From NCBI GenBank assembly GCA_015489815.1, contig WFZA01000019.1, positions 62,001 to 126,000 of the forward strand: DNA of 64,000 nucleotides, written 5' to 3'. This document shows positions 1 to 64,000 of the stretch, piece by piece. Each line of letters begins with the position of its first letter. Positions within the stretch are counted from its first letter, which is position 1. Origin of the DNA: Caldisericales bacterium. Its GTDB lineage: Bacteria; Caldisericota; Caldisericia; Caldisericales; Caldisericaceae. The notes beneath the pieces were generated by a model. That model did not search any database and had not been told where the DNA came from. It worked only from the letters and a program-made list of their open reading frames with translations. The position numbers were made by a program, and so were the translations under genes.

Positions 1-167
1 ACGCATGTATTGGTTGTGGAGTTTGTGCATCCATTTGTCCAGAAAATTGGAAAATGGACGACGATGGAAAAGCAAGCCCTATCTCTTTTGAGTCGGATGC
101 GGATTGCAACAAGGATGCCGCAGAGAACTGCCCTGTTCAGTGCATCCATGTAGAGGAAGTAGGATAG
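1..167 (+). CDS. Ferredoxin, 4Fe-4S (5' end missing)
   Basis: The window opens inside this gene; the reading frame begins at base 3 and ends with TAG at 165-167. The visible 54 residues contain CIGCGVCASICP followed near the end by NCPVQCIHVEE, the layout of small single-cluster ferredoxins of thermophilic anaerobes: three closely spaced cysteines and a distal Cys-Pro, with an extra pair of cysteines. It would carry low-potential electrons in the cytoplasm. Its position directly upstream of porGDAB suggests that it accepts electrons from pyruvate oxidation. The start lies outside the window. Confidence 0.85.
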   Translation, partial: ACIGCGVCASICPENWKMDDDGKASPISFESDADCNKDAAENCPVQCIHVEEVG

Positions 168-175
168 TTTAATAA

Positions 176-197
176 GGGCGCGAAAGCGCCCATTTTT
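176..197 (+). terminator. GC-rich hairpin between ferredoxin and porG
   Basis: A perfect 6-bp GC stem (GGGCGC / GCGCCC) closes a GAAA tetraloop and is followed by ATTTTT. It starts 8 bases after the ferredoxin stop and leaves only 27 bases before porG. I see no promoter in that gap, so it is more likely a leaky terminator or an RNA processing/stability element that raises ferredoxin over POR than a full stop. Confidence 0.6.
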
Positions 198-224
198 CAG
201 AAAGAGAGTGGAAAGGAGGTCTTT

Positions 225-794
225 ATGAAAGAAGTTTACGAAGTAAGAATGCATGCGCGTGCAGGTCAGGGTGCAAAATCAGGTTCCCAGTTGCTTGCAG
301 AAGCTGCGTTTAAAGAAGGAAAGTGGATTCAATCATTTCCTGAATACGGTTCGGAAAGGCGTGGCGCTCCCACTGTATCATATACACGTATTTCTGATAA
401 GAGGTTAAGAACACACGAACCCATTGTAAATCCAGATGCAGTACTTGTTTTTGACCCGGGTCTCGCAAGAACTATCGATGTAACGAGTGGACTATCAGAA
501 GAAAGTGGGATACTAATTGTTAATACGACTGACTCAGCAGACGAGGTTAAAAAACAAACTGGATTTAACGGGAAAATTTATACCCTTGATGCCACAGGTA
601 TATCACTTGATCTACTTCACATTGATGCGCCCAATGTACCTATGCTTGGCGCTTTAATTAAAGTTACGGGTATTGTTAAACTTGAATCTCTCGAGGAAGT
701 TATAAAGGAACACTTCCTTGAAAAACTGGGAGAAGAAAAAGTTAACAAAAATATTGAAGGGCTCAAAAGAGCTTACGAGGAGGTATCGAAATGA
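225..794 (+). CDS. porG: Pyruvate/2-oxoacid:ferredoxin oxidoreductase, gamma subunit
   Basis: Gamma subunit of the four-subunit 2-oxoacid:ferredoxin oxidoreductase, which oxidises pyruvate with CoA to acetyl-CoA, CO2 and reduced ferredoxin in the cytoplasm. The N-terminal RAGQGAKSGSQLLAEAA and the following FPEYGSERRGAPTVSYTRIS are the family hallmarks. At 189 residues it has the usual length. A strong ribosome-binding site, GAAAGGAGG, precedes the ATG. Its stop overlaps porD by four bases (ATGA), so the two are translationally coupled. The G-D-A-B order matches the Thermotoga-type enzyme. Pyruvate is inferred as the substrate; a different 2-oxoacid is possible. Confidence 0.93.
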   Translation: MKEVYEVRMHARAGQGAKSGSQLLAEAAFKEGKWIQSFPEYGSERRGAPTVSYTRISDKRLRTHEPIVNPDAVLVFDPGLARTIDVTSGLSEESGILIVNTTDSADEVKKQTGFNGKIYTLDATGISLDLLHIDAPNVPMLGALIKVTGIVKLESLEEVIKEHFLEKLGEEKVNKNIEGLKRAYEEVSK

Positions 795-1135
795 GCGAGA
801 AAAAGGGTTGGAAGGAATTGATGCGAGGCTCAGATCTTCCACCTGCATCATCCCTCGAATATAAAACTGGATCGTGGAGGACCCTCAGGCCTATATGGGA
901 TCCTGACAAGTGTACACATTGTATGATTTGTGTTTCGTATTGCCCTGATATGGCTATCCCGGTAAAAGTGACTGAAGAAGGCGTAAAGGGCTTTGGTGGA
1001 AGAGTTTATAAAGGAACTGTTAGATTAGAGACGAATTTTGATTATTGTAAGGGGTGCGGAATTTGTGCACAGGAATGCCCTACTCATGCAATCAAAATGA
1101 TTAGAGAAGAAGAAGCCGTAAAGGGCTCGAAATAG
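791..1135 (+). CDS. porD: Pyruvate/2-oxoacid:ferredoxin oxidoreductase, delta subunit
   Basis: Small iron-sulfur subunit (114 residues) with two 4Fe-4S motifs: CTHCMICVSYCPD around residue 40 and CKGCGICAQECPTHAI around residue 85. It passes electrons from the catalytic alpha/beta subunits to external ferredoxin. The start overlaps the porG stop by four bases, and porA follows 10 bases downstream behind its own GGAGG site. Length and cluster spacing are normal for the family. Confidence 0.93.
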   Translation: MSEKKGWKELMRGSDLPPASSLEYKTGSWRTLRPIWDPDKCTHCMICVSYCPDMAIPVKVTEEGVKGFGGRVYKGTVRLETNFDYCKGCGICAQECPTHAIKMIREEEAVKGSK

Positions 1136-1145
1136 GAGGTGTAGG

Positions 1146-2315
1146 ATGAGTACTTGGAAAGCATTAACTGGAGCACAGGCCGTTGCTGAGGCAATGAGGC
1201 AGGCAAATCCTGATGTGGTAGCAGCATACCCCATTACACCTCAAACGCCAATCGTTGAGCAGTTTGCATCATTTGTAGCAAATGGTATTGTAGATACAGA
1301 GATGATTCCTGTAGAATCTGAGCATTCTGCAATGTCCTGCACTGTGGGTGCAGCTGCTGCAGGCGCAAGAGCGATGTGTGCGACCGCGTCTCAGGGGCTT
1401 GCTCTTATGTGGGAAGTCGTTGCTGCAGTGCCCGGGTTAAGACTACCCATCGTTATGCCTATCGTAAACAGAGCACTTTCTGCTCCTATTAACATTCATT
1501 GCGACCACTCAGATGCAATGGGTGCAACGACAATTGGCTGGATACAAATTTACTCTGAGAATGCTCAGGAAGCCTACGAAAACACGCTTCTTGCAATAAG
1601 GCTTGCAGAACATAAAGATGTGTTACTGCCTGTTATGGTTATGCAGGACGGCTTTATTATAAGCCACGGTGTTGAGAATGTTGAAGTTTTTGACGATAAT
1701 GTAGTAAAGAACTTCGTTGGGGAAAGAAAACCTGACAGATACCTTCTTGATGTAGACCATCCTTATACGATTGGTCCTCTTGCTTTACCTGATTACTACT
1801 TTGAAATTAAACGCCAGCAAGAAGCAGCGATGGAAAATGCTCTGAAAGTTTATCTTGAAGTAGGCAAAGAACTTTCAAAGATTTCAGGCCATGATTACCC
1901 ATACTTTGAAGAATATAAAACGGAAGATGCAGAAGCTGTAATTGTTATACTTTCCTCTGCCGCGGGAACTGCTAAGGATGCTGTTGACGAGCTACGCAAC
2001 GAAGGCAAAAAAGTCGGTCTTATTAAGCCGAAACTGTTCAGGCCCTTCCCTTACAAAGAAATGCGAAAGGCTCTGGAAAAATTTGAGGCAATCGGTGTGC
2101 TTGACCGATCAATGGCATTTGGGGCTTATGCACCGCTTTACACAGAAGTGAGAAATGCTTTGTTTGAATCTGAAAATAGGCCTAAACTTCAGAGTTATAT
2201 ATTTGGCCTTGGTGGAAAAGATATTTTCAAGTCTGATATTAAGAAAGTATTCGATGAATTGCTTTCAGGCAATCTGAATCCTGAAGAGCAGAGATACATA
2301 AGGTTAAGGGGGTAA
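1146..2315 (+). CDS. porA: Pyruvate/2-oxoacid:ferredoxin oxidoreductase, alpha subunit
   Basis: Alpha subunit of 389 residues. The N-terminal AAYPITPQTPIVEQFA and VESEHSAMS motifs are those of the pyrimidine-binding domain of POR-type enzymes, and the C-terminal half is the transketolase-C-like domain with LIKPKLFRPFPYKEM. It forms the active site together with PorB. An AGGAGGTGTAGG ribosome-binding site precedes the ATG. It sits 10 bases after porD and 4 bases before porB, in one operon. Confidence 0.93.
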   Translation: MSTWKALTGAQAVAEAMRQANPDVVAAYPITPQTPIVEQFASFVANGIVDTEMIPVESEHSAMSCTVGAAAAGARAMCATASQGLALMWEVVAAVPGLRLPIVMPIVNRALSAPINIHCDHSDAMGATTIGWIQIYSENAQEAYENTLLAIRLAEHKDVLLPVMVMQDGFIISHGVENVEVFDDNVVKNFVGERKPDRYLLDVDHPYTIGPLALPDYYFEIKRQQEAAMENALKVYLEVGKELSKISGHDYPYFEEYKTEDAEAVIVILSSAAGTAKDAVDELRNEGKKVGLIKPKLFRPFPYKEMRKALEKFEAIGVLDRSMAFGAYAPLYTEVRNALFESENRPKLQSYIFGLGGKDIFKSDIKKVFDELLSGNLNPEEQRYIRLRG

Positions 2316-2319
2316 TGAT

Positions 2320-3252
2320 ATGGCTACATTACAAGAGATAATGGCAAAACCGGTTGGCCTTGCATCAGGACACAGAATGTGTGCAGGATGCGGCATTGGC
2401 GCGATTGTAAGAACCGTGCTTGCTGCCTCTGACAAACCGGTAATTGTTGCAAATGCAACAGGTTGCTTGGAAGTTGTAACGACAATTTATCCTTATTCGG
2501 CGTGGAAAGTGCCGTGGATTCACCTCACTTTCGAGAATGCAGCAGCAGTAGCAAGTGGAATTGAAACGGCATACAGAGCGCTAAGAAAAAGAGGAAAGAT
2601 CGACAAGGATGTTAACATTATTGCATTTGGTGGAGACGGTGGAACATACGACATTGGGTTTCAGGCACTTTCTGGTGCACTTGAGCGTGGACACCGGTTT
2701 TTATATGTGGTATACGACAATGAAGGTTACATGAACACAGGCAACCAGAGGAGTAGTGCAACTCCGTTTGGTGCAAGCACTACGACAGTTCCTGCGGGTA
2801 CTAAGAGTTTCGGTAAACCACAGTGGAGGAAAAATATCGTAGAGATTGCAGCTGCACATAGAATACCTTATGCTGCAACTGCAGCAGACCACAACATAAT
2901 TGATCTGTACAATAAAGCGAAAAAAGCTCTTTCGCAGGATGGCCCTTCTTTCCTTGCCGTTTTACAGCCCTGCACTACGAACTGGAAGTACGATCCGGCG
3001 CTTACTATGACATACTCAAAACTTGCCGTAGAAACCAACTTCTGGCCTCTTTACGAATTCGATCACGGCAAACTGCACATTAACTACAAACCAAAAAATA
3101 GAAAACCAATTGAAGAATTCTTAAAAGGACAGGGCAGATTTAGACACCTCTTCAAGCCGGAAAACAAACCAATTATAGAAAAGATGCAAAAAATGATAGA
3201 CGAAGAGTGGGAAAGACTTTTAAAACTCGAAGAATCTGGAGCAGTTTTGTAA
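2320..3252 (+). CDS. porB: Pyruvate/2-oxoacid:ferredoxin oxidoreductase, beta subunit (TPP-binding)
   Basis: Catalytic beta subunit of 310 residues, which binds thiamine diphosphate and a proximal 4Fe-4S cluster. The TPP motif runs from GGDGGTYDIG near residue 107 to YDNEGYMNTG near residue 130. Cysteines in MCAGCGIGA (residues 21 and 24), NATGCLEV and LQPCTTNW fit the PorB cluster ligands. It follows porA after 4 bases and is the last gene before a strong terminator, so it closes the por operon. Confidence 0.93.
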   Translation: MATLQEIMAKPVGLASGHRMCAGCGIGAIVRTVLAASDKPVIVANATGCLEVVTTIYPYSAWKVPWIHLTFENAAAVASGIETAYRALRKRGKIDKDVNIIAFGGDGGTYDIGFQALSGALERGHRFLYVVYDNEGYMNTGNQRSSATPFGASTTTVPAGTKSFGKPQWRKNIVEIAAAHRIPYAATAADHNIIDLYNKAKKALSQDGPSFLAVLQPCTTNWKYDPALTMTYSKLAVETNFWPLYEFDHGKLHINYKPKNRKPIEEFLKGQGRFRHLFKPENKPIIEKMQKMIDEEWERLLKLEESGAVL

Positions 3253-3276
3253 GCTATTCTATTTAGTCTTGTTTTT

Positions 3277-3309
3277 AGCCCCGCTTAAAAATTGCATGCG
3301 GGGCTTTTT
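3277..3309 (+). terminator. Rho-independent terminator of the por operon
   Basis: An 8-bp stem AGCCCCGC / GCGGGGCT with a 13-base loop is followed by a T run, 24 bases after the porB stop. Confidence 0.85.
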
Positions 3310-3335
3310 GATTTATATTTAGTTTATGCTATTTT
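3308..3335 (+). promoter_or_regulatory. Probable promoter, TTGATT-16-TATTTT
   Basis: TTGATT at 3308-3313 and TATTTT at 3330-3335 are separated by 16 bp. They lie just behind the por terminator and 19 bases before the next start codon, so they would drive the forward cluster that begins with the NifX-like gene. Confidence 0.5.
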
Positions 3336-3353
3336 ATAGTGGAGGATAAATTT

Positions 3354-3753
3354 ATGAAGAAGATTGTTACTGCACTTGGTTTAGAAAATAATACTGAACT
3401 AACGGATGAGCACTTTGGGAACTCTGCTTATTTTGGCATATACGAATTAACCGAAGATAGTATAAGATACATAAGGAGAATTGATAATGTAAAAGTAGAA
3501 GAACGAATGCACGGCGATCCAAATAAGGCCGGAGTAATTGGAAATTTACTTAAAGAGGTAGATGCACTCGTTGCTTTTAGAATGGGGCCTAATGTATTAC
3601 GAATGAAGAAAAAAATTTGTATCTGTTATCGTAAATACGCGAAGTGTTGAAAAAGTAAAAGCAGTTTTAGTGTCCAATTATAGCACAATTCTAAAAGAAG
3701 TGGGTAGAATAGGAGATAAGAATTATATAACTTTAAAAATTAAGGAGGATTAA
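3354..3753 (+). pseudogene. NifX/NifB-type (dinitrogenase Fe-Mo cofactor) domain protein, frameshifted
   Basis: The ATG at 3354 follows GGAGG and starts MKKIVTALGLENNTELTDEH, then reaches AFRMGPNVLR, the pattern of the small NifX-like cofactor-binding family. The frame stops early at 3648-3650. Dropping one A from the A7 run at 3609-3615 restores a frame reading VSVIVNTRSVEKVKAVLVS and ending at the TAA at 3751-3753, immediately before mtnP. The repaired product is about 132 residues, normal for the family. One extra base therefore separates this from an intact gene; sequencing error and recent mutation are both possible. The domain name does not imply nitrogen fixation. Confidence 0.75.
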
Positions 3754-4560
3754 ATGGAAAAGAAAGCTGAGATTGGAGTTTTTGGTGGTTCAGGTTTTTA
3801 TTCATTTCTGGATAATGTAAAGGAAGTAAAAGTAGAAACGCCGTATGGTGCACCTTCTGACCTTATTGCTATTGGAGAATATGCAGGAAGAAAAATTGCA
3901 TTTCTGCCAAGACACGGAAAATTACATCAGTATCCACCCCATAAGATTCCGTACCGTGCGAACCTATGGGCAATGAAGTCGTTAGGAGTAACTCGTATCA
4001 TTGCACCGACTGCCGTCGGAAGTTTACAGCCCAACATCAAAGTAGGAGATTTTGTCGTAACAGATCAATTTATTAATCGTACATCTGGTCGCGACTGTAC
4101 ATTCTACGATGGGCCAATTACCACACATGTAAGTCTTGCCTATCCTTACTGTCCAGAGCTAAGAAGTATTGCAATTGATGTGCTTACCGAAATGAAATTG
4201 CCGTTTCATCCAAAAGGAACAGTAGTCGTAATACAAGGGCCGCGTTTCTCCACAAAAGCGGAGAGCGAATGGTTTACTAAGATGGGATGGGATATCATAA
4301 ATATGACTCAATATCCTGAGGCAGTACTTGCAAGGGAGCTCGAAATGTGCTATGTAAATATTGCAGTTGTAACAGACTACGATGCGGGTGTAGTTGCAGG
4401 CGGAAAAGTGGAGCCGGTAACTCAGGAAATGGTTGAAAAGAAATTTATTGAGAACACGGAAAAGCTAAAGCGAATTATTAAAAGAATGATTGAGATTATT
4501 CCTAAAGAAAGGCACTGTAAGTGCGGTGAAGCATTAAAAGGGGCACGGGTTGGAGAATAA
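3754..4560 (+). CDS. mtnP: S-methyl-5'-thioadenosine phosphorylase
   Basis: Purine phosphorylase of the PNP/MTAP family, 268 residues. It cleaves methylthioadenosine with phosphate to adenine and methylthioribose-1-phosphate in methionine salvage. Family marks are GVFGGSGFYSF at the N-terminus, FLPRHGKLHQYPPHKI with the phosphate-site RHG, and NMTQYPEAVLARELEMCY, whose Met-Thr pair and acidic residues bind ribose. TDYDAG near residue 209 favours 6-aminopurine substrates, hence MTAP over guanosine/inosine phosphorylase. It starts directly after the preceding gene's stop, with AAGGAGG upstream. Confidence 0.88.
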   Translation: MEKKAEIGVFGGSGFYSFLDNVKEVKVETPYGAPSDLIAIGEYAGRKIAFLPRHGKLHQYPPHKIPYRANLWAMKSLGVTRIIAPTAVGSLQPNIKVGDFVVTDQFINRTSGRDCTFYDGPITTHVSLAYPYCPELRSIAIDVLTEMKLPFHPKGTVVVIQGPRFSTKAESEWFTKMGWDIINMTQYPEAVLARELEMCYVNIAVVTDYDAGVVAGGKVEPVTQEMVEKKFIENTEKLKRIIKRMIEIIPKERHCKCGEALKGARVGE

Positions 4561-4563
4561 ATA

Positions 4564-5265
4564 GTGTTTCCTATAAGAGATACTCAGGAAATAAGTATTT
4601 TCCCGGTCGTTACCATTGGTATTATTGTAGTAAATACACTCGTATTTATTGCAATGTACATGCATGCCTATTCTTCTCCTAATCCCACTTATGCTTTAAA
4701 CTTAGTTTATGTGAAGTATGGTCTCGTTCCTTACGAAATAACAACCGGGCACCTCATATATCCAACTATCAGGCCTATCTGGGCTACCTTTTTTACATCT
4801 ATGTTTATACACGGTGGATTTATGCACATTTTAGGAAACATGTGGTTTTTCTGGATCTTTGGAAACAATGTAGAAGATTACTTTGGCAGTTTTTTATTTT
4901 TAATTTTTTACCTGTTGGGAGGGATTGTTGCAGCCATTACTCAGATAGCAATTGGTCCCCTCTCAAAGGTGCCTGTGATTGGTGCAAGCGGGGCAATTGC
5001 TGCTGCGATGGGTGCTTATTTCTATTTATTTCCTCGCTCCAACATTAAGACGCTTATTTTCGTAGTATACTTTATTACTTTTGTAGATATTCCTGCCTCA
5101 ATCTTCCTCGTGTTGTGGTTTCTTATGCAGCTTATACCAGGCATTAGTTCTTTTGGTGCTTCTCAAGGTATTGCCTTTTGGGCACACATTGGAGGATTTA
5201 TTTTTGGCGCCTTATTCGCAGTGATAATTAAAAAGATGAAAGAAAGTGGCAGCTACGGATTTTGA
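4564..5265 (+). CDS. Rhomboid-family intramembrane serine protease
   Basis: Membrane protein of 233 residues with about six hydrophobic segments. The catalytic serine is in GASGAIAAAMG (Ser142) and the partner histidine in FWAHIGGF (His208). FIHGGFMHILGNMWFFWIFG is the conserved L1/TM2 region. The start is GTG, supported by TGGAG 8 bases upstream, just after the mtnP stop. It would cleave membrane-protein substrates within the bilayer; the substrate is unknown. Its end overlaps the following coding region by 20 bases. Confidence 0.9.
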   Translation: MFPIRDTQEISIFPVVTIGIIVVNTLVFIAMYMHAYSSPNPTYALNLVYVKYGLVPYEITTGHLIYPTIRPIWATFFTSMFIHGGFMHILGNMWFFWIFGNNVEDYFGSFLFLIFYLLGGIVAAITQIAIGPLSKVPVIGASGAIAAAMGAYFYLFPRSNIKTLIFVVYFITFVDIPASIFLVLWFLMQLIPGISSFGASQGIAFWAHIGGFIFGALFAVIIKKMKESGSYGF

Positions 5266-6069
5266 GGACATTAAAACGAAACTCGAAATATTGGAGAGTA
5301 GGATGTCTGAAATGGAATACTTTCTGAACGTCTACCTTCCTTTTTCAATTGAGAAACTTTTAGAAGTTAGAGGGTTGAAAGTTGTTCGCACTGCAGAAAA
5401 AAGTACTTTTACGACGAAGATTATCTGTTTGAGCTATTCAAAAGCTACTACTTCGGGCGCATTCTTCACGATATACTGACACTTGAAGTAATTGACAGTA
5501 AAGCGATTGAAAAACTTTCTAAAAAGTGGGGAGATTCAGTTACTAAGGAACTTAAATTACTTGCTATGCTTAAATTTGTCAGAAGAACGAAGGTAGGCAC
5601 TTTTGTAAGCAATTATCCAGTTTCTTATCTGGGCGAATTACTGGAGTGGTTTGTGGGAAAGTTCTTAGGCGATGTGTTACATCTTGAAGTAATGATGGGA
5701 GTAAAGATGAGCAGCCTGGACAACGGAGGAGATGTAGATTTACTTAGCCGCATAGGGACGAAACTTATTGCAATAGAATGTAAAGAAAGTCCGCCAAATA
5801 ATGTACCTGTTTCAGAAATGCAGGCAATACTCTTTAGAAAGACCAAAATAAAACCTGATATTTTTATTTTTTTAATAGATACGACACTTTCGGTAAAAAG
5901 AAACATTCTGGATAATCTCATGTGGATTATCAGGAGTAAATATAGAAAAATGCATCAGGGTGTATACGAATTTGACAATAAATTGTTTGTCGTAAGCGCA
6001 AAACGCAGTTTACTACGCAACTTAGAGGTAGCAATAAGAGAAGGTATTAATGGGTTATGGTGCTATTAA
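5246..6069 (+). pseudogene. Coiled-coil plus PD-(D/E)XK nuclease-like protein, frameshifted
   Basis: The first frame (from GTG at 5246) encodes a short coiled coil (KLEILESRMSEMEYFLN). Protein-like sequence continues in the -1 frame from KYFYDEDYLFELFKS to the stop at 6067-6069, so a single-base lesion lies in the A6 run at 5397-5402. The C-terminal half holds GGDVDLLSR followed by LIAIECKES, the D...ExK pattern of PD-(D/E)XK nucleases. The reconstructed protein is about 275 residues. It may be a missing base in the assembly, a real mutation or, less likely, a -1 ribosomal slip; the run is not in the phase of a classic heptamer. The biological role is unknown. It overlaps the next gene by 20 bases. 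Confidence 0.7.
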
Positions 6070-6853
6070 ATCCGCAGCAATGTGCATTCCAGAGGAAGAA
6101 TACTTCTCTGTTCACAATTTTGCGCTCCACAATTTTGCTTCAATAGTCAATAAAGAAAAGGCAATCAAGCAGTTCAATAGGTTGAAAGAGACTCTGATTC
6201 GCCTTGGGGTGAAAGTGCAACAAGTAAAGGAATTAGAAGGCCATCCCAATTCTGTATTTACACGAGATACGGTAGTTGTCTTAAAGGAAGGATTTATAAA
6301 GTTGAGAATGGGGCTAACTTCCCGCAGAGGCGAAGAAAGTTGGATGGCTAATTTTCTACAGAGTCTTGGTATACCCGAAATTGCAGAGGTCAAAGCACCG
6401 CTTACTGCGGAAGGCGGAGATGTAATTGTAGGAGATGGCTTTGCTTTTATCGGAGTTTCGTCCCGAACTAATAGGAAAGGAGCACAATTTGTATCGTCGA
6501 TTCTTGAGAAATTAAACTATCAAACGGAAATTATTGAGTTTTCCGGGCCTTATCTGCATCTTGGTGGAGCAGTAAGTCTCGTAGGCACGAATTCCGTCCT
6601 GTACTGCAAAGAGGCAATTCCGGAAAGCGTGGTTAGAAAATATGGATTAAATTTGATGCCTATTGAATGCAATGAATTTATAGGAGGAAATGTAATTGGA
6701 GTAGATGAAAGAAATGTCATTGTGTCTAAAAATAATACTATAGCTGCTGAAGCACTTGTGGAAAGCGACTTCGCAGTTCACCTACTCGATCTTAGTGAAT
6801 TCGTTAAAGGAAATGGCGGTCCAAGTTGTATGATTCTTCCCATTAATTATTAA
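6050..6853 (+). CDS. Dimethylarginine dimethylaminohydrolase-like amidinotransferase-fold enzyme
   Basis: 267 residues of the arginine deiminase/DDAH superfamily, cytoplasmic. It shows the substrate-binding SVFTRDTVVV, LTAEGGDVIV, the catalytic histidine in YLHLGGAVS, and the nucleophile Cys260 in GGPSCMILP. Length fits DDAH rather than the ~400-residue arginine deiminases, so hydrolysis of methylated arginine or a related guanidino compound is likely; the exact substrate cannot be told. The start at 6050 overlaps the previous gene's end. An internal Met at 6080 is an alternative but would cut into the first strand. Confidence 0.8.
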   Translation: MGYGAIKSAAMCIPEEEYFSVHNFALHNFASIVNKEKAIKQFNRLKETLIRLGVKVQQVKELEGHPNSVFTRDTVVVLKEGFIKLRMGLTSRRGEESWMANFLQSLGIPEIAEVKAPLTAEGGDVIVGDGFAFIGVSSRTNRKGAQFVSSILEKLNYQTEIIEFSGPYLHLGGAVSLVGTNSVLYCKEAIPESVVRKYGLNLMPIECNEFIGGNVIGVDERNVIVSKNNTIAAEALVESDFAVHLLDLSEFVKGNGGPSCMILPINY

Positions 6854-6896
6854 TTTGCAAAAATTTATACAACAGTTAAAATTGCTTGGAGGAAAA

Positions 6897-7994
6897 ATGG
6901 AGAATATAATTCTTGATTACGACGATTACAAGGTATTAATACCTAAAAAACCTGATCTCAAAAAACTTTATGTGGAGATCACAAATTTGTGCAATTTGAA
7001 CTGTAAAATGTGCTTCAGGCGGTTCTGGAAGGACAAATTAGGAGAAATGAGCTTTGAAAACTTTAAGGAAATTTTTTCTCAGTTAAAAGATTTTCCAGAT
7101 TTAAAGACAATCTATATTGGCGGAATTGGTGAGCCTACGATACACCCGGATTTCCTTAAAATTGTAGAAATGATAAAAAATGCTGGATACAGACTTGAAT
7201 TTGGCAGCAACGGCACGAGACTTGCAGGAATTGCTGACGATTTAATAAAACTTGGAGTTGATAAAATTATGGTTTCTATTGATGCCCCTGATCCTGCTAT
7301 ATATAGGGATATCAGAGGGACTGATTTTATGAGCGTCGAAGATAATATTATGCATTTGCAGGAGCGGAAGAAATCTTTAGGGAAATACCTTCCAGAGATA
7401 GGTATTGAGGTAGTTATAATGAAAAGTAATGTTCACCTGCTCCACGGCATTCTTCCACTTGCTCACAAATTAGGAGTAAACCACATCTTATTATCGAACT
7501 TAATGCCTTTCAGTAAGCAATTGTCAAAAGAAATTGTGTACGATGGTTCTGTAGACTACGAATTGCTCGTTGATTCACTTAACACAGACATTGGCAAGTA
7601 CAAAGTAAAACTGCAATTTCCGAAGTTTAATTTACAAACAGACCGTGTGTGCCAATTTATAGAAAACAAGTCTGCCGTAATCAGGTGGGATGGAGAAGTT
7701 GCTCCGTGCTATAGATTTTTACACAGTTATACCGAGTTTATATTTGGAAGAGAGAAAGATGTTAATGTATATTCGTTTGGAAATGTTTTTGAAAAAAAAC
7801 TGCTTGATATCTGGACGAGCAGGGAATACGAAACTTTTAGATACAGGGTAAAAAATGCAATTTACCCATCCTGTACGGATTGCTCTCTGAGAGATTATTG
7901 CGACTTCACAAAAAATACAGACCTGGATTGCTGGGGAAATAACCCTTCCTGCGGGGATTGTTTATGGGCAAGAGACCTTATTCAGTGCCCTTAA
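6897..7994 (+). CDS. Radical SAM maturase, tungsten-cofactor oxidoreductase type
   Basis: A 365-residue radical SAM protein. The ATG at 6897 is chosen because GGAGG lies 5 bases upstream; 14 further in-frame codons upstream have no such support. The cluster motif CNLNCKMC (Cys32, 36, 39) is followed by the glycine-rich YIGGIGEPTIHPDF. The C-terminus is a SPASM-like cysteine region ending CGDCLWARDLIQCP, which I associate from memory with maturases of tungsten aldehyde:ferredoxin oxidoreductases. No such oxidoreductase is in the window, but molybdopterin genes lie convergently just downstream, which fits. The specific target is inference. Confidence 0.75.
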   Translation: MENIILDYDDYKVLIPKKPDLKKLYVEITNLCNLNCKMCFRRFWKDKLGEMSFENFKEIFSQLKDFPDLKTIYIGGIGEPTIHPDFLKIVEMIKNAGYRLEFGSNGTRLAGIADDLIKLGVDKIMVSIDAPDPAIYRDIRGTDFMSVEDNIMHLQERKKSLGKYLPEIGIEVVIMKSNVHLLHGILPLAHKLGVNHILLSNLMPFSKQLSKEIVYDGSVDYELLVDSLNTDIGKYKVKLQFPKFNLQTDRVCQFIENKSAVIRWDGEVAPCYRFLHSYTEFIFGREKDVNVYSFGNVFEKKLLDIWTSREYETFRYRVKNAIYPSCTDCSLRDYCDFTKNTDLDCWGNNPSCGDCLWARDLIQCP

Positions 7995-8007
7995 TGCTAT
8001 AAAGAAA

Positions 8008-8283
8008 TTATCCGCCTCCAACTGGTGGAAATATAGTAACTTTATCTCCTTCTTTTAGGGGTGTTTCTTCGTTTTGTAAAAAAACGATGTTACGGCCATT
8101 TACAAGATATATATAATCATCTTTTAAGTTTCCGTTATTTTCTATAATCACATTGGATAATTCAGGATAGAGTTTTATGAGATTATCTATTGCTTCTCCT
8201 ACAGTTTTTGCTTCTACAAAAACGGTGTCTTTGCCAATTATTTCTTTCAGTGTTGCGTATAATTTTACTTTTACTTTACCCAT
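8008..8283 (-). CDS. MoaD-family sulfur carrier (ubiquitin-like)
   Basis: A 91-residue beta-grasp protein ending in VGGG, the C-terminal di-glycine at which MoaD is adenylated and thiocarboxylated before donating sulfur to the pterin of molybdopterin. MGKVKVKLYATLKEIIG and EGDKVTIFPPVGGG match MoaD rather than ThiS. It is the last gene of the long reverse operon, 10 bases after the MFS gene, and shares that operon with two MoeA proteins. It could serve tungsto- or molybdopterin. Confidence 0.88.
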   Translation of the reverse strand: MGKVKVKLYATLKEIIGKDTVFVEAKTVGEAIDNLIKLYPELSNVIIENNGNLKDDYIYLVNGRNIVFLQNEETPLKEGDKVTIFPPVGGG

Positions 8284-8293
8284 TTTAACTACC

Positions 8294-9436
8294 TTATATT
8301 AACATTATAAGAATTCCAGAAAGGAGCGCAATTGCACCTCCAAAGTAAAATGGTGCACTTGGAGCGATGTATTGATACAGAATACCTGCAATTATAGAAG
8401 CAGGAAGCGCCATAATTCCCACTCCAAAACTGTAAACTCCATATGCTGTCCCTCTTGAACTTTGCTCAGAAACAAGATCAGATACAAACGCTTTTTGCGC
8501 ACCTTCGGCGAATGCGTAATAAATACCGTACAATGGATAAATTACAAAAAGCAGAGACGGAGATTTTGTTAAAGCAAATCCTAAATAGCTTAAGGCATAG
8601 AGTATATATCCAATGACAATAGTCTTCTTTCGCCCAATTTTATCAGATAATGCCCCGAGTGGTGTAGAAAGTAATCCATAAACAGTACTATGGAGAAACC
8701 AGAGGAAAAGAATTGTCGTTGCAAGTAATCCTAATTTTCCTGAGTACATCGTAATAAACGCATCAGAACTGTTTCCCAGTGTGAAGAGCATTATAACGAC
8801 AATGTAAAAATAGAACCTTTTTCCAAGGCTAAATTTTGACTTTGCACGCTCCTTTTTTACAAAGCTCTTAAATTCTTTTTCCTTTACAAATAGAATTAAA
8901 ACAACTGCAATAAATGCTGGAATAAGTGCTGCTTTGAACACGGCATCGTAGTTTGTTTTGCCAAATTTGTCCAGCACCCATATACCAAGAAGAGGTCCTA
9001 TTGCTGCACCTAAAGTATCCAGTGCACGGTGAAATCCGAAGTATAGCCCTCTGTTTTTTTCATTAGTATATGAAGATATAAGGGCATCTCTTGGGGCAGT
9101 CCTGATTCCTTTTCCCACTCGCTCAAGCGCGCGTATCCATAGAACTGCAATGGGCGTGCGGGCGAACGGTAAAAAGCATTTCGTAAGAGTTGACTCAGCG
9201 TAACCCAGAAAAGCAAACCACTTTCTGCTACCGATTCTATCTGAAAAGTATCCAAAGAAAATTTTAAGAAGCGAAGCTGTGCTTTCTGCTATGCCTTCTA
9301 TTACTCCTATAAATGCCCCGCCTGCACCTATGGATTCTAAGAATAATGGAAGGACTTTGACAATCATCTCTGACGAGACATCGTTAAAGAAACTAACAAA
9401 GCCAAGAATAACTACATTTCTATTGAGTTTTTTCAT
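8294..9436 (-). CDS. MFS transporter
   Basis: A 380-residue membrane protein with about 12 hydrophobic segments. The loop motifs FGYFSDRIGSRKW and GALSDKIGRKKT are the two MFS signature loops. N-terminal FFNDVSSEMI is shared by a subfamily of poorly characterised MFS proteins. The start has GGTGG upstream and overlaps the end of the MoeA-PBP gene by 17 bases. Its position between molybdopterin genes makes a role in anion or cofactor-related transport conceivable, but nothing in the sequence shows the substrate. Confidence 0.85.
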   Translation of the reverse strand: MKKLNRNVVILGFVSFFNDVSSEMIVKVLPLFLESIGAGGAFIGVIEGIAESTASLLKIFFGYFSDRIGSRKWFAFLGYAESTLTKCFLPFARTPIAVLWIRALERVGKGIRTAPRDALISSYTNEKNRGLYFGFHRALDTLGAAIGPLLGIWVLDKFGKTNYDAVFKAALIPAFIAVVLILFVKEKEFKSFVKKERAKSKFSLGKRFYFYIVVIMLFTLGNSSDAFITMYSGKLGLLATTILFLWFLHSTVYGLLSTPLGALSDKIGRKKTIVIGYILYALSYLGFALTKSPSLLFVIYPLYGIYYAFAEGAQKAFVSDLVSEQSSRGTAYGVYSFGVGIMALPASIIAGILYQYIAPSAPFYFGGAIALLSGILIMLI

Positions 9437-11336
9437 CTACCACCCCTATGTACTTGTATCCTGAAAATCCTTTTGCAATTTTAATGAATTCTGGGTCCTG
9501 CAAGAAGTCTAAAACAAATCTTACTTCCTTTCTTCTTAAGTCATTTTTCAAGATAACGAGATCGTACTGCTCTTCCTTTACCGGGATAAAATCGAGGTCA
9601 AGAGCATCTGCAACATACTTTATTCCAATCCCGCAGTCTGCGCCACCTAACTTTACATTGTTTGCTACGGCAAGATGGGTAAACTCCTCGTGTTCATATC
9701 CATTTATAGACTCAAGACTAACGCTGTTTTTTTGGAGCAGATAATCCGTAATCACTCTCGTACCTGAGCCTCTTTGTCTGTTTACAAATGTAATGTCTGG
9801 ACGGGCAATGTCGCAGATTGTGCGAATGTTTTTTGGGTTTCCTTTTTGAACGATAATGCCCTGGCTTCTCAGGGAAAAATGCACAAGGACAAACTCCTTT
9901 TTAAGGTACTTCTTGAGAAAAGGTATGTTGTACACCTCACTTTTTTCGTCAAACAAGTGCGCTGCCGTAATGTTGCACTCGCCTCGCGACATAGCAAGCA
10001 ATCCGCCGAGGCTTCCACTGTTGATAATCCCTATGTTGAAAGAAGGCTCTTTCTTTTTTATAAATGAAAAGTATCTGATAAGCAGAGGGTCGTTGCTGCC
10101 TATAAAGAGAATCTGGTTTCTAATGTCTCTGCTGCCCTTAAGCATTTCTATATTTACTACACTATTTGCTTCTATTCCCTCGCTATCAAAAGGAATTTTT
10201 AGCAAGCCGTCCGCATTTGAAACGGATGATAAAACACCAGCACCTTTTTTGAGTGGGACGGCCACGGTTTTATCATCTACATTGCCCAATTTTGCACGAA
10301 TAAATTCAGTAACACCTATCTTAGATGTAATAGGTCTATGCACAACTGCTTTCAGTTTTTTTGTTTGCGGCAAATTTCTGCCCTGCATTTTGTAAAGCGC
10401 ATATTTTAGAAATATGTGTGAGATAATAAAAGAAGAAACGGGGAAGCCTGGCATTCCAATCGCAGGTTTTCCGTTAATTGTGCCAAGAATTACAGGTTTG
10501 CCAGGTTGAACTGAAATTCCGTGGACGCGAATTTTTCCCAGATCGTTTATTACACTCGCCGTTAAGTCTTTTGTGCCCTTAGCGGAACCGCCTACGATAA
10601 TAACAATATCTACATTATCAATCTTATTTTTAATGAAAGTTTCGATTTTCCGTTCGTCGTTAGGAAGAATTTCAGAGATAATAGGTGTTGCATTTGCCTC
10701 TTTCACAAACGATGCGATCATATACGAATTCGTATCTACGATGTCTCCTATCTTTAGTCCTTCTCCAGGTTTTTTAATTTCTTCTCCTGTGGGAATGATA
10801 AGTACTTTAAGTTTTCTATATACCTTTACTTTTGTAATTCCCCCTGCAAGCAGCACACCTATGTGTGCATTTGTAATTGTTTCATTGGGATATATGAGCG
10901 GTTCTTTTATGCCTATGTCTTCACCGATAAGACGGACATTTCTGTACGGAGAAATAGACTCAAAAATGCGGAATTTGTTGTCAGTAATTTCTACATCTTC
11001 TATCATAATTACAGCATTAAAACCTTTTGGCATTGGGTCACCAGTGTTTACCAATATTCCGTCTTTTCCCAATTCCAGAACTTTTGGCGTGCTCAGCGAA
11101 GCACCGTTCGTAATGCGGGCATCCACTGCAATGCCATCAACTGCAGACGCCGTGTAAAATGGGGAGGATTGCTTAGAATAAACTGTCTCAAAGGCAATTC
11201 TACCGAGTGCGTCCTTAACAGATATAATTTCTGGCTCAAGATTTAATGGATAATTAGATTTGTCTAAAATGTCTTTCCAGATTCGTTTTGCCTGCGTAAG
11301 ATTCTTTTTGTTGAGGAATATTTCGCGTTTTACCAT
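9420..11336 (-). CDS. MoeA-type molybdopterin molybdenumtransferase fused to a periplasmic-binding-like domain
   Basis: 638 residues in two parts. Residues 1-400 are MoeA, with VDGIAVDAR, VNTGDPMPKGFNAVIMIED, PTGEEIKKPGEG and the insertion-site VGGSAKGTKD. Residues about 420-635 form a type-2 periplasmic-binding-like domain (IGSNDPLLIRYFSF, RQRGSGTRVITDYLL, GGADCGIGIKYVAD), without a signal peptide and so cytoplasmic. This fusion is known in archaea and anaerobes. The extra domain is thought to bind molybdate, tungstate or the cofactor; that part is inference. It overlaps the upstream moeA by 7 bases and the downstream MFS gene by 17. Confidence 0.9.
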   Translation of the reverse strand: MVKREIFLNKKNLTQAKRIWKDILDKSNYPLNLEPEIISVKDALGRIAFETVYSKQSSPFYTASAVDGIAVDARITNGASLSTPKVLELGKDGILVNTGDPMPKGFNAVIMIEDVEITDNKFRIFESISPYRNVRLIGEDIGIKEPLIYPNETITNAHIGVLLAGGITKVKVYRKLKVLIIPTGEEIKKPGEGLKIGDIVDTNSYMIASFVKEANATPIISEILPNDERKIETFIKNKIDNVDIVIIVGGSAKGTKDLTASVINDLGKIRVHGISVQPGKPVILGTINGKPAIGMPGFPVSSFIISHIFLKYALYKMQGRNLPQTKKLKAVVHRPITSKIGVTEFIRAKLGNVDDKTVAVPLKKGAGVLSSVSNADGLLKIPFDSEGIEANSVVNIEMLKGSRDIRNQILFIGSNDPLLIRYFSFIKKKEPSFNIGIINSGSLGGLLAMSRGECNITAAHLFDEKSEVYNIPFLKKYLKKEFVLVHFSLRSQGIIVQKGNPKNIRTICDIARPDITFVNRQRGSGTRVITDYLLQKNSVSLESINGYEHEEFTHLAVANNVKLGGADCGIGIKYVADALDLDFIPVKEEQYDLVILKNDLRRKEVRFVLDFLQDPEFIKIAKGFSGYKYIGVVDEKTQ

Positions 11337-12556
11337 AAGGTTATCTCTACCTTTTCTCCTTTTATTAGCCCTTCGCTCATAAGAGGAATCGTGATTATTC
11401 CCGAACCTTCGATAAAAACGCTGATGAACGCAGATTCTGAGAAGATAGGTTCTGCAAAGAATTCGTTACTTCTTTTTACTAACTTTACTACTATAAATTC
11501 TTCTCTGCCTTTTCTTGATGGTACATTTGCGTTAAGTGTAGCAAATACAGTGTGTTTTTTGACTTTTAAGCCGATTTTCTTTGCAATTAAAGGAATAACC
11601 ACATACTTAAAAACGAGGAAAGAAGCCAGGGGGTTGCCCGACAGTCCCACGATTAACTTTTGATTTACTACTCCAAAAACGCTGGGCTTTCCAGGTGAAA
11701 GATGGAGTCCGTGAATGAGCACACCAGGTTTTCCTGCTTTATTTATTACGCTAACCGTAAAGTCAAAACTGCCTTTACTCGTCCCTCCGCTCATAATTAC
11801 GATATCATTTTCTGAAAGGGCTTTAGTTAGAGCCTTCTGAAGTTTGTCCTCTCTGTCTTTTACGATCCCATAGAGCTTAGGCAGAAAGATTGAGGAACTG
11901 AATGCTTCTGAAAATAAGGTGTATCCGTTAATGTCGTATATTTTGCCCGTTTTGAGCGAGCCACTATTCACGAGTTCGTCGCCTGTTGAAATAATCCCAA
12001 TGGGTATTTTATTAAAAACTTCTACTTCTGTTAAGCCAAACCCTCTTAAAAGTGCTACTTTCTGCGGTGTTATCAGCTCACCTTTTTTCAATATTACGGT
12101 GCCTTTTTTGACATCTTCGCCTACTTCGATGAGGTTTTCGTGTGGGGAAACAGAACGGAAAACGAAAACTTCGTCTCCTTGAACTTGTGTATGTTCAATC
12201 ATCACGAGGCTATCAGCGCCGTCAGGCACCACTCCTCCGGTTGGAACATACACAGTTTCCCCTCGCTTTAGCTTATCTTTGTATGATTCTCCTATTTTTA
12301 GCGTGGAAATCAGGTGCAGAGGAACCGGATTCGATGGAGATGCACCCAAGACATCTTTTGAGTGAACTGCAAACCCGTCAACAAGCGATTTTCTGAAAGA
12401 CGGTATAGAAAAAGTTGCTTTGTAATCTCTTGCTGAGAAGTGATTTACTGCATCTTGAATTGGACAAGTTTCCTTACCAACATTAACTGAAAATTTATCT
12501 AATAGTATTTTTTCTATATCAGAACGCTTTTTTACCTTGAGGTATTTCTTATCCAT
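11330..12556 (-). CDS. moeA: Molybdopterin molybdenumtransferase MoeA
   Basis: 408 residues with the full MoeA set: LVDGFAVHSKDV, VPTGGVVPDGADSLVMIEHT, STGDELVNSG, MSGGTSKGSFDF and LHLSPGKPSVFG. It inserts molybdate or tungstate into adenylated molybdopterin in the cytoplasm. Together with the adjacent MoeA-PBP fusion there are two MoeA paralogues, an arrangement often taken to mean separate handling of molybdenum and tungsten. The start overlaps etfA by 25 bases and the ribosome-binding site is weak, which suggests translational coupling. Confidence 0.92.
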   Translation of the reverse strand: MDKKYLKVKKRSDIEKILLDKFSVNVGKETCPIQDAVNHFSARDYKATFSIPSFRKSLVDGFAVHSKDVLGASPSNPVPLHLISTLKIGESYKDKLKRGETVYVPTGGVVPDGADSLVMIEHTQVQGDEVFVFRSVSPHENLIEVGEDVKKGTVILKKGELITPQKVALLRGFGLTEVEVFNKIPIGIISTGDELVNSGSLKTGKIYDINGYTLFSEAFSSSIFLPKLYGIVKDREDKLQKALTKALSENDIVIMSGGTSKGSFDFTVSVINKAGKPGVLIHGLHLSPGKPSVFGVVNQKLIVGLSGNPLASFLVFKYVVIPLIAKKIGLKVKKHTVFATLNANVPSRKGREEFIVVKLVKRSNEFFAEPIFSESAFISVFIEGSGIITIPLMSEGLIKGEKVEITLW

Positions 12557-13395
12557 TGTTCAATTTCTGGCAGAGCATCCTCTACTTTTGCGTTTATGGG
12601 AAGTGTGCACTTTACAAAAATCGGGGCTGATGGATCTGAATTTATAGCAATTATATACTTTGCATTTACGCCAGAAAGATGCTGTATCGCACCAGAAATG
12701 CCCAGCGCTATGTAAATTTCAGGGTTAACGGATATACCTGAATCTCCTATTACTCTATTCAGGGGCAGCAGGCCCATATCGGCAACTGGCCTCGTGCAGC
12801 CAATTTCTGCGTTTAACTCTTTTGCAAGGTGCTTTACTTTTGATATTTGTGACTTTTTTACACCTCTGCCTATGCCAATTACGATACGCGCATTTTGAAG
12901 AGGATTTGTTTCTTTTTCACTTCTTTCAATTAAATGCACATCGTCTGAACGGCGAACTTCTATTATTTTGGGTTCAGATTCACTATGGTATTCAATGCTT
13001 TCATTGTTTTTTAAAATCATAAGAGCTGGCCTGGAAGTTGCGTAGACTTCTGCTTCTAAGTTTTCCCAGCCAGGAACGAGTCCTATAATTTTATTGTCTT
13101 TTATATATATTCTTGTGCTGTGTGAAATAAGGCCGAGTTGCTCTTTGCCTGCAAAGTATGCAGCAGATTCCCTAATTAGGGTTTCGTCAGTAAATATTAT
13201 AAGGTCTGCCTCTACTTCTTTTGACACGCCACTTATAAATTCGTAACCTTCAATTGGAGTTTGTATGTCTAACGATGGAATAAAATCTGCACAGTCTTTG
13301 CACTTCGAAAAGGAAGCAGCAATGATGTCTTTGGAAACGGATTTTGTACTTTCTATTACGCCGTTATTTTTATTAAAGAATACCAATGTTTTCAT
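12532..13395 (-). CDS. etfA: Electron transfer flavoprotein, alpha subunit
   Basis: 287 residues. The C-terminal FAD-binding domain carries the typical VIGIGRGV, GCTRPVADMGLLP, ISVNPEIYIALGISGAIQHL and INSDPSAPIF. It pairs with EtfB to shuttle electrons between a flavoprotein dehydrogenase and an acceptor. It is somewhat shorter than the usual ~320 residues, with a reduced N-terminal domain. The start overlaps etfB by four bases with AGGTG upstream. No acyl-CoA dehydrogenase or quinone oxidoreductase is nearby, so the redox partner is unknown. Confidence 0.92.
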   Translation of the reverse strand: MKTLVFFNKNNGVIESTKSVSKDIIAASFSKCKDCADFIPSLDIQTPIEGYEFISGVSKEVEADLIIFTDETLIRESAAYFAGKEQLGLISHSTRIYIKDNKIIGLVPGWENLEAEVYATSRPALMILKNNESIEYHSESEPKIIEVRRSDDVHLIERSEKETNPLQNARIVIGIGRGVKKSQISKVKHLAKELNAEIGCTRPVADMGLLPLNRVIGDSGISVNPEIYIALGISGAIQHLSGVNAKYIIAINSDPSAPIFVKCTLPINAKVEDALPEIEQWIRNTSR

Positions 13396-14153
13396 AACAC
13401 ACCTGCCTTTGAAAGAAGTTCTACAAAGTTCTTTCCTATTTCAGTTGTTACGAGTTTTTCGTTTTGTTTAATTTCGTTCTGTATTAAAGATAGAACTGCC
13501 GTACGCGCGCCTTTTAATCCGCAGAGATTTTCGTCTAACTGCAAATCAGAATTTGAGAAAACCTCTACTTTCTTTTCTTCAAAAGTTCTTAGGGAGAACA
13601 GATTTTCCGAAATTCCGAAGTTTGCAGAATCACTTATTGAGGCAACAAATTTTCCCTGTATCTTAAATGTTTCCTCATCCTGCTCCGTAATTCTTTTTAC
13701 TTTATCTTTTCGTATAGAAACAACATGGCTTAAAAACGGAACACCAAGGAATGCGGCAATCTCTGCAGAAGCCTGTCCTGTTGCACCATCCACAGAATAA
13801 TCGCCAGTAGATACGATGTCGAAGTCTTTTTCGACTTTTTTAATTGCACTTGCAAGAACAAATGCCGTTGATAGCGTATCTGCCCCTGCAAAAACTTTAT
13901 CAGAAACGAGGATTACTCTGTCAAACCCAAATTTAAAAAGTGACTTCAAAACAGTTTCTGTATTTGGAGGACCCATAGAAATTGCAATAAGATTACTTCC
14001 AGGGTTTTCTTCTTTTAGTTTTCTTGCTTCTTCTGCAGCAATTAAATCAGTCGGATTTAGAATAAGCTTTACATTTTTTCTCTCTATTCTTTTAGTTTCT
14101 TTATTGAATACAATTTTTTCAGGCACAACCTTTACTGTAACGACTAATTTCAT
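13392..14153 (-). CDS. etfB: Electron transfer flavoprotein, beta subunit
   Basis: 253 residues of the adenine-nucleotide alpha-hydrolase fold. It has NPTDLIAAEEARKLKEE, VSTGDYSVDGATGQASAEIA, which is the nucleotide-binding loop, and FLGVPFLSHV. It forms the heterodimer with EtfA. GGAGG precedes the ATG, and the start overlaps the WecG-fusion stop as ATGA. The presence of a nucleotide in this subunit could be AMP (housekeeping ETF) or FAD (bifurcating ETF); I cannot decide by eye. Confidence 0.92.
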   Translation of the reverse strand: MKLVVTVKVVPEKIVFNKETKRIERKNVKLILNPTDLIAAEEARKLKEENPGSNLIAISMGPPNTETVLKSLFKFGFDRVILVSDKVFAGADTLSTAFVLASAIKKVEKDFDIVSTGDYSVDGATGQASAEIAAFLGVPFLSHVVSIRKDKVKRITEQDEETFKIQGKFVASISDSANFGISENLFSLRTFEEKKVEVFSNSDLQLDENLCGLKGARTAVLSLIQNEIKQNEKLVTTEIGKNFVELLSKAGVL

Positions 14154-15601
14154 TTTCCCTCCTCACTTTTAAATAATACTTTAAGCGCAAACGAAACGAT
14201 GTGGTGCAGGCGAGCAAAACGCGTCGGCTGGATAATCATCCTGTAGAGCCATTCAAGGCCAATGTTTTGCACAAACTTCGGGGCGCGTTTTACATACCCG
14301 CTCCAGACATCGAACGAGCCTCCTACTCCAATTGCAACAGGCACATTAAGCTCGCTTTTATGCCTGGCAATCCACTTTTCCTGTTTTCCTCCGCCCATGC
14401 CAACAAAAAGTATCTTTGTGTGCGTTTCGTTTATTTTATTCATTATTGCAGACTCTTCGCTTTTTTCAAAATAGCCGCTGTGAAAACCGCTTATCTGTAG
14501 TTGTGGAAAGTTCTTTTTAATCGTTTCCAACGCTCTTGTCAAAATACTTTCTTTCGCTCCAAGAAAGTATACGGGTAGGCTTTTCCTTTCGGCAAGTTTT
14601 AACAGATTCCAGGCAAACTCTATCCCTGGAATTCTGTGTACAATGCGCTTACCGCGCATTTTTGCCCCCCACACGATTCCAATCCCGTCGGGTATAATGA
14701 GGTCTGCATTTTTTAGTACTGTAAAAAATTCCTCATCCTGGAATGCTTTTGAAGCCATCTCGCCGTTTAGCGTTACGATAAGGTGCAGTTTGCCATCCTC
14801 CAGAAATTCGTTTACGATTTTGAGATTTTCTTCGAGAGATCTATTAGAAATTCTTACTCCAAATAGGTCGACTTCCTCTTCAATTTTTTGAGGAATACGC
14901 ATAACAAGGAAAATAAATTTGGGAAGGGACATTATGCGGGGCAGTCTTCTTGGATCTAAAATAAAACGGTAAAACCATTCGAGTCCTAATTTTTGGATAA
15001 CAGAAGGCGCTCTACTATATTCGCCTGCAAGTACATTGAAGCTGCCGCCTACTCCCATTGCAAATTTTACATTCAAATCTGGAAGATTGCGGTAGATGAA
15101 TTTTTCCTGCTTTGGACTGCCCATCCCTACAAATAATAGATCTGCCTTACTGTTTTTTATTTGTTCTACGATTTCTTTTTCGTTTTCAAAGTAGCCATTG
15201 TGATATCCAGCAATTTTTAGTTTTGGGTGGTTCTTTTTGAGATTTGCAATGGCTTTTTGAAGCGTTCCTTCTTTTGAGCCAAGCAAAAAAACGGAGTAGC
15301 CTTTCTTCTCCGCAATATTCAATAAATTTAAAAACAGGTCTATCCCGGGTATACGAGCTTTAAAGCGTTCTTTATAGAAAATTTTTGATGCCCAAATAAC
15401 ACCTATTCCGTCAACGAAGTTCAAGTCACTCTTTTTTAATATAGAGAGCAGTTCGTTATCTCTATAAGCCTTAAGGATCTTTTCGGGATTAATTGCAATT
15501 GCAAGATGAGGCTTATCTCCGCTCAGGAATTCCTCAATCCTGCCCAATGCTTCCTCCATAGACAGATCGTCTACGGGAATGTCTGCAACGAAAATCCTCA
15601 T
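14150..15601 (-). CDS. Tandem WecG/TagA/CpsF glycosyltransferase (two domains fused)
   Basis: 483 residues made of two complete copies of a WecG/TagA domain, each about 235 residues and normally a stand-alone protein. Copy 1 has NFVDGIGVIW, FVGMGSPKQEKFIYRN and GVGGSFNVLAGEYSRAP. Copy 2 has IIPDGIGIVWGAK, FVGMGGGKQEKWIAR and GVGGSFDVWSGYVKRAP. Both keep the DGIG aspartate proposed as catalytic base in TagA. Family members transfer N-acetylmannosamine or its uronate to a lipid-linked GlcNAc at the membrane. The adjacent nucleotide-sugar dehydrogenase supports a ManNAc/ManNAcA product. The copies are clearly diverged, so this is an old duplication. Confidence 0.9.
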   Translation of the reverse strand: MRIFVADIPVDDLSMEEALGRIEEFLSGDKPHLAIAINPEKILKAYRDNELLSILKKSDLNFVDGIGVIWASKIFYKERFKARIPGIDLFLNLLNIAEKKGYSVFLLGSKEGTLQKAIANLKKNHPKLKIAGYHNGYFENEKEIVEQIKNSKADLLFVGMGSPKQEKFIYRNLPDLNVKFAMGVGGSFNVLAGEYSRAPSVIQKLGLEWFYRFILDPRRLPRIMSLPKFIFLVMRIPQKIEEEVDLFGVRISNRSLEENLKIVNEFLEDGKLHLIVTLNGEMASKAFQDEEFFTVLKNADLIIPDGIGIVWGAKMRGKRIVHRIPGIEFAWNLLKLAERKSLPVYFLGAKESILTRALETIKKNFPQLQISGFHSGYFEKSEESAIMNKINETHTKILFVGMGGGKQEKWIARHKSELNVPVAIGVGGSFDVWSGYVKRAPKFVQNIGLEWLYRMIIQPTRFARLHHIVSFALKVLFKSEEGK

Positions 15602-16896
15602 AGCGTTAAATAAATCATGCCTTTTGATTCTACATCGTCTCTATTTAAGATACGCCTTGCATCAAATACGATACATCCATTTTTAGCATTATTCGCGATT
15701 ACTTCTGCAGAGATGTTTATATTGTCCTGCTTTATAGGAATAATAACGACATCCGCGTCTTTTAGTGCTTCTCCAAGGTTGTTCTTTTTTAAGGGAAAGT
15801 TTCCACTTACATTGGGATCGAACCACTGGACATTGCCGCCTTTCTGTAAAATGTTGTCTTTCATCTTTATAGCAGGGCTTTCAGAAATGTCAGAAGAGTT
15901 GTCCTTCATAGCAATGCCTATCAGTGCGAAAACTGAATTTTCCACTGTTTTTCCGAGATTGTTCAGCTTGCTTTCGATAAGTGAGAGTATTTCTAAAGGC
16001 CTGCTGTCATTAATTTCTCGTGCAGTATGAAGTAACGGCATAGGTAGTTTTATTTCATCAGATTTGTCGAATATATAAAGAGATGAGTAAGGAATACAGT
16101 GTCCTCCGACGCCCACTCCAGGTGTTAAAAGGTGCACTCTTTTGTGTGTGTTTGCAACTTTTATTACTTCAAGTACATCTACATTTAGCCGCTCTGTGAA
16201 AGAAGCAAGTTCGTTTGACAGAGCAATGTTTACATCCCTTGAGCTGTTTTCGATCAGTTTTGAAATTTCCACCACTTCTGGCTCAGATGCTTCAATAATT
16301 GGTTCTTTGTTTATTATAGATAAAAGATTAACTGCTCGTTTTTTGCTTTCTTCACTTAATGCTCCAACTGCAACGGGCATCGTCTGGAACTCCTCGAATG
16401 CCCTTCCTTCTGCAATGCGCTCTGACGAATAAGCAAGATAGAAGTCTTTGCAGCAAATAAGACCACTTTCTTTTTCAAGGATGGGCTTTACTACATTTCT
16501 CGTAGTCCCGGGCGGTACAGTAGAGCGGATTAAAACGAGGTCACCCTTTTTAAGAAATTTTCCAATAGAGTGGATTGCATTGCTGAATACTTCTTTTTTT
16601 AATGTACCATTCTCTATAGGTATCCCGACCGTTACTATAATGTCACGGGCATTTTTAAGCGCCGTTTCTGTTTTCGTCGTAGGAACAAACAGCCCTTTTT
16701 CTATTGATTCCTTTAATATATCTTCAATAGTTTTGCCTTTATAATTTTCCAATACATGTGTTTTGTATTGCTTTAAGTTTTCGATGTACTCCTCGTTTAT
16801 GTCTACCCCGTAGACTTTCACGCCGAAAAGTGTATAAGTTAAAGAAAGCGGCAGGCCTACAAATCCTAAACCAAAAACTGCTATGCTGTTTTCCAT
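15598..16896 (-). CDS. UDP-N-acetyl-D-mannosaminuronate-type nucleotide-sugar dehydrogenase
   Basis: 432 residues of the UDP-glucose/GDP-mannose dehydrogenase family. An N-terminal Rossmann fold (FGLGFVGLPLSLTYTLFGVK), the active-site cysteine in GVGVGGHCIPYSS, and a C-terminal UDP-binding domain (AMKDNSSDISESPAIKM) are present. It oxidises a UDP-sugar twice to the uronic acid with NAD. GGHCIP and the WecG neighbour point to the WecC-like (UDP-ManNAc) group; UDP-GlcNAc is also possible. It is the first gene of the eight-gene operon, with AGGAGGTTTAA before the ATG. Confidence 0.87.
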   Translation of the reverse strand: MENSIAVFGLGFVGLPLSLTYTLFGVKVYGVDINEEYIENLKQYKTHVLENYKGKTIEDILKESIEKGLFVPTTKTETALKNARDIIVTVGIPIENGTLKKEVFSNAIHSIGKFLKKGDLVLIRSTVPPGTTRNVVKPILEKESGLICCKDFYLAYSSERIAEGRAFEEFQTMPVAVGALSEESKKRAVNLLSIINKEPIIEASEPEVVEISKLIENSSRDVNIALSNELASFTERLNVDVLEVIKVANTHKRVHLLTPGVGVGGHCIPYSSLYIFDKSDEIKLPMPLLHTAREINDSRPLEILSLIESKLNNLGKTVENSVFALIGIAMKDNSSDISESPAIKMKDNILQKGGNVQWFDPNVSGNFPLKKNNLGEALKDADVVIIPIKQDNINISAEVIANNAKNGCIVFDARRILNRDDVESKGMIYLTL

Positions 16897-16924
16897 TTAA
16901 ACCTCCTGTAAAGACTTTTTTCAA

Positions 16925-16952
16925 ATTTTATCACGCGGAAAGAAAAATGCAA
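16925..16952 (-). promoter_or_regulatory. Probable promoter of the 8.9-kb reverse operon, TTGCAT-16-TAAAAT
   Basis: On the reverse strand TTGCAT (16952-16947) and TAAAAT (16930-16925) are 16 bp apart and lie 28 bases upstream of the dehydrogenase start, between that gene and tRNA-Ser. Confidence 0.55.
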
Positions 16953-16961
16953 AAATAAAAA

Positions 16962-17052
16962 TGGCGGAGAGAGTGGGATTCGAACCCACGGCAGGCTTTT
17001 GACCCGCACACGCTCTCCAGGCGTGCACCTTCAACCGCTCGGTCATCTCTCC
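16962..17052 (-). tRNA. tRNA-Ser (anticodon GGA)
   Basis: The reverse strand folds as a class II tRNA: acceptor GGAGAGA/TCTCTCC with discriminator G, an anticodon stem CACGC/GCGTG around CTGGAGA, a long variable arm, a T-arm GTGGG-TTCGAAT-CCCAC and an encoded CCA. Confidence 0.97.
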
Positions 17053-17133
17053 GCTAATTGCCAATGAAATAATAACAATTTTTATAGAAAAATCAAGCAT
17101 TTACTTGATAGAATAACTTGTTTTGACGGAGTG

Positions 17134-17162
17134 TTGGTAAAAGGACTAAAAAGTGATAAACT
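17134..17162 (+). promoter_or_regulatory. Possible promoter giving a leaderless mRNA
   Basis: TTGGTA (17134-17139), a 17-bp spacer, then TAAACT (17157-17162). The expected start point falls on the A of the ATG at 17169, and no Shine-Dalgarno sequence is present. The hexamers are weak, so this is tentative. Confidence 0.35.
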
Positions 17163-17168
17163 AACGGC

Positions 17169-17906
17169 ATGAAATATGCAATAATATCGGATATACATGG
17201 AAATTTAGAAGCATTAGAAACAGCACTGAAGGAGATTGAAAAAGAAGGCATAAAATACATTTTCAGCGCAGGTGACATAGTGGGCTATGGAGCAGATCCT
17301 GAAAAGTGCATTGAATTAATTAGATCAAGAGGAATTTCTTCAGTGATGGGAAATCACGATTATGCAGTTAACAATACATCAGAAGAGGAACTTTTCAATA
17401 GTTATGCAAGGCTTGCTATTCAATGGACGCGCAATACTATTTCGGAAGATGCAAAAAATTTTCTTAGTAGTTTGCCTTTTAGTGTCGTTAAAGATGATTT
17501 CACTCTATTTCACGGCGCACTGGACGAAGAAAGTCCGTTTAACTATATTTTAATGCCTGCAGATTCTGAACTGAGTTTTCAAAATTTAACAACTCAGGTT
17601 GGGTTTTTCGGGCATTCACACGTTGCAGGCTGCTTCATAAAGAGCGAAAACGGAATTATCAGTTACAGAAGCGGAATTATAGACTGTGAAATTTCCATTG
17701 AAGAGGGAAACAAATATTTAATAAATGTAGGAAGTGTAGGCCAACCAAGGGACGGAAATCCAAACGGTGCTTTTGCAATCTTTGATACTGATAAGAGAAT
17801 CGTGCGCATCAAAAGATTTGCCTATGACATAGAAAAGGCGTCTAAAAAGATAATAGATGCCGGGCTGCCGCGTTTTCTTGCGGAAAGACTATTTGAGGGT
17901 GTATAA
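17169..17906 (+). CDS. Calcineurin-like metallophosphoesterase
   Basis: 245 residues with the metal-binding motifs of the family: ISDIHGNLEAL at the N-terminus, SAGDIVGYGADP, VMGNHDYAV, and later LFHGALDE, FGHSHV and NVGSVGQPRDG. It is a YfcE/ApaH-related phosphodiesterase or phosphatase, cytoplasmic, with two divalent metals in the active site; the substrate is unknown. No ribosome-binding site precedes the ATG, consistent with a leaderless transcript. It stands alone between tRNA-Ser and the convergent UPF0104 gene. Confidence 0.88.
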   Translation: MKYAIISDIHGNLEALETALKEIEKEGIKYIFSAGDIVGYGADPEKCIELIRSRGISSVMGNHDYAVNNTSEEELFNSYARLAIQWTRNTISEDAKNFLSSLPFSVVKDDFTLFHGALDEESPFNYILMPADSELSFQNLTTQVGFFGHSHVAGCFIKSENGIISYRSGIIDCEISIEEGNKYLINVGSVGQPRDGNPNGAFAIFDTDKRIVRIKRFAYDIEKASKKIIDAGLPRFLAERLFEGV

Positions 17907-17928
17907 ACTGCTCAAAAAACATTTAATT

Positions 17929-18987
17929 TTATTTTTTCTTATTTTTCTTGCGAAAATCCTTTAGAGTAAGAATTCCACCTAACACAATTAAAGAATAATG
18001 CGTAAAAACACGCCACATAATGATAAATACACCAATTAAAGGCTGCGGGATAAGACCAGCGAACAATGCAAGGATTCCTACTTCTGCAGTGCCGCTTCCT
18101 CCTGGGGTTGGTATGTATGCCGACGCAATGTAGAAAATCAAAGCAGTGATCACAATTTCTGGCCAGGGCGACCGAATGCCAAGTCCTCTCATTAGTAAAA
18201 CTGGAGTAAACAAAACAAGCCCCCACGAGATAAAGCTTAAGAGAAAAGTAAATGCAACTTCATCTTTGTTTGCAGAGAAAATCTTATTTCTTGCATTCTC
18301 AAAATCTACCACTACTTTATGAATTTGCTGAATAGTGGTTTCCAGTTTTTCCTTTGGTACAATTCTTCTGAAAAATCGTTTTCTCGTTATACTATCAATC
18401 CATTTTTCTACGACAAATGGCTTAAACATCGCAAAAACAAAAAGGCTAAAGAACAAAAAAGTCAGGGCAATACCGCTGTTTATTAAAATATTTACTCCGC
18501 GCGACAGATGCCAGTTTGGCTTTGCAATTGCGAGCCATAAAGGAAGAAGCAAAAAAATCGTAATGCGTGTAAAAGTGCCAATAAATGTTTTAATTGCAAC
18601 TATTGCCGTTGAATCTCCAGGCTTTATTTTGCTATCTCTTGAAAGCAGATAAATCTGAAATGGTTCGCCGCCTCCCCCTGAAAATGGAGTAATGCGAGAA
18701 AAGAAACCACCAATCAAAAAAACATTCAGACACTCTTTAAAAGGAATGTTATAGTCCAACATCTGTGCAATGAGCTTCAGGACATAGGCCTCTATCAACC
18801 AATCGATAAACATCAATATAAATGCAAGAAGTAGAAGCACAGGATCGAAAGCTTTAATAAGCGCAATAAAGTTCCAGTTATGTGTAAAAATAGAAACAAA
18901 AACTATACCGACAACTCCAGCAAGAAGTGCATAGAATGTTTCCTTTGCTAAACTTTTCCCGTCAATCTTTTTGTTATAATTATTCAT
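17929..18987 (-). CDS. UPF0104 / lysylphosphatidylglycerol-synthase-TM-like membrane protein
   Basis: 352 residues with eight or so hydrophobic segments. The conserved GGFFSRITPFSGGGGEPFQIYLLSR region (around residue 95; glycine run plus E-P) and YIPTPGGSGTAEVG near residue 300 are the hallmarks of the YbhN/AglD/MprF-N family. Proteins of this family are linked to lipid or polyprenol-sugar handling; a function here cannot be assigned. It lies convergent to the metallophosphoesterase gene, with the stop 22 bases from that gene's end. Confidence 0.85.
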   Translation of the reverse strand: MNNYNKKIDGKSLAKETFYALLAGVVGIVFVSIFTHNWNFIALIKAFDPVLLLLAFILMFIDWLIEAYVLKLIAQMLDYNIPFKECLNVFLIGGFFSRITPFSGGGGEPFQIYLLSRDSKIKPGDSTAIVAIKTFIGTFTRITIFLLLPLWLAIAKPNWHLSRGVNILINSGIALTFLFFSLFVFAMFKPFVVEKWIDSITRKRFFRRIVPKEKLETTIQQIHKVVVDFENARNKIFSANKDEVAFTFLLSFISWGLVLFTPVLLMRGLGIRSPWPEIVITALIFYIASAYIPTPGGSGTAEVGILALFAGLIPQPLIGVFIIMWRVFTHYSLIVLGGILTLKDFRKKNKKK

Positions 18988-19050
18988 TATTTACACCAAT
19001 GAATAATATACCGCAATTGCTCAAAAAGCAAAAACTTAAAAAGAGAATTA

Positions 19051-20631
19051 TCAGTATTTGAATGAACTTCCCCCGATGAATTCACGTAAAATAGAAGTAG
19101 GCGGAATTTCCTCAGTGAGTAGTGGCAAAAAATGTGAAAGAAAATTCAAAAGCCTGAGAGATTCACCGTATTCTGGTTCTCTATAGTCGATTGCACGGAG
19201 TGCCACCTCTGCACGGACCCTGAGAACGGCAAGTTCGTATACGAGTGCCGAGTTAAACATTATATCGGCATTTTCCTGATATGGGAATATATACTTTTCT
19301 TCTCCTCTTATAACTGTAGGCCACCGTTTTATTGTTTCGGCGGCAGAAATTCCACGGAAGTGCTTATCTCTCACAATTCTGCGGATAAGGCGGGTATCCC
19401 GTGTAGGGATTCTGTTTATTCTGTCAATGTTTAACTGCGTAAGAGCGCTCACATAGACTCTGAATTTCTCTCTTTCAGGTATTTTTTCCGTAAGTGCGGG
19501 GTTAAGTCCGTGAATGCCTTCAAGTACAATTATTCCGTTTTTCTTTAATTTAAGTTTTCTTCCTTTTTCACTCTTTCCTGTGAAGAAATTATAACGTGGA
19601 AGCTGCACTTCTTTTCCGTCAAGCAATGCTAAAAGTTGTCGTTGCAGTAAATCGTGGTCTATTGCATCAAAGCAATCGTAATCAGGCTTTCCGTCTTCAG
19701 AAAGTGGTGTTCTTTCTCTATCAACGAAGTAGTCATCAGTAGAGATAACAACCGGCAGGAACCCATTTACCCGAAGCTGTATCCTCAGGCGCTTTGCGCT
19801 GGTCGTTTTTCCCGATGAACTTGGGCCTGCGATAAGCACGATTCGTGCGCCTTTTGCCTTTATCATATCTGCAATATCAGATATTTTTTTCTCGTGAAGG
19901 GCTTCCTGCACTTTAATTACTGTGGAGATGCTCCCGTTGGTAATTGCATCATTTAAGTCGCCTACATGGCTTATTTGCAAGCTTTTTACCCACTGCTTGG
20001 ATTCCTGGAAAGTATCAAATAGTTTTCTTCTATTCGCAATCTTGCTTACTTTGTTGACATTTTCTCTGTCAGGAAGCAAAATGAGGAAACCTGGATCGAA
20101 CGGTACTACATCAAAAACCTTCAGCATACCCGTGAAAGGTAGTAGGGGGCCCGCAAAGTATACATAGTAACCGTCTATGAAGTATAGTGGAATTGTATCT
20201 TTGGAAAGATACTTAAGGAGTTTTATATCGTCTTTCCTATTTTCGCTTTCCAGTCTTCGCATTGCTTCTTCTTTTGTGAACATAAACTTCTGAATTCGTT
20301 TATTTTCTTTAGTAATCTTTTTAAGGCAGCCCTCAAGATCATAAACAATATCTTTTCCGTCTTTTCCTTCTATCTCACCGTAAAGTGCATCGCCGTATGA
20401 ATGCATAATGTTTACTCTTAAATTAGGATTAATTTTTCTAATGCAATAAGAAGCAATAAATGCAAGAGTACGCTCATAGGTACGTCTTCCTTCTCCCTCC
20501 GATACGGTAAGTAGTTTTATTCTCGTAGTTTCTTCCACTTCGTCTAAAAAACCCATACGCTGATTGTTTACAAGCGCACAGGTATATGGGTAATCAACTT
20601 TGCCTACGATGTCCAAAATTCTTTTTTTCAT
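19051..20631 (-). CDS. Uridine kinase-like nucleoside kinase with ThrRS-related N-terminal region
   Basis: 526 residues. The C-terminal half (from about residue 270) is a phosphoribulokinase/uridine kinase domain with Walker A AGPSSSGKTTSAKRL, then STDDYFVDRERTPL and VLEGIHGLNP. The N-terminal half, including MHSYGDALYGEI, resembles the ThrRS additional domain seen in the long nucleoside kinases of Thermotoga and clostridia. It would phosphorylate a nucleoside in salvage; uridine is the default assumption. GAGGTGATATAGT precedes the ATG and a good promoter sits 33 bases upstream. Confidence 0.83.
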   Translation of the reverse strand: MKKRILDIVGKVDYPYTCALVNNQRMGFLDEVEETTRIKLLTVSEGEGRRTYERTLAFIASYCIRKINPNLRVNIMHSYGDALYGEIEGKDGKDIVYDLEGCLKKITKENKRIQKFMFTKEEAMRRLESENRKDDIKLLKYLSKDTIPLYFIDGYYVYFAGPLLPFTGMLKVFDVVPFDPGFLILLPDRENVNKVSKIANRRKLFDTFQESKQWVKSLQISHVGDLNDAITNGSISTVIKVQEALHEKKISDIADMIKAKGARIVLIAGPSSSGKTTSAKRLRIQLRVNGFLPVVISTDDYFVDRERTPLSEDGKPDYDCFDAIDHDLLQRQLLALLDGKEVQLPRYNFFTGKSEKGRKLKLKKNGIIVLEGIHGLNPALTEKIPEREKFRVYVSALTQLNIDRINRIPTRDTRLIRRIVRDKHFRGISAAETIKRWPTVIRGEEKYIFPYQENADIMFNSALVYELAVLRVRAEVALRAIDYREPEYGESLRLLNFLSHFLPLLTEEIPPTSILREFIGGSSFKY

Positions 20632-20663
20632 ACTATATCACCTCTTATTTATTATGGGTTAAA

Positions 20664-20691
20664 ATTATATAATCAATTAGAAATATTGCAA
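20664..20691 (-). promoter_or_regulatory. Promoter of the nucleoside kinase gene, TTGCAA-16-TATAAT
   Basis: The reverse strand reads TTGCAA (20691-20686), 16 bp, TATAAT (20669-20664), 33 bases before the start codon. Confidence 0.7.
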
Positions 20692-20721
20692 ATAAGCCCA
20701 TTCAACGCATTAAGCAAAGCG

Positions 20722-20752
20722 TTTACCATTTTTCTTCTCTTAATGATATAAT
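20722..20752 (+). promoter_or_regulatory. Extended -10 promoter giving a probable leaderless mRNA
   Basis: TGATATAAT contains a perfect -10 (TATAAT, 20747-20752) with an upstream TG. The expected transcription start is at 20759-20760, the ATG itself. The best -35 is TTTACC at 20722, 19 bp away, so the extended -10 probably dominates. Confidence 0.55.
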
Positions 20753-20759
20753 AAATTTA

Positions 20760-22367
20760 ATGGAACATAGTGGGGCAGCCGTTAATGATAGATTGATAAA
20801 TCAAACAGTGGATATAATTTCTTTAGTGTACATCGCTTTTTTAATTGTGCTTCTTATTATCCGCTGGCATATATTTCCCGTATTTATCGATATTTATTAC
20901 CACCTTGCCGTTATGCAGGGGTATAACCTTGCAGAAGGGATTACTAAAAACGCCTATTGGGAATTTGCCCCATTTGGAAGGCCTCAGCTCTATCCTCCGC
21001 TTTTACACCTTTTGATGCTAATTTTGTATAAGTTTCACATAAGTTTGCCGTTTATTGCTAAGTTCACAAGTTTTATTATGTTCCCCTTAACGCTCCTTAC
21101 GGAATGGTGGATTGTAAAAAAGATATATAATTCGAAAGCTGCACTTTTTTCAGTAGTTTTCCTGGGCAGTATCTATCAGTTCTTCTGGCACTCAAGCGTC
21201 CTTTCTGCAGCAGCACTCACGCAGATTCTGGGGCTTTTTGCATTTTTAGCAATTGAAAAGGATAAAAAATTTGCTTCCGCTATACTTATTACGCTTATGC
21301 TTTACTCTCACATAGCAATTCCGTATTTTTATTTTGCTGCATTTCTCTTATATGGACTGCTGCGTAAGGAAAAAAGGAAACTTATTTTAAGTTCGATTTT
21401 TATCTCCGCCATTTTATTTTCTCCGTGGCTTATCCACCTTGTAGCTCATCTTTCATTTATTCATATTAGAAGCAGTCTAGGGAATGATGCTGTCCCGTTA
21501 ACGATGCATCTATACATATGGATATGGCTTTTTGGGGTAATAGGTATTGCTGTAGTAATAAAGAAGCGAAAGGAATTTTTATTTCCACTTATTCTTTTTG
21601 TGGTGCTTATACCTATTGCATTTACTTACAGGCAAAGGTTTTTTGAGATTCACGGACTTATTCCTATTTCTATACTTGCAGGGATTGGCGTATCGAGCCT
21701 GCTTCACTTTGCCAAAAACAAAAAGAACATTCTGATATTTACAATTTTATTAGTAGTGCTTTTTGGATTTACAACCCCTGTGGTAAACATTACCTATAGA
21801 AAAGTTCATTTTAGATGGGATCAGCCGCTCGCATTTGCACTAATTAAAAATATTAATCCTGTAAATGGAGGGCGTAAAGATAACTTTCCCTATAAACCTG
21901 CACAAAGGCCTGATATAAAACCACCAGTACTTTATCCTCGAAAAAGCATAATGACGAAAAGTAACATTCAACTTGCTCATTTTATTAGTAAAACCACTAA
22001 AACAGGGAGTACGATTTATGTACCCGATGGACCGCTTGCAGACTTTATTTTTGCGTTTAGCAAACGCCCTGTAAGTAGCGGAATGCTTGGTGAAGTAAAA
22101 CCATACAAAAGGTCTTTCCCTCAGGATTGTGCATATATGCTTATCCCTGGAGATGTTTTGAGCGTGCCGCCTCCAATGGATGAAACATTTAATAGAGTTA
22201 CATTTACGAATGGATTTACGATATTTGAAAATAAAAGGTCCGTAAAGAAAGTATTTCCTGAAAAGCCTGTTTTCCCAAATTGGTTGAGCTTTATTCTTAT
22301 CGGCATAAGTGCTATAATAATTACACTTGATTTTATGAAGAAGCGGAGGGCAAATGGCAATATTTGA
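20760..22367 (+). CDS. GT-C-type glycosyltransferase-like integral membrane protein
   Basis: 535 residues with 10 or more hydrophobic segments, then a soluble C-terminal part (residues about 375-500) and a final membrane anchor. An acidic motif in the first extracytoplasmic loop, FIDIYYHLAVMQGYN, and the adjacent WEFAPFGRPQLYPPLLHLL resemble lipid-linked-sugar-using GT-C enzymes. A sugar transferase at the outer face of the membrane is therefore likely; donor and acceptor are unknown. There is no ribosome-binding site. Its end overlaps sdaAB by 14 bases. Confidence 0.62.
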   Translation: MEHSGAAVNDRLINQTVDIISLVYIAFLIVLLIIRWHIFPVFIDIYYHLAVMQGYNLAEGITKNAYWEFAPFGRPQLYPPLLHLLMLILYKFHISLPFIAKFTSFIMFPLTLLTEWWIVKKIYNSKAALFSVVFLGSIYQFFWHSSVLSAAALTQILGLFAFLAIEKDKKFASAILITLMLYSHIAIPYFYFAAFLLYGLLRKEKRKLILSSIFISAILFSPWLIHLVAHLSFIHIRSSLGNDAVPLTMHLYIWIWLFGVIGIAVVIKKRKEFLFPLILFVVLIPIAFTYRQRFFEIHGLIPISILAGIGVSSLLHFAKNKKNILIFTILLVVLFGFTTPVVNITYRKVHFRWDQPLAFALIKNINPVNGGRKDNFPYKPAQRPDIKPPVLYPRKSIMTKSNIQLAHFISKTTKTGSTIYVPDGPLADFIFAFSKRPVSSGMLGEVKPYKRSFPQDCAYMLIPGDVLSVPPPMDETFNRVTFTNGFTIFENKRSVKKVFPEKPVFPNWLSFILIGISAIIITLDFMKKRRANGNI

Positions 22368-23022
22368 TATTATAGGGCCTGTGATGATCGGACCGTCAAG
22401 TTCTCATACGGCGGGTGCTGCGCGCATTGGATACTTTGCAAGAGAAATTTTTGGAGATAGTTTCGACTTTGTTGAAGTAGATTTGTTTAACTCTTTTGCA
22501 GACACCGGCAAAGGACACGGAACGGACATAGCAATTATTGGCGGTTTGCTGGGGTTTGAGCCGGACGACCCCCGCATTTTGCATTCATTTGAGATAGCCA
22601 CAGAACGAGGAATAAAATTTCGTATAAACTGGAATAAAGAGGAAAACGAAGATTTGCCGCCTAATACTGCAAAAATCACTTTTTATGAAAACTCAACTCC
22701 GTTTTACATTGTCGGCAATTCAATTGGAGGCGGAAAAGTTGAGATTATCAATATAAACGGGTATGAGGTAAAACTCTCGGGCAAGCACTTTGCACTTATT
22801 ATAAGCGCTCTGGACACTCTGGGTATTGCGGCATACATCACCAACATCATTGCAAAATCAGGCATTAATATCGCATCAATGGACATTAAAAGGGACTCTT
22901 CAATAGGTGAGTCGCTCTCTGTTATAAAACTGGATAGCGAATTTCCTGATGAGGAAATTGCAGAATTCTATAAAAACCCTCACATTAAAAATGTAATAAA
23001 GATAAGGAAGCTCAGCGAATGA
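22354..23022 (+). CDS. sdaAB: L-serine dehydratase, iron-sulfur type, beta subunit
   Basis: 222 residues. The N-terminal FDIIGPVMIGPSSSHTAGAARIG is the serine dehydratase beta-domain signature, and the C-terminal part (from about residue 145) is an ACT-like regulatory domain (SALDTLGIAAYITNI). With SdaAA it deaminates L-serine to pyruvate and ammonia, feeding the POR pathway. It overlaps the upstream membrane-protein gene by 14 bases and sdaAA by four. GCGGAGGG lies upstream of the ATG inside the preceding gene. Confidence 0.92.
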   Translation: MAIFDIIGPVMIGPSSSHTAGAARIGYFAREIFGDSFDFVEVDLFNSFADTGKGHGTDIAIIGGLLGFEPDDPRILHSFEIATERGIKFRINWNKEENEDLPPNTAKITFYENSTPFYIVGNSIGGGKVEIININGYEVKLSGKHFALIISALDTLGIAAYITNIIAKSGINIASMDIKRDSSIGESLSVIKLDSEFPDEEIAEFYKNPHIKNVIKIRKLSE

Positions 23023-23909
23023 TTAAAAAAGTAAAATTCAAAACATTCAAAGATTTAAAAGCGCAGGTTTTAAGAAGCGGGTTAACTCTGCCAGAATTTT
23101 TGAAAAACTACGAGGCGGTTAACCAGGGCATTACTGTAGAAGAAGCAGAAAAAAGAATGAAACTCAGACTGAATGTAATGAAAAAGAACATAGAGAACGG
23201 CCTGAAACACCCAAATGTATCCCGCACAGGGCTTACAAACGGCGGCGCATACAAGGTAAAAGAATTTTTTGAAAATAAGGGCGCGCTTTTGCTTTCCTCG
23301 GAATTTACCGAGGTAATAATGAACACACTTGCAGTTTCCGAAACGAATGCCTGTATGGGACGAATTGTTGCAGCTCCAACTGCAGGTGCCTGTGGTGTTT
23401 TACCCGGTGCTTTACTTACAATTGCAAAGCACAAGAATATATCAGTCGAAAGACTCGTTGACGCTCTGTTTGTTTCTGGCGGTATAGGCGAGGTAATCGG
23501 AAAGATAGCAAGTTTGTCCGGCGCAAAGCACGGATGTCAGGCAGAAATCGGTTCTGCAACTTCTATGGCAGCTGGTGCAATCGTTTCAATTTTCTCCGAT
23601 GACATAGATGCGATAGAAAGTGCTGCTGCATTTGCAATGAAAAATCTCCTGGGGCTTGTTTGCGACCCGATTGGCGGATATGTAGAAATACCCTGTATAA
23701 AACGAAATGTAAGCGGTGCATTTAATGCAATTTCCTCTGCTGAAATGGCACTTGCTGGCATCCGAACAGTTATTCCGTTTGACGAAGTCGTACTTGCAAT
23801 GAAACGAATTGGCGAGAAAATGTCACCAACTTTAAAAGAAACAGCAGAAGGAGGGCTTGCTACGACTCCTACTGCAAAGGAACTGGTAAAGCGGATAAAG
23901 TCTGGGTAG
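23019..23909 (+). CDS. sdaAA: L-serine dehydratase, iron-sulfur type, alpha subunit
   Basis: 296 residues. Cysteines in NACMGRIVAAPTAGACG, KHGCQAEIGSAT and VCDPIGGYVEIPC fit the 4Fe-4S ligands and conserved positions of the alpha subunit, and AGACGVLPGALL and SATSMAAGA are family signatures. The start overlaps the sdaAB stop (ATGA). The enzyme is oxygen-sensitive, in keeping with an anaerobe. It ends 5 bases before a convergent gene with no visible terminator. Confidence 0.93.
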   Translation: MIKKVKFKTFKDLKAQVLRSGLTLPEFLKNYEAVNQGITVEEAEKRMKLRLNVMKKNIENGLKHPNVSRTGLTNGGAYKVKEFFENKGALLLSSEFTEVIMNTLAVSETNACMGRIVAAPTAGACGVLPGALLTIAKHKNISVERLVDALFVSGGIGEVIGKIASLSGAKHGCQAEIGSATSMAAGAIVSIFSDDIDAIESAAAFAMKNLLGLVCDPIGGYVEIPCIKRNVSGAFNAISSAEMALAGIRTVIPFDEVVLAMKRIGEKMSPTLKETAEGGLATTPTAKELVKRIKSG

Positions 23910-23914
23910 TTGTG

Positions 23915-24334
23915 TTAAATTGCTGCGTATTCCTTTATTTTACTAAATACGGCAGGAAGTTCTTCTACGCTGCGTACAATCATAATGAGTGAATTTCTGA
24001 TCATAGGATTTAACAAGTCAAGAGTTGGCTTTCTCGTGTCGTCCAGAATACCAAATGTCGGTTTCCCAATTGCGTAAGCATAGCCGAGTTCCCATGCAGT
24101 CCCTGCATCCACATCCGTACCATTCAAAATGCCAAAAACCGCATCAGCGCGTTGTAACTTTTCCAGGTCGTTTTTAAAGAAGAACTTGCTGTCGTTCTCG
24201 CCTCTTTTAAACAATCCTGCGTCTCGGTGAGGAAGAAATGTTTCAAATCCGGCATTTCTAAATATAGAATCAATCTTTTCTCCGTACTGTCTTTCACCCT
24301 CAGTAAAAAGTGGCTCAGCAATATATATGAGCAT
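23915..24334 (-). CDS. Nucleoside 2-deoxyribosyltransferase-like protein
   Basis: 139 residues with the family pattern: IYIAEPLFTEGERQY near the start, ADAVFGILNGTDVDAGTAWELGYAYAIGKP with the catalytic glutamate in GTAWELGYA, and a C-terminal aromatic-poor tail. Members exchange or hydrolyse the base of deoxynucleosides. Related proteins also hydrolyse dNMPs, so the reaction is uncertain. GGAGGTG precedes the ATG. It is transcribed convergently with sdaAA. Confidence 0.8.
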   Translation of the reverse strand: MLIYIAEPLFTEGERQYGEKIDSIFRNAGFETFLPHRDAGLFKRGENDSKFFFKNDLEKLQRADAVFGILNGTDVDAGTAWELGYAYAIGKPTFGILDDTRKPTLDLLNPMIRNSLIMIVRSVEELPAVFSKIKEYAAI

Positions 24335-24489
24335 TCTTCACCTCCATTTATTTACTAATACTGATATTGTATAACAAAATCATTTCGTGTAAAACGATTT
24401 TTTTCCTTTTAACGAATTTAATCCACAATCAATAAGTGAAAATCGTTCTTTTTCTAAATTACGCAGGGGCATGGAACTTCAAAATCAAA

Positions 24490-24834
24490 TTATTTAACTT
24501 GTACGATTTTGTCCCCATCAAGTTTCACTCTTTTTGCAAATGAAAGTTCAGTTTTATTTCCGATAGCTGAATAATTAAATCCTCTGTCTTCAAATTCTCG
24601 ATGTAGTGCGGCTAAATATGCCGCTCGTGCGCTTGTCCAACCTGGATTACCAACTTCTCTATTAAATGCTTGTATTAAATCTTTATTTGACAGGTCTCTA
24701 AACCTTGTGCGGAATTCTTCGTAAAAGTTTCTTTGCGATGCACCGTTTTCTTGCTTAAGCACCTTTGAATTGTTTAAGTTTTGTGCTGCAGTTTTTTCTG
24801 TGCCACTCTTTACTTTATTTCTGTTCTTTTTCAT
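24490..24834 (-). CDS. Conserved small protein of unknown function behind a structured leader
   Basis: 114 residues. The first 35 are lysine/asparagine-rich and probably disordered. A compact core follows: FRDLSNKDLIQAFNREV, then WTSARAAYLAALHREFEDRG, predicted helical, and a beta-like tail ending in DGDKIVQVK. I recall similar hypothetical proteins in other bacteria but know no function. Its start has GAAAGGAGAC upstream. The gene sits just downstream of a promoter, a roughly 125-base structured leader and a terminator, so expression is probably set by attenuation. Confidence 0.65.
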   Translation of the reverse strand: MKKNRNKVKSGTEKTAAQNLNNSKVLKQENGASQRNFYEEFRTRFRDLSNKDLIQAFNREVGNPGWTSARAAYLAALHREFEDRGFNYSAIGNKTELSFAKRVKLDGDKIVQVK

Positions 24835-24862
24835 TTTTGTCTCCTTTCATAAATTTATATAG

Positions 24863-24987
24863 CAAAAAACCTGTGCTCCAACTTTTGCTAAAGCACAGGT
24901 TTTATTATCCTAAAATTAAAAACCTTCGCTTTAGCACCCATTTTTTATAAAGGCAGGGGCAAGTTGAAGCTTAAATTCTCACCTTTC
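24863..24987 (-). ncRNA. Candidate attenuator/riboswitch-like leader RNA
   Basis: Transcript predicted from the promoter at 24994-25021. Three nested pairings are visible on the reverse strand: CTTCAACTT with AAGTTGGAG (9 bp, one wobble), TGCTAAAGC with GCTTTAGCA (9 bp, perfect), and AGGTTTT with AAAACCT (7 bp). These use the 5' half of the terminator hairpin, so the fold competes with termination. I recognise no known riboswitch consensus. It could equally be a free small RNA that ends at the terminator. Confidence 0.55.
24864..24903 (-). terminator. Intrinsic terminator between leader and small-protein gene
   Basis: On the reverse strand AAACCTGTGCT pairs with AGCACAGGTTT (11 bp), followed by a run of T. 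It lies 29 bases upstream of the start codon of the gene at 24834, so it ends or attenuates the leader transcript. Confidence 0.8.
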
Positions 24988-24993
24988 ACATAA

Positions 24994-25021
24994 ATCATAA
25001 CGCTTAAAAATTTAAAGTCAA
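24994..25021 (-). promoter_or_regulatory. Promoter of the leader RNA, TTGACT-16-TATGAT
   Basis: The reverse strand reads TTGACT (25021-25016), 16 bp, TATGAT (24999-24994), with a start point expected near 24987. Confidence 0.7.
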
Positions 25022-25030
25022 TAGAAAATT

Positions 25031-25058
25031 TTGATAATCCGCTCTAAAGTGATAAAAT
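25031..25058 (+). promoter_or_regulatory. Promoter of the DUF2148 gene, TTGATA-16-TAAAAT
   Basis: TTGATA (25031-25036), 16 bp, TAAAAT (25053-25058), 35 bases before the start. It is divergent from the leader promoter; the two -35 boxes are 9 bases apart. Confidence 0.7.
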
Positions 25059-25093
25059 GCACTAAAAATAGTTACGAATTTTAAGGAGGTTTT

Positions 25094-25597
25094 ATGTTGA
25101 AATTAAATCCAGAAAGAGAAAAAGATATTTTACTAAATGCCGCAGAGCAAATGTGTGTCGCTGCAAGGACTGCGCCTAAAGCAAATGGTGAGGATATTAT
25201 TGTAACAGGTATACTCGACGGGGAAGAACTGAAAAAGGTGCAGGAAGAAATGAAAAGAATAGGCAATGAAAAAGGATGGCACTATATGGTGCGAGATGCG
25301 GAAAACATAGAAAATAAAGTAGTGGTGCTTATCGGTGCAAAGCCTAAAAGTTACCCTTCTGTGTTCTGCAACCCTCACGACGATAGAATTGGGAAGTGCA
25401 TTGAGTCTGCTGTGGATATGGGCATTGCAATCGGGTCGGCAGCTTCCACCGCTATGCAGCTAAAAGTTGACACACGTATTATGCTGAGCATTGGAATTGC
25501 AGTGGTAAATCTCAAACTGCTTGGTGACGATGTAGATATGGTGTACGGAATTCCGCTGAGCATTTCTGGCAAAAATCCTTTCTTTGACAGAAAATAA
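25094..25597 (+). CDS. DUF2148 ferredoxin-domain-like protein
   Basis: 167 residues of the DUF2148 family: NAAEQMCVAARTAPKANGED near the start, then VLIGAKPKSYPSVFCNPH, IGSAASTAMQLKVDTRIM and a C-terminal VYGIPLSISGKNPFFDRK. The family occurs in anaerobes and has conserved cysteines, but its function is unknown to me; nitroreductase-like sequence features have led to redox suggestions. AAGGAGG precedes the ATG. It is a single-gene unit with its own promoter. Confidence 0.8.
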   Translation: MLKLNPEREKDILLNAAEQMCVAARTAPKANGEDIIVTGILDGEELKKVQEEMKRIGNEKGWHYMVRDAENIENKVVVLIGAKPKSYPSVFCNPHDDRIGKCIESAVDMGIAIGSAASTAMQLKVDTRIMLSIGIAVVNLKLLGDDVDMVYGIPLSISGKNPFFDRK

Positions 25598-25649
25598 AAA
25601 GTAGTAAAAGTTTTCTTTAATTTGAATTTATAGGTAAGATATAAATTCC

Positions 25650-26516
25650 TTATTTTTCTTCGTTGAGGAATGCTGTTGCGCCAGATAAAGTAATAAACAG
25701 CAGTCCGATAATTTGAAACAGAGTGACATGCTGCTTTAAAATAATTGCGCTAAGGATTACTGCGAACGCGGGGTCTGCATATGCAAGCACCGAAGCAGTA
25801 GAAACCTTAATGTAATTAAGGCTGTCATACCACAGGTACAGCGCAAAGAATGTATGCACGACTCCAGTTATAATCAGAAGCACAATTACCTTTGCATTCA
25901 GAGAAAATCGCACAAGCAGGGCGAATGGCGCAGTGAAGATAAGCGCAATTAGAATTTGATATGCAGTTAGCTTAATTGAAGAGTGATATTTCATACTTAT
26001 TTTAGAGAAAAGCCCAAGCAGTCCGTAAAATATCCCCGAGAGCAAAGCAATAAGCAAGCCCAGAAAGTTAGTGTGCTGCGAAGCACTTGTAGACGGCAAG
26101 AATATAGCAAGCATCCCTAAAATGGACAGTAAAACAGAAACAAAAAGAAATTTATTAAATGGCTCTTTTAAGAATATTACTGCAAGAACCACAGTAAAAA
26201 TTGGGCCAAGATAGTAAAGCACTATGGCATTTGCAACGCTCGTATAGTAAAAGGAAAGAAACAAGAATATCCAATTTAGCGAAAGCGCTATACCAGAAGC
26301 AGCGACGAAGAAAAAATTATCAAAAGAAAACAGTTCCTTAGCGCCAAGCTTTTTGTATGCATAAGCAAATACAAATGGGGTTGCAAAGAGCACCCTGAAG
26401 AACACAAAAACGGCCGAAGGAAGTGCGCACCATATTGCAAATACAGGCACAGAGCCCCAGATAAAAGTAGAAGTCAGCATCTCTAAAAAGCCGAATTTTA
26501 TCTTTTTGCTTTCCAT
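25650..26516 (-). CDS. EamA-family (DMT superfamily) transporter
   Basis: 288 residues with ten hydrophobic segments in two repeated halves of five. FIWGSVPVFAIW opens the first EamA domain and LLGLFSKISMKYHSS the second; SVLAYADPAFAVILSAIIL is the typical TM9 region. It is probably an exporter of amino acids or other metabolites; the substrate is unknown. No Shine-Dalgarno sequence is visible, and a TACAAT at 26524-26529 would place the transcript start at or next to the ATG. Confidence 0.85.
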   Translation of the reverse strand: MESKKIKFGFLEMLTSTFIWGSVPVFAIWCALPSAVFVFFRVLFATPFVFAYAYKKLGAKELFSFDNFFFVAASGIALSLNWIFLFLSFYYTSVANAIVLYYLGPIFTVVLAVIFLKEPFNKFLFVSVLLSILGMLAIFLPSTSASQHTNFLGLLIALLSGIFYGLLGLFSKISMKYHSSIKLTAYQILIALIFTAPFALLVRFSLNAKVIVLLIITGVVHTFFALYLWYDSLNYIKVSTASVLAYADPAFAVILSAIILKQHVTLFQIIGLLFITLSGATAFLNEEK

Positions 26517-26898
26517 TTGAGATATTGTAATAAAAATGGAAGAAAAAGAAAATTTACCAGAGAATATTTTTGAATAAAAACTATTAATCTCTGTTGCAGT
26601 GAAAACAATTTAAATGTTCTGACGCTATGATTTCTTCATAGCCAACATAATGAAAGTTTCCTATGGCGATGAGTATGGAGGCAGATTTTTTGCACGTATT
26701 GAAACTATAATTCCATAAGTAAATCAACACTTTTCAGATTTTGCTATAGCACATGTAGCGCCAGTTGCACCGAATCCTTTCAAGCGATTCTTGAGATTAC
26801 ATGTATCAGGCTACTTTTGAAGAACGCAGTTTACCTCTTAATTAGTCTCTATCTGTTTGCTTGTGTCCCTTATTTTAATGTATTTGGTGTTAAAACAA
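26517..26898. other. Intergenic region, possible gene remnant
   Basis: 382 bases without a convincing gene. On the reverse strand, 26811-26724 reads as an open stretch ending in GFGATGATCAIAKSEKC and a stop, with protein-like cysteine content but no start. It may be the tail of a lost gene. Nothing else was recognised. Confidence 0.35.
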
Positions 26899-27837
26899 TC
26901 ATCTCAGAAATCCCGTCATTCTACTCCAGTACATTAAGTAAAAAGCAGCATAACCACGATATCTTCCCCACCGATCTTCTGTTATTTTAAGTGTATCTTC
27001 CTTTGATATCTTCTTACCGTTATAGTAATAGTGGGATATGAGGCGCCGCAATGCTATATCGTCAGCAGGTACAGCATCCAACTTTCGCATTCCTCTTACC
27101 ATTACCATTTCTGCTGTCCATTTTCCAAGGCCTCTGAATTTACTAAGTTTCTCAACGACAGTTTCATTGGGTTCATAAATAAGTGATTCAAGGTCAATTT
27201 CTCCAGATGCTACTTTTGAAGCAATATTAATAATATATTCTCCCTTTCGTCTACTTAACTGTAGCATTCGAAGCTCTTCTGGTGTGGTTTGCGACAGATC
27301 TTTGGAAGTAGGAAAGGCATAGTAAGTCTTCCCATCTATGTTTATTGCTTTACCAAATTTTCTGACCAAACGGCTTTTTATTTTTCCTGCAAAGTTAAAA
27401 GAAATTTGTTGTTCAATCAAAGCATGAATGACAGCTTCGAAAACTGTTGCTGTAGCAGGTGCGCGAAGCCCTATTAACTCTTGTGTAATTTTGTAGAGTA
27501 CTGGGTCAAACTTACTCATGTGCTCGTAAAACTTTTTAAGTTCGTCATTCAGACCCAACATCCATTGTATTTTTTGGCGTATGTAACCTAAATCTTTTCT
27601 GGTTAGTTTAGATTCTGAATAGATCTTTACATTTAACGATGGGGAATCTATTGAGCCAGTCGAGGAGATTATCAACAGAACAGGAAGGCCGTTCTTTAAG
27701 TAAATTATACGGTAATATTTACCGTCGTTTACTATATCTATAAGTTCCTCAAATTTATAACTGGAATACAATCCTATAAAGAGATTGAAGTCAAAAGGTG
27801 ACGAAATCTTCTTTACATTCATAGAAGTAATAAACAT
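26899..27837 (-). CDS. DNA-3-methyladenine glycosylase II-type (HhH-GPD) base excision glycosylase
   Basis: 312 residues. The N-terminal domain (1-110) resembles the AlkA beta domain. The helix-hairpin-helix is LSKFRGLGKWTAEMVMVRG, followed by the catalytic aspartate in AVPADDIALRRLIS. LIEQQISFNFAGKIKSRLV is the usual helical segment before it. It removes alkylated bases from DNA. No iron-sulfur cysteines are present at the C-terminus, which favours AlkA over EndoIII or MutY. GGAGGAGAG precedes the ATG. Confidence 0.87.
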   Translation of the reverse strand: MFITSMNVKKISSPFDFNLFIGLYSSYKFEELIDIVNDGKYYRIIYLKNGLPVLLIISSTGSIDSPSLNVKIYSESKLTRKDLGYIRQKIQWMLGLNDELKKFYEHMSKFDPVLYKITQELIGLRAPATATVFEAVIHALIEQQISFNFAGKIKSRLVRKFGKAINIDGKTYYAFPTSKDLSQTTPEELRMLQLSRRKGEYIINIASKVASGEIDLESLIYEPNETVVEKLSKFRGLGKWTAEMVMVRGMRKLDAVPADDIALRRLISHYYYNGKKISKEDTLKITEDRWGRYRGYAAFYLMYWSRMTGFLR

Positions 27838-28169
27838 AATACTCTCCTCCTTTTAAAAATTAATGGCTAATTTGTATACACGCAATCACGGTTTTTTCAA
27901 CTAAAATCATTTTATCACCACATTGCCCTTAATTTCGTTTAAAATTATTTTCTTTGTTCTTATTTTAATACTTTCAAAAATATTTACAACTTACCATAAT
28001 TTTGTTGAGAAGTTAGAATTTGTTTGGCTGATAAATATTTAGAGGCTTTTAATAAACTCTTTCGATAAACGAGTTTCAATGAATTTTTTATGTGAGACAA
28101 TATTGTTTATCGCAAATTCTCAAAAGGAAGAATTAGTAAATGGATAAATTTGCCTTTCTGTATATGACT
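27838..28169. other. Intergenic region between alkA and the accessory island
   Basis: About 330 AT-rich bases. I see no reading frame with protein-like composition, no tRNA and no strong hairpin with a T tract. Confidence 0.5.
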
Positions 28170-28611
28170 TTATTTTCTACACTTTACTTCTTTTTGAATA
28201 GACCTGAGGATTTTTAGAATTAGGCCGGATTCAAAGGCAGCCACAAGAGCGCCTTCACAAAAATCTGTCGTTTCTCACGATTGCAGTGATCAGTTTGCAC
28301 TTTGTTACGAGGTTAACAGAATCAAAATCGAAATCTGGATTGCTTGCTATTTTTCTCCCCTCCTCCCACGAAACCCAGTCAAAAGATATAATAATAGGAA
28401 TAGAATAAACAACTTTCAGGAAGCGTAAAACAATTGGTGCTGGCTCGCAATACGGAATTTGTATGATTTGCCCTTTATTTTCCTGTGCCCTTTCACAAAA
28501 AGATGTCGTTTTCTCAATTTCAGGAATTAACTCGAATAGAGGTTGCCAGTCCTCCCGCGTATACGAATTTATTTTCTCCCCGCAATTTTTCTCATTTAAT
28601 ATTTCGTCCAT
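28170..28611 (-). pseudogene. DUF6508-type protein, frameshifted near the C-terminus
   Basis: The frame from 28611 reads a DUF6508-like protein: IPYCEPAPIVLRFLKVVY, IIISFDWVSWEEGRK and LITAIVRNDRF, then stops at once (28255-28257). Removing one base from the T5 run (A5 at 28259-28263 on the forward strand) restores the expected continuation CEGALVAAFESGLILKILRS and a stop at 28170-28172. The repaired protein is about 146 residues. RNDRFCEG is the family's own C-terminal motif, so the lesion is clear; whether it is biological or an assembly error is not. The function of the family is unknown. Confidence 0.72.
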
Positions 28612-28717
28612 TTATTTTCACATCCCAGTAAATCACATACATTGCAGAATCAAAATTCAGAATTTTGTCAGGCAAGTTCCCTTTTACGACACGCTTCTTT
28701 AAAATATCTCCTATGAA
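28592..28717 (-). pseudogene. Possible C-terminal remnant of an unidentified gene
   Basis: An open frame with no good start reads KRVVKGNLPDKILNFDSAMY and then VIYWDVKINGRNIK to a stop, overlapping the DUF6508 start by 20 bases. Composition is protein-like and the overlap fits a former upstream operon partner whose 5' part is lost. I do not recognise the family. Chance cannot be excluded at this length. Confidence 0.28.
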
Positions 28718-28751
28718 TTACCTAAATTTCACAGATTTTGATAGAAAGAAA

Positions 28752-29132
28752 TCATTTCGTTATCGCCTTTTTTTGTGCAAACCACTGTCCTATTTGTTTG
28801 GCAATTTTACCTTTTGATTCTTTTGCTTTAATTGGCAAACTGTTAGCCTTACAGAATGCGTTTAAGTAATCCTTTGTATGGGCCTTAACAAACTCTTCTA
28901 CTACACCAGGATTATTTTTAGTAAATTGTGAGTACAATTCCATATAAATTTGCTTAAATTCCTCCAATGAGGGCATTGGAATCTGTTTCTTAAGCCTTCT
29001 TGGTTGTTTTCTTTTAGTTGCAAGAGGTTTTTCTGGATCTATCTTTTTAAATTCTTCATCAATTTCAGACAATAATCCGGAAATTTTATTAAGCTTTTTT
29101 CTAATATTTTTTATTATTTGTGCATTTGTCAT
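28752..29132 (-). CDS. Small basic protein, putative ParA partner
   Basis: The start at 29132 overlaps the parA stop as ATGA and has GAAAGGATAC upstream; an in-frame ATG at 29159 lies inside parA and is less likely. The 126-residue product has a helical, coiled-coil-like N-terminus (KNIRKKLNKISGLLSEIDEE), a basic linker (KRKQPRRLKKQ) and a C-terminal helical domain with SKGKIAKQIGQWFAQKK. Position suggests the ParB-like or DNA-binding partner of ParA, but no ParB motif is visible. Confidence 0.6.
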   Translation of the reverse strand: MTNAQIIKNIRKKLNKISGLLSEIDEEFKKIDPEKPLATKRKQPRRLKKQIPMPSLEEFKQIYMELYSQFTKNNPGVVEEFVKAHTKDYLNAFCKANSLPIKAKESKGKIAKQIGQWFAQKKAITK

Positions 29133-29992
29133 CTTAGTATCCTTTCTATGCCACTCCATAGCCCTGAAAACTCTTCTGTATAATTATCAGGGAAATATTG
29201 CTCAGGGATGGCCCTTTTTATATCTACTCTTTCAGGAATATAAGAATCTATAGGAAAAACATGAACCCCTGCTCTTTTTTCTTCCTTACAAGAATCTTTT
29301 GTTTCTTCCCAATATCTCTGCGATTCCCTGGTCAATTGTCCTCTATACAATTTGGCCTTGTTCATAAATACAGCAATCTTAGGTACTGGCCACGGATCTA
29401 TTCTTCTTTGAAGCCCGTCTATTAATAGCTTTACACCTCTTGCAGCAAATACATCTGGGTTGATAGGGATTAATAACAGACTGGCACAACTCAACACAGA
29501 ATAGGACAGAGCAGTAAAATTAGGAGGAGAGTCAAAAAATACATAATCATAATTAAATCTGGAATGTTCTATCTTTCCAAGTAATGCACTTGCAAAACTT
29601 TTAGTTTTTTCTTTATCAAAGATTTCAAGTTCTAACCAATAAAGGTCAACAACTGAGGGAACAAAGTGTAAATTAGGGCTCATCTGGTAGATAAAGGAAG
29701 AATCTATCGGAAAATCAAAATATCCTTTTCTGTTTTGATCATACGCCTCCAAAGCATCAAGAAGTGTTTTATGTCTTGCTTTGTGTTTGTTCTCGTACCA
29801 GTCTTCAAATTTATTACGTAATTTACCTGTTTCTTCTTGGAGTTGTACTGCTAATGTAAGACTCATTTGTGCATCCGTATCAATAACCAGAACGCGCTTA
29901 CCCATTTTCTCAGCAGCATACTTTGCAAGCAACCAGGTAATAGTAGTTTTGCCAACTCCTCCTTTAAAGTTAATAGTAGCTATGCCTTTCAC
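29129..29992 (-). CDS. ParA/Soj-family partition ATPase
   Basis: 287 residues. The deviant Walker A is NFKGGVGKTTITWLLA (residues about 8-23), followed by VLVIDTDAQMSLTLA and the Walker B-like YDYVFFDSPPNFTALS; LIPINPDVFAARGVKLLIDGL is typical of ParA. Such proteins segregate plasmids, chromosomes or integrative elements, or position other cargo. No ParB is adjacent, and the genes around it are accessory and partly broken, so a former plasmid or integrated element is more likely than the chromosomal Soj. It has its own promoter with an inverted repeat in the leader. Confidence 0.9.
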   Translation of the reverse strand: MKGIATINFKGGVGKTTITWLLAKYAAEKMGKRVLVIDTDAQMSLTLAVQLQEETGKLRNKFEDWYENKHKARHKTLLDALEAYDQNRKGYFDFPIDSSFIYQMSPNLHFVPSVVDLYWLELEIFDKEKTKSFASALLGKIEHSRFNYDYVFFDSPPNFTALSYSVLSCASLLLIPINPDVFAARGVKLLIDGLQRRIDPWPVPKIAVFMNKAKLYRGQLTRESQRYWEETKDSCKEEKRAGVHVFPIDSYIPERVDIKRAIPEQYFPDNYTEEFSGLWSGIERILR

Positions 29993-30014
29993 TAATCACC
30001 CCTTATTTTGGATT

Positions 30015-30032
30015 TAGGCATTTAGAAGCCTA
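30015..30032. promoter_or_regulatory. Inverted repeat in the parA leader, possible operator
   Basis: TAGGC and GCCTA flank an 8-base spacer, between the parA promoter and start. ParA-type operons are often autoregulated at such sites; here this is inference. Confidence 0.35.
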
Positions 30033-30039
30033 TGGTTTA

Positions 30040-30067
30040 TTTATACCTCATTTATATAAAATGTCAA
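30040..30067 (-). promoter_or_regulatory. parA promoter, TTGACA-16-TATAAA
   Basis: The reverse strand reads TTGACA (30067-30062), 16 bp, TATAAA (30045-30040), 48 bases upstream of the parA ATG. Confidence 0.75.
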
Positions 30068-30398
30068 GCTGTAAGTAACCTAGTAACCATGCCGCCTCGT
30101 TTTGCTAGGATACAACATTGTAAGTGTCAACTTCAAAACTTCAAACTCGACTAACTCTTATGAGAAATAAGAAACTCAGTAAACAATGAGCTTTTGACCT
30201 CTAAGGAAGGAAATCATTGTCGGGAAAGTATTGGCTGGTTTGCTTAATACAACAAACAATGATACACTAGCTTATCGATTTAAATCAACAAACCTACAAC
30301 AAAACAATGTTTCAATTTATAGTCTAATTCAAATAGTAGTGATATAAAGGCAGAATACTGTTGTCAATGGAGCAGCAAAGTAAATTATTTTCTATTTG
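30068..30398. other. Non-coding stretch upstream of parA with short repeats
   Basis: No gene recognised. ACAATGA occurs at 30183-30189 and 30256-30262 and inverted at 30214-30220; looser ACAATG copies flank them. A 30-base stretch at 30135-30164 resembles 45752-45784. The short repeats could be partition-site iterons, but the evidence is weak. Confidence 0.3.
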
Positions 30399-31220
30399 CT
30401 AAATTATGTTTTTAAGTATATTTCTTATGTTTGGATCTTTTGGTACTTCAATAACTCCATATCCTAATACTTCGCCATTTACTGCGTTTTTCCTTAAATA
30501 GGGTTTTATTCTTTTTCCATATAATTAGGCACTATGCTGATATCCGTTCAAAAGACCTCTGATGCTTCCTGCTATAAAATCTGCAAGTTGAATACCAGAA
30601 CTTTGGTGCGAAAATTCTATATTTATGCTGTCTTTTATGTGAGAATATTTGTTTATAAATTTCCCATTTGCATAGATATCATTGTATGCGTCACGGACCA
30701 ACTTGTCGATGTTATTTGAGATGGAGTCAATAAACAGAACACATAGGCTAGAATTTTGCCCTTGAATCTCCATCTCTATTCTTTGCATAGTATCCTCTAT
30801 GTGCCACCTGTAAATAAGATTTTCATCTTCTTGGACATTCGAATCGTTTTTGGTGATCGTAATTATTATTTTTATATAATTAAGATTACTCAGAAGACCC
30901 AGGGCAGAATCAATAAAATTATATGTTCCCTGGAACCCTAAATTTGCGAGGAAGTAAAACGGTTCGCTATGTGGAATAGATTTACTTTTTTTCTCATACT
31001 TAAAAATAGACCAAAGGTATGACCATTTAACTTCCTTATTCCAGTTATTACCTAAATTATTCTTTTTCAAATTTATAAAGTTTCTGTTTAAACTACTCCA
31101 CTCAGACGAGTCCATCAGAAATGTAGCCCTCAGATAGTAGGGACTCTTCTTAATAAATCTTTTACTTCTACTTCCCCTATAACTGCCGCTTTCGTCACTA
31201 AAAGCAAAGAATGTACTCAT
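30399..31220 (-). pseudogene. DUF3800 protein interrupted by an in-frame stop
   Basis: The frame from 31220 encodes a DUF3800 protein: FFAFSDESGSYRGSRSKRF with the typical DESG acidic motif near the start, DSISNNIDKLVRDAYND, and HQSSGIQLADFIAGSIRGLL near the end. TAA at 30527-30525 ends the 231-residue frame, but 41 further in-frame codons (RIKPYLRKNAVNGEVLGYGV and IEVPKDPNIRNIL) run to TAG at 30399-30401. The continuation looks like coding sequence, so this is probably a nonsense mutation or base error. DUF3800 has an RNase H-like fold and often lies in mobile or defence loci; function unknown. Confidence 0.68.
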
Positions 31221-31252
31221 TTGAATTTTACCTCCCTCATAAAAGTATGTTA

Positions 31253-31910
31253 TTATTTTGTTCGACTCCGCCGATATTTTATTTCCTCAGGGGCAAAGTT
31301 ATAGAGTTTGTAAACTAATTGGTCGATTTGGCATTTAATTTCTTTAACTATTCTGTTATCTTCTGAATCTGCTTTTGGGTCGTAAGTTTCTTTTGAAGTA
31401 AATTCAAGAATTTGGTCGGCGAGATTAATAATTTTATTCTTTAGACTTGTTGAAATACGGGGGATTCCTATGTATTCTATATTTTTGTGATCACAAAAAT
31501 ATTTCTTTTTCCTTGTAAGCACCGTAATAGTGTAGCAGTCTTTCCTAATAATATGGATACTTGCTCCGAAGCGGTAGTGTAAATCATTCGCCATCCAATA
31601 ATTTCTAATCTTATCAATATCCTTTTTATTAGATGCCCCTCTATGCTTTAACTCTACCACCAAGAAATTGAGACTATTAGTGTTGCGTTTATGAAATACA
31701 ATATCGGGCCTTTTATTTCCGTAATTCCTCTTAGTCAATTCAATATCACAATTTAACCAAAAATATGTATTTTTGTATTTCGTTTGCCAAATGGTGTGCC
31801 AAATTCCATTCTGTCTCACCGCTTTGAGAGGTAAATTCAAAAATGTCTGGTTGAGTATCAAATAGATTTTTAATTGAAGAGCACAACATTTTTACAAGTA
31901 AATTCTCCAT
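31253..31910 (-). pseudogene. PD-(D/E)XK nuclease-like protein, frameshifted
   Basis: The start at 31910 follows GGGGAGG. The first frame reads TEWNLAHHLANEIQKY and then derails at a T5 run (A5 at 31759-31763 forward). Dropping one base joins it to FWLNCDIELTKRNYGNKRPD, then LNFLVVELKHRG, giving E...D...ExK as in PD-(D/E)XK nucleases. The C-terminal CQIDQLVYKLYNFAPEEI is a helix found at the end of some restriction-modification proteins. The repaired product is about 218 residues. It lies 32 bases upstream of the DUF3800 gene; a joint defence role is possible but unsupported. Confidence 0.68.
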
Positions 31911-32344
31911 ATTATAAACCTCCCCCCTGGGACGAGTTTGGAACTTCATGTCTTTATTAATTTTCTCTTTTTTGAGCCGTTCTTTATTTTTGTCATACTG
32001 TTCCTCCTGTTCTAACATTTGCACAATTCGCCTTCCATTATAAGCGGCAGAAATTTCATTATTATTAAAATAAATCCATCTTTTACATTTACCTTAATTT
32101 TATCCTTTTAATTTAGATTTCCAAATCCAAAAAAGATTTCCACACCTTAAAAGTTAATTTTACCACCCTTAAAAACACCCATAAAAATTAACCATAGTTA
32201 ATGTACAAATATGAGGATTTTTAACTTTTAGCGGAAAATGGCAATAAAGCCCATTATAAAAAGCACATCTGCCATTTCAGTAACTAAGCAATAGATACAT
32301 ATTACTTAGTTAAAACTCACAGACAACGCGAAATTGTGGAAAAT
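31911..32344. other. AT-rich intergenic region at the island edge
   Basis: No gene recognised. An in-frame extension of the upstream nuclease-like frame reaches 32024 but is lysine/glutamate-rich and lacks a ribosome-binding site. Runs such as TTTTTAAC are frequent. Confidence 0.4.
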
Positions 32345-32515
32345 CGAAAAAATTAGGGTCAAGAAAGCCTGTAAAAATGTGGCCTATTTCAAACTCGCTA
32401 AAATAAGGCCCGTAGCTGCAAATCTTGGCCTCTCCACGTATAAAAATACCTGAATGACGCTTAAAACGGCTTAAATTAGCGATTTTTTAACGAGCCCTTT
32501 ATTTATCAGGGTTTT
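32345..32515 (-). repeat. Dispersed non-coding repeat, copy A
   Basis: Read on the reverse strand it begins AAACCCTG and contains TTAAAAAATCGCTAATTTAA and later GGGCCTTATTTTAGCG. The same blocks, in the same order, occur on the forward strand at 45946-46070. It overlaps the 3' end of the MFS gene by 17 bases and may also provide a weak CCCT/AGGG hairpin at that gene's end. Confidence 0.5.
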
Positions 32516-33665
32516 TAACAGGCAAAATGAGGTAAATTGACATTACGAACGCTACAAAACCAAAAGTTGAGACAATTATCATAGATGTGAGAAGCCCAAT
32601 TCTATTTACGAAAGCACTCAACGCAGAAAGCATTAAACTTGCAACTCCCCAGGAGATTCCCATACCTAAACTTGATGCAGCACCTTTCTGCTCCGGCAGT
32701 AGGTCCTGCATATACACGACATTTGCCCCCATTGTTGCAAACAAAAATAAAAATGCAATTAGAAACCAGAGGAGCATAAAGTAAACATTTTTCGTAGCAA
32801 AGAACAACCCAAGAAACAAAGTACCCAACAAAAGCGAAAAAATATTTACTACTTTGGGATTAAACTTGTCGGAAAGTATTGCACCAAAATACGTCCCGAG
32901 CATTCCGCTTATGCGAGAACCGGTCAGGAAATATCCACCCCAGATTGGGGCATATCCCACCTCTACAAGATATAATGGAATAAAGGTAGAGAGCCCAATG
33001 ATCACAAAACTCCTCAAAATATTTACAGACAGCAGTATTTTTACTCCCTGCTTTGTGATTGCTTTCAGAAATGCAAAATTATTGGAAACTTTTTCTATTT
33101 TTGTTTTCTTTTTGTTGATGTAAAAAAGCGAATACACAATCATTGCAATTGCAATGACACCAAAAATAGAAAGATATGGCATTTTCTTCATACCGAAACA
33201 TGCAACAAAATAGAGAATCATTACAGGGGCAAGAGCAGAGCCAAATGTTCCGCCAATAGAAAACACAGACATTGCAGTATGTGCTTTATCGAAATTTGCA
33301 TCGTGCACAAGCACGGCTGCATTCGGGTGAAAAAGTGAATTGCCCAGCATACCTATTGAAAGAAATACGACAAGCAAAAATACTGTGTGAGCTATACCTA
33401 TGAGAGGAACAAAAATCGCTGAAAGCAGAATACTGACAATTACGAGCAAAGGTTCCCCAAACCTGTATCCAAGGTATGCACCGAACGGCTGCAAAAATGC
33501 CGTGGCAACACCTAAAAGTGAAGGTATAAGTGCTGCACCTCCCTGTGTTAGTGCAAACTCACCCATAAGAATTGGCAAAAGCGGTTTCAATACTCCGGCA
33601 TACCAATCCACCGTGAAGTGAGAAAACAAAAGAGATACAAGTACAAAATTTTTATTTTTCTTCAT
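32499..33665 (-). CDS. MFS transporter, fosmidomycin-resistance-like
   Basis: 388 residues with 12 hydrophobic segments. The N-terminal LLFSHFTVDWYAGVLKPLLP (SH.xxD) is characteristic of the Fsr-like subfamily of MFS exporters. TYFGAILSDKFNPK is the central MFS loop. Met at 33668 or 33665 is preferred over 33701, because homologues begin near this point and the longer form reads deep into the upstream transporter gene. It overlaps that gene by 14 bases. The substrate is unknown. Confidence 0.83.
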   Translation of the reverse strand: MKKNKNFVLVSLLFSHFTVDWYAGVLKPLLPILMGEFALTQGGAALIPSLLGVATAFLQPFGAYLGYRFGEPLLVIVSILLSAIFVPLIGIAHTVFLLVVFLSIGMLGNSLFHPNAAVLVHDANFDKAHTAMSVFSIGGTFGSALAPVMILYFVACFGMKKMPYLSIFGVIAIAMIVYSLFYINKKKTKIEKVSNNFAFLKAITKQGVKILLSVNILRSFVIIGLSTFIPLYLVEVGYAPIWGGYFLTGSRISGMLGTYFGAILSDKFNPKVVNIFSLLLGTLFLGLFFATKNVYFMLLWFLIAFLFLFATMGANVVYMQDLLPEQKGAASSLGMGISWGVASLMLSALSAFVNRIGLLTSMIIVSTFGFVAFVMSIYLILPVKNPDK

Positions 33666-34848
33666 CATCTTTTCCAGCCCATGATAAAATAATATCCGCA
33701 AAATTACTCATTGAAATATTTTTATTTACGAGTACCTGGATTCCATAGTCATCAAATACATACCTGGGGCCTGGAGACTTAATGTCTTCCTTCAAAACTA
33801 TCAGATCAATTCCATTCTTCGCAAGGAATTCGGCTGTCTTAATCCCTTTGCCCTTTTCCACGCGGGAGAAAGGGTTTTTAATCGTTTCTGCTTTTATAAG
33901 TTTACCGTTTTCAAAAGTAGCAATATAAAAATACTCCGAGCTTCCAAATTCGTTAGAAATTTCGTTAAAATTGGAAAGTGGCAGTGCAACAACAAAATCT
34001 TTCTTTTCTGCAGGCTCATAGTGAATCATTACAGAGTCCACATGGGGGATTTTTTTCTTAATTGCCTTTTCCATTTCCGAGACAATTTTGTGCGCTTTCT
34101 CGAGATCCCTTGTCTTTAATTCTACTACGATATCAATAAATTTATAACTTCCAGAATTTCTCCCGGAAATATCTTTAACTTGCTTAACCATTGGAAAGCT
34201 TAAAACAATTTCCTTTGCATTGTCCAATGTATGATAATCAAGCGATGCGTCAAGGAGCACTCTGATTGCATCCATTGCAACTTCATAACCCGCCTTGAAA
34301 ATAAGCACCGCAACGATCACTGCGGCAACTTTATCTGCGTAGTAAATCTTGAAAAATGAAGCACCCAGCCCTAAAACAATGACGAACGACGAGAGCATAT
34401 CCGAGCGGACATGCTGAGCATCTGCAATAAGCCCTGGGGATTCTTCGGCTTTTCCTATCCGCATTTCGTAAGAAGAAAACAAAAATGTAACAAGTATAGC
34501 ACAGAGTTCCACTGAAATTGCAACAAAGATATGCTTCAGGTCATATGGGTTTTTCTCAAACAAAACTTTTCTGAGGATTTCATAACCTGCAAAGAAAATT
34601 GCAAACGATGTAAAAAGTTCAATGAGATTTTCAAGTTTATACATCCCAAAAGGAAACGCTTTCGATTTTTTGTTTGACAGCTTTACTCCTATAAGCAGCG
34701 CAATAGACGCAACAATATCACTTGAGGAATGAATTGCATCAGCAATAAGCCCGACGCTATTACTAAAAAAACCTGCGGCGAACTTTCCCGCCGCAAGGGT
34801 GATATTCATTAAAAGCCCAAGACTAACTACTCGCTCTTTCCTATTCAC
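33652..34848 (-). CDS. Cation diffusion facilitator transporter fused to a NifX-like domain
   Basis: 398 residues. Residues 1-200 are a CDF membrane domain with the metal-site motifs LIADAIHSSSDI (about 35-45) and LIADAQHVRSDML (about 140-150). The cytoplasmic CDF domain spans about 205-285 (VKDISGRNSG, IHYEPAEKK). Residues about 288-385 look like a dinitrogenase Fe-Mo cofactor (NifX-like) domain: VALPLSNFNEISNEFGSSEY then GIKTAEFLAKNGIDLIVLKE. It probably exports Zn2+, Fe2+ or Mn2+, with the extra domain sensing or binding metal; that role is inference. It overlaps the alcohol dehydrogenase gene by four bases. Confidence 0.85.
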   Translation of the reverse strand: MNRKERVVSLGLLMNITLAAGKFAAGFFSNSVGLIADAIHSSSDIVASIALLIGVKLSNKKSKAFPFGMYKLENLIELFTSFAIFFAGYEILRKVLFEKNPYDLKHIFVAISVELCAILVTFLFSSYEMRIGKAEESPGLIADAQHVRSDMLSSFVIVLGLGASFFKIYYADKVAAVIVAVLIFKAGYEVAMDAIRVLLDASLDYHTLDNAKEIVLSFPMVKQVKDISGRNSGSYKFIDIVVELKTRDLEKAHKIVSEMEKAIKKKIPHVDSVMIHYEPAEKKDFVVALPLSNFNEISNEFGSSEYFYIATFENGKLIKAETIKNPFSRVEKGKGIKTAEFLAKNGIDLIVLKEDIKSPGPRYVFDDYGIQVLVNKNISMSNFADIILSWAGKDDEEK

Positions 34849-36038
34849 GCTTTTCTAAACAAATCCTTGTAGTTATAAGCAGTTTTATAAATTTCCATTA
34901 ACTTTTCTTTGCTTAGCGGCTCTCTTGCATTTATATATTCGTTTTCTGCATTTCCGTCGTCTTCAATTGCCATATCAGCAAGTTTTTCCAGATCTTCGTA
35001 TTTTACGCCTAACTCTTTTAATGAAACGAAAGCATTTACCTTTTTCATCCAGTGAACTATCCGCTCGATTGCTTTTGTGGGTGAATCAGTTGATAAAACA
35101 TTTTTCCCAAATGTCTTTAGCCTGTCTGCATGGATGTCCTTTGTATGATAAAGAAATGCAGGCATAAGTGCAGCAAGTCCCCTGCCGTGTGCAATGCCGT
35201 AAACTCCAGAGATAGGATGCTCCATTCTATGCATCGGGAAAGGCCCGCGCCTGCCTGCAGAAGGAAATCCCGATAGTGCCAGTGTGGAAATCCAGGAAAG
35301 AGATTCTCTTGCCTCAATATTCTTCAGGTCATTAAAAACTACTTCTCCCTGTTTCATTGCTTCTTTTATCAAGGCTTCGGAAACTCTATCACTTACAGGT
35401 GCACTTGCATGAGAGGAAAGGTAACTTTCAAAGATGTGCGTTATCATATCTATCACACCATCGATCGTCTGCTTTTGCGGGACTGAAAGAGTGAGCAATG
35501 GATCTACGATAGAAGTTTTAGGGAAAAGTGCCCTACCGAATACTGCACGCTTGCTTCTCGTTTTCGAATTCGTTATAACTCCGCCTGAATCTGCCTCGGA
35601 ACCAGTTGCTGCAACAGTAATTACGGCAAGAATGGGAAGAGTCTTTTCTGGCACTTTTGCCTTTGGAGGTTTTTCACAAAAGTCCCAGATATCTCTACCA
35701 GTAGCAGCAACGACCGATATTCCTTTCGTTGCATCTATGACGCTTCCTCCTCCGAGTCCAATGAGAAAATCCACATTGTTTTCTCTGGCTAACCTGCCAC
35801 CTTCATTTACCGTATCACTCTCAGGGTTGGGCTCAACTTTGCAAAATTCAATAAATTCAACTCCATTTTCTTTTAACAATTTCTCGGCTTTGTCCAGCAG
35901 GCCGGAACTTTTTGCATAGTGCCTGCCAGTGATAAGCAAAGCTTTCTTTCCCAATAAACTTGCTTCTTTTCCTAATTTTGAAAACTCTCCTTTGCCAAAT
36001 ACGATTTTTGTAGGCAAATCAAAAACAAAGTTATCCAT
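34845..36038 (-). CDS. Iron-containing alcohol dehydrogenase
   Basis: 397 residues. An N-terminal Rossmann-like domain has LIGLGGGSVIDATKGISVVA, and the C-terminal helical domain has the metal ligands in HRMEHPISGVYGIAHGRGLAALMP. It belongs to the butanol-dehydrogenase-like, NAD(P)H-dependent group III enzymes that reduce aldehydes in fermentation. GGAGGTGTCTGTACA precedes the ATG. It is the first gene of a three-gene set with the CDF and MFS transporters, an odd pairing with metal export. Confidence 0.88.
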   Translation of the reverse strand: MDNFVFDLPTKIVFGKGEFSKLGKEASLLGKKALLITGRHYAKSSGLLDKAEKLLKENGVEFIEFCKVEPNPESDTVNEGGRLARENNVDFLIGLGGGSVIDATKGISVVAATGRDIWDFCEKPPKAKVPEKTLPILAVITVAATGSEADSGGVITNSKTRSKRAVFGRALFPKTSIVDPLLTLSVPQKQTIDGVIDMITHIFESYLSSHASAPVSDRVSEALIKEAMKQGEVVFNDLKNIEARESLSWISTLALSGFPSAGRRGPFPMHRMEHPISGVYGIAHGRGLAALMPAFLYHTKDIHADRLKTFGKNVLSTDSPTKAIERIVHWMKKVNAFVSLKELGVKYEDLEKLADMAIEDDGNAENEYINAREPLSKEKLMEIYKTAYNYKDLFRKA

Positions 36039-36138
36039 TGTACAGACACCTCCTTGCTTTCCGTTTACATCTTATTCAATATTAGTTTTTTCACAATAAA
36101 CATTCAAGTAATATATTAAAGTTTACAAGCCTTAAAAT

Positions 36139-36166
36139 AAAAAAACCGCCCTAAAGAAGGGCGGTT
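36139..36166 (-). terminator. Terminator of the rubrerythrin-rubredoxin operon
   Basis: AACCGCCC pairs with GGGCGGTT around a 7-base loop and is followed by a T run on the reverse strand, 25 bases after the rubredoxin stop. Confidence 0.88.
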
Positions 36167-36190
36167 AGCAAATCTAATTTAGGACGGAAC

Positions 36191-36355
36191 TTAGCCTTCT
36201 ATTTCTTCAAATTGGTCTTTAGTTGCACCGCAAAGCGGGCAGGTCCAATCGTCAGGAAGTTTTTCAAATGGAGTCCCAGGTGCAATGCCTTGAGTGTCGT
36301 CACCCTGCTCAGGGTCGTAAATGTAGCCACAAATCATGCAGCGATACTTTTTCAT
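36191..36355 (-). CDS. Rubredoxin
   Basis: 54 residues with the two Cys-x2-Cys knuckles of rubredoxin, [16 protein letters not shown] and [17 protein letters not shown], which bind one iron. It is a one-electron carrier in the cytoplasm and would reduce the rubrerythrin encoded 12 bases upstream, giving a peroxide-reducing pair in an anaerobe. AAAGGAGGTTTTGT precedes the ATG. It is a typical full-length rubredoxin. Confidence 0.95.
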
Positions 36356-36367
36356 ACAAAACCTCCT

Positions 36368-36871
36368 TTAAAACTCTTTAAACACTTCTTTTGGAGCACC
36401 ACACACAGGGCACTTCTCTGGTGCTTCGCCCACTACAGTGTAGCCACAAACCGGACAAATGTATATTTTATCGAGTTTTACATCTTTTTTCTCAGTAAGT
36501 TCCTTTTTTACATTGTCGTAAAGTTCCCTGTGAAGTTTCTCTGCTGAAAGTGCAAAGTTAATTGAACGCAAAGCACCACTTTCTTTCTGGAGTTCCGCAA
36601 CTGCTTTATAGGCAGGATACATCTCTTCAATTTCGAAATTTTCGCCTTCTCGTGCTGCCTGAAGATTCTCTTCTGTTGAATTTACTCCGCCTAGTTCTTT
36701 CAGGTGATTTGTTGCATGAACCTGTTCTGCATAAGCAATTGCTCTAAAAAGCCTTGCAACATCTTTGTATCCTTCCTGTTCTGCTTTGTTAGCAAATGCA
36801 AGATACTTCATGTGAGCCTGGCTCTCGCCTGCAAATGCGTCTGATAAATTTTTTTCCGTCATTTTTTTCAT
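36368..36871 (-). CDS. rbr: Rubrerythrin
   Basis: 167 residues when started at 36871, where TAGGAGGTGTCTT lies directly upstream; a longer in-frame start at 36940 reads through the promoter. The ferritin-like domain carries the di-iron ligands in FAGESQAHMKYLAFANKAEQ, YAEQVHATNHLKELG and SAEKLHRELYDNVKKE. The C-terminal rubredoxin-like site is CPVCGYTVVGEAPEKCPVCG. It reduces hydrogen peroxide. It has a near-perfect promoter and is followed by rubredoxin in the same operon. Confidence 0.95.
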   Translation of the reverse strand: MKKMTEKNLSDAFAGESQAHMKYLAFANKAEQEGYKDVARLFRAIAYAEQVHATNHLKELGGVNSTEENLQAAREGENFEIEEMYPAYKAVAELQKESGALRSINFALSAEKLHRELYDNVKKELTEKKDVKLDKIYICPVCGYTVVGEAPEKCPVCGAPKEVFKEF

Positions 36872-36899
36872 AAGACACCTCCTATCTTTAATCGTTTTA

Positions 36900-36927
36900 A
36901 TTATACAGCAACTGCAAGAACTGTCAA
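36900..36927 (-). promoter_or_regulatory. Rubrerythrin promoter, TTGACA-16-TATAAT
   Basis: Both hexamers match the sigma-70 consensus exactly (TTGACA 36927-36922, TATAAT 36905-36900). A PerR-like operator was looked for by eye and not found. Confidence 0.85.
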
Positions 36928-37007
36928 TCGTAATTTGCAAATTATTTTATCATTTTTATTTTTTTTTAATTATGATAAAATTAAAAAAATTACAAAGGAG
37001 GGTTTTT

Positions 37008-37412
37008 ATGGTAAAAATTGACGAAATTGAGGGTATCGGAGAAAAGTATGCTAAAAAGCTAGTAAAAGCAGGAATTAAAACTGTAGAGGATTTGCTTGAG
37101 AAAGGTGTGACCAAAAAAGGACGCAGCGAACTTGCTAAACTCACTGGCTTATCTGAAAAGTTGATTCTAACATGGGTAAATCATGCAGATCTGTTTAGAG
37201 TTAAAGGCATTGGAAAGCAATATGCAGAACTTCTGGAGGCAGCAGGTGTTGACACAGTTGTAGAGCTTTCCAAAAGAAACCCGGAGAATTTGCTTAACAC
37301 TATGATTAAGACTAACGAGAAAAAGCACCTTGTGAGGGCACTCCCTTATCTAAAACAGGTTAAGAAGTGGGTAGAGCAGGCAAAAAAACTTCCAAGAAAA
37401 GTTTCATATTGA
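37008..37412 (+). CDS. DUF4332 helix-hairpin-helix protein
   Basis: 134 residues. The ATG at 37008 follows AAAGGAGGG; 12 upstream in-frame codons lack support. It contains two HhH-like segments, IDEIEGIGEKYAKKLVKAG and LFRVKGIGKQYAELLEAAG, with the repeated GIGxxYAxxLxxAG pattern of DUF4332. Such domains bind DNA non-specifically in other proteins; no function is established here. It is transcribed divergently from rubrerythrin and overlaps the convergent plsY gene by 9 bases. Confidence 0.82.
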   Translation: MVKIDEIEGIGEKYAKKLVKAGIKTVEDLLEKGVTKKGRSELAKLTGLSEKLILTWVNHADLFRVKGIGKQYAELLEAAGVDTVVELSKRNPENLLNTMIKTNEKKHLVRALPYLKQVKKWVEQAKKLPRKVSY

Positions 37413-38015
37413 TTTCTTTTTCATAGGGTTTGAATCAGTAACTTTTATCTCCTGCCCGGAGAAAAGGTTTGCAATGTTGACCCTATGGGTGTAAATAAGT
37501 AGTATGGCAAGAAGCATAGACGAAATAGTATAATAAATTGGTGCGCTAAAAAGAATCATATATACTGGGATCATAGCAATAGAGACAAGATTGGAAAGCG
37601 AAATATACTTTTTAATCCATAAAACTGTAAAGAATGTAAGTGCACCAAGTAGCGTGGGCAAGGGTGCAAGTGCTGCAAGTGCCCCATAAGTGGTAGATGC
37701 ACCTTTGCCACCTTTAAACTTCATAAAAATAGAAAAATCGTGTCCAGTAACGACAACAAATGCTGAAATAGCAGAAGTTATCGGATTGTGAAATAACAAG
37801 TTAGCAAGTAAAACTGCAAAAAACCCTTCTGCAAAGTCAAGTAAAAAGACGATAAAAGCAGCTTTTAAACCCAGGTATTGCGCAACATTTGCAAATCCAA
37901 TATTCCCGCTTCCTTTTTTTGTGATGTCCGTTTTATAAAACACTTTTCCTACGATGTACCCTGCAGGAATTGTACCAATGAAATAGGAAATAATCACTAC
38001 AATTGCGATTTTCAT
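37404..38015 (-). CDS. plsY: Acyl-phosphate:glycerol-3-phosphate acyltransferase
   Basis: 203 residues with five hydrophobic segments. The family motifs are GTIPAGYIVGK, GSGNIGFANVAQYLG and GHDFSIFMKFKGGKGASTTYG, which line the acyl-phosphate and phosphate sites. It makes lysophosphatidic acid at the inner membrane face, the first step of phospholipid synthesis in most bacteria. It lies 7 bases after the DUF123 gene in a reverse cluster with thiI and nurA. Confidence 0.93.
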   Translation of the reverse strand: MKIAIVVIISYFIGTIPAGYIVGKVFYKTDITKKGSGNIGFANVAQYLGLKAAFIVFLLDFAEGFFAVLLANLLFHNPITSAISAFVVVTGHDFSIFMKFKGGKGASTTYGALAALAPLPTLLGALTFFTVLWIKKYISLSNLVSIAMIPVYMILFSAPIYYTISSMLLAILLIYTHRVNIANLFSGQEIKVTDSNPMKKKSI

Positions 38016-38022
38016 TGAATTT

Positions 38023-38418
38023 TTACCTCCTTTTTATCAAAAACAAGTGTGAAAACGACTTCTTGTCCGAAGCTCCAAACTTTTTAGCTGCAGGCTTATA
38101 ATGTTTTAAAAATTCCTTTGCAATACATTCTTCGTCAAAGTAATCTTCGTAAAAGAAAATACCCTTCGCTTCAGCAAATTGAAGTAAGTAGTCTATGTGC
38201 CAGTGAAGGTACTTAATCTCGGTAAAGTATCGTAGAACTCTACGCTTGTATCCTGATTTTGCACTGCCGATGTAACAGTATTCACCCTGCAAGAATTTAA
38301 AGCTTCCCAATCTTCCAATCTTTACTTTAACTGACTTTCGTAAAGAAAAAAGTAGAAGATATGTACCTTTCTTGTCAGGATTTAATTCTCGACTCAATAA
38401 TTGCCCTAAGTCTGTCAA
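38023..38418 (-). CDS. DUF123 (GIY-YIG-related) protein
   Basis: 131 residues. GTYLLLFSLRKSVKVKIGRL, GEYCYIGSAKSGYKRRVLRY and KYLHWHIDYLL match DUF123, a compact relative of GIY-YIG nucleases that in other species is fused to endonuclease III. The ATG at 38418 lies 44 bases inside thiI; a TTG at 38397 is a possible alternative. The role is unknown; nucleic-acid processing is likely from the fold. Confidence 0.8.
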   Translation of the reverse strand: MTDLGQLLSRELNPDKKGTYLLLFSLRKSVKVKIGRLGSFKFLQGEYCYIGSAKSGYKRRVLRYFTEIKYLHWHIDYLLQFAEAKGIFFYEDYFDEECIAKEFLKHYKPAAKKFGASDKKSFSHLFLIKRR

Positions 38419-39481
38419 ATTCTTCCTCTCTTGCTTTTAGTACAGGATGCTTCGGCACGAAGTTGCATGGGTTTTGTGCTTCCGTTGAAATTTCGTAGGT
38501 GCCTATCCACCTCGCTATTCTTTCAATTTCCATTTTGTCAGTTCCTATGAGCGGCCGATATACAGGAAAGTCCACCCCTTTTTGTATAACGCGAATATTT
38601 CTAAGAGTCTGGCTTGCAACCTGGCCAAGTGAATCTCCCATTACTACGCCTTCTGCACCTATTTTCTTTGCAATTCTTACACCCTCTGTAAGTATTCTAT
38701 GCTTGCAGAAAATACAAAGATACCTTAGCCTATTTTCCTCTCTCAGTATTTCTGAGGCTTTTTGTAAAAATTCGTTGTGGTCAACGACTATTAAGCGTAC
38801 TTTAGGATCAAAAAGAACAAAGTGTTCAACTAATTTTTCTACTGTTCTTAATTCACTATCCGTTTTTTTGAAGTGTAAAAATACAATTCTTGCACCGCGG
38901 CGCATCATCTGAAAAGCAGCCACAGGTGAATCAATCCCACCAGAAAGAAGTGCTACTACTTTACCCTGTTCTCCAAGTGGCAACCCCCCAGCGCCCTGAA
39001 ATTTTTCTGAATAAATGTAGGCACTATCCGGTAAAATTTCAATACCTATAAATAAATCCGGATGATTTAAATTTACCAAAAGGCCTGTTGCTTCTTTTAC
39101 TGCGCCTCCCACTACGCGTTCTACATCAGGACTTTTTATAGGATACTTCTGGTCAAGTCTTTTTACGCGTACGGCAAATGCCTTGATTTCAGGCTTTTCC
39201 TTTACTTTATTTAGTGTAAAGTTTATTGCAGTTGCTTTTAACTTTTCGATGTGTTTTTCAGATTTTATCGCAGGGCTGAAAGAAACTACGCCAGGCACAA
39301 ATTGCAGTCTTTTGTAGTCCAAATCGTTCCCTTCTACGATAATCCTGCCGCCGTATACCTGCACACTACTTCCTGGCAGCACCTTTTCTATGTGCTCTTT
39401 AAGCTTCGTTTTTAACTTTATTTGCGCTCTTCTGCCTTTAGTTCCTATTTCACCAAATCTACAAAGGATTACCTCTCTCAT
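38375..39481 (-). CDS. thiI: tRNA 4-thiouridine synthetase
   Basis: 368 residues from the ATG at 39481, which has GAGAGG upstream and shares one base with the nurA stop. It begins REVILCRFGEIGTKGRR, contains a THUMP domain (about residues 60-165) and the PP-loop ALLSGGIDSPVAAFQM, then CIFCKHRILTEGVRIAKK. There is no C-terminal rhodanese domain, as in the short Thermotoga-type ThiI, so sulfur would arrive by another route. It thiolates U8 of tRNA. Confidence 0.9.
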   Translation of the reverse strand: MREVILCRFGEIGTKGRRAQIKLKTKLKEHIEKVLPGSSVQVYGGRIIVEGNDLDYKRLQFVPGVVSFSPAIKSEKHIEKLKATAINFTLNKVKEKPEIKAFAVRVKRLDQKYPIKSPDVERVVGGAVKEATGLLVNLNHPDLFIGIEILPDSAYIYSEKFQGAGGLPLGEQGKVVALLSGGIDSPVAAFQMMRRGARIVFLHFKKTDSELRTVEKLVEHFVLFDPKVRLIVVDHNEFLQKASEILREENRLRYLCIFCKHRILTEGVRIAKKIGAEGVVMGDSLGQVASQTLRNIRVIQKGVDFPVYRPLIGTDKMEIERIARWIGTYEISTEAQNPCNFVPKHPVLKAREEEFDRLRAIIESRIKS

Positions 39482-40611
39482 TAAATTCCTCTCTTTCTTT
39501 TTGACAGGGCTTTCAGGTTTTCTGTGCACTCCTCACCGTTTTTAGCAAACATCTCGCAGAAAAGCCTGTCCAGTGCACTTTTGTCACTGTTCGTTACCAC
39601 GGCCTGCTCGTGTGCCTCTCTTAAAACTACGGGATACCCGTTGCCCTTCTCCATCTGACTAAGCAGAAGCTTATGCATTATTTCAAGCACTTTTTTATTT
39701 TCGAATACAAAACCAGGGATTTCTATGCGCACTACTTCTCTTTGCTTTAAGTAGAAAAAGTAGACAGGATTTTCGTAGAATTGCAGGATCGGCACATTGC
39801 TTTTAAAAACTGCAGACCTTTCCCCGTTTTTAAGAAGATACTCAAACACATCTACATCTTCGAGTTGGTCAAATTTTTCAACTTCTTTTTTGGAATACTT
39901 AAAAATCGTTAAAGCGGCAACTTTTATAAGCCCTATAACATCTTTTGAGTGACTGCCGCTTACATACCCTGCGATTGGTAAGTTCTTTTCCTTACTCTTT
40001 TTGAATAAATTTTCGAAGCGTTCCACAAAAAGTTTTTTAAAGTCGTCGCTTCTATTTTTAATCTCCCACTGGATCAGCGTCCCGTCGATTAAAGAAAGCA
40101 TTGGTAAGTTATCCCTGTAGAATTCTTCAATTACTTGAGCAAGTGCTATGCTTTCTCCAAGAAGCATTTTTGCTTCCAAAAGTTCGCCTCGAACAACAAG
40201 TTTTCTGCCATTTACCTCTTCGTAAAGGTCGTTATCCTTGTAGTAAATTTTTGGCCTCGAGTCAGAGTAGAAAAAAGCATTCTGTCCATAACCAATTGCA
40301 GCAATGCCAATGTTTATAAGATAGTAAGGAAAAATAAAGTCCGGATCTATAGGAATTTCGGATCCATCCGTAGCAGCTACCACATAATCCGAAGCATCAC
40401 TTTCTAGAAAAAATTTGTTAGAAGGTTCTTCTTCTGGAAAAGCGACAAAGTAAGGAAAAGCGCTAACATCAATAGTAGAGATTTTTTCTTTCTCTACTTT
40501 AATAAGGATGTCGGCAGCCTCTTTTACGATTGATTCCTTTATGTGCTTGAGCCCTACTTTTTCCTTAACAATGCCACTTATTTCTGGTAATATTTTTTCA
40601 AAAATCAGCAT
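39481..40611 (-). CDS. NurA-domain 5'-3' nuclease
   Basis: 376 residues. The NurA signature VVAATDGSEIPIDPDFIFPY, with its metal-binding aspartate, lies near residue 80; LSLIDGTLIQWEI near residue 180 is the second acidic motif. In archaea NurA works with the HerA helicase in end resection. No herA is adjacent or elsewhere in the window. It is first in the reverse set nurA-thiI-DUF123-plsY. Confidence 0.8.
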   Translation of the reverse strand: MLIFEKILPEISGIVKEKVGLKHIKESIVKEAADILIKVEKEKISTIDVSAFPYFVAFPEEEPSNKFFLESDASDYVVAATDGSEIPIDPDFIFPYYLINIGIAAIGYGQNAFFYSDSRPKIYYKDNDLYEEVNGRKLVVRGELLEAKMLLGESIALAQVIEEFYRDNLPMLSLIDGTLIQWEIKNRSDDFKKLFVERFENLFKKSKEKNLPIAGYVSGSHSKDVIGLIKVAALTIFKYSKKEVEKFDQLEDVDVFEYLLKNGERSAVFKSNVPILQFYENPVYFFYLKQREVVRIEIPGFVFENKKVLEIMHKLLLSQMEKGNGYPVVLREAHEQAVVTNSDKSALDRLFCEMFAKNGEECTENLKALSKRKRGI

Positions 40612-40689
40612 AGTTTATTATATAACAAATTTATAAAATTGTACTCTATTCTATAATGTTTTCATACTAAGTTTGCCAATACTTTCTGT

Positions 40690-41866
40690 AGTTCTCGTTT
40701 CAATAGAAATACTAGCAAAAAAAACTAAAAGTAAATATCGGTTTATCAGTACTTATTGCAGTATTTTTACTTGCTATTTCCGAAGGGTTTAATTTAACCC
40801 CTACTATTACCTCTTTATTTACTGTAATTAAAAAGTTAGAAATCCGGGACTTAATTCTTATCGTAGTCACAATTACATACTTTGCTAATCTGCTGAAATA
40901 CTCTGGATTTTTGGAAGACATCGTTAAAAGTTATTCTACATTTTTGCCGTAAAAAGTGTTTATTCCTTTATTCGCGTTTATAATAGGTGCGCTGCCTATG
41001 CCTGGGGGCACTTGTTTCTGCTCCACTCGTGGAAAAAGGCAGCAGCGAGTCAAATCTGGATAGAGAAGAAAAAGCCGTAATAAACTTTTGGTTCAGGCAC
41101 ATCTGGGATCTATCCTCCTCTCTTTATCCAGAGATGATTCTGGCATCTATCATACTATCAGTCCCCATAATGCAAATTATTAGAATACAATATCCCATAT
41201 CAATCGCGATGTTTGTGAGTGGCGCTTTGTTTTTACTTCCTCTAATAAAAACGAGGGGTAGAACAAAAAATAAAACAGACATAAGTGCCTGGACTATGCT
41301 TACCAGTTCAAGCCGATTATCGTAGTAATTTTGCTGATTCTTGCCCTTAGGGTTTCTGTCGTCGTATCTACGCTGATCTGAATAGTCTACATAGTTATCG
41401 TTAAAAGGACTTCGCTTAAAACTTTAAAAGCATCGATAAACTATACTTTGCTGTTAAAACTTGCCTTTCTGATGTTTGTAATACTATACCTGAAACACAT
41501 TGCAATGCACGGAACGATTATTTCTTCTATATATACTTACTTAACGCAAAAGGGCATTCCGGGCTTCTCAATTTTGTTCTTCATACCATTTATCGTAGGA
41601 GTTTTGAGTGGGGCGGGAACGGCAATGGTAGGCGTGTCGTATCCAATGCTAATCTCTCTTATTAAGTATCCTACTTTTAATCCCGTCTATTTGTACATTG
41701 CTTTTTTAGGTGGATGGACAGCGCTCATGCTAACGCCGACACATCTTTGTCTCTCACTTACGATAGAATACTTTAATGCAGAATTGGAAAGTACATACAG
41801 GTTACTCGTAAAAAATATTTTGCTCTGTTAGTAACTTCACTCCTTGCACTTTTATTTATTAAATAA
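40690..41866 (+). pseudogene. DUF401-type integral membrane protein, multiply broken
   Basis: Membrane-protein sequence is spread over all three forward frames. Pieces in order are VLIAVFLLAISEGFNL, a stop at 40950-40952, FAFIIGALPMPG, a missing G in the G5 run at 41004-41008, LVSAPLVEKGSSESNLDREE, a shift near 41300, KPIIVVILLILALRVSVVVS, a TGA at 41379-41381, GVLSGAGTAMVGVSYPM, a missing A in the run at 41810-41815, then FALLVTSLLALLFIK and a stop at 41864-41866. The order and motifs fit DUF401, a putative permease family. Two stops and at least three shifts make this a genuine pseudogene. The 5' limit is uncertain. Confidence 0.75.
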
Positions 41867-41995
41867 ACGATTAGTAAATGGAGTATAAAGTTAAGCACAA
41901 CAAAATGCCCTGCATTCGGAGCGGAATCACAAGAGACGCTCAAAAGCAAAATTGCAAACAAAAAGAATTATCCCATATTTAAAAACTATAACACT

Positions 41996-42027
41996 AAAAG
42001 GGCACCTCTTCCGGCAGGTGCCCTTTT
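41996..42027 (-). terminator. Terminator of the ABC transporter operon
   Basis: AAAAGGGCACCT and AGGTGCCCTTTT form a 12-bp stem with an 8-base loop, 38 bases after the binding-protein stop. It ends with four T on either strand and could work in both directions. Confidence 0.85.
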
Positions 42028-42064
42028 AAATTTATGTGTGAGCCTACAAAATTAGGCATACTTT

Positions 42065-43432
42065 TTACGGATTCTGGAAGTCTTTAAGAATTGCTTGTGC
42101 TTCTTTCTGGGCTTCGTCCATTGCAGCTTTTGGAGTCATCTGTCCGTTGTATGCAGCCTGTAGATACTTGTGGAAAATGTTTCTTACCTGTGCGAGATCG
42201 TGACAGGAGAATTCCGGGCCTGCATACTTCAAAAGTTCTTTAACTTTAGCTGCTTGCGGAACCTCTTTGAGATGCTGTTTCATAACATCAAGATCGTATG
42301 CACTCTTTCTCGTTGCAATGTATCCAGTATTAATACTAAAGTCTGCAACATACTTTGGTTGTGTAACGAATTCGATAAACTTCCATGCAGCATCCTGTTT
42401 TTCTTTTGGTACATTCTTAAACATGTAGATGTTTCCGCCGCCGGTTACCGTTGCATAAGTTCCTTTCTTTTTGCCAGGTACTGCCATAACGCCTACATTA
42501 AATTTAGAGCCCTGGAGTATTCCGTTAAGACCTGATGTTGAGTGAAGAATAAATGCAGCTCTGCCATTTTCAAAGTCTGGCACTGCCGTATTCCAGTTCT
42601 TCTGAACGCCTTCAGGCATTGCATGATATTTGTGTGAAAGGTCGATATAATACTGCACTGCTTCAATTACGCGTGGATCATTAAAGTTCATCTGTGCAGG
42701 GCCTTTGAAGATGTTTGTTCCATTGCCAATTGCAAGCGGTTGGAATAACCAATAAGGCCAACCTGATGGCCACTCAATACCCCAGCGCACTACTTTTCCG
42801 TCTTTATCTTTTTTTGTTAATTTTGATGTGACTTCTGCAAGTGACTGCCAGCTGTCAGGTACTGGAAGGTTATTTTCCTTAAGAAGGTCAGCATTGTAAT
42901 ACATTAATGCAACACTTCTCTGGAAAGGAATACTCCAGATCTTACCCTCATACTTTGAGTTTGCAAGGAACTGCGGGAAGAAGTCGTTCAAGTAGGCCTG
43001 TCCGTTAGGCATACTATTGATGTAACTGTCGAGCGGAACAATGTAACCTGCATCAATTAAATCGTAAAGATCAGTTGCAAGCATAATTGCAAGCGCAGGT
43101 GGTTCTCCACCGCCATTAATAACTGTCTTAATTGCTTTCTCAACATCAGTATATCCACCTGAATAAACAGGTTTTACTGTGATGTTTGGATACTCTTTGT
43201 GGAATGCTGCCGCATAACTATCAAGCAATTTTGCTTCTGGCGCAAGAGTAGATACAGGGAAGTAAATTTGAATTGTTACCTCCTTTTGTGTATTTTGTTG
43301 CTGGTTTTGTTGATTGTTTTGGTTGTTGTTCTGCTGTGGCGCTTTTTTAGGTGCACATCCTGCAAAAACGATAGAGAATGACACTACGAGCACGAGCAGC
43401 ACGAGCAGAAGTTTTTTAGAAAACATTTTCAT
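42065..43432 (-). CDS. ABC transporter extracellular solute-binding lipoprotein, sugar type
   Basis: 455 residues from the ATG at 43432, preceded by GGAGGTAGTGTTT. A lipoprotein signal peptide ends at SIVFAGC (Cys26), followed by a Q/N-rich linker, so the protein is anchored outside the membrane. The mature part is family-1-like: TIQIYFPVSTLAPEAK, IPFQRSVALMYYNADLLKEN, KDAAWKFIEFVTQP. It resembles UgpB/MalE-like receptors for sugars or glycerol-3-phosphate; the ligand is not identifiable. It is last in the operon, 77 bases after the second permease. No ATPase gene is present, so a shared MsmK-like ATPase is expected elsewhere. Confidence 0.9.
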   Translation of the reverse strand: MKMFSKKLLLVLLVLVVSFSIVFAGCAPKKAPQQNNNQNNQQNQQQNTQKEVTIQIYFPVSTLAPEAKLLDSYAAAFHKEYPNITVKPVYSGGYTDVEKAIKTVINGGGEPPALAIMLATDLYDLIDAGYIVPLDSYINSMPNGQAYLNDFFPQFLANSKYEGKIWSIPFQRSVALMYYNADLLKENNLPVPDSWQSLAEVTSKLTKKDKDGKVVRWGIEWPSGWPYWLFQPLAIGNGTNIFKGPAQMNFNDPRVIEAVQYYIDLSHKYHAMPEGVQKNWNTAVPDFENGRAAFILHSTSGLNGILQGSKFNVGVMAVPGKKKGTYATVTGGGNIYMFKNVPKEKQDAAWKFIEFVTQPKYVADFSINTGYIATRKSAYDLDVMKQHLKEVPQAAKVKELLKYAGPEFSCHDLAQVRNIFHKYLQAAYNGQMTPKAAMDEAQKEAQAILKDFQNP

Positions 43433-43509
43433 AAACACTACCTCCTTTGAAGTCATATAATTTGTATTTATAACTTTTCATGCGTTTTAGTTATCTTTAA
43501 CCACCTCCC

Positions 43510-44367
43510 TTACTTTATACCAGAATAAAGAAAACTATTAATAAAGCGCTTCTGAAAGACAACAAATGCAATAAGCAGCGGCGCAACGACAATAAGCGTA
43601 GCAGCAGCAAGTAGAGGCCACTGCGCTCCAATTTCGCCAAGCTGTGTAAAACGCACGAGTCCTACGGTAAGAACGCGTGCCTTATTACTTGAGGTAACGA
43701 CGAGAGGCCACAAGAATTCATTCCAGTGCCATGTAACAGAAGAAATAGCAAAAGCAAGAAGTGTTGGGATAGCAGGAGGAAGATAAACATGTATAATAAG
43801 CTGCCACCAATTACACCCGTCGATTATACCTGCCTCAACTAGTTCGTATGGAACCTCAAGAAATGCCTGCCGCATTAGGAAAGTGCCAAAGGCCGAACCA
43901 AAGTACGGCAAAGCAATTGCAAGTAGAGTATCGTATAATCCTAACTCTCTTATTGTTGCAAAGTTTGGAACGAGAAGCGCCGTTGTAGGAATCATGAGTT
44001 GCAATAAGATAAAGAACAATAGCCAGCGCTTTCCAACAAATTCGTAATTTGCAAAAGCAAAGCCCGCAAATACTGCAGTAACGATTTGAATTCCAAGGAT
44101 AAGCGAAACAACGATTATCGTATTTTTATAGTAAAGGAGGAAAGGTGCCATGTGCCAGGCACGAATGTAATTAGCAAAAGAAAAAGAGCCACCGAACCAT
44201 ATACTCCCTGGGCCAATTGGAGAATTAGGCGGCCTGAATGATGCAGCAATTGCCCACAAAATTACTGATGCCCAGAGTAAACTCAGGACGGCTGCCACAA
44301 GCGCAATTACAAAACTATTTATTCTTTTCTTTATGTGCTTTGTTTTTGGAATAGAGTTATGCGACAC
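43510..44367 (-). CDS. ABC transporter permease, MalG/UgpE type
   Basis: 285 residues with six hydrophobic segments. The start is GTG at 44367, supported by AGGAGGACAGGC upstream; a further ATG at 44406 lies within the preceding gene. ELVEAGIIDGCNWWQLIIHV is the EAA loop that contacts the ATPase. It pairs with the upstream MalF-like permease, which it overlaps by 11 bases. Confidence 0.92.
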   Translation of the reverse strand: MSHNSIPKTKHIKKRINSFVIALVAAVLSLLWASVILWAIAASFRPPNSPIGPGSIWFGGSFSFANYIRAWHMAPFLLYYKNTIIVVSLILGIQIVTAVFAGFAFANYEFVGKRWLLFFILLQLMIPTTALLVPNFATIRELGLYDTLLAIALPYFGSAFGTFLMRQAFLEVPYELVEAGIIDGCNWWQLIIHVYLPPAIPTLLAFAISSVTWHWNEFLWPLVVTSSNKARVLTVGLVRFTQLGEIGAQWPLLAAATLIVVAPLLIAFVVFQKRFINSFLYSGIK

Positions 44368-45274
44368 GCCTGTCCTCCTTTCTCTCTGAAAGAGCAAAGT
44401 TTCCAATAGTAAAAATTAAAATAAACGCAACGAGGATGACGGTAAGTGCAGCAGATTTGCCTACATCCTGATAGTTGAACCTCATTTCCCACAAGTAATA
44501 CAGCAAAACATTACTCGCATCACTTGGCCCACCCTGCGTAAGAACGAAAATGTGGTCTATTATCTGGAAACCGTCAATGAAAGCGATTGTAGTAACGAAA
44601 AGCGTCGTGCGGCGAAGCAATGGAAATGTGATGTACCACAGACGCTGTAAATAGTTTACTCCGTCAATATCGGCAGCTTCAAATACATCAGTGGGAAGAT
44701 TTTGCAAACCCGCAAGATAAAAGATCATAAAGTAACCAGCGCTCTTCCATATAGCAACTATCATTACGGCTAAAAGTGCAAGGTGCGGATTTCCTGTCCA
44801 ATTTTGAGGCCCGTGGTATCCAAACCACTGAAGAAAAAGGTTAAACAGCCCGTAATTTGGCGTAAAGAAGTACATCCAGACTGTAGCCGCACTAACCATT
44901 GGAAGGATTGTAGGATAAAAGAACCCCAATCGAATAAAGCCAATTCCTTTTATTGCCCTGTTTACGAGGAGAGCAAATAAAAATGCCAGAATAACACTAA
45001 TCGGGACGACCCCTGCCACATAGATAATAGTATTCCATAAAACTTGATGGAATGTAGGTGACTTAAAGAGTTCTACATAGTTTTGTAACCCAATAAAAGT
45101 AGGTACTCTAAATCGTGGCACATTTAGTTTTAAACGAAAGAAGCTTTGATAGATTGAAAGTACCGTTGGCCAGGCGGTAAACATCAAAACTACGATAAAT
45201 GTAGGAAGAATTAAGAGCCATGGGATAATTGAAGACTTCAAATCAGCGTGTTTGTTTACAACTGTTTTAGCCAT
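44357..45274 (-). CDS. ABC transporter permease, MalF/UgpA type
   Basis: 305 residues with six hydrophobic segments. The ATG at 45274 follows AAAGGAGATGTTA; upstream in-frame codons would run across the promoter. VFEAADIDGVNYLQRLWYIT is the EAA loop. As the first gene of the operon it lies 23 bases from a consensus promoter. With the MalG-like permease it forms the membrane channel of a carbohydrate uptake (CUT1) transporter. Confidence 0.92.
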   Translation of the reverse strand: MAKTVVNKHADLKSSIIPWLLILPTFIVVLMFTAWPTVLSIYQSFFRLKLNVPRFRVPTFIGLQNYVELFKSPTFHQVLWNTIIYVAGVVPISVILAFLFALLVNRAIKGIGFIRLGFFYPTILPMVSAATVWMYFFTPNYGLFNLFLQWFGYHGPQNWTGNPHLALLAVMIVAIWKSAGYFMIFYLAGLQNLPTDVFEAADIDGVNYLQRLWYITFPLLRRTTLFVTTIAFIDGFQIIDHIFVLTQGGPSDASNVLLYYLWEMRFNYQDVGKSAALTVILVAFILIFTIGNFALSERKEDRRVA

Positions 45275-45296
45275 TAACATCTCCTTTCTTTTTTGT

Positions 45297-45324
45297 ATTA
45301 TAGAAAGTAAATGTTTTTTGTCAA
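45297..45324 (-). promoter_or_regulatory. Consensus promoter of the ABC operon, TTGACA-16-TATAAT
   Basis: TTGACA (45324-45319) and TATAAT (45302-45297) match the consensus exactly with a 16-bp spacer. Confidence 0.88.
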
Positions 45325-45630
45325 CGAAATAGGCTAAAGTAAAATTAAAGACCTTCGTCAAAGTCTTCGAAGCAGTCTTTAAGAATAAAGAACAGGTGTT
45401 CCGCAAACATGGATTTTCTTTAAAAACAAATTATCATAAGTTCTTCGTCTACATAAAAGAACTTCATGCTGTACCACAACCAATACTTATGGAGTGTTTT
45501 AAAAGTGCATCTCAAAACGGCGAAAAGAAAAATAAGTTTGCTTGATAATTGCAGGAGAAGAAAATGTTTAGTCGAAAATAAGGAAAAGAATAAGAAGCCT
45601 CCTTAAAAGCAACTTTAAGATTGGAAAAAA

Positions 45631-45865
45631 TTCATTCTGAAGGACCTTGCGAGCGAAGAATCTCTGCCATAACAACCTTCCCCTTCCAAGCATGTCACTC
45701 TGAGCACAGTGAAGACTCTCTACCTTAACGACCTTACATTTTGTTTACATTAAAAACTTCAAACTGCACGCCAATTTCTTATGAGGTCCTTCGCTCGCTA
45801 ACACTCGCTTGAGGACGACTCCATTCCTGTTACTCTGAGCAAAGCGAAGAGTCTCTGCCCTAACG
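45631..45865. repeat. Cluster of REP-like short palindromic repeats
   Basis: Three copies of a unit of the form ACTCTGAGC-n-GCGAAGAGTCTCTGCC: 45631-45668 (with an insertion), 45694-45724 and 45830-45860. Each folds as an imperfect hairpin (ACTCT/AGAGT ends). A related inverted GGTCCTTCGCTCGC stretch lies at 45785-45798. Such units resemble REP elements mobilised by RAYT transposases; none is in the window. Confidence 0.6.
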
Positions 45866-45945
45866 GCAGTGCACTTCGTTGCTATTAAAGATTACTTACA
45901 GACTGTTTTGTCAAAAACGGCTCAGAATGTCAAAATTACCCCAAA

Positions 45946-46115
45946 CAAACCCTGTATTTATCAGTGCCAGTTTAAAAATCGCTAATTTAAGACCCATAGA
46001 CGCAAATCTTGAGAAAAATCGGGTAATTATACCTGCAAAATGCGTTAAACGGCCTTATTTTAGGGCATACGAAAATTGCAACAAAGCCTGTATTTATCAG
46101 TATTTCTTAAAAATC
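45946..46115 (+). repeat. Dispersed non-coding repeat, copy B
   Basis: Contains AAACCCTGTATTTATCAG, TTTAAAAATCGCTAATTTAA and CGGCCTTATTTTAGGG, matching the reverse strand of 32345-32515. A second partial unit, AAAGCCTGTATTTATCAG...TTAAAAATC, begins about 135 bases later. Confidence 0.5.
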
Positions 46116-46551
46116 ACTTCAAAATTATCAATTTGAATAAAATTGGCAAAAATGGAAATCCGTATAAATAGAGGCCTCCTTAAGTGTCAAAAGTGGGCAA
46201 AATTTGGCCGAAAACCGAAAAATTGTTCGCTATAGAAAAATATCGTATTACACCAGGAATTATCTACTGTTTAATCATTTATTGCAATCTTACAGCCGAA
46301 AAATCCCAGAGATTTATAACTATAGCGATAAATGTGTAGGATTCTAGGTTATGGGTAGGTGTATAATATAACTTATGAAGTTTCGTCATTCGTAAACGAC
46401 TTTTGTTAGGTTACTAATATAAACAGTATTATTTTCCCACAAAGACTGATAGATCAAACATAGAAAACTTAAGTGAAAATTATTAAGATGAATTTAAATC
46501 TTAAAAATTACTATTTACAGCAGAAAACCCATTAAATTTATCGATAAACAG

Positions 46552-46627
46552 TGGTGCCGAGGGACGGAATTGAACCGCCGACACGGGGATTTTCAGTCCC
46601 CTGCTCTACCGACTGAGCTACCTCGGC
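46552..46627 (-). tRNA. tRNA-Phe (anticodon GAA)
   Basis: 76 bases on the reverse strand: acceptor GCCGAGG/CCTCGGC with discriminator A, anticodon loop CTGAAAA, T-arm with TTCAATT and encoded CCA. Confidence 0.97.
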
Positions 46628-46633
46628 AAAGAG

Positions 46634-46708
46634 TGGTGGGCGAAAGAGGATTCGAACCTCTGACTTCTTGCGTGTAAGGCAAGCGTTCTACCGCTGAACT
46701 ATCCGCCC
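46634..46708 (-). tRNA. tRNA-Val (anticodon TAC)
   Basis: 75 bases on the reverse strand: acceptor GGGCGGA/TTCGCCC, anticodon loop CTTACAC, T-arm AGAGG-TTCGAAT-CCTCT and encoded CCA. It lies 6 bases upstream of tRNA-Phe. Confidence 0.97.
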
Positions 46709-46715
46709 ATAAAAG

Positions 46716-46800
46716 TGGTGCCGGGAGTGGGACTTGAACCCACACGTGTCTCCACATGCGCCCCTTAAACGCACGCGTCTGCCAATTCCGCCATCCCGGC
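46716..46800 (-). tRNA. tRNA-Leu (anticodon AAG)
   Basis: 85-base class II tRNA: acceptor GCCGGGA/TCCCGGC, long variable arm, T-arm GTGGG-TTCAAGT-CCCAC, encoded CCA. The anticodon stem TGCGT/GCGCA closes the loop TTAAGGG, which makes positions 34-36 AAG. A shifted register giving TAA would leave a G-G mismatch in the stem. A34 would need deamination to inosine. Confidence 0.88.
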
Positions 46801-46821
46801 ACTTTACTTTACCTTAACGCA

Positions 46822-47055
46822 CTAAAATACTTTAAATACAGCCAGATATATTGAAGTTAGTACAAATGCAATTGAGAAAATAGTTGCTAACCTATCGAGG
46901 AGTTTATCCTTAGGGCTTTTTGAGTGAAATACTGTTGCTCCGCCAGATATTGCTCCAAGGCCAGCACCTTTTGGGCTCATAAACAAAATTGCCAATGTTG
47001 CACCCAACGCAAAAATCAAATCTAATGTAATTACTATAATTGCTCCTGTCGTCAT
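46822..47055 (-). CDS. secG: Preprotein translocase subunit SecG
   Basis: 77 residues with two hydrophobic segments separated by the conserved FMSPKGAGLGAISGGATVFH loop. It assists SecYE in protein export. It follows pgk and precedes tRNA-Leu, a common arrangement in Firmicutes and Thermotogae. It has its own promoter at 47082-47109. Confidence 0.93.
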   Translation of the reverse strand: MTTGAIIVITLDLIFALGATLAILFMSPKGAGLGAISGGATVFHSKSPKDKLLDRLATIFSIAFVLTSIYLAVFKVF

Positions 47056-47081
47056 CTTATCTTTACCTCGCTCACGCTCAT

Positions 47082-47109
47082 ATTATACGGATTTGGGTTT
47101 TTATTTCAA
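47082..47109 (-). promoter_or_regulatory. secG promoter, TTGAAA-16-TATAAT
   Basis: The reverse strand reads TTGAAA (47109-47104), 16 bp, TATAAT (47087-47082), 27 bases before secG and just behind pgk. It may also serve the tRNA cluster. Confidence 0.75.
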
Positions 47110-47129
47110 GACTTTTTGTAAACATTTTT

Positions 47130-48317
47130 TTATTTTTCTTCAAGTACATCTATAGCAGGGAGAGAATGGCCTTCAAGGAACTTTAAAAAAGCACCTCCAC
47201 CAGTAGAAACATGGGTAATTTTCTTATCTGCACCAAATCTTCTTAATGCAGCAGCAGTTTCCCCTCCACCAGCAACGGCAGTTACGCCCTCAAGCGTGCC
47301 AATAAACTCAGCAATGTCGTAAGTGCCTTTTGCGAATTGTTTAATTTCGAAAACTCCCAGTGGACCGTTCCAGACGATGGTTTTCGCTTTAGAAAGCTCG
47401 TTCTTAAAAATCTCAACGGTTTTTGGTCCTATGTCCACACCTATCTCGTCTCCTGGAATCTCTTCTATATCTACGACTTTAGAAGGTGCACCTTCTTTTA
47501 TTTCAGGTGTGACGACGACATCTGCAGGAAGAATGACTTTGATTCCCTTTTCTTTTGCCTCTTTCATTAACTCCTGGGCAAACGAAAGTTTCTCGTCCTC
47601 ACAGAGAGAGTATCCAATTTTGTAACCTTTTGCTTTCAAAAATGTAAAGCACATCCCGCCACCAATAAGGAATGCGTCAACTTTATTCATTAAGTTTTGT
47701 ATAACGCCAATTTTATCGGACACTTTGGCACCACCAAGTACTGCAACAAATGGATGTTCGGGTGCAGTGAGCACTTTAGTTAAAGCGTTGATTTCTTTTT
47801 CCATTAAAAGGCCGGCAACTGCTGGAAGGTAAGATGCAACGCCAACTGTTGAGGCAGCAATTCTATGAGCAGTTGCAAAAGCATCATCAACATAGACTTC
47901 TCCAAGAGACGCAAGTTCCCTTGCAAACTCAGGGTTGTTTTCTTTTTCCTCTTTATGGAAACGAAGATTCTCAAGTAGAACGATATCTCCGTCCTTCATA
48001 CTAAAGACTTCTTTTTTAACTTCCTCTCCAATACAATCATCTAACTTCTTTACAGGCCGATTAATTAACTCAGAAAGGACTTTAGCTACAGGGTCCAACC
48101 GCAAATTGGGAACTACCCTGCCTTTAGGCCGCCCCAGGTGAGTCATAAGAATTACTTTAGCATTATTTTCGATCAGGTAATTAATCGTCGGTAGCGCGGC
48201 CCGTATTCTAAAGTCGTCCAATACTTTGCCATCAGGACTAAGAGGAACATTAAAGTCTACTCTTACTAGAACCCTTTTATGAGAAACATCTATGTCTCTT
48301 ACCGTTTTCTTGCTCAT
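47130..48317 (-). CDS. pgk: Phosphoglycerate kinase
   Basis: 395 residues from the ATG at 48317, which has GGGGAGGGTGCAG upstream. [44 protein letters not shown] and the C-terminal [16 protein letters not shown] are the substrate and nucleotide motifs. It makes ATP from 1,3-bisphosphoglycerate in glycolysis. It follows gap after 21 bases. The family's usual GGGDSA appears here as GGGETA, a variant known in other species. Confidence 0.95.
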
Positions 48318-48338
48318 CTGCACCCTCCCCTTTATTTT

Positions 48339-49349
48339 TTAAAATCCAGCTTTTTCAGAAAGTAGTTTTGCAAGATCTACAACCCTGCAGGAGTAACCCC
48401 ACTCGTTATCGTACCAACTTACGACATGCACGAAATTATCAATTACTTTTGTAGTCAAAGCATCTACGATGCCAGAATAGGTAGTGCCTTTGTAGTCAGT
48501 GGAGACAAGCGGTTCTTCAGAATAACCAAGAATACCTTTCATGTAAGTTTCGTGGGCTTCTTTCATTATTGCGTTTACTTCCTCTGCAGAAGTTTTTCTC
48601 GTCATTGCCGCGTCAAATACCGTAATAGAAACCGTTGAAGTAGGTACACGAATTGCCATACCATCAAGTCTACCTTTCAATTCGGGAATAACGAGGGTAA
48701 CTGCCTGTGCAGCACCTGTCGTCGTAGGAACGATATTTATAGCTGCAGCTCTTGCTCTCCTCCAATCTTTTTTGTGTGGGGCATCCAGTAATTTCTGGTC
48801 AACCGTATATGAGTGAACCGTAGAAAGATAACCTGTCTCGATACCTATTTTGTCCTGCAATACCTTTATCACTGGTGCAATACTGTTCGTCGTGCAGGAA
48901 GCGTTTGATATTATCGTGTGCTTTGACGGATCCAACAGTTTGTCGTTTACGCCAAGGACTACGGTAATGTCTTCACCTTTTGCAGGGGCAGTAATAATAA
49001 CCTTTTTTGCACCCGCCTTCAAATGCATTTCTGCTTTTTCTCTTTCTCTAAAAACGCCTGTTGCTTCAATAACGATGTCTACACCAAGATCTCCCCACGG
49101 TAATTTCTCGGGATCTCTCTCCGTAAGCATTATTACTTTTTTACCGTCAATCGTGATGTATCCGTCACCAACCTGTATGTCTCTTTCCCATGCTCCATAG
49201 TTTGAGTCATGCTTTAAAAGAAATGCAAGTTGGTCGTTTGGAAATAAATCGTTAGTTGCAACAATTTCTAATTCTGGATAAGTGTCGAACATTCTTTTAA
49301 ATACTTGTCTACCTACTCTACCTAAGCCGTTAATTGCTACTTTTGCCAT
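48339..49349 (-). CDS. gap: Glyceraldehyde-3-phosphate dehydrogenase, phosphorylating
   Basis: 336 residues. NAD-binding AINGLGRVGRQVFKRM, the catalytic cysteine in SNASCTTNSIAPVIKVL (about residue 153), and the C-terminal WYDNEWGYSCRVVDLA are standard. It belongs to the glycolytic gap-pgk-secG set. AAGGAGGTAGTAAT precedes the ATG, and a good promoter overlaps the end of rpoN. Confidence 0.96.
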   Translation of the reverse strand: MAKVAINGLGRVGRQVFKRMFDTYPELEIVATNDLFPNDQLAFLLKHDSNYGAWERDIQVGDGYITIDGKKVIMLTERDPEKLPWGDLGVDIVIEATGVFREREKAEMHLKAGAKKVIITAPAKGEDITVVLGVNDKLLDPSKHTIISNASCTTNSIAPVIKVLQDKIGIETGYLSTVHSYTVDQKLLDAPHKKDWRRARAAAINIVPTTTGAAQAVTLVIPELKGRLDGMAIRVPTSTVSITVFDAAMTRKTSAEEVNAIMKEAHETYMKGILGYSEEPLVSTDYKGTTYSGIVDALTTKVIDNFVHVVSWYDNEWGYSCRVVDLAKLLSEKAGF

Positions 49350-49386
49350 ATTACTACCTCCTTAATATTATTTTGTTTTTAGGAAT

Positions 49387-49414
49387 ATTTTACAGTATTT
49401 CAGTGATTAGTCAA
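49387..49414 (-). promoter_or_regulatory. gap promoter, TTGACT-16-TAAAAT
   Basis: The reverse strand reads TTGACT (49414-49409), 16 bp, TAAAAT (49392-49387). The -35 box lies inside the last codons of rpoN, so gap can be transcribed on its own. Confidence 0.72.
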
Positions 49415-50656
49415 CCTTCGTTTGCTGCTTGAAGGTATTTTAAGTAGTTTTCGATACTTTACTACAGTTCTTCTTTTTATATTTAACCCACTTTTTGAAA
49501 GAATGTTTGCGATTTGTTCATCAGTCAAAGGATGGGTTTTGTCCTCGCTACTTACAAGTTCTTTTATTTTTATTTTCAACTCTTCGTCGTTATACGGTTT
49601 GGACTTATGTTGTAAAAAGTATTTGATAGGGAATATACCCACTGGCGTTTCAATGTATTTATTTTGTACAAGGCGAGAAACAGAACTTTCGTCGGTTCCC
49701 AGATGTTGTGCAACTTCACTTACTGTATGCTTCAAGGGAAACGGGATTATACCACTAAGAAACCTTTCTTCATTATTAGCAACAAAATTACCAACCTCAA
49801 GCAACATTTTTCGCCTTTCTAAAAAACTCTGCAAAGTCCACTTTGCCTGCTCGGCCATTCTTACAAATTCACTATCGGTATTCTTTTTATTATTCTTTAA
49901 AATTTTCAAATAATTATCGTTAATGAAAAACTTCCTCATAAATTTATCGTTTAAGTGGGCTTCAAAACCGTTTTCTGTCTGCAAGATGTAAAGGTCTGGG
50001 ACTATAATTTTTTTAATATGGCTTTCTTTAAAGGCAAGCCCAGGCGATACTGTAAAGTGAGAAATTTTTTCCCTGAGTGCTTTCAAGGTATCAACTTTAA
50101 GGCCAGTTTTTTTGGAAAGGATAGAGTAATTTTCGTCGCCGAGATCCTTAAGGTGGTTTAAAATAATGTGTTTTATCTTTGGGCTTACTTTTTCTTGAGA
50201 TTCAAGTTGCAAAAGAAGGCACTCAGGAAGATTGCGTGCAGCTATGCCAGGGGGGTCCAGGCTTTGCACAATTTTTAATGCTTTTTCCACATCTTTTAGT
50301 GAGACATTGAGCTGCTTTGAAACGCTACCTAATGGCATAGTAAAATATCCGTCTTCGTTTAATCCTTTTATAATGAACTCTCCAACTCTTTCAGTCGTTT
50401 CGTCCAGATTGAGCATACGAAACTGATGCAAAAGATTTTCGTACATGTCCTCACTCTTCGCAATGTACTTTTCAAAGTCGTTGGGCTGAACCGTTTCCGG
50501 AGCATATCGCGCTTCCTCAATAAACGGGTTAGAAACTACCAATTGATTTACAAATTCGTTCAATTCAAGTAAATTCATCTCCAATACTCTGGCACGCAGG
50601 GCCATATAAGGAACGAACTTTAACTTTACTGACGGTTTTTGTTTATTTTTTACCAT
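49400..50656 (-). CDS. rpoN: RNA polymerase sigma-54 factor
   Basis: 418 residues. Region I-like FVPYMALRARVLEMNLLELN, the core-binding segment EALKIVQSLDPPGIAARNLPECLLLQL, the DNA-binding VSEVAQHLGTDESSVSRLVQNK, and the C-terminal RpoN box KRRTVVKYRKLL are all visible. The acidic region II is reduced. It directs transcription from -24/-12 promoters with an activator ATPase, none of which is encoded here. It starts 2 bases after whiA, so it is co-transcribed with the rapZ-yvcK-whiA block. Confidence 0.93.
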   Translation of the reverse strand: MVKNKQKPSVKLKFVPYMALRARVLEMNLLELNEFVNQLVVSNPFIEEARYAPETVQPNDFEKYIAKSEDMYENLLHQFRMLNLDETTERVGEFIIKGLNEDGYFTMPLGSVSKQLNVSLKDVEKALKIVQSLDPPGIAARNLPECLLLQLESQEKVSPKIKHIILNHLKDLGDENYSILSKKTGLKVDTLKALREKISHFTVSPGLAFKESHIKKIIVPDLYILQTENGFEAHLNDKFMRKFFINDNYLKILKNNKKNTDSEFVRMAEQAKWTLQSFLERRKMLLEVGNFVANNEERFLSGIIPFPLKHTVSEVAQHLGTDESSVSRLVQNKYIETPVGIFPIKYFLQHKSKPYNDEELKIKIKELVSSEDKTHPLTDEQIANILSKSGLNIKRRTVVKYRKLLKIPSSSKRRLTNH

Positions 50657-50658
50657 CT

Positions 50659-51495
50659 TTATTTATCACCTTCATAAGAATCTATAACTCTTCTTAGTCT
50701 ATAGTAAATCGTTTGTTTTGATAGTTTCCCATTCGTTTTTCGCGACAACTCTCTGAAGGATAAAAATGGATAATTCAGTCTTAGCTCTACCACTTCTCGG
50801 TATTTAACAGGGAGGTTATCCAGCAGGCCTTCATCTTTCATTTTTTTAAGTATACTTATTTGTTGTGTTGAGGCATCAGATTGTCTTTTTATATTTGCGT
50901 ATTCACAATTTGCTTTTCGGTTTGCACTATTTATTAGATTTTTGTTTACTGCATCTTGCTCCATAAACAAAAATGTGTTCATAGCGCCAATACTATACAA
51001 AAAAGTTTCTATGTTACTCCTTCCCTTAATGTATACGATACTTCCCTTTTGCAAGCTCTTTACATTAATTTTCTGCAGCAAACGAGAAACAAGTTGAGCA
51101 GCTTTATCGTCTACGAAACGCAATTCTAAATGGTAGAATGGTGGGGAAGACAATATGCCACATCCAAGAAAAATACCCCTAAGAAAAGCATAGATTCCCT
51201 CTGTCATTAGAGTAGAAACAAATTCCTCAATTTTTTCAAACGAGTATTCACGATTAATACCTGTTGAGATAAGTATTCGTCTGTTGTTTTCACTTTGCAG
51301 GATATCTTTGTCGCGTTTTATTTTTAATTGATCCATTATCCTTACGACCTTGCGTACTATGTTTATGTGAGAAAGAGAAAAAGACAACCCTCTTTCCTTG
51401 CCCAAGTAAACTATTCTACCGACGGAAACCAAAAATCCGTAGAATTCAGCAACGAGATCGTCAAACTTGCGGGAAAGCTCGTCCTTACAGAGCAC
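50659..51495 (-). CDS. whiA: WhiA-family DNA-binding protein
   Basis: 278 residues. The N-terminal part has the degenerate LAGLIDADG homing-endonuclease fold (AFLRGIFLGCGILSSP, LELRFVDDKAAQLVSRLL). The C-terminal HTH is LRLNYPFLSFRELSRKTNGK and beyond. Family members regulate sporulation or cell-division functions in Gram-positives; the role here is unknown. It sits 2 bases after yvcK, in the conserved rapZ-yvcK-whiA order. Confidence 0.9.
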   Translation of the reverse strand: MLCKDELSRKFDDLVAEFYGFLVSVGRIVYLGKERGLSFSLSHINIVRKVVRIMDQLKIKRDKDILQSENNRRILISTGINREYSFEKIEEFVSTLMTEGIYAFLRGIFLGCGILSSPPFYHLELRFVDDKAAQLVSRLLQKINVKSLQKGSIVYIKGRSNIETFLYSIGAMNTFLFMEQDAVNKNLINSANRKANCEYANIKRQSDASTQQISILKKMKDEGLLDNLPVKYREVVELRLNYPFLSFRELSRKTNGKLSKQTIYYRLRRVIDSYEGDK

Positions 51496-51497
51496 AT

Positions 51498-52817
51498 TTA
51501 GTGAAGACCTCCCAATACTTCCATAATGGCTGCTGCGATTCTTTCTGAGTTGTGTCGTACGACCTCCCCCCTTTCTGAGACAAAATTATCTACTATGTAT
51601 TTTACATTATTCTTCTCAAAATTCGTAATATCAAAAATTACAGGCTCCGAACCGTATGCTTTGTACTTTTGGATGTAATAATTGCTAATCCTTCCGTTGT
51701 TTACCAACACATAATCGAGTACATTATTACCGATAATGCTTTTCAATACACGGACATGGTCAAAAGCAGTAAAGTGATCTGTTTCCCCTGGCTCTGTCAT
51801 TATGTTACAGATATAAACTTTTATCGCCTTACTTCTTATTAATGTGTCGGTCAAAGATGCAAGGAGTAATGGTGGAATGACACTCGTATACAGACTGCCA
51901 GGGCCAAGCAGAATAACATCTGCCTCGGAAATTCTTTTTAATGCAAGTATGTACGGTTTAACTGTATCAGGTTCTATAAATACTCGTTTAATTCTTCCTT
52001 TGTGTTCTGTAATTTCTGCTTCCCCTTTTATAATACTCCCGTCTTCAAATTCTGCACAAAGTGTAATTTCATCCGTGGTAAAAGGCATAGCTTCACCTTT
52101 TATGTTGAGCATCTTACCGAGTTCAATTACGGCATCTCCAAAGTCACCGTACATTCTCGTTAAAGCTGCAATCATAAGATTCCCCATACTGTGACCGTTA
52201 AGACAAGAATTTTTTTCTCTAAAACGAAACGAAAGTAGTTTTCCTATTTTGGAGTTTTGGCCTGCAAGTGCAACTAAACAGTTTCTTAAATCTCCTGGAG
52301 GCAGGATTCCCATTTCTTTTCGCAACCTTCCAGAACTTCCTCCTGAATCTGCAACTGTTACAATTGCGGAAACTTTGACAAACTTATCTCTTAAGCCTTC
52401 CAATACAGTAGAAACGCCAGTTCCTCCACCAATTATAACGATACGCTTTTTAAGGTCTTCCTTCCGTCGTTCAAATACGATGTTCATTATTTCTTTCCGA
52501 TTTTTCTCCGGAAGCAATGCTGAAGAAATGGAGCCCACCAATTCCCTGAGACCTAAAACGACGAGCGAAATTGCAAAAAACAAAGTGATAAAACCTACGA
52601 TAACAATAACAGAACTACCAAAAGGTATTTTTCTCGCTATAGAAATAAGAAATACCTTTTTAAAGAAAGCAGTTTTTGAACCCGTTGAAAACCTGAAGTA
52701 GACTACTGCAACTGAATATAGCAACAGTAGTATGCCGAGAAAAATAGAAAACAGGTACCTTTTAATCTTTATACCAGGAAGTAGCCAACGCAAAAAAGGA
52801 TGTCTTACAAACTTCAT
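51498..52817 (-). CDS. yvcK: YvcK/CofD-like gluconeogenesis factor with N-terminal membrane anchor
   Basis: 439 residues. Two hydrophobic segments near residues 20-45 and 65-95 anchor the protein, followed by the CofD-like domain starting IVIIGGGTGVSTVLEGL, with VADSGGSSGRLRKEMGILPPGD and ILLGPGSLYTSVIPPLL. In Bacillus the homologue binds UDP-GlcNAc and affects cell shape on gluconeogenic carbon; its extension to this organism is inference. The membrane-anchored form is longer than the B. subtilis protein. The start overlaps rapZ by four bases. Confidence 0.9.
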   Translation of the reverse strand: MKFVRHPFLRWLLPGIKIKRYLFSIFLGILLLLYSVAVVYFRFSTGSKTAFFKKVFLISIARKIPFGSSVIVIVGFITLFFAISLVVLGLRELVGSISSALLPEKNRKEIMNIVFERRKEDLKKRIVIIGGGTGVSTVLEGLRDKFVKVSAIVTVADSGGSSGRLRKEMGILPPGDLRNCLVALAGQNSKIGKLLSFRFREKNSCLNGHSMGNLMIAALTRMYGDFGDAVIELGKMLNIKGEAMPFTTDEITLCAEFEDGSIIKGEAEITEHKGRIKRVFIEPDTVKPYILALKRISEADVILLGPGSLYTSVIPPLLLASLTDTLIRSKAIKVYICNIMTEPGETDHFTAFDHVRVLKSIIGNNVLDYVLVNNGRISNYYIQKYKAYGSEPVIFDITNFEKNNVKYIVDNFVSERGEVVRHNSERIAAAIMEVLGGLH

Positions 52818-53680
52818 TTATCAATGTCCCGATGCTGAATTTTTACAGAGTAGCCTTTATTTTTAAGGAAATCTGCAAGAATTTCTCCAATTGCAACTGA
52901 CCTATGCTTTCCACCTGTGCAACCAAGGGCAATAGTCAGGTAAGACTTACCTTCGTTTATGTACTTTGGTATAAGAAACAGTAAAAGAGATTCAAATTTG
53001 TTAAGAAAAATTCGTGTTTCTTCAAAACTGAGAACATACTTCTTTATAGATTCACTTTTACCTGTTTCTTCTCCTAACCCCTTTACATAAAAAGGATTAG
53101 GAATAAACCGCACATCCATTACGATGTCTGCTTGAAGAGGTAAACCGTACTTGTATCCAAAAGATTCAACTAAAATTTCCAGATTACCAGTGGTTGAACC
53201 AAGCACTATAGACATAATCCGTGCTTTCAGATCTTTTAAGGCAAAGTTAGTAGTATCTATTATAAAGTCAGCACTGCTACGAATCTCTGCAAGCAAATTA
53301 GATTCAATCTCGATCTTTTCTTGCAAACTCGTTCCTTCCTCTACGGGGTGCTTCCTTCTTGTTTCAGAAAACCTTTTCACAAGCGTTTCTGTATTCGCTT
53401 CCAGAAATATTACTTTTACAGAAAATCGTTTGTCACGGCGAAGCTTATCGATCATTGGGGGTATGTCTTCAAGAAACTCGCGACTTCTAATATCTAAGAC
53501 GATTCCAATCTTATTAATTCTTCCTCCTGTTTTCGTTACGAGTTCTATAAAGTCCTCAATCAAGTTCGGTGGAAGATTATCCACGCAGAAGTATCCCAGA
53601 TCTTCAAGTATTCCTATTGCTTTTGTTTTGCCTGCTCCGCTAAAACCAGTAATAATTACGATATTTATTTTTTCGTCCAT
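52814..53680 (-). CDS. rapZ: RapZ/YvcJ-family nucleotide-binding protein
   Basis: 288 residues. Walker A is GFSGAGKTKAIGILEDLGYF, followed by CVDNLPPNLI. The C-terminal domain has LTIALGCTGGKHRSVAIGEIL. In E. coli RapZ binds a small RNA and GlcN6P; YvcJ in Bacillus hydrolyses nucleotides. Only the family is certain. There is no Shine-Dalgarno sequence: TATAAT at 53692-53687 on the reverse strand places the start of transcription at the A of the ATG, so the mRNA is probably leaderless. It heads rapZ-yvcK-whiA-rpoN. Confidence 0.9.
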   Translation of the reverse strand: MDEKINIVIITGFSGAGKTKAIGILEDLGYFCVDNLPPNLIEDFIELVTKTGGRINKIGIVLDIRSREFLEDIPPMIDKLRRDKRFSVKVIFLEANTETLVKRFSETRRKHPVEEGTSLQEKIEIESNLLAEIRSSADFIIDTTNFALKDLKARIMSIVLGSTTGNLEILVESFGYKYGLPLQADIVMDVRFIPNPFYVKGLGEETGKSESIKKYVLSFEETRIFLNKFESLLLFLIPKYINEGKSYLTIALGCTGGKHRSVAIGEILADFLKNKGYSVKIQHRDIDK

Positions 53681-53686
53681 AAGGAT

Positions 53687-53715
53687 ATTATAATTCTATT
53701 GACTTTTTTTTACAA
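53687..53715 (-). promoter_or_regulatory. rapZ promoter, TTGTAA-17-TATAAT, probably leaderless
   Basis: A perfect TATAAT (53692-53687) lies 7 positions from the A of the rapZ ATG (53680). TTGTAA is at 53715-53710, 17 bp upstream. It overlaps the divergent promoter at 53699-53727. Confidence 0.6.
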
Positions 53716-53727
53716 TTCTTGTATAAA
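53699..53727 (+). promoter_or_regulatory. Promoter of the DUF4388 pair, TTGACT-17-TATAAA
   Basis: TTGACT (53699-53704), 17 bp, TATAAA (53722-53727), followed by TAGGAGG before the ATG at 53751. It interleaves with the divergent rapZ promoter, so the two could interfere or be co-regulated. Confidence 0.65.
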
Positions 53728-53750
53728 TGTTATACATAGGAGGTGTGTAG

Positions 53751-54521
53751 ATGGCTTTAAAAGGAGAATTGTCCGATATACCAGTCAAAGAGGTATTTAA
53801 AATCATTAGTGAGACAAAAGGAACAGGAATTCTAAATTTAAGCAATGGAGTACATAATCTACAATTACAGTTTCAAAACGGCAAAATCGTGAATGCAAGT
53901 GGTGATAAAACCCCTACTGATTCTCTAAAATTAGCAATAACAATGGAAGAAGGCGAGTTTGAGTTTAATAAGACTGGCAGCGTAAAGCCTTTGAAAGATT
54001 CAAAAGACCTGGAAAAAGTTTTAGATGACTTTGATAAAATCAAGAGTGAATGGGAAAAGATAAAGAGCCTCATTCCCTCTGAACAGTATGTCGTAAAGTT
54101 GTCAGACGAAAGTACTGAACAAATCGAACTGTCCGGCAACGAGTGGAAGATTATAGCAATGCTAAAGGGACCTATGCCTATTTTAGAAATCGAAAAGCAA
54201 CTTAACATAGGCGCCTTCGAAACACTAAAAGTTCTCTCGTCACTTATAAAGAAAAAATTAATTGAGCTTTCTGGTGAAGTAGAAACAGAGCAAGAAGTAG
54301 ACGAAAAGATAGCAAATCTCGTCCCGGTAAGGAATCTGGGATACTGGGCAATGAGAAGCCCAATTGAAGGTATAAAAGCAATTGAGTTTTACAGAAGAAT
54401 AGACGACAAGAAAACTCTTGGCCAAATAGCAAAAGAAATGGGGATTTCGTTAAAAGAGGCAAAAGAAATATTCGATTACCTTCTGAAGAACGATAAAGTA
54501 GAACCGCCGAAGGGAGTATAA
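53751..54521 (+). CDS. DUF4388 domain protein, first paralogue
   Basis: 256 residues. It starts MALKGELSDIPVKEVFKII, with TGILNLSNGVHNLQLQFQNG and KIVNASGD, the DUF4388 (PATAN-related) domain over residues 1-100. The C-terminal 150 residues contain two winged-helix-like segments (NEWKIIAMLKGPMPILEIEK, KKTLGQIAKEMGISLKEAKE). DUF4388 proteins often work with gliding or two-component systems; none is here. It is followed after 1 base by a paralogue of the same architecture. Confidence 0.78.
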   Translation: MALKGELSDIPVKEVFKIISETKGTGILNLSNGVHNLQLQFQNGKIVNASGDKTPTDSLKLAITMEEGEFEFNKTGSVKPLKDSKDLEKVLDDFDKIKSEWEKIKSLIPSEQYVVKLSDESTEQIELSGNEWKIIAMLKGPMPILEIEKQLNIGAFETLKVLSSLIKKKLIELSGEVETEQEVDEKIANLVPVRNLGYWAMRSPIEGIKAIEFYRRIDDKKTLGQIAKEMGISLKEAKEIFDYLLKNDKVEPPKGV

Positions 54522-54522
54522 A

Positions 54523-55305
54523 ATGCCTTTGCAAGGAGAGTTTAAAGATTTCCCTTTAGAAGAAATTCTCGACCTAATTAACGCTGGGAAAAAGAGCGGT
54601 GCACTTGAGATAGAATTTGAAAACGAAGACAGAATAAAAGAAAAGTTATCTATCTTTTTTAAAAATGGTGAGGTAGTTTATGCTACTTCAGAGACTAATA
54701 AGGGTTTTCCTGTGATAGAAACTGCTGCCAAACTTTTTAATGGAAGTTTTGTGTTCATTCCTGGTGAGGTTGACATTCAAGACGAAGAGTTTAAAAAGTA
54801 TCAATATGCTGAATTTAAGAAAAAACTCCAGGAAATAATTAAGAAGTGGAAACCTTTAAAGGAATCCTTCCCTTCCCTAAACGCATTCATTAAACTTACG
54901 GAAAGTGGTCCAGAAAAACTTGACCTATCAAAAAATGAATGGCTGATCATTTCACACATTGGAAACGGTAAAAACATTAAAGAACTTATGAGTATAACAA
55001 ATCTTGGCGAACTAACACTCCTCGAAACATTAAAAGAACTCAAAGAAAAAGGCATAATTATAGTCGAGGCAGTCAAACCAGTACCAGAGGAGATACTAAA
55101 TTATGTGCCGCAAAAAATTCGCGGGCTTACTTTTGCACGACCGAAGGAGATAGAAAACACATTCGACAAAAAAGTGTTTAATCTCATTGATAATAAGAAA
55201 AGTATCGCGGAAATCGCACAAATACTCAATGTATCCCCGCGGAAAGTTAAAGAAAGCATACAAAGACTTTCAGAACTCAATCGCATAGCAAAGCCCAAAT
55301 TCTAA
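54523..55305 (+). CDS. DUF4388 domain protein, second paralogue
   Basis: 260 residues with the same architecture as the preceding gene: MPLQGEFKDFPLEEILDLIN and KKSGALEIEFENED, then FFKNGEVVYATSE. Two helical DNA-binding-like segments follow (KNEWLIISHIGNGKNIKELM and KKSIAEIAQILNVSPRKVKE). The pair clearly arose by duplication and is probably co-translated. It ends 3 bases before the convergent hemW gene. The function is unknown; a regulatory scaffold is a guess. Confidence 0.78.
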   Translation: MPLQGEFKDFPLEEILDLINAGKKSGALEIEFENEDRIKEKLSIFFKNGEVVYATSETNKGFPVIETAAKLFNGSFVFIPGEVDIQDEEFKKYQYAEFKKKLQEIIKKWKPLKESFPSLNAFIKLTESGPEKLDLSKNEWLIISHIGNGKNIKELMSITNLGELTLLETLKELKEKGIIIVEAVKPVPEEILNYVPQKIRGLTFARPKEIENTFDKKVFNLIDNKKSIAEIAQILNVSPRKVKESIQRLSELNRIAKPKF

Positions 55306-55308
55306 AGA

Positions 55309-56472
55309 CTAAGGCAAAAACTCTTCAAATATGCCGTTAGCTATAAAAGAACCTTTTTTAGTTAAGGCAATGTATTTAGTATTTTCTTTTAATAGATGCC
55401 TCTTTTTAAAAAATTCTATTTTTTCGCTAAAGTCATAATCAGGTAGCGTACCGAATCTATAGTAGTATAAATTTTTATTTACACCTTTAATCATTCTCAG
55501 ACCAAGTATCATGTGTTCTGCTTTTGCATGTAGATCGGTTAAGCGTTCAGTAGACCGCTTAGGGAGAGTTTGCTTTAAAACGGCGTCACAGTACGAGGAT
55601 ATACGAAAGTAATTCTGGCTTCTTCTACGCCTCAAAAAGGAAGCAGCAGAAACACCAAAACCAAAGTACGGAAGGTTCTTCCAATAATGGATGTTATGAA
55701 CAGACTCAAATCCATTGAGAGCAAAGTTTGATATTTCGTATCTTCCATAACCTTCACTTTCGAGTAACTTTATTCCTTTGCTAAATTGCAGGTACTCCTC
55801 TTTCTGGTTAGGCAAGTTGAGATTATGCCTGTTTCTGTAAAAATTTGTTCCCTTTTCAATCGTCAGCGAATAGTAAGATATGTGTTCCGGTCTAAGTGCG
55901 ATTGCTTTTTTTAAGGAGCTGATCGCATCTTCTATGCTTTCTTCTGGTAATGAAAACATCAGGTCGAGATTTACATTAAAGAAGCCAACTTTTCTGAGAA
56001 TGGAATAAGCCTCGTAGATTTTTTTAGAATCGTGAACTCGTCCAAGAATCTTAAGCGTCTTATCGTTGAACGATTGAGCTCCCATACTTATCCTGTTTAT
56101 ACCCAATTTTTTGAATTCACTAAACTTCGCCTTGTTTACCGTTTCAGGATTCGCTTCAAGAGTAATCTCTTTAACAGAACTTAAATTAAAAACAGAATTT
56201 AGCGTTTCAAAAACTCTGGTAAGTTGCTTTACGGAAATCAGGGAAGGCGTCCCACCTCCAAAAAAAATTGAAACAATCTTTACGCCCTTTACAAAGTTCT
56301 TTTCTGCAAATAGTTCAATCTCCCTGGTCAAGCAATGTACATATTGTTCTGTGTCGTGGGAAGCAAATTTATAAGAAACAAAGTCACAATAATTGCACTT
56401 TTTAATACAGAATGGAAAGTGGATGTAAATAGAAAACTGCTCAGTAATGGCGGGATTACTTTTTACTTTCAC
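55309..56472 (-). CDS. hemW: HemW-like radical SAM heme chaperone/coproporphyrinogen-oxidase-like protein
   Basis: 387 residues. The cluster motif is CIKKCNYCDF, lacking the fourth cysteine of true HemN, which places it in the HemW group; SIYIHFPF before it, SIFFGGGTPSLIS and NRISMGAQSFNDKTLKILGR are also typical. HemW acts in heme delivery rather than as a coproporphyrinogen oxidase. It overlaps lepA by 17 bases; the lepA-hemW order is common in Firmicutes. Confidence 0.87.
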   Translation of the reverse strand: MKVKSNPAITEQFSIYIHFPFCIKKCNYCDFVSYKFASHDTEQYVHCLTREIELFAEKNFVKGVKIVSIFFGGGTPSLISVKQLTRVFETLNSVFNLSSVKEITLEANPETVNKAKFSEFKKLGINRISMGAQSFNDKTLKILGRVHDSKKIYEAYSILRKVGFFNVNLDLMFSLPEESIEDAISSLKKAIALRPEHISYYSLTIEKGTNFYRNRHNLNLPNQKEEYLQFSKGIKLLESEGYGRYEISNFALNGFESVHNIHYWKNLPYFGFGVSAASFLRRRRSQNYFRISSYCDAVLKQTLPKRSTERLTDLHAKAEHMILGLRMIKGVNKNLYYYRFGTLPDYDFSEKIEFFKKRHLLKENTKYIALTKKGSFIANGIFEEFLP

Positions 56473-58264
56473 CTTTTACAGACAAAATCGTAAAGAAGGC
56501 TTCTTTAGGTATAGAAACATTGCCAATCTGCTTCATTTTTTTCTTGCCTTCCTTTTGCTTTTCGAGAAGTTTTCTCTTTCTCGTTACATCGCCCCCGTAG
56601 CACTTAGCAAGGACATCCTTTCTATAAGGAACAATTCGTTCTTTTGCGATAATTTTACTACCTATAGCTGCCTGCAATTTTACTTCAAACATCTGCCTGG
56701 GGATCACTTTTCTCATTTTCTGTAAGAGTTCTCGTGCAATGTACACTGCTTTTTCTCTGTGTGCCATAAAGGATAGTGCATCAACTGGGTTTTTGTTTAT
56801 CAATATGTCAACTTTAACTATGTCTGCTTTAACGAATCCTTTAAATTCGTAATCCAATGTTCCGTATCCTCTCGTAACAGACTTCAACTTGTCAAAGAAG
56901 TCAGTTACAATTTCCTGTAATGGTACATCGTAGCGCAAAATCGTCCTTTTAGATTCTGGATAAGCCATATCCTTAAACACTGCCCGCCTCGACTTTAAAA
57001 GTTCCATTACATTACCTATGTAGTCGGGAGGCGTCATAATAGAAGCTTTAACAACTGGCTCCCTTATTTCCTCTATTTTTGAAGGATCTGGAAATTTCCC
57101 GGGATTATCAATTTTTATCGTCTTTCCATCCTTTAATACAATTTCATACTCAACATTCGGAACCGTTGCAATAATCTCTCTGCCAAATTCGCGTTTTAGT
57201 CGCTCTATGGTAATTTCAAGATGCAGTAAACCTGAGAAACCACACCTGAAACCAAATCCAAGCGCCTGAGAATTCTCCGGTGCATATGTAAAGGCAGAAT
57301 CGTTCAGGTGTAACTTTTCGAGTGCTTTTTTGAGCAACTCAAACTCATTCGTATTTAGAGGATAAATACCTGCAAAAACCATTGGTAAGTTTTTTCTAAA
57401 GCCAGGGATTGGCGAAGATGCGCCATTTTCTGCATTAGTTACAGTGTCACCTATTTTTACATCCAGCGGGTCACGAATAACGGCCGTAAAGTATCCAACC
57501 TCTCCAGCAGACAATTTATCCGTTTTCTCCATCTTCAACTTAAAAATGCCTACTTCCTCTACTTCAAACTCTTTTTGGGTGGACATAAATTTAATTTTAT
57601 CCCCCGGCTTTATGGTTCCGTCGAAAATACGAATGTATACGACTACACCCTTGTAGGTGTCAAAGTGCGAATCAAATATCAACGCTTTAAGTGGTGCATC
57701 AACTTCTCCTTTCGGGGGAGGAATGCGCTCAATAATTGCCTCAATTAGTTCGTCTACGCCTGTTCCTACTTTTGCACTTATTTTCAATACTTCCTCTTCA
57801 GGAATTCCAAGAAATTCTTCAATTTCTTCGACGGTACCCTCTATGTCCGCACTTGAAACATCAATTTTATTTACCACGGGTATAATCGTGAGGTCGTTTT
57901 CCAGTGCAAGGTAGGTATTCGCAATTGTTTGCGCCTCTACGCCCTGAGTTGCATCAACCAATAAAACAGCACCTTCACACGCCTTCAGACTTCTTGAAAC
58001 CTCGTAATTAAAGTCTACATGGCCAGGAGTATCAATTAGATTAAAAATATACGGGACACCTTTTACATTCAGCTCAATTCTAACAGGGTGAGCCCTTATA
58101 GTAATTCCCCTTTCTCTTTCAAGAGACATACTGTCAAGTATCTGGTCTTCCCGTTTTCTCTTATCAATTAGCTCTGCCTTTTCAAGCAACCTGTCAGCAA
58201 GAGTGGACTTTCCGTGATCGATGTGAGCTATAATTGAAAAGTTTCGTATTCTTTTCCTATACAC
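56456..58264 (-). CDS. lepA: Elongation factor 4 (LepA GTPase)
   Basis: 602 residues, full length. G1 is [17 protein letters not shown], the switch segment [18 protein letters not shown]3 [17 protein letters not shown], and G4 [10 protein letters not shown]. The LepA-specific C-terminus is present with [20 protein letters not shown]. It binds ribosomes and is linked to back-translocation or initiation control. It overlaps clpC by 8 bases and hemW by 17. Confidence 0.96.
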
Positions 58265-60710
58265 TAACCTTCACCTTATTGCGCTTGAAAACGAGGGAGT
58301 TGGACTTCTTAGAATAGTCTACTAATATGGTGTCGCCGCTTTTAAATTCTCCTTGTAATATTTTCATGGCAATTACATTTTCAATTTCTTTTTCAATTAC
58401 GCGTTGCAGAGGCCGTGCTCCGTATTCTTCGTTATAACCTTCTCTTGCAAGGTAGTCTTTAGCAGAGTCGGTAAGATAAATTCTTAGTTTATTCTCATTG
58501 AGTCGCTGCTCCATTTTGCGAACGAGAATTTCGATAATTTGCTTTACCTCGCTATATGTAAGAGGATAGAATACGATAATGTCGTCCAACCTATTCAAAA
58601 ATTCTGGTTTAAAAATATTCTTTAACGAGCCTAGTAATTTTTTCTTCTTGGACTCAAAGTCACCTTCAACCTCAGATAGGTTAAAACCAAGAGATTTTTC
58701 TTTAAATTTTGCCGTTCCAAAGTTTGATGTCAAAATAATCACTGTGTTCTTAAAGTTTACGGTATGCCCTTGAGAATCTGTAACTCTGCCTTCGTCCATA
58801 ATTTGCAAAAGGATGTCAAAAATGTCAGGGTGTGCTTTCTCTATTTCGTCAAAAAGAACAACAGAATAGGGTTTTCTGCGAACTGCTTCTGTAAGCTGTC
58901 CACCTTCTTCGTATCCAACATAACCAGGAGGAGAACCTATCATTCGCGATACGGCAAACTTTTCCATATATTCAGACATATCAAATCGGATAAGTGCGTT
59001 TTCATTCCCAAACAAAAATTCAGCAAGTGCCTTGGCAAGCTCCGTCTTTCCAACACCAGTCGGACCTAAAAATAAGAATGTCCCAATGGGTTTGTTCGGA
59101 TTTTTAAGGCCAGCACGCGCACGCCTTATTGCGTTTGACACACTTTTTATTGCCTGCTCCTGCCCAACAATACGCCTGTGAAGGTTTTCTTCCATGTGAA
59201 TTAGCCTGTTTTTTTCTGCAGTTACGAGTTTCTCAACAGGTATGTTTGTCCACATAGAAACGACACGCCTTATGTGGTTTTCCGTAACTTTCGGCAAAGT
59301 TTTACTTTCACCTGATGTAGAAATTAAAGCACGAAGGTTATTCAGCAGTTCCTTTTCTTTTTTTCTGAGCTTGTCTGCTTCTACTATGTTCTGCTCACGG
59401 ACTGCCCGGAGTTTCTTCTCTCTTACTTCTCTAAGTTCTTTTTCTATGCGTCTAATGTCAGAATTTTTAGACAGATGTAGCCGTAAACGAGCAGATGCTT
59501 CGTCAATTACATCTATTGCCTTGTCAGGTAAAAACCTGTCAGTAATGTACTTTACTGAAAGTTCTACGGCGGAGCGTATAGCACCATTCGTTATACGAAC
59601 ATGATGAAAGTCTTCGTATCTGCTTCTTAACCCATTGAGAATTTCGATACTCTCTTGAATAGAAGGTTCCTGAACGAAAATTGGCTGGAATCTTCTTTCA
59701 AGAGCAGCATCTTTTTCTATGTACTTTCTATATTCTTTTAGAGTCGTAGCACCAATTATCTGGATTTCTCCACGCGCGAGTGGAGGCTTTAAGATATTTG
59801 AAGCGTCAATTGCTCCTTCTGCCGCGCCAGCACCAACGATCGTGTGCAATTCGTCTATGAACAATATAACTTCTTTGTTTGCTTTAGTGACTTCTTTGAG
59901 AATGCGTTTCATTCTATCTTCAAATTCGCCCCTATACTTCGTCCCTGCAATAACGGAAGATAGATCTAACGCCACGAGTCGTTTGTTTAAAAGCTGTTCT
60001 GGGACATCACCTTCTACGATTTTTTGAGCAAGTCCTTCAACGATTGCCGTTTTTCCAACACCAGGATCCCCAACAATCGCTGGATTATTTTTCTTTCTCC
60101 GCATTAAAATCTCAATTACTCGTTCAATCTCTTTTTCTCGTCCAATTACGGGGTCAAGCTCGTCGTTTTTAGCAAGAAGGGTAAAGTCCCTGCTGTATTG
60201 ATCAAGCGTAGGAGTCTTACTTTCCCTCCTGACCTGATATCTTTTATTGCTGTTCTTTTTCGTATCACCAAGCATAGAATAGATCGTTTCTTCAATTTGT
60301 ACGAGATCAACACCCATTTCCTTGAGTATCTTTACTGCAACTCCTCCACCCTCGTGTAGTATTGCAAGCAAAAGATGTTCAGTACTCACATATGTATCAC
60401 CAAGATTATTTGCCTCTCGTTCAGCCATCTCAAGCACCCTTTTTGCACGAGGTGTCAAAATAACATCAGAGGAATAGTCAGGCGTATAAGAAGGCTTGCT
60501 TTCTCTTATAAGAGACTCAATTCTACTCACAAGTTCTGAAGGATCTATCCCAACATTTACCAGCGCATTAAAGGCAATGCCTTCACCTAACTTTACCAAT
60601 CCAAGTAAAATGTGCTCAGTTCCTAAATAATCATTATTTAAAGAATGGGCTTCTTCCTGCGCAATCCATATAGCTTTTTGGGCCCTTTCTGTTAAATTAT
60701 TCCAATTCAT
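58257..60710 (-). CDS. clpC: Clp ATPase, ClpC type
   Basis: 817 residues from the ATG at 60710, with GAGGAGATGAGAGT upstream; an in-frame start at 60758 lies within the promoter. It has an N-terminal double Clp repeat (1-145), AAA-1 with [15 protein letters not shown], a short middle region with a UVR-like [18 protein letters not shown], and AAA-2 with [20 protein letters not shown]. Length and the short middle domain indicate ClpC rather than ClpB. It would unfold proteins for ClpP. No CtsR, McsA or McsB is adjacent. Confidence 0.93.
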
Positions 60711-60730
60711 ACTCTCATCTCCTCGTTTAT

Positions 60731-60758
60731 ATTGTAAAGATATTGCAAAAAAGGTCAA
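60731..60758 (-). promoter_or_regulatory. clpC promoter, TTGACC-16-TACAAT
   Basis: The reverse strand reads TTGACC (60758-60753), 16 bp, TACAAT (60736-60731), leaving a 5' leader of about 15 bases that is almost all ribosome-binding site. No CIRCE or CtsR-like repeat was seen. Confidence 0.72.
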
Positions 60759-60793
60759 CTACCTTCGAGAATTCTCGTTAAATACACATCAAG

Positions 60794-60821
60794 TTTACAA
60801 TTTTAATATTTCTGATAAAAT
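60794..60821 (+). promoter_or_regulatory. gyrBA promoter, TTTACA-16-TAAAAT
   Basis: TTTACA (60794-60799), 16 bp, TAAAAT (60816-60821), 28 bases before gyrB; divergent from the clpC promoter. Confidence 0.72.
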
Positions 60822-60849
60822 ATGACGGAATGAAATGGAGGTATAATAG

Positions 60850-62757
<1,908 letters not shown>

Positions 62758-62766
62758 AGGTGATAT

Positions 62767-64000
62767 ATGGCTGACTTGTTTGGTGAAAAAGTAATAAATG
62801 TTCCAGTAGAGGACGAAATTACAAAATCTTATTTAGACTATTCTATGAGCGTCATAGTAGGAAGGGCGCTTCCAGATATTCGTGACGGACTTAAACCCGT
62901 ACACAGAAGAATTCTATTTGCTATGAACGAAATGGGTTGCCTTCCTAACAAACCCTATAAAAAGAGTGCGAGAGTCGTGGGAGAAGTATTAGGTAAATTT
63001 CACCCACACGGCGACATCGCACTATACGACGCACTTGTAAGGATGGCACAACCATTTTCGTTGCGTTATCCATTAATAGACGGCCACGGAAACTTTGGCT
63101 CGATAGACGGTGATGCCCCTGCTGCAATGAGGTACACAGAGGCAAGGCTATCCAAAATTTCAATGGAACTTTTAGACGGGCTTAACGAAGATGCGGTTGA
63201 CTTTGTGCCTAACTTCGACAATACACTGAAAGAACCCGTCGTTCTTCCTGCAAAATTCCCCAACCTGCTTGCAAACGGTTCCTCGGGTATTGCCGTAGGT
63301 ATGGCAACCAATATTCCACCCCACAACCTTACTGAGCTAATAGACGCTCTTGTATACATTATAGAGAAAGAAAAAATTGCCAACGAGAAAGTAGAAACTA
63401 AAGAATTATTCCAATTTATAAAGGGGCCTGATTTCCCTACTGCTGGCACTATCGTGGGGAAAAGTGGTATAAAAGAATACTTTACGACAGGCAGAGGAAC
63501 GATCACCATAAGGGGTAAAGCCCACATTGAAAAGTTAAAAAAGAGTAAAAAACTTCACTTTGTAATAACAGAGTTACCTTACGAGGTTAACAAAGCCAAT
63601 CTCGTTGAAAAGATAGCAAACCTCGTGAAAGCCAAAAAACTGACAGGAGTAGAAGACATTAGAGATGAGTCAGATAAAGACGGTATCCGAATTGTAATAA
63701 GGCTAAACCAAAGCGTAAATGTTAATGTTTTTGAAAAGAAATTAAGGCTTACCACAAACTTTGAAAAAAGATATGGCGTTATCCTACTTGGAATTTTAAA
63801 CAACATTCCAAAGGTATTTACGATGAAAGGGCTACTTGATGAATTCCTTAAGTTTAGAAATCAGGTAGTCATCAGGATTGCGAATTATCAACTTAAAAAA
63901 GCCGAAAAGTACCTCGAAATTTTATTAGGGCTCAAGGCAGCAATAGAGCACATAGACGAAGTAATAAAAATTATAAGAGGCTCAAAAGATGCCCAGGTTG
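62767..64000 (+). CDS. gyrA: DNA gyrase subunit A (3' end outside the window)
   Basis: 411 codons are visible and the frame is open to the end of the window. [37 protein letters not shown] and [20 protein letters not shown] define the breakage-reunion domain; the catalytic tyrosine is Tyr123 in [10 protein letters not shown]. The ATG at 62767 follows AGAGGTGATAT and lies 9 bases after gyrB. A choice of GyrA over ParC rests on the gyrB neighbour, since the C-terminal box lies outside. Confidence 0.93.

Follow-up and report, generated by a model that had tools for sequence, protein, structure and literature searches.

The tandem GT26 gene described here, located in a window of 64,000 nucleotides from a Caldisericales genome, encodes a single protein with two predicted active sites, each complete and separately conserved. 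Its architecture and conservation, the different pocket motifs of its two halves, and its linkage to genes for a nucleotide-sugar dehydrogenase, the pyruvyltransferase CsaB and SLH-domain proteins, as read from the sequences, suggest that it is probably bifunctional, transferring both ManNAcA and ManNAc in the assembly of a pyruvylated wall polymer that anchors SLH proteins. GT26 enzymes initiate enterobacterial common antigen. They also initiate wall teichoic acids and SLH-anchoring polymers, as described in the accessible parts of PMC6493773 and PMC6030368. The partial texts searched gave no account of what determines the choice between ManNAc and ManNAcA donors in this family. Since both pocket types occur in one chain and are conserved across two bacterial families, donor choice may be addressable here within one protein. 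An earlier sequence-only reading of this locus had anticipated the two active sites, their C-terminal appendages and a ManNAc/ManNAcA polymer, all of which are supported, but had not foreseen the difference between the pockets, the spread of the fusion in the phylum, the separate genes for the pair in a third family, or the association with CsaB and SLH proteins.

Architecture, active sites and sugar pockets

The Pfam profile PF03808 matches the tandem protein twice (E-value of 1e-127 for the whole protein, 5.9e-64 for copy 1 and 9.5e-64 for copy 2), the two copies scoring 214.5 and 213.8 bits against a gathering score of 27.4 bits and sharing 44% identity. Two full domains in one ORF had been claimed from the letters alone; the unbroken frame and the double Pfam match confirm it, and the motifs named at the time occur in both copies (VDGIG/PDGIG, FVGMGSPKQEK/FVGMGGGKQEK and GVGGSFN/GVGGSFD). 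The ORF lies on the minus strand, a detail that the same reading had not given. The two domains share a single frame in 26 of the 54 Caldisericota genomes, one of which is a single contig (G007, 1.56 Mb, 99% complete), and an assembly artefact or a frameshift join was discarded on these grounds. Promoter- and terminator-like sites near the tandem gene show no excess over the shuffled expectation.

Table 1. Features of the tandem GT26 locus in the window; copies are called WecG-like or TagA-like by their pocket residues, and 18/18 refers to the aligned tandem proteins
Feature	Position	Strand	Remarks
Fused tandem GT26 gene	14150..15601	minus	uninterrupted 483-aa frame; PF03808 matched twice
Copy 1	14897..15601	minus	residues 1-235, WecG-like pocket; PF03808 at 14933-15430
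Copy 2	14153..14884	minus	residues 240-483, TagA-like pocket; PF03808 at 14210-14707
Copy 1 pocket motif A36-I-N-P-E-K41	15479..15496	minus	TagA positions 37-42
Copy 2 pocket motif T277-L-N-G-E-M282	14756..14773	minus	TagA Thr37 retained
Copy 1 Asp64, matching Asp65, the catalytic base of TagA	15410..15412	minus	invariant 18/18
Copy 2 Asp305, equivalent of TagA Asp65	14687..14689	minus	invariant 18/18
Copy 1 C-terminal appendage, residues 196-235	14897..15016	minus	R212, R219, R222 invariant 18/18
Copy 2 C-terminal appendage, residues 438-477	14171..14290	minus	R454, R461, R464 invariant 18/18
Nucleotide-sugar dehydrogenase, probably UDP-ManNAc dehydrogenase (WecC-like)	15598..16896	minus	PF03721/PF00984/PF03720; 4 bp overlap with tandem gene

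Asp65 is reported as the catalytic base of TagA, and in the model proposed for this enzyme, to which the earlier reading also referred, the active site is completed at the membrane by the C-terminal appendage (PMC6493773, accessible parts). Both copies keep the equivalents of the catalytic Asp, of Arg83, of the Gln-Glu pair and of three appendage Arg in the 18 aligned tandem proteins, the copy 1 residues R212, R219 and R222 corresponding to TagA R214, R221 and R224. Both halves are also under purifying selection (dN/dS 0.047-0.148 in the seven genome pairs examined). A degenerate second copy was rejected on the basis of the invariant active-site residues and of the low dN/dS in both halves. 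The earlier reading's other suggestion was that a covalent tandem would change the monomer arrangement; the predicted structure has both domains folded, and both appendages folded as helices. Copy 1 residues 2-234 are matched by sequence to the TagA structure 7mpk (E-value 3e-58), and the copy 2 model (residues 241/242-439) resembles the TagA structures 7mpk, 5wfg, 7n41 and 5wb4 with Z scores of 30.4-31.3, rmsd values of 1.3-1.6 and 38-39% identity.

The two copies differ in their predicted pocket residues as WecG differs from TagA. Copy 1 reads A-[IV]-N-P-E-K, with A36, N38, P39, E40 and K41 invariant in the 18 aligned proteins, while copy 2 reads T-[LI]-N-G-E-M, with T277, N279, G280, E281 and M282 equally invariant. 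The corresponding motif is AINAEK in E. coli WecG, annotated as a ManNAcA transferase, and TPNAEI in Thermoanaerobacter italicus TagA. Thr37 of TagA has been proposed to contact the C5/C6-OH of ManNAc, and the T37A substitution lowers activity (PMC6493773, accessible parts). Of the TarA/TagA residues Thr37 and Asp65, copy 2 has both, while copy 1 keeps the Asp and has an Ala at position 37. As these different sugar pockets are separately conserved, one copy probably serves ManNAc and the other ManNAcA. The designations WecG-like for copy 1 and TagA-like for copy 2 refer to pocket residues; the halves reach 185 and 198 bits with the TarA equivalog NF041710 (cut-off 350 bits), which excludes copy 2 from that equivalog, and 165 and 150 bits with the WecG equivalog NF002980/PRK03692 (cut-off 323 bits), the TarA model outscoring the WecG model on both. 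The 379 bits returned by NF041710 for the whole protein are the sum of two stretches. A further GT26 type with a VVNVAK motif (Vibrio, Pseudoalteromonas, Paraburkholderia and the locus L120) also has Lys42, but carries a Lys at position 167, and was treated as separate from the A37/K42 (A/K) type.

Distribution and origin of the two copies

Two families of the phylum commonly carry the fusion, the 26 genomes belonging to the Caldisericaceae and to Cryosericum, and the pair occurs unfused in a third. In four genomes of this third family (f3), copies 1 and 2 are encoded by separate but overlapping genes, with copy 1 still first, ahead of CsaB, and the copy 1 pocket is PINPEK, without the Ala. 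In families f5 and f6, a GT4 domain is fused N-terminally to GT26-CsaB and occupies the position of copy 1. Like the tandem protein, these fusions form an assembly line around a TagA-type GT26 domain; they differ from it in that GT4 replaces copy 1 and CsaB belongs to the same chain.

Outside the phylum, no tandem GT26 was seen among the matches listed for 297 genomes, 103 of which have GT26. All of these genomes with at least two GT26 matches were checked, the listed matches lying on separate contigs or far apart; G104 and G243 each have one match beyond those listed, their listed ones being open frames under 340 aa. Neither a further 29 genomes (G270 and G128 being shared with the set of 297) nor the matches listed in GT26 searches of the G104 phylum yielded a tandem. 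The same holds for the 25 plasmid and 10 phage matches listed (247 and 5 further records stand outside the lists), which span less than 0.9 kb and are therefore single-domain.

Regarding the origin of the copies, by local duplication or by capture of a WecG-type gene, a quick tree of 99 rows places them apart, but an AU test does not reject a single clade for both (p = 0.81, with a likelihood better than that of the free tree), and the same test on 48 rows gives p = 0.385. In the 48-row tree, copy 1 groups with gammaproteobacterial WecG (72/90, unstarred), while in the 55-row tree it stands beside a clade of copy 2, f5/f6, f7 and three other rows (84/92, unstarred). These GT26 trees were built with the alignment columns of positions 37 and 42 masked. 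The best 55-row tree needs four changes of pocket type, and a single clade of all 24 A/K rows is rejected (AU p = 0.016), the P/K copy 1 of f3 being counted as A/K in both cases. When only the seven A/K rows from Bacillota are considered, the best tree requires three changes, of which the starred branches force only one.

Association with a dehydrogenase, CsaB and SLH proteins

Each of the 26 genomes with the fusion has a dehydrogenase gene immediately upstream of it, in G041 as a fragment at a contig end. The best equivalog for the enzyme in the window is UDP-ManNAc dehydrogenase, below the cut-offs (266 against 750 bits for NF040825, 208 against 459 for PRK11064), followed by the UDP-GlcNAc and UDP-glucose types with 142 and 141 bits; its score with TIGR03026, the general model for nucleotide-sugar dehydrogenases, exceeds the cut-off (326.7 versus 189.8), and identity with E. 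coli WecC is 29%. The ManNAc/ManNAcA polymer suggested earlier from this neighbor is supported. Since dehydrogenase homologues are found in 49 of the 54 phylum genomes, including families devoid of copy 1, only adjacency is informative, and mere presence of the enzyme was rejected as a marker of copy 1. Neither the surroundings of the f3 pair nor any contig bearing an f3-f7 GT26 contains such a homologue.

The association of the A/K pocket with a dehydrogenase was examined in the phylum of G104 (probably Bacillota), using 1.5-kb flanks of the 50 distinct GT26 genes among the matches listed. A WecC-like dehydrogenase flanks 7/7 A/K-type genes versus 0/43 of the others (Fisher p = 1e-8, uncorrected for relatedness), and CsaB is present at 24/43 non-A/K loci versus 0/7 A/K loci. 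Six of the seven dehydrogenases are 41-49% identical to E. coli WecC, and the seventh is nearest to the enzyme of the window. In other phyla, a dehydrogenase lies within ~6 kb of 3/8 A/K genes versus 3/79 others; L114 and L144, counted among these eight, carry K167 as the VVNVAK type does. These A/K counts are not phylogenetically independent, a paired test of A/K against the dehydrogenase yielding too few pairs, one on starred branches and four in all.

CsaB and SLH proteins serve as markers of the pathway. CsaB is beside or fused to GT26 in 42 of the 46 phylum genomes having GT26; among the exceptions, it is elsewhere in G001 and G002, and G014 has a contig end. In the genus of the window it is not adjacent to the tandem gene, and the genome that contains the window (78% complete) yielded no CsaB. 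UDP-GlcNAc 2-epimerase (WecB) homologues are present in 51 of the 54 genomes, WecA adjoining WecB in the window's genome. SLH domains occur in 18/18 family genomes, and two SLH proteins of the window's genome (L167 and L171) carry a TRAE motif.

Proposed pathway and its alternatives

We infer the donors, the acceptor, the transfer order and the polymer structure as follows. The tandem protein would be a membrane-associated fusion of two diverged, adjacent genes. Its TagA-type half, copy 2, would transfer ManNAc from UDP-ManNAc onto undecaprenyl-PP-GlcNAc, and its WecG-type half, copy 1, would transfer ManNAcA, its donor UDP-ManNAcA being made from UDP-ManNAc by the dehydrogenase of the overlapping gene. 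The product would enter a secondary cell-wall polymer; CsaB would pyruvylate the ManNAc of this polymer, to which SLH-domain surface proteins would bind. This scheme provides a proposal for how Caldisericota retain these proteins. The motif A-x-N-x-E-K may also serve as a genome marker for GT26 enzymes expected to use UDP-ManNAcA. We lean modestly toward both halves acting in succession on one lipid-linked chain rather than forming two alternative disaccharides from one acceptor. More tentative, and rather doubtful as a whole, is the wider proposal that this two-donor polypeptide builds consecutive ManNAc and ManNAcA on one chain, that the pyruvylated SLH-binding polymer contains mannosaminuronic acid, and that A37/K42 versus T37/(M,I)42 is a general donor switch of GT26 enzymes, found on several branches of the tree.

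Each half resembles the UDP-ManNAc:GlcNAc-PP-lipid transferases TagA/TarA of T. italicus and Paenibacillus alvei in sequence, catalytic residues and C-terminal appendage, but here there are two copies per polypeptide, and in copy 1 Thr37/Ile42 are replaced by Ala/Lys. With WecG/RffM, the UDP-ManNAcA transferase of E. coli enterobacterial common antigen, copy 1 has the A-I-N-x-E-K motif in common, and both are linked to a WecC-family dehydrogenase; their sister grouping varies with the tree. WecG/RffM is, however, a single-domain protein within the antigen cluster, and no CsaB was found in the E. coli stretches examined. The closest pathway is that of the P. alvei secondary cell wall polymer, in which, according to the accessible parts of PMC6030368, CsaB likewise neighbors TagA; Caldisericota share with it a TagA-type GT26, CsaB, UDP-GlcNAc 2-epimerase, a WecA-like enzyme and SLH proteins. 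They differ from it by the added WecG-type half and the linked dehydrogenase, from which the polymer is expected to contain an acidic sugar, and by the separation of CsaB from the gene in the window's genus. In the open-licence PMC literature, as far as its texts were accessible, no recognisable paper on tandem GT26 proteins and none dedicated to Caldisericota wall polymers was found, PMC7203096 and PMC5007114 mentioning the group along with the cell envelope or OmpM.

The reading in which GlcNAc-ManNAc and GlcNAc-ManNAcA are alternative products of one undecaprenyl-PP-GlcNAc pool, the tandem setting the precursor ratio, keeps the same donors and changes the order of steps; it is possible, if somewhat unlikely. 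WecG adds the second sugar to lipid-PP-GlcNAc, and we know of no GT26 enzyme that adds a third or later one, so that a tandem acting consecutively would be the first. TagA likewise adds the second sugar to this type of acceptor (PMC6030368 and PMC6493773, accessible parts). However, the GT4 domain standing in copy 1's place before GT26-CsaB in f5 and f6 is consistent with another sugar being added to the same chain. It is less likely that the donor of copy 1 is another acidic or modified sugar, such as a uronic acid derived from UDP-GlcNAc or a further modified mannosaminuronic acid. The dehydrogenase would then not be of the strict UDP-ManNAc type, as its distance from every equivalog cut-off and from E. 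coli WecC might indicate, but the UDP-ManNAc equivalogs score highest, the copy 1 motif agrees with that of WecG, and A/K enzymes elsewhere pair, in six of seven cases, with enzymes 41-49% identical to E. coli WecC.

Transfer of ManNAc by both halves, with the tandem merely boosting activity or acting as a covalent dimer, seems improbable. It would agree with the better score of the TarA model on each half and with the monomer-dimer equilibrium reported for TagA, but 18/18 tandem proteins carry A/K at the T37/I42 equivalents of copy 1 and T/M at those of copy 2, the activity of TagA is lowered by T37A (both TagA results from the accessible parts of PMC6493773), and A/K elsewhere accompanies a dehydrogenase. 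Lastly, a non-catalytic copy 1, acting as a structural or regulatory half, might be suspected from the replacement of its T37 equivalent; this is very improbable, as copy 1 retains invariant residues at its other active-site positions and invariant Arg in its appendage, and dN/dS is equally low in the two copies.

A tandem GT26 protein and its distribution in Caldisericota

The sequence-only reading had proposed two WecG/TagA domains in a single protein, and Pfam bears this out, PF03808 being matched twice within 483 residues. The two copies are 44% identical, and both keep the equivalents of TagA Asp65, Arg83, Gln167, Glu168, Arg214, Arg221 and Arg224 in the 18 aligned tandem proteins. In TagA, Asp65 has been proposed as the base, Thr37 as a ManNAc contact, and Arg221, located in the C-terminal appendage, as lying at the UDP phosphates (PMC6493773). 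The AlphaFold2 model built from these 18 rows (mean pLDDT 89.6, pTM 0.82) covers both halves, as had been suggested, and predicts helices for both appendages, though with less confidence there (70-76 in each ten-residue block). Copy 2 is matched by TagA structures (Z 30.4-31.3) and copy 1 is matched to TagA by sequence. dN/dS values of 0.047-0.148 (seven genome pairs, Nei-Gojobori) show purifying selection on each half. The NCBI TarA model NF041710 gives the whole protein 379, summed over two stretches, against a cut-off of 350, and the separate halves 185 and 198 bits, far under it; since only the whole passes, the automatic TarA name may mislead.

Coordinates of the tandem gene, its neighbours and related genes (window positions unless a locus is given)
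Feature	Position	Strand	Remarks
Tandem GT26 gene	15601 to 14150	minus	single frame, 483 aa
PF03808 match, copy 1	14933-15430	minus	Pfam
PF03808 match, copy 2	14210-14707	minus	Pfam
Nucleotide-sugar dehydrogenase gene	15598-16896		upstream of tandem gene, 4 bp overlap
ETF beta/alpha pair and two MoeA-like genes	9420-14153	minus	downstream of tandem gene, short overlaps
GT4-GT26 (TagA-type)-CsaB fusions	L043:6218-9178, L044:1358-4444, L045:5568-8591, L046:7407-10337		families f5/f6
SBP_bac_5 solute-binding protein	L167:1153-3375		window's genome; N-terminal SLH repeats, TRAE; Pfam on L167 only

A single scan of genome contigs gave 29 loci, 21 of them tandem, in records labelled Caldisericaceae, Caldisericum, Caldiserica(ota), Candidatus Cryosericum and one plain "bacterium". 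The tandem PF03808 architecture that the earlier reading proposed to search for is recurrent, being fused in 26 of 54 Caldisericota genomes: 13 of 18 Caldisericaceae (family f1; two others cut at contig ends, three without match) and 13 of 15 Cryosericum (f2; two without match). Family f3 carries two separate adjacent genes in 4/5 genomes (none in one; a third, cut copy in G035), overlapping by 14 bp and ordered as in the fused copies. A single GT26 domain is found in f4 (5/5) and f7 (4/5, none in one), and inside a long frame in f5 (4/5, none in one) and f6 (1/1). In three trees, f3 copy 1 groups with fused copy 1 (SH-aLRT 99, only 81/7, and 99/97) and f3 copy 2 with fused copy 2 (96, 88/89 and 91/91). 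The phylogeny of the halves, also proposed earlier, pairs each f3 gene with its matching half, so either the two genes existed separately before they fused, or the fused gene was split in f3. No tandem GT26 was seen outside Caldisericota among the matches listed in genome, plasmid and phage searches.

CsaB, SLH proteins and gene neighbourhoods

CsaB (PF04230) immediately adjoins GT26, or shares its frame, in 42 of the 46 Caldisericota genomes with GT26. The exceptions are G014 (contig end) and G000, G001 and G002, that is, the window's genus and one relative, where it is not found or lies elsewhere. G001 and G002 show the same ETF beta/alpha-MoeA-like order as the window, at the place of CsaB in relatives. 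In f5/f6, GT4, GT26 and CsaB form a single protein of ~1000 residues (4/4 read). Genus g419 of a comparison phylum also has proteins of 612-616 residues in which a single frame encodes both CsaB and GT26 (L183, L190, L192, L197, L199, L202). In Paenibacillus alvei, TagA transfers ManNAc onto lipid-PP-GlcNAc, after which pyruvylation of this sugar by CsaB yields the SLH ligand (PMC6030368). WecB homologues occur in 51 of 54 Caldisericota genomes; in the window's genome, WecA adjoins WecB on a contig other than the window's. SLH domains are present in 18/18 genomes of the window's family. In the window's own genome, a TRAE motif is seen in two SLH proteins; the Arg of this motif contacts ketal-pyruvate (PMC10628300). 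The architecture of L167 suggests that proteins of its type may be wall-tethered peptide-binding proteins; L172 and L173 resemble it by eye and have TRAE.

In many loci of f1 to f6, CsaB is followed by a double-zinc-ribbon/phosphoribosyltransferase gene (L037:6522-7190, L056:8434-9084, others), which we take to be ComF-like. On the plus strand of the window (20760-22367), a 535-residue protein without any match in Pfam or NCBIfam looks like a membrane protein; its sister-genome homologue is 83% identical.

Donor pockets and the linked dehydrogenase

At TagA positions 37-42, copy 1 reads A-[IV]-N-P-E-K and copy 2 T-[LI]-N-G-E-M in 18/18 tandem proteins. Copy 1 thereby resembles E. coli WecG, annotated as a UDP-ManNAcA transferase (AINAEK), whereas copy 2 shares Thr37 with TagA (TPNAEI). 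The f3 pockets are PINPEK (copy 1) and TINSEN (copy 2), and the single GT26 of f4-f7 is of the Thr37 type in all eight read. ManNAcA differs from ManNAc at C6, and Lys42 may meet its carboxylate. Position 37 of TagA is thought to contact the ManNAc C5/C6 hydroxyl (PMC6493773).

All 26 fused genomes have a dehydrogenase gene immediately upstream of the tandem (a fragment at the contig end in G041). None of the 18 f3-f7 genomes with GT26 has it on the GT26 contig: it sits on a different one or was not found. Homologues are present in 49 of 54 Caldisericota genomes. In a further stretch of the window's genome (G000:C37; L170:4913-6211 and 12917-14005), a second dehydrogenase (35% identity to E. 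coli WecC) is accompanied by a second homologue of WecB.

A plasmid GT26 of Priestia megaterium, found by similarity, has an AINPEK pocket and is directly preceded by a nucleotide-sugar dehydrogenase that shares 44% identity with E. coli WecC. A search with this GT26 covered 299 genomes from the comparison phylum, which is probably Bacillota, since one of its GT26 (L222) differs very little from T. italicus TagA. Among the best 30 loci, read with 1.5-kb flanks, a WecC-like dehydrogenase stands beside 3/3 GT26 with Ala37/Lys42 (A/K type) versus 0/27 others. A profile of Priestia and these three A/K GT26, run on 398 genomes (partly the same), added 30 loci and four new A/K members. With the 60 loci pooled, identical proteins dropped and Priestia left out of the count, the dehydrogenase is found in the 1.5-kb flanks of 7/7 A/K versus 0/43 other GT26, and CsaB at 0/7 versus 24/43; the Fisher p of 1e-8 overstates the evidence, since the seven, from five families (f297 and f314 twice each, f354, f371, f381), are partly related, and a paired phylogenetic test had only four pairs to draw on. 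The dehydrogenase of one of them (L231) is closest to the window's own (44%). In other phyla (~6 kb flanks), the dehydrogenase accompanies 3/8 A/K versus 3/79 other GT26, so the association is not absolute.

Predicted transfers and origin of copy 1

Most likely, the fused gene performs two different transfers, copy 2 transferring ManNAc and copy 1 ManNAcA, both feeding a pyruvylated SLH-anchoring polymer, with donors, acceptor and order being predicted. Whether they would act on one chain or make alternative products is a close call: the known GT26 enzymes add the second sugar onto a lipid-PP-sugar, which favours alternative products, while f5/f6 have a GT4 at the position of copy 1, which speaks for one more sugar being added to a single chain. 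We lean slightly towards two sequential transfers on one chain. Copy 1 may have arisen by local duplication, its pocket then converging on that of WecG, or it may descend from a gene of WecG type. A single clade of all A/K-type rows is rejected (AU p 0.016), so changes in this pocket may have occurred repeatedly.

Follow-up and report, generated by a model that had tools for sequence, protein, structure and literature searches.

Sulfate assimilation genes are among those controlled by SAM riboswitches, of which SAM-II (RF00521) is closely similar to SAM-V (RF01826) in the arrangement that holds the ligand. SAM-II aptamers with long loops are kept as RF01726 (PMC2864571). In SAM-V, S-adenosylmethionine (SAM) is contacted by U8-U9-U10 of the third strand, by U19-U20-G21-C22 of the descending strand of P2 and by C46-U47-A48-A49-A50 of the ascending strand; U8, U9, U20, U47 and A48 surround the adenine and the sulfonium, and A18 lies beside, or is paired with, the SAM-contacting A50 (PMC6061858). 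SAM-II and SAM-V are also known in tandem, with two related aptamers in one leader (PMC9481103).

A leader that very likely belongs to this group lies at 24863-25021 on the minus strand of the window (the whole 64,000-nucleotide stretch of DNA that was analysed), with a promoter, nested pairings and a terminator all present in its sequence. Its features, and those of the gene behind it, are as follows:

24994..25021, minus: sigma-70-like promoter TTGACT-16-TATGAT (scan, 10/12 matches, a pattern match only)
24981..24986, minus: P1 5' strand AAAGGU, paired with 24949-24954; P1 covaries across copies
24971..24980, minus: loop or third strand GAGAAUUUAA, conserved in all aligned copies
24973-24975, minus: UUU of the third strand, matching U8-U10 of SAM-V, the ligand-contacting triplex strand (role from PMC6061858)
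24956..24969, minus: P2 5' strand CUUCAACUUGCCCC, doubling as antiterminator 5' half (CUUCAACUU)
24949..24954, minus: P1 3' strand GCCUUU, directly after the UUGCCCC block
24940..24948, minus: L3, an A-rich linker (a variable hairpin P3 in most relatives)
24924..24939, minus: P2 3' strand GGGUGCUAAAGCGAAG with near-invariant GCUAAAGCG, doubling as antiterminator strand UGCUAAAGC
24969-24961 with 24884-24876, minus: antiterminator pairing 1, CTTCAACTT/AAGTTGGAG
24936-24928 with 24894-24886, minus: antiterminator pairing 2, TGCTAAAGC/GCTTTAGCA
24925-24919 with 24903-24897, minus: antiterminator pairing 3, AGGTTTT/AAAACCT
24876..24903, minus: antiterminator 3' strands AAAACCU, GCUUUAGCA and AAGUUGGAG
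24864..24903, minus: intrinsic terminator, 17-bp stem (24903-24887 with 24882-24866), loop AAAA, T6 tract 24869-24864
24841..24847, minus: Shine-Dalgarno-like AAAGGAG, read from the sequence
24490..24834, minus: putatively regulated gene for a 114-aa protein with the signature FNREVGNxGW, start ATG at 24834

An earlier note on this DNA had named the promoter, three nested pairings and the start codon. The promoter is recovered at 25021-24994 on the minus strand by sequence and scan, and the pairings and the ATG are found where the note put them. The terminator it described is likewise present, but its stem is 17 bp long with G-U pairs included, and the loop 4 nt, rather than the 11 bp given there. 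Judged by the promoter, transcription would start at about 24987-24990, just ahead of P1. A simple terminator scan of the window leader called no terminator, probably because the stem extends into the T tract. The 128-nt leader folds better than 199 of 200 dinucleotide shuffles (z = -3.6). Under constrained folding the antiterminator (-38.1 kcal/mol) and the terminator (-39.3 kcal/mol) are near-isoenergetic and mutually exclusive, and as the chain grows in simulation the antiterminator leads between about 100 and 120 nt, giving way only with the final ~8 nt. The two states are thus balanced, as expected of an attenuator.

The leader is also evidently a genuine cis-regulatory RNA that has been conserved. 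Three genomes from another group (L010, L016 and L020) have homologous leaders ahead of their genes for homologues of the small protein. For the two protein relatives detailed further below, the leader reads AGGYGAGRAUUUAA-N-CUYCAACUUGCCCCNGCC; a hairpin that varies, GGGUGCUAAAGCG and a U-rich stretch come next, and then a terminator with AARUUGGAG in the loop. The earlier note had suggested a covariance search, and custom models built from homologous leaders bring the number of copies to about 30, from several families and more than 10 genomes, with E values down to 1e-21. The first aptamer model recovered copies in G400, G012 (of the window genome's family), G614 and G592. The second, built on seven copies, gave strong matches (E below 1e-6, weaker ones being left out) in all eight genomes searched of one family, which hold one to four copies apiece, often in tandem, and also in G655, G663, G664 and G592. 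Weak model matches (L025, L026 and L116-L123) appear unrelated and were excluded. Two motif copies in tandem, both followed by terminators, occur in L023, L104, L107, L108, L109, L111, L112 and L133; in the second aptamers ahead of peroxiredoxin genes (L023, L108, L109, L112), one or two hairpins of about 40-50 nt are inserted between UUUAA and CAACUUGC. A terminator hairpin with a T run lies 24-52 nt 3' of 27 of the 28 aligned copies, and in many of them, the window included, its 5' arm matches the P2 3' strand as its complement (GCUAAAGC.. with ..GCUUUAGC). Structure conserved in the leader, together with terminator and antiterminator folds that exclude each other, is what generally marks riboswitches and other attenuators, and this RNA has both.

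A strict pattern searched in 54 genomes of the same phylum matched only the window, and the covariance model later added G012. Homologues of the protein and of the RNA were not found in plasmid and phage collections. A match in a Sulfitobacter phage was rejected, covering only 32 nt of the terminator region over a hypothetical gene, as were pattern matches in viral contigs, which fell to noise level on re-scoring with model R2. Nested inverted repeats had also suggested an integron attC-like site, which was dropped in view of the conservation and covariation of the leader RNA. A description of the motif was not found in the literature, as covered by open-licence papers.

The aligned copies conform to an H-type pseudoknot formed by the 5' strands of the leader, which had not been spotted from the window alone. 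P1 reaches at least 4 bp in 26 of the 28 copies, against a mean of 9.8 and a maximum of 17 in 2000 strand shuffles. Its sequence varies (AAAGGC/GCCUUU, AAAGGU/ACCUUU, AACGC/GCGUU, UGGC/GCCA, CCGGC/GCCGG, AAGC/GCUU, UUAU/AUAA), and among the 13 copies aligned without offset compensatory changes on both sides are seen at all five P1 pairs. P2 is almost invariant, so that complementarity and changes at a few pairs are what speak for it, and taken alone this helix does not clearly beat shuffles. The core UUU...UUGC...GCUAAAGCGG is invariant across the copies, which is not independent evidence as the 28 were partly picked with a pattern containing it; L115, among the stronger model matches, departs from it (UUUGG). 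Pocket positions hardly vary and hence yield no covariation, and tools for nested structures cannot score a pseudoknot or a triplex.

Both SAM-II and the motif have an H-type pseudoknot of P1 and P2 (here with P1 covarying and P2 near-invariant in its complementarity), a GAUUU third strand, a UUGC and GCUAAA core, a terminator platform and sulfur genes downstream. In a direct comparison with a genuine SAM-II in L037, the UUU third strand, UUGC and GCUAAA stand in the same order and positions. The motif differs from RF00521 in a P2 lengthened by CCC/GGG, in carrying CAACUUGC and the signature GCUAAAGCGG, in an L3 that usually holds a hairpin and in having C rather than A at position 18, beside A50, in 26 of the 28 copies, the window among them; A is found in L114 and in the second copy of L104. 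RF01726 has the same core with lengthened loops, and its true member L138 shares GCUAAAGC with the motif, whereas the members fetched have P1 GUGG/CCAC and an AUUGCAA signature unlike it. As for SAM-V, with its H-type pseudoknot, major-groove triplex and P3 hairpin ahead of conserved A residues (PMC6061858), the window copy places UUU, CUUGC and GCUAAAG in SAM-V order around P1 and matches every contact position except 18, residues unlisted in that paper being mapped by inference from the pairs named there. SAM-V acts on translation by hiding the Shine-Dalgarno sequence, whereas the motif has terminators, and the lengths of P1 and P2 differ.

The earlier note had recognised no known riboswitch class here, and that judgement holds: no Rfam 15 family reaches its gathering score on the window leader or its relatives, relaxing the limit to E 10 for several copies brings up no family that fits, and the aptamer is not singled out by the SAM models, every motif copy lying below the cut-offs for SAM-II, SAM-II long loop and SAM-V. 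RF00521, at its best, gives 13.8 bits (gathering 36) and RF01726 14.8 bits (gathering 44), weak matches that both fall exactly on the L114 aptamer, and RF01726 is unlisted up to E 10 on the window, L016, L024 and L104. For RF01826 (gathering 41 bits), matches are listed in seven motif-bearing genomes, below the cut-off and away from the motif. A genuine SAM-II in L022 (43.5 bits, cut-off 36), reading GAUUUGUGCCCUAUUGC...GGCUAAAACGG, lies ~50 nt 3' of a motif copy. This mixed tandem (L022 / L037 1361-1600, G012) runs from a motif copy with its own terminator through the SAM-II to small ORFs, and it resembles the known SAM-II/SAM-V tandems in having two related aptamers in one leader but differs in order and partner (PMC9481103).

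The genes behind the copies are these:

CysD: L114
sulfate ABC transporter substrate-binding protein: L133
CysT, behind a peroxiredoxin: L023
EpsC-type serine acetyltransferase: L130
nitrite/sulfite reductase domain protein: L110
1-Cys peroxiredoxins: L023, L108, L109, L112
O/P-type porins: L104, L125, L128
ABC ATPases of the taurine/nitrate kind: L113, L115
small FNREVGNxGW protein: window, L010, L016, L020
protein of no assigned kind: L024

These genes make up a pattern of sulfate assimilation and sulfur uptake. The fetched RF01726 matches precede metK- and metY-like genes (named by eye from translations).

We consider the leader to be a transcription-terminating OFF riboswitch, a variant of the SAM-II/SAM-V superfamily that escapes current models, most likely with SAM as its ligand (probability about 0.75). 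The first ~65 nt would form the pseudoknot, with P1 AAAGGU/GCCUUU, the third strand ..AAUUUAA, which would lie in a triplex as in SAM-V, and P2 pairing CUUC-AA-CUUGC-CCC with GGG-U-GC-UAAAGC-GAAG. A bound ligand, most likely SAM, would keep both P2 strands in the aptamer; the 17-bp terminator could then form and transcription would stop ahead of the gene. With ligand scarce, the P2 strands would instead pair with the 5' arm and loop of the terminator (CUUCAACUU/AAGUUGGAG, UGCUAAAGC/GCUUUAGCA and AGGUUUU/AAAACCU), no terminator would form and the small protein would be made. The OFF direction is suggested by the geometry of P2 strand and terminator arm, because a ligand that stabilises the pseudoknot would keep the P2 3' strand away from the terminator's 5' arm and so leave the terminator free to form. 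The view of the earlier note is supported by the homologues, by covariation and by the conserved terminators: an attenuator governs the 114-residue protein by termination. Where it left the signal as "some ligand or RNA", the SAM-II/SAM-V topology and pocket residues of the core, and the relatives on sulfate-assimilation genes, narrow this to a sulfur metabolite, most likely SAM. The ligand is inferred rather than shown, because position 18 is C and not A in nearly all copies, and it speaks against our reading that the window gene is not a known sulfur gene and that the L024 copy stands ahead of a protein of no assigned kind.

That altered position could mean that the same scaffold, still acting by termination, senses a different sulfur metabolite, for instance S-adenosylhomocysteine, an adenylated sulfate or some other adenosyl compound, in a pocket with C18 beside A50. 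The longer P2 and third strand compared with SAM-V, and contexts that favour sulfate uptake, activation and cysteine synthesis over metK/metX, would fit such a ligand, the RF01726 matches being those with metK- and metY-like genes behind them. We nevertheless regard it as unlikely: the counterparts of U8, U9, U20, U47 and A48 are all kept (PMC6061858), A18 itself survives in two copies, and the motif stands in tandem with a true SAM-II. SAM riboswitches are, moreover, known on sulfate assimilation genes. The simpler view, that the motif is an undetected arm of SAM-II or of its long-loop form and no separate class, is a question of classification that overlaps with our main reading. It is a serious possibility, if a somewhat doubtful one, given the same topology and core, the long L3 and the shared GCUAAAGC of L138; against it, true RF01726 matches in 308 genomes never fall at motif loci among the matches listed, and the extra CCC/GGG in P2, a longer linker before UUU, position 18 and the gene contexts all differ. 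More tentatively, the motif may be a distinct class on the SAM-II scaffold, in which ligand or affinity is altered by lengthening of the triplex and rewiring of the pocket at its amino-acid end, and which gates sulfate and sulfonate assimilation in several lineages and switches on a new family of small sulfur-starvation proteins.

It is improbable that, in the manner of ribosomal-protein leaders, the fold is chosen by a protein regulator, for which the small protein with its basic N terminus could be a candidate. On L016 no Rfam family comes closer, still below threshold, than the L20 leader (RF00558), likewise an attenuator with a U-rich linker and a terminator; its 29.8 bits are half the gathering score (58.7), the alignment covers mainly linker and terminator, the core differs and the genes are unrelated and not an rplT operon, so this candidate was rejected. 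Moreover, the same RNA stands ahead of unrelated genes (CysD, sulfate-binding protein, porins) untied to the small protein, and its core residues fit a small-molecule pocket. Weak inverted repeats do arise in A+T-rich intergenic DNA, but a chance hairpin or terminator with no switching function is hardly credible, being contradicted by conservation across distant genomes, covariation and conserved terminators.

Under the SAM riboswitch reading, ample SAM would keep the window gene off and sulfur limitation would turn it on. The gene product is predicted to have a three-helix core and a beta hairpin, and has no significant match in Pfam, NCBIfam, PHROGs or among folds. One relative, 51% identical in the matched part, is in an Acidobacteria MAG and a second in another genome of that phylum, 2.3 Mb in size; both genes are preceded by plainly the same leader RNA. 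FNREVGNxGW proteins also occur in the phage-like viral contigs L013, L014 and L015 without the leader, and because of these members the family is wider than the riboswitch. For the family as a whole, sulfur status would be the first functional clue. Through the motif, the SAM-II/SAM-V superfamily reaches into bacteria and genes to which present models are blind, and the natural change at ligand-facing position 18 offers a direct test of how the pocket separates SAM from its relatives. These results also suggest an under-count of pseudoknotted riboswitches, since the knot is beyond what a covariance model can encode.

The sequence GCCCCTGC of the aptamer is repeated right after the stop codon of the small gene (24456-24480), probably by chance. 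Back to back with the leader promoter lies a divergent promoter-like TTGATA-16-TAAAAT (25031-25058, plus strand) that would serve the gene for a DUF2148 ferredoxin-domain protein. Further along the window, at 28255-31220, a cluster of a ParA-like ATPase, a DUF6508 protein and a DUF3800-like protein (assigned by eye) suggests a mobile island.
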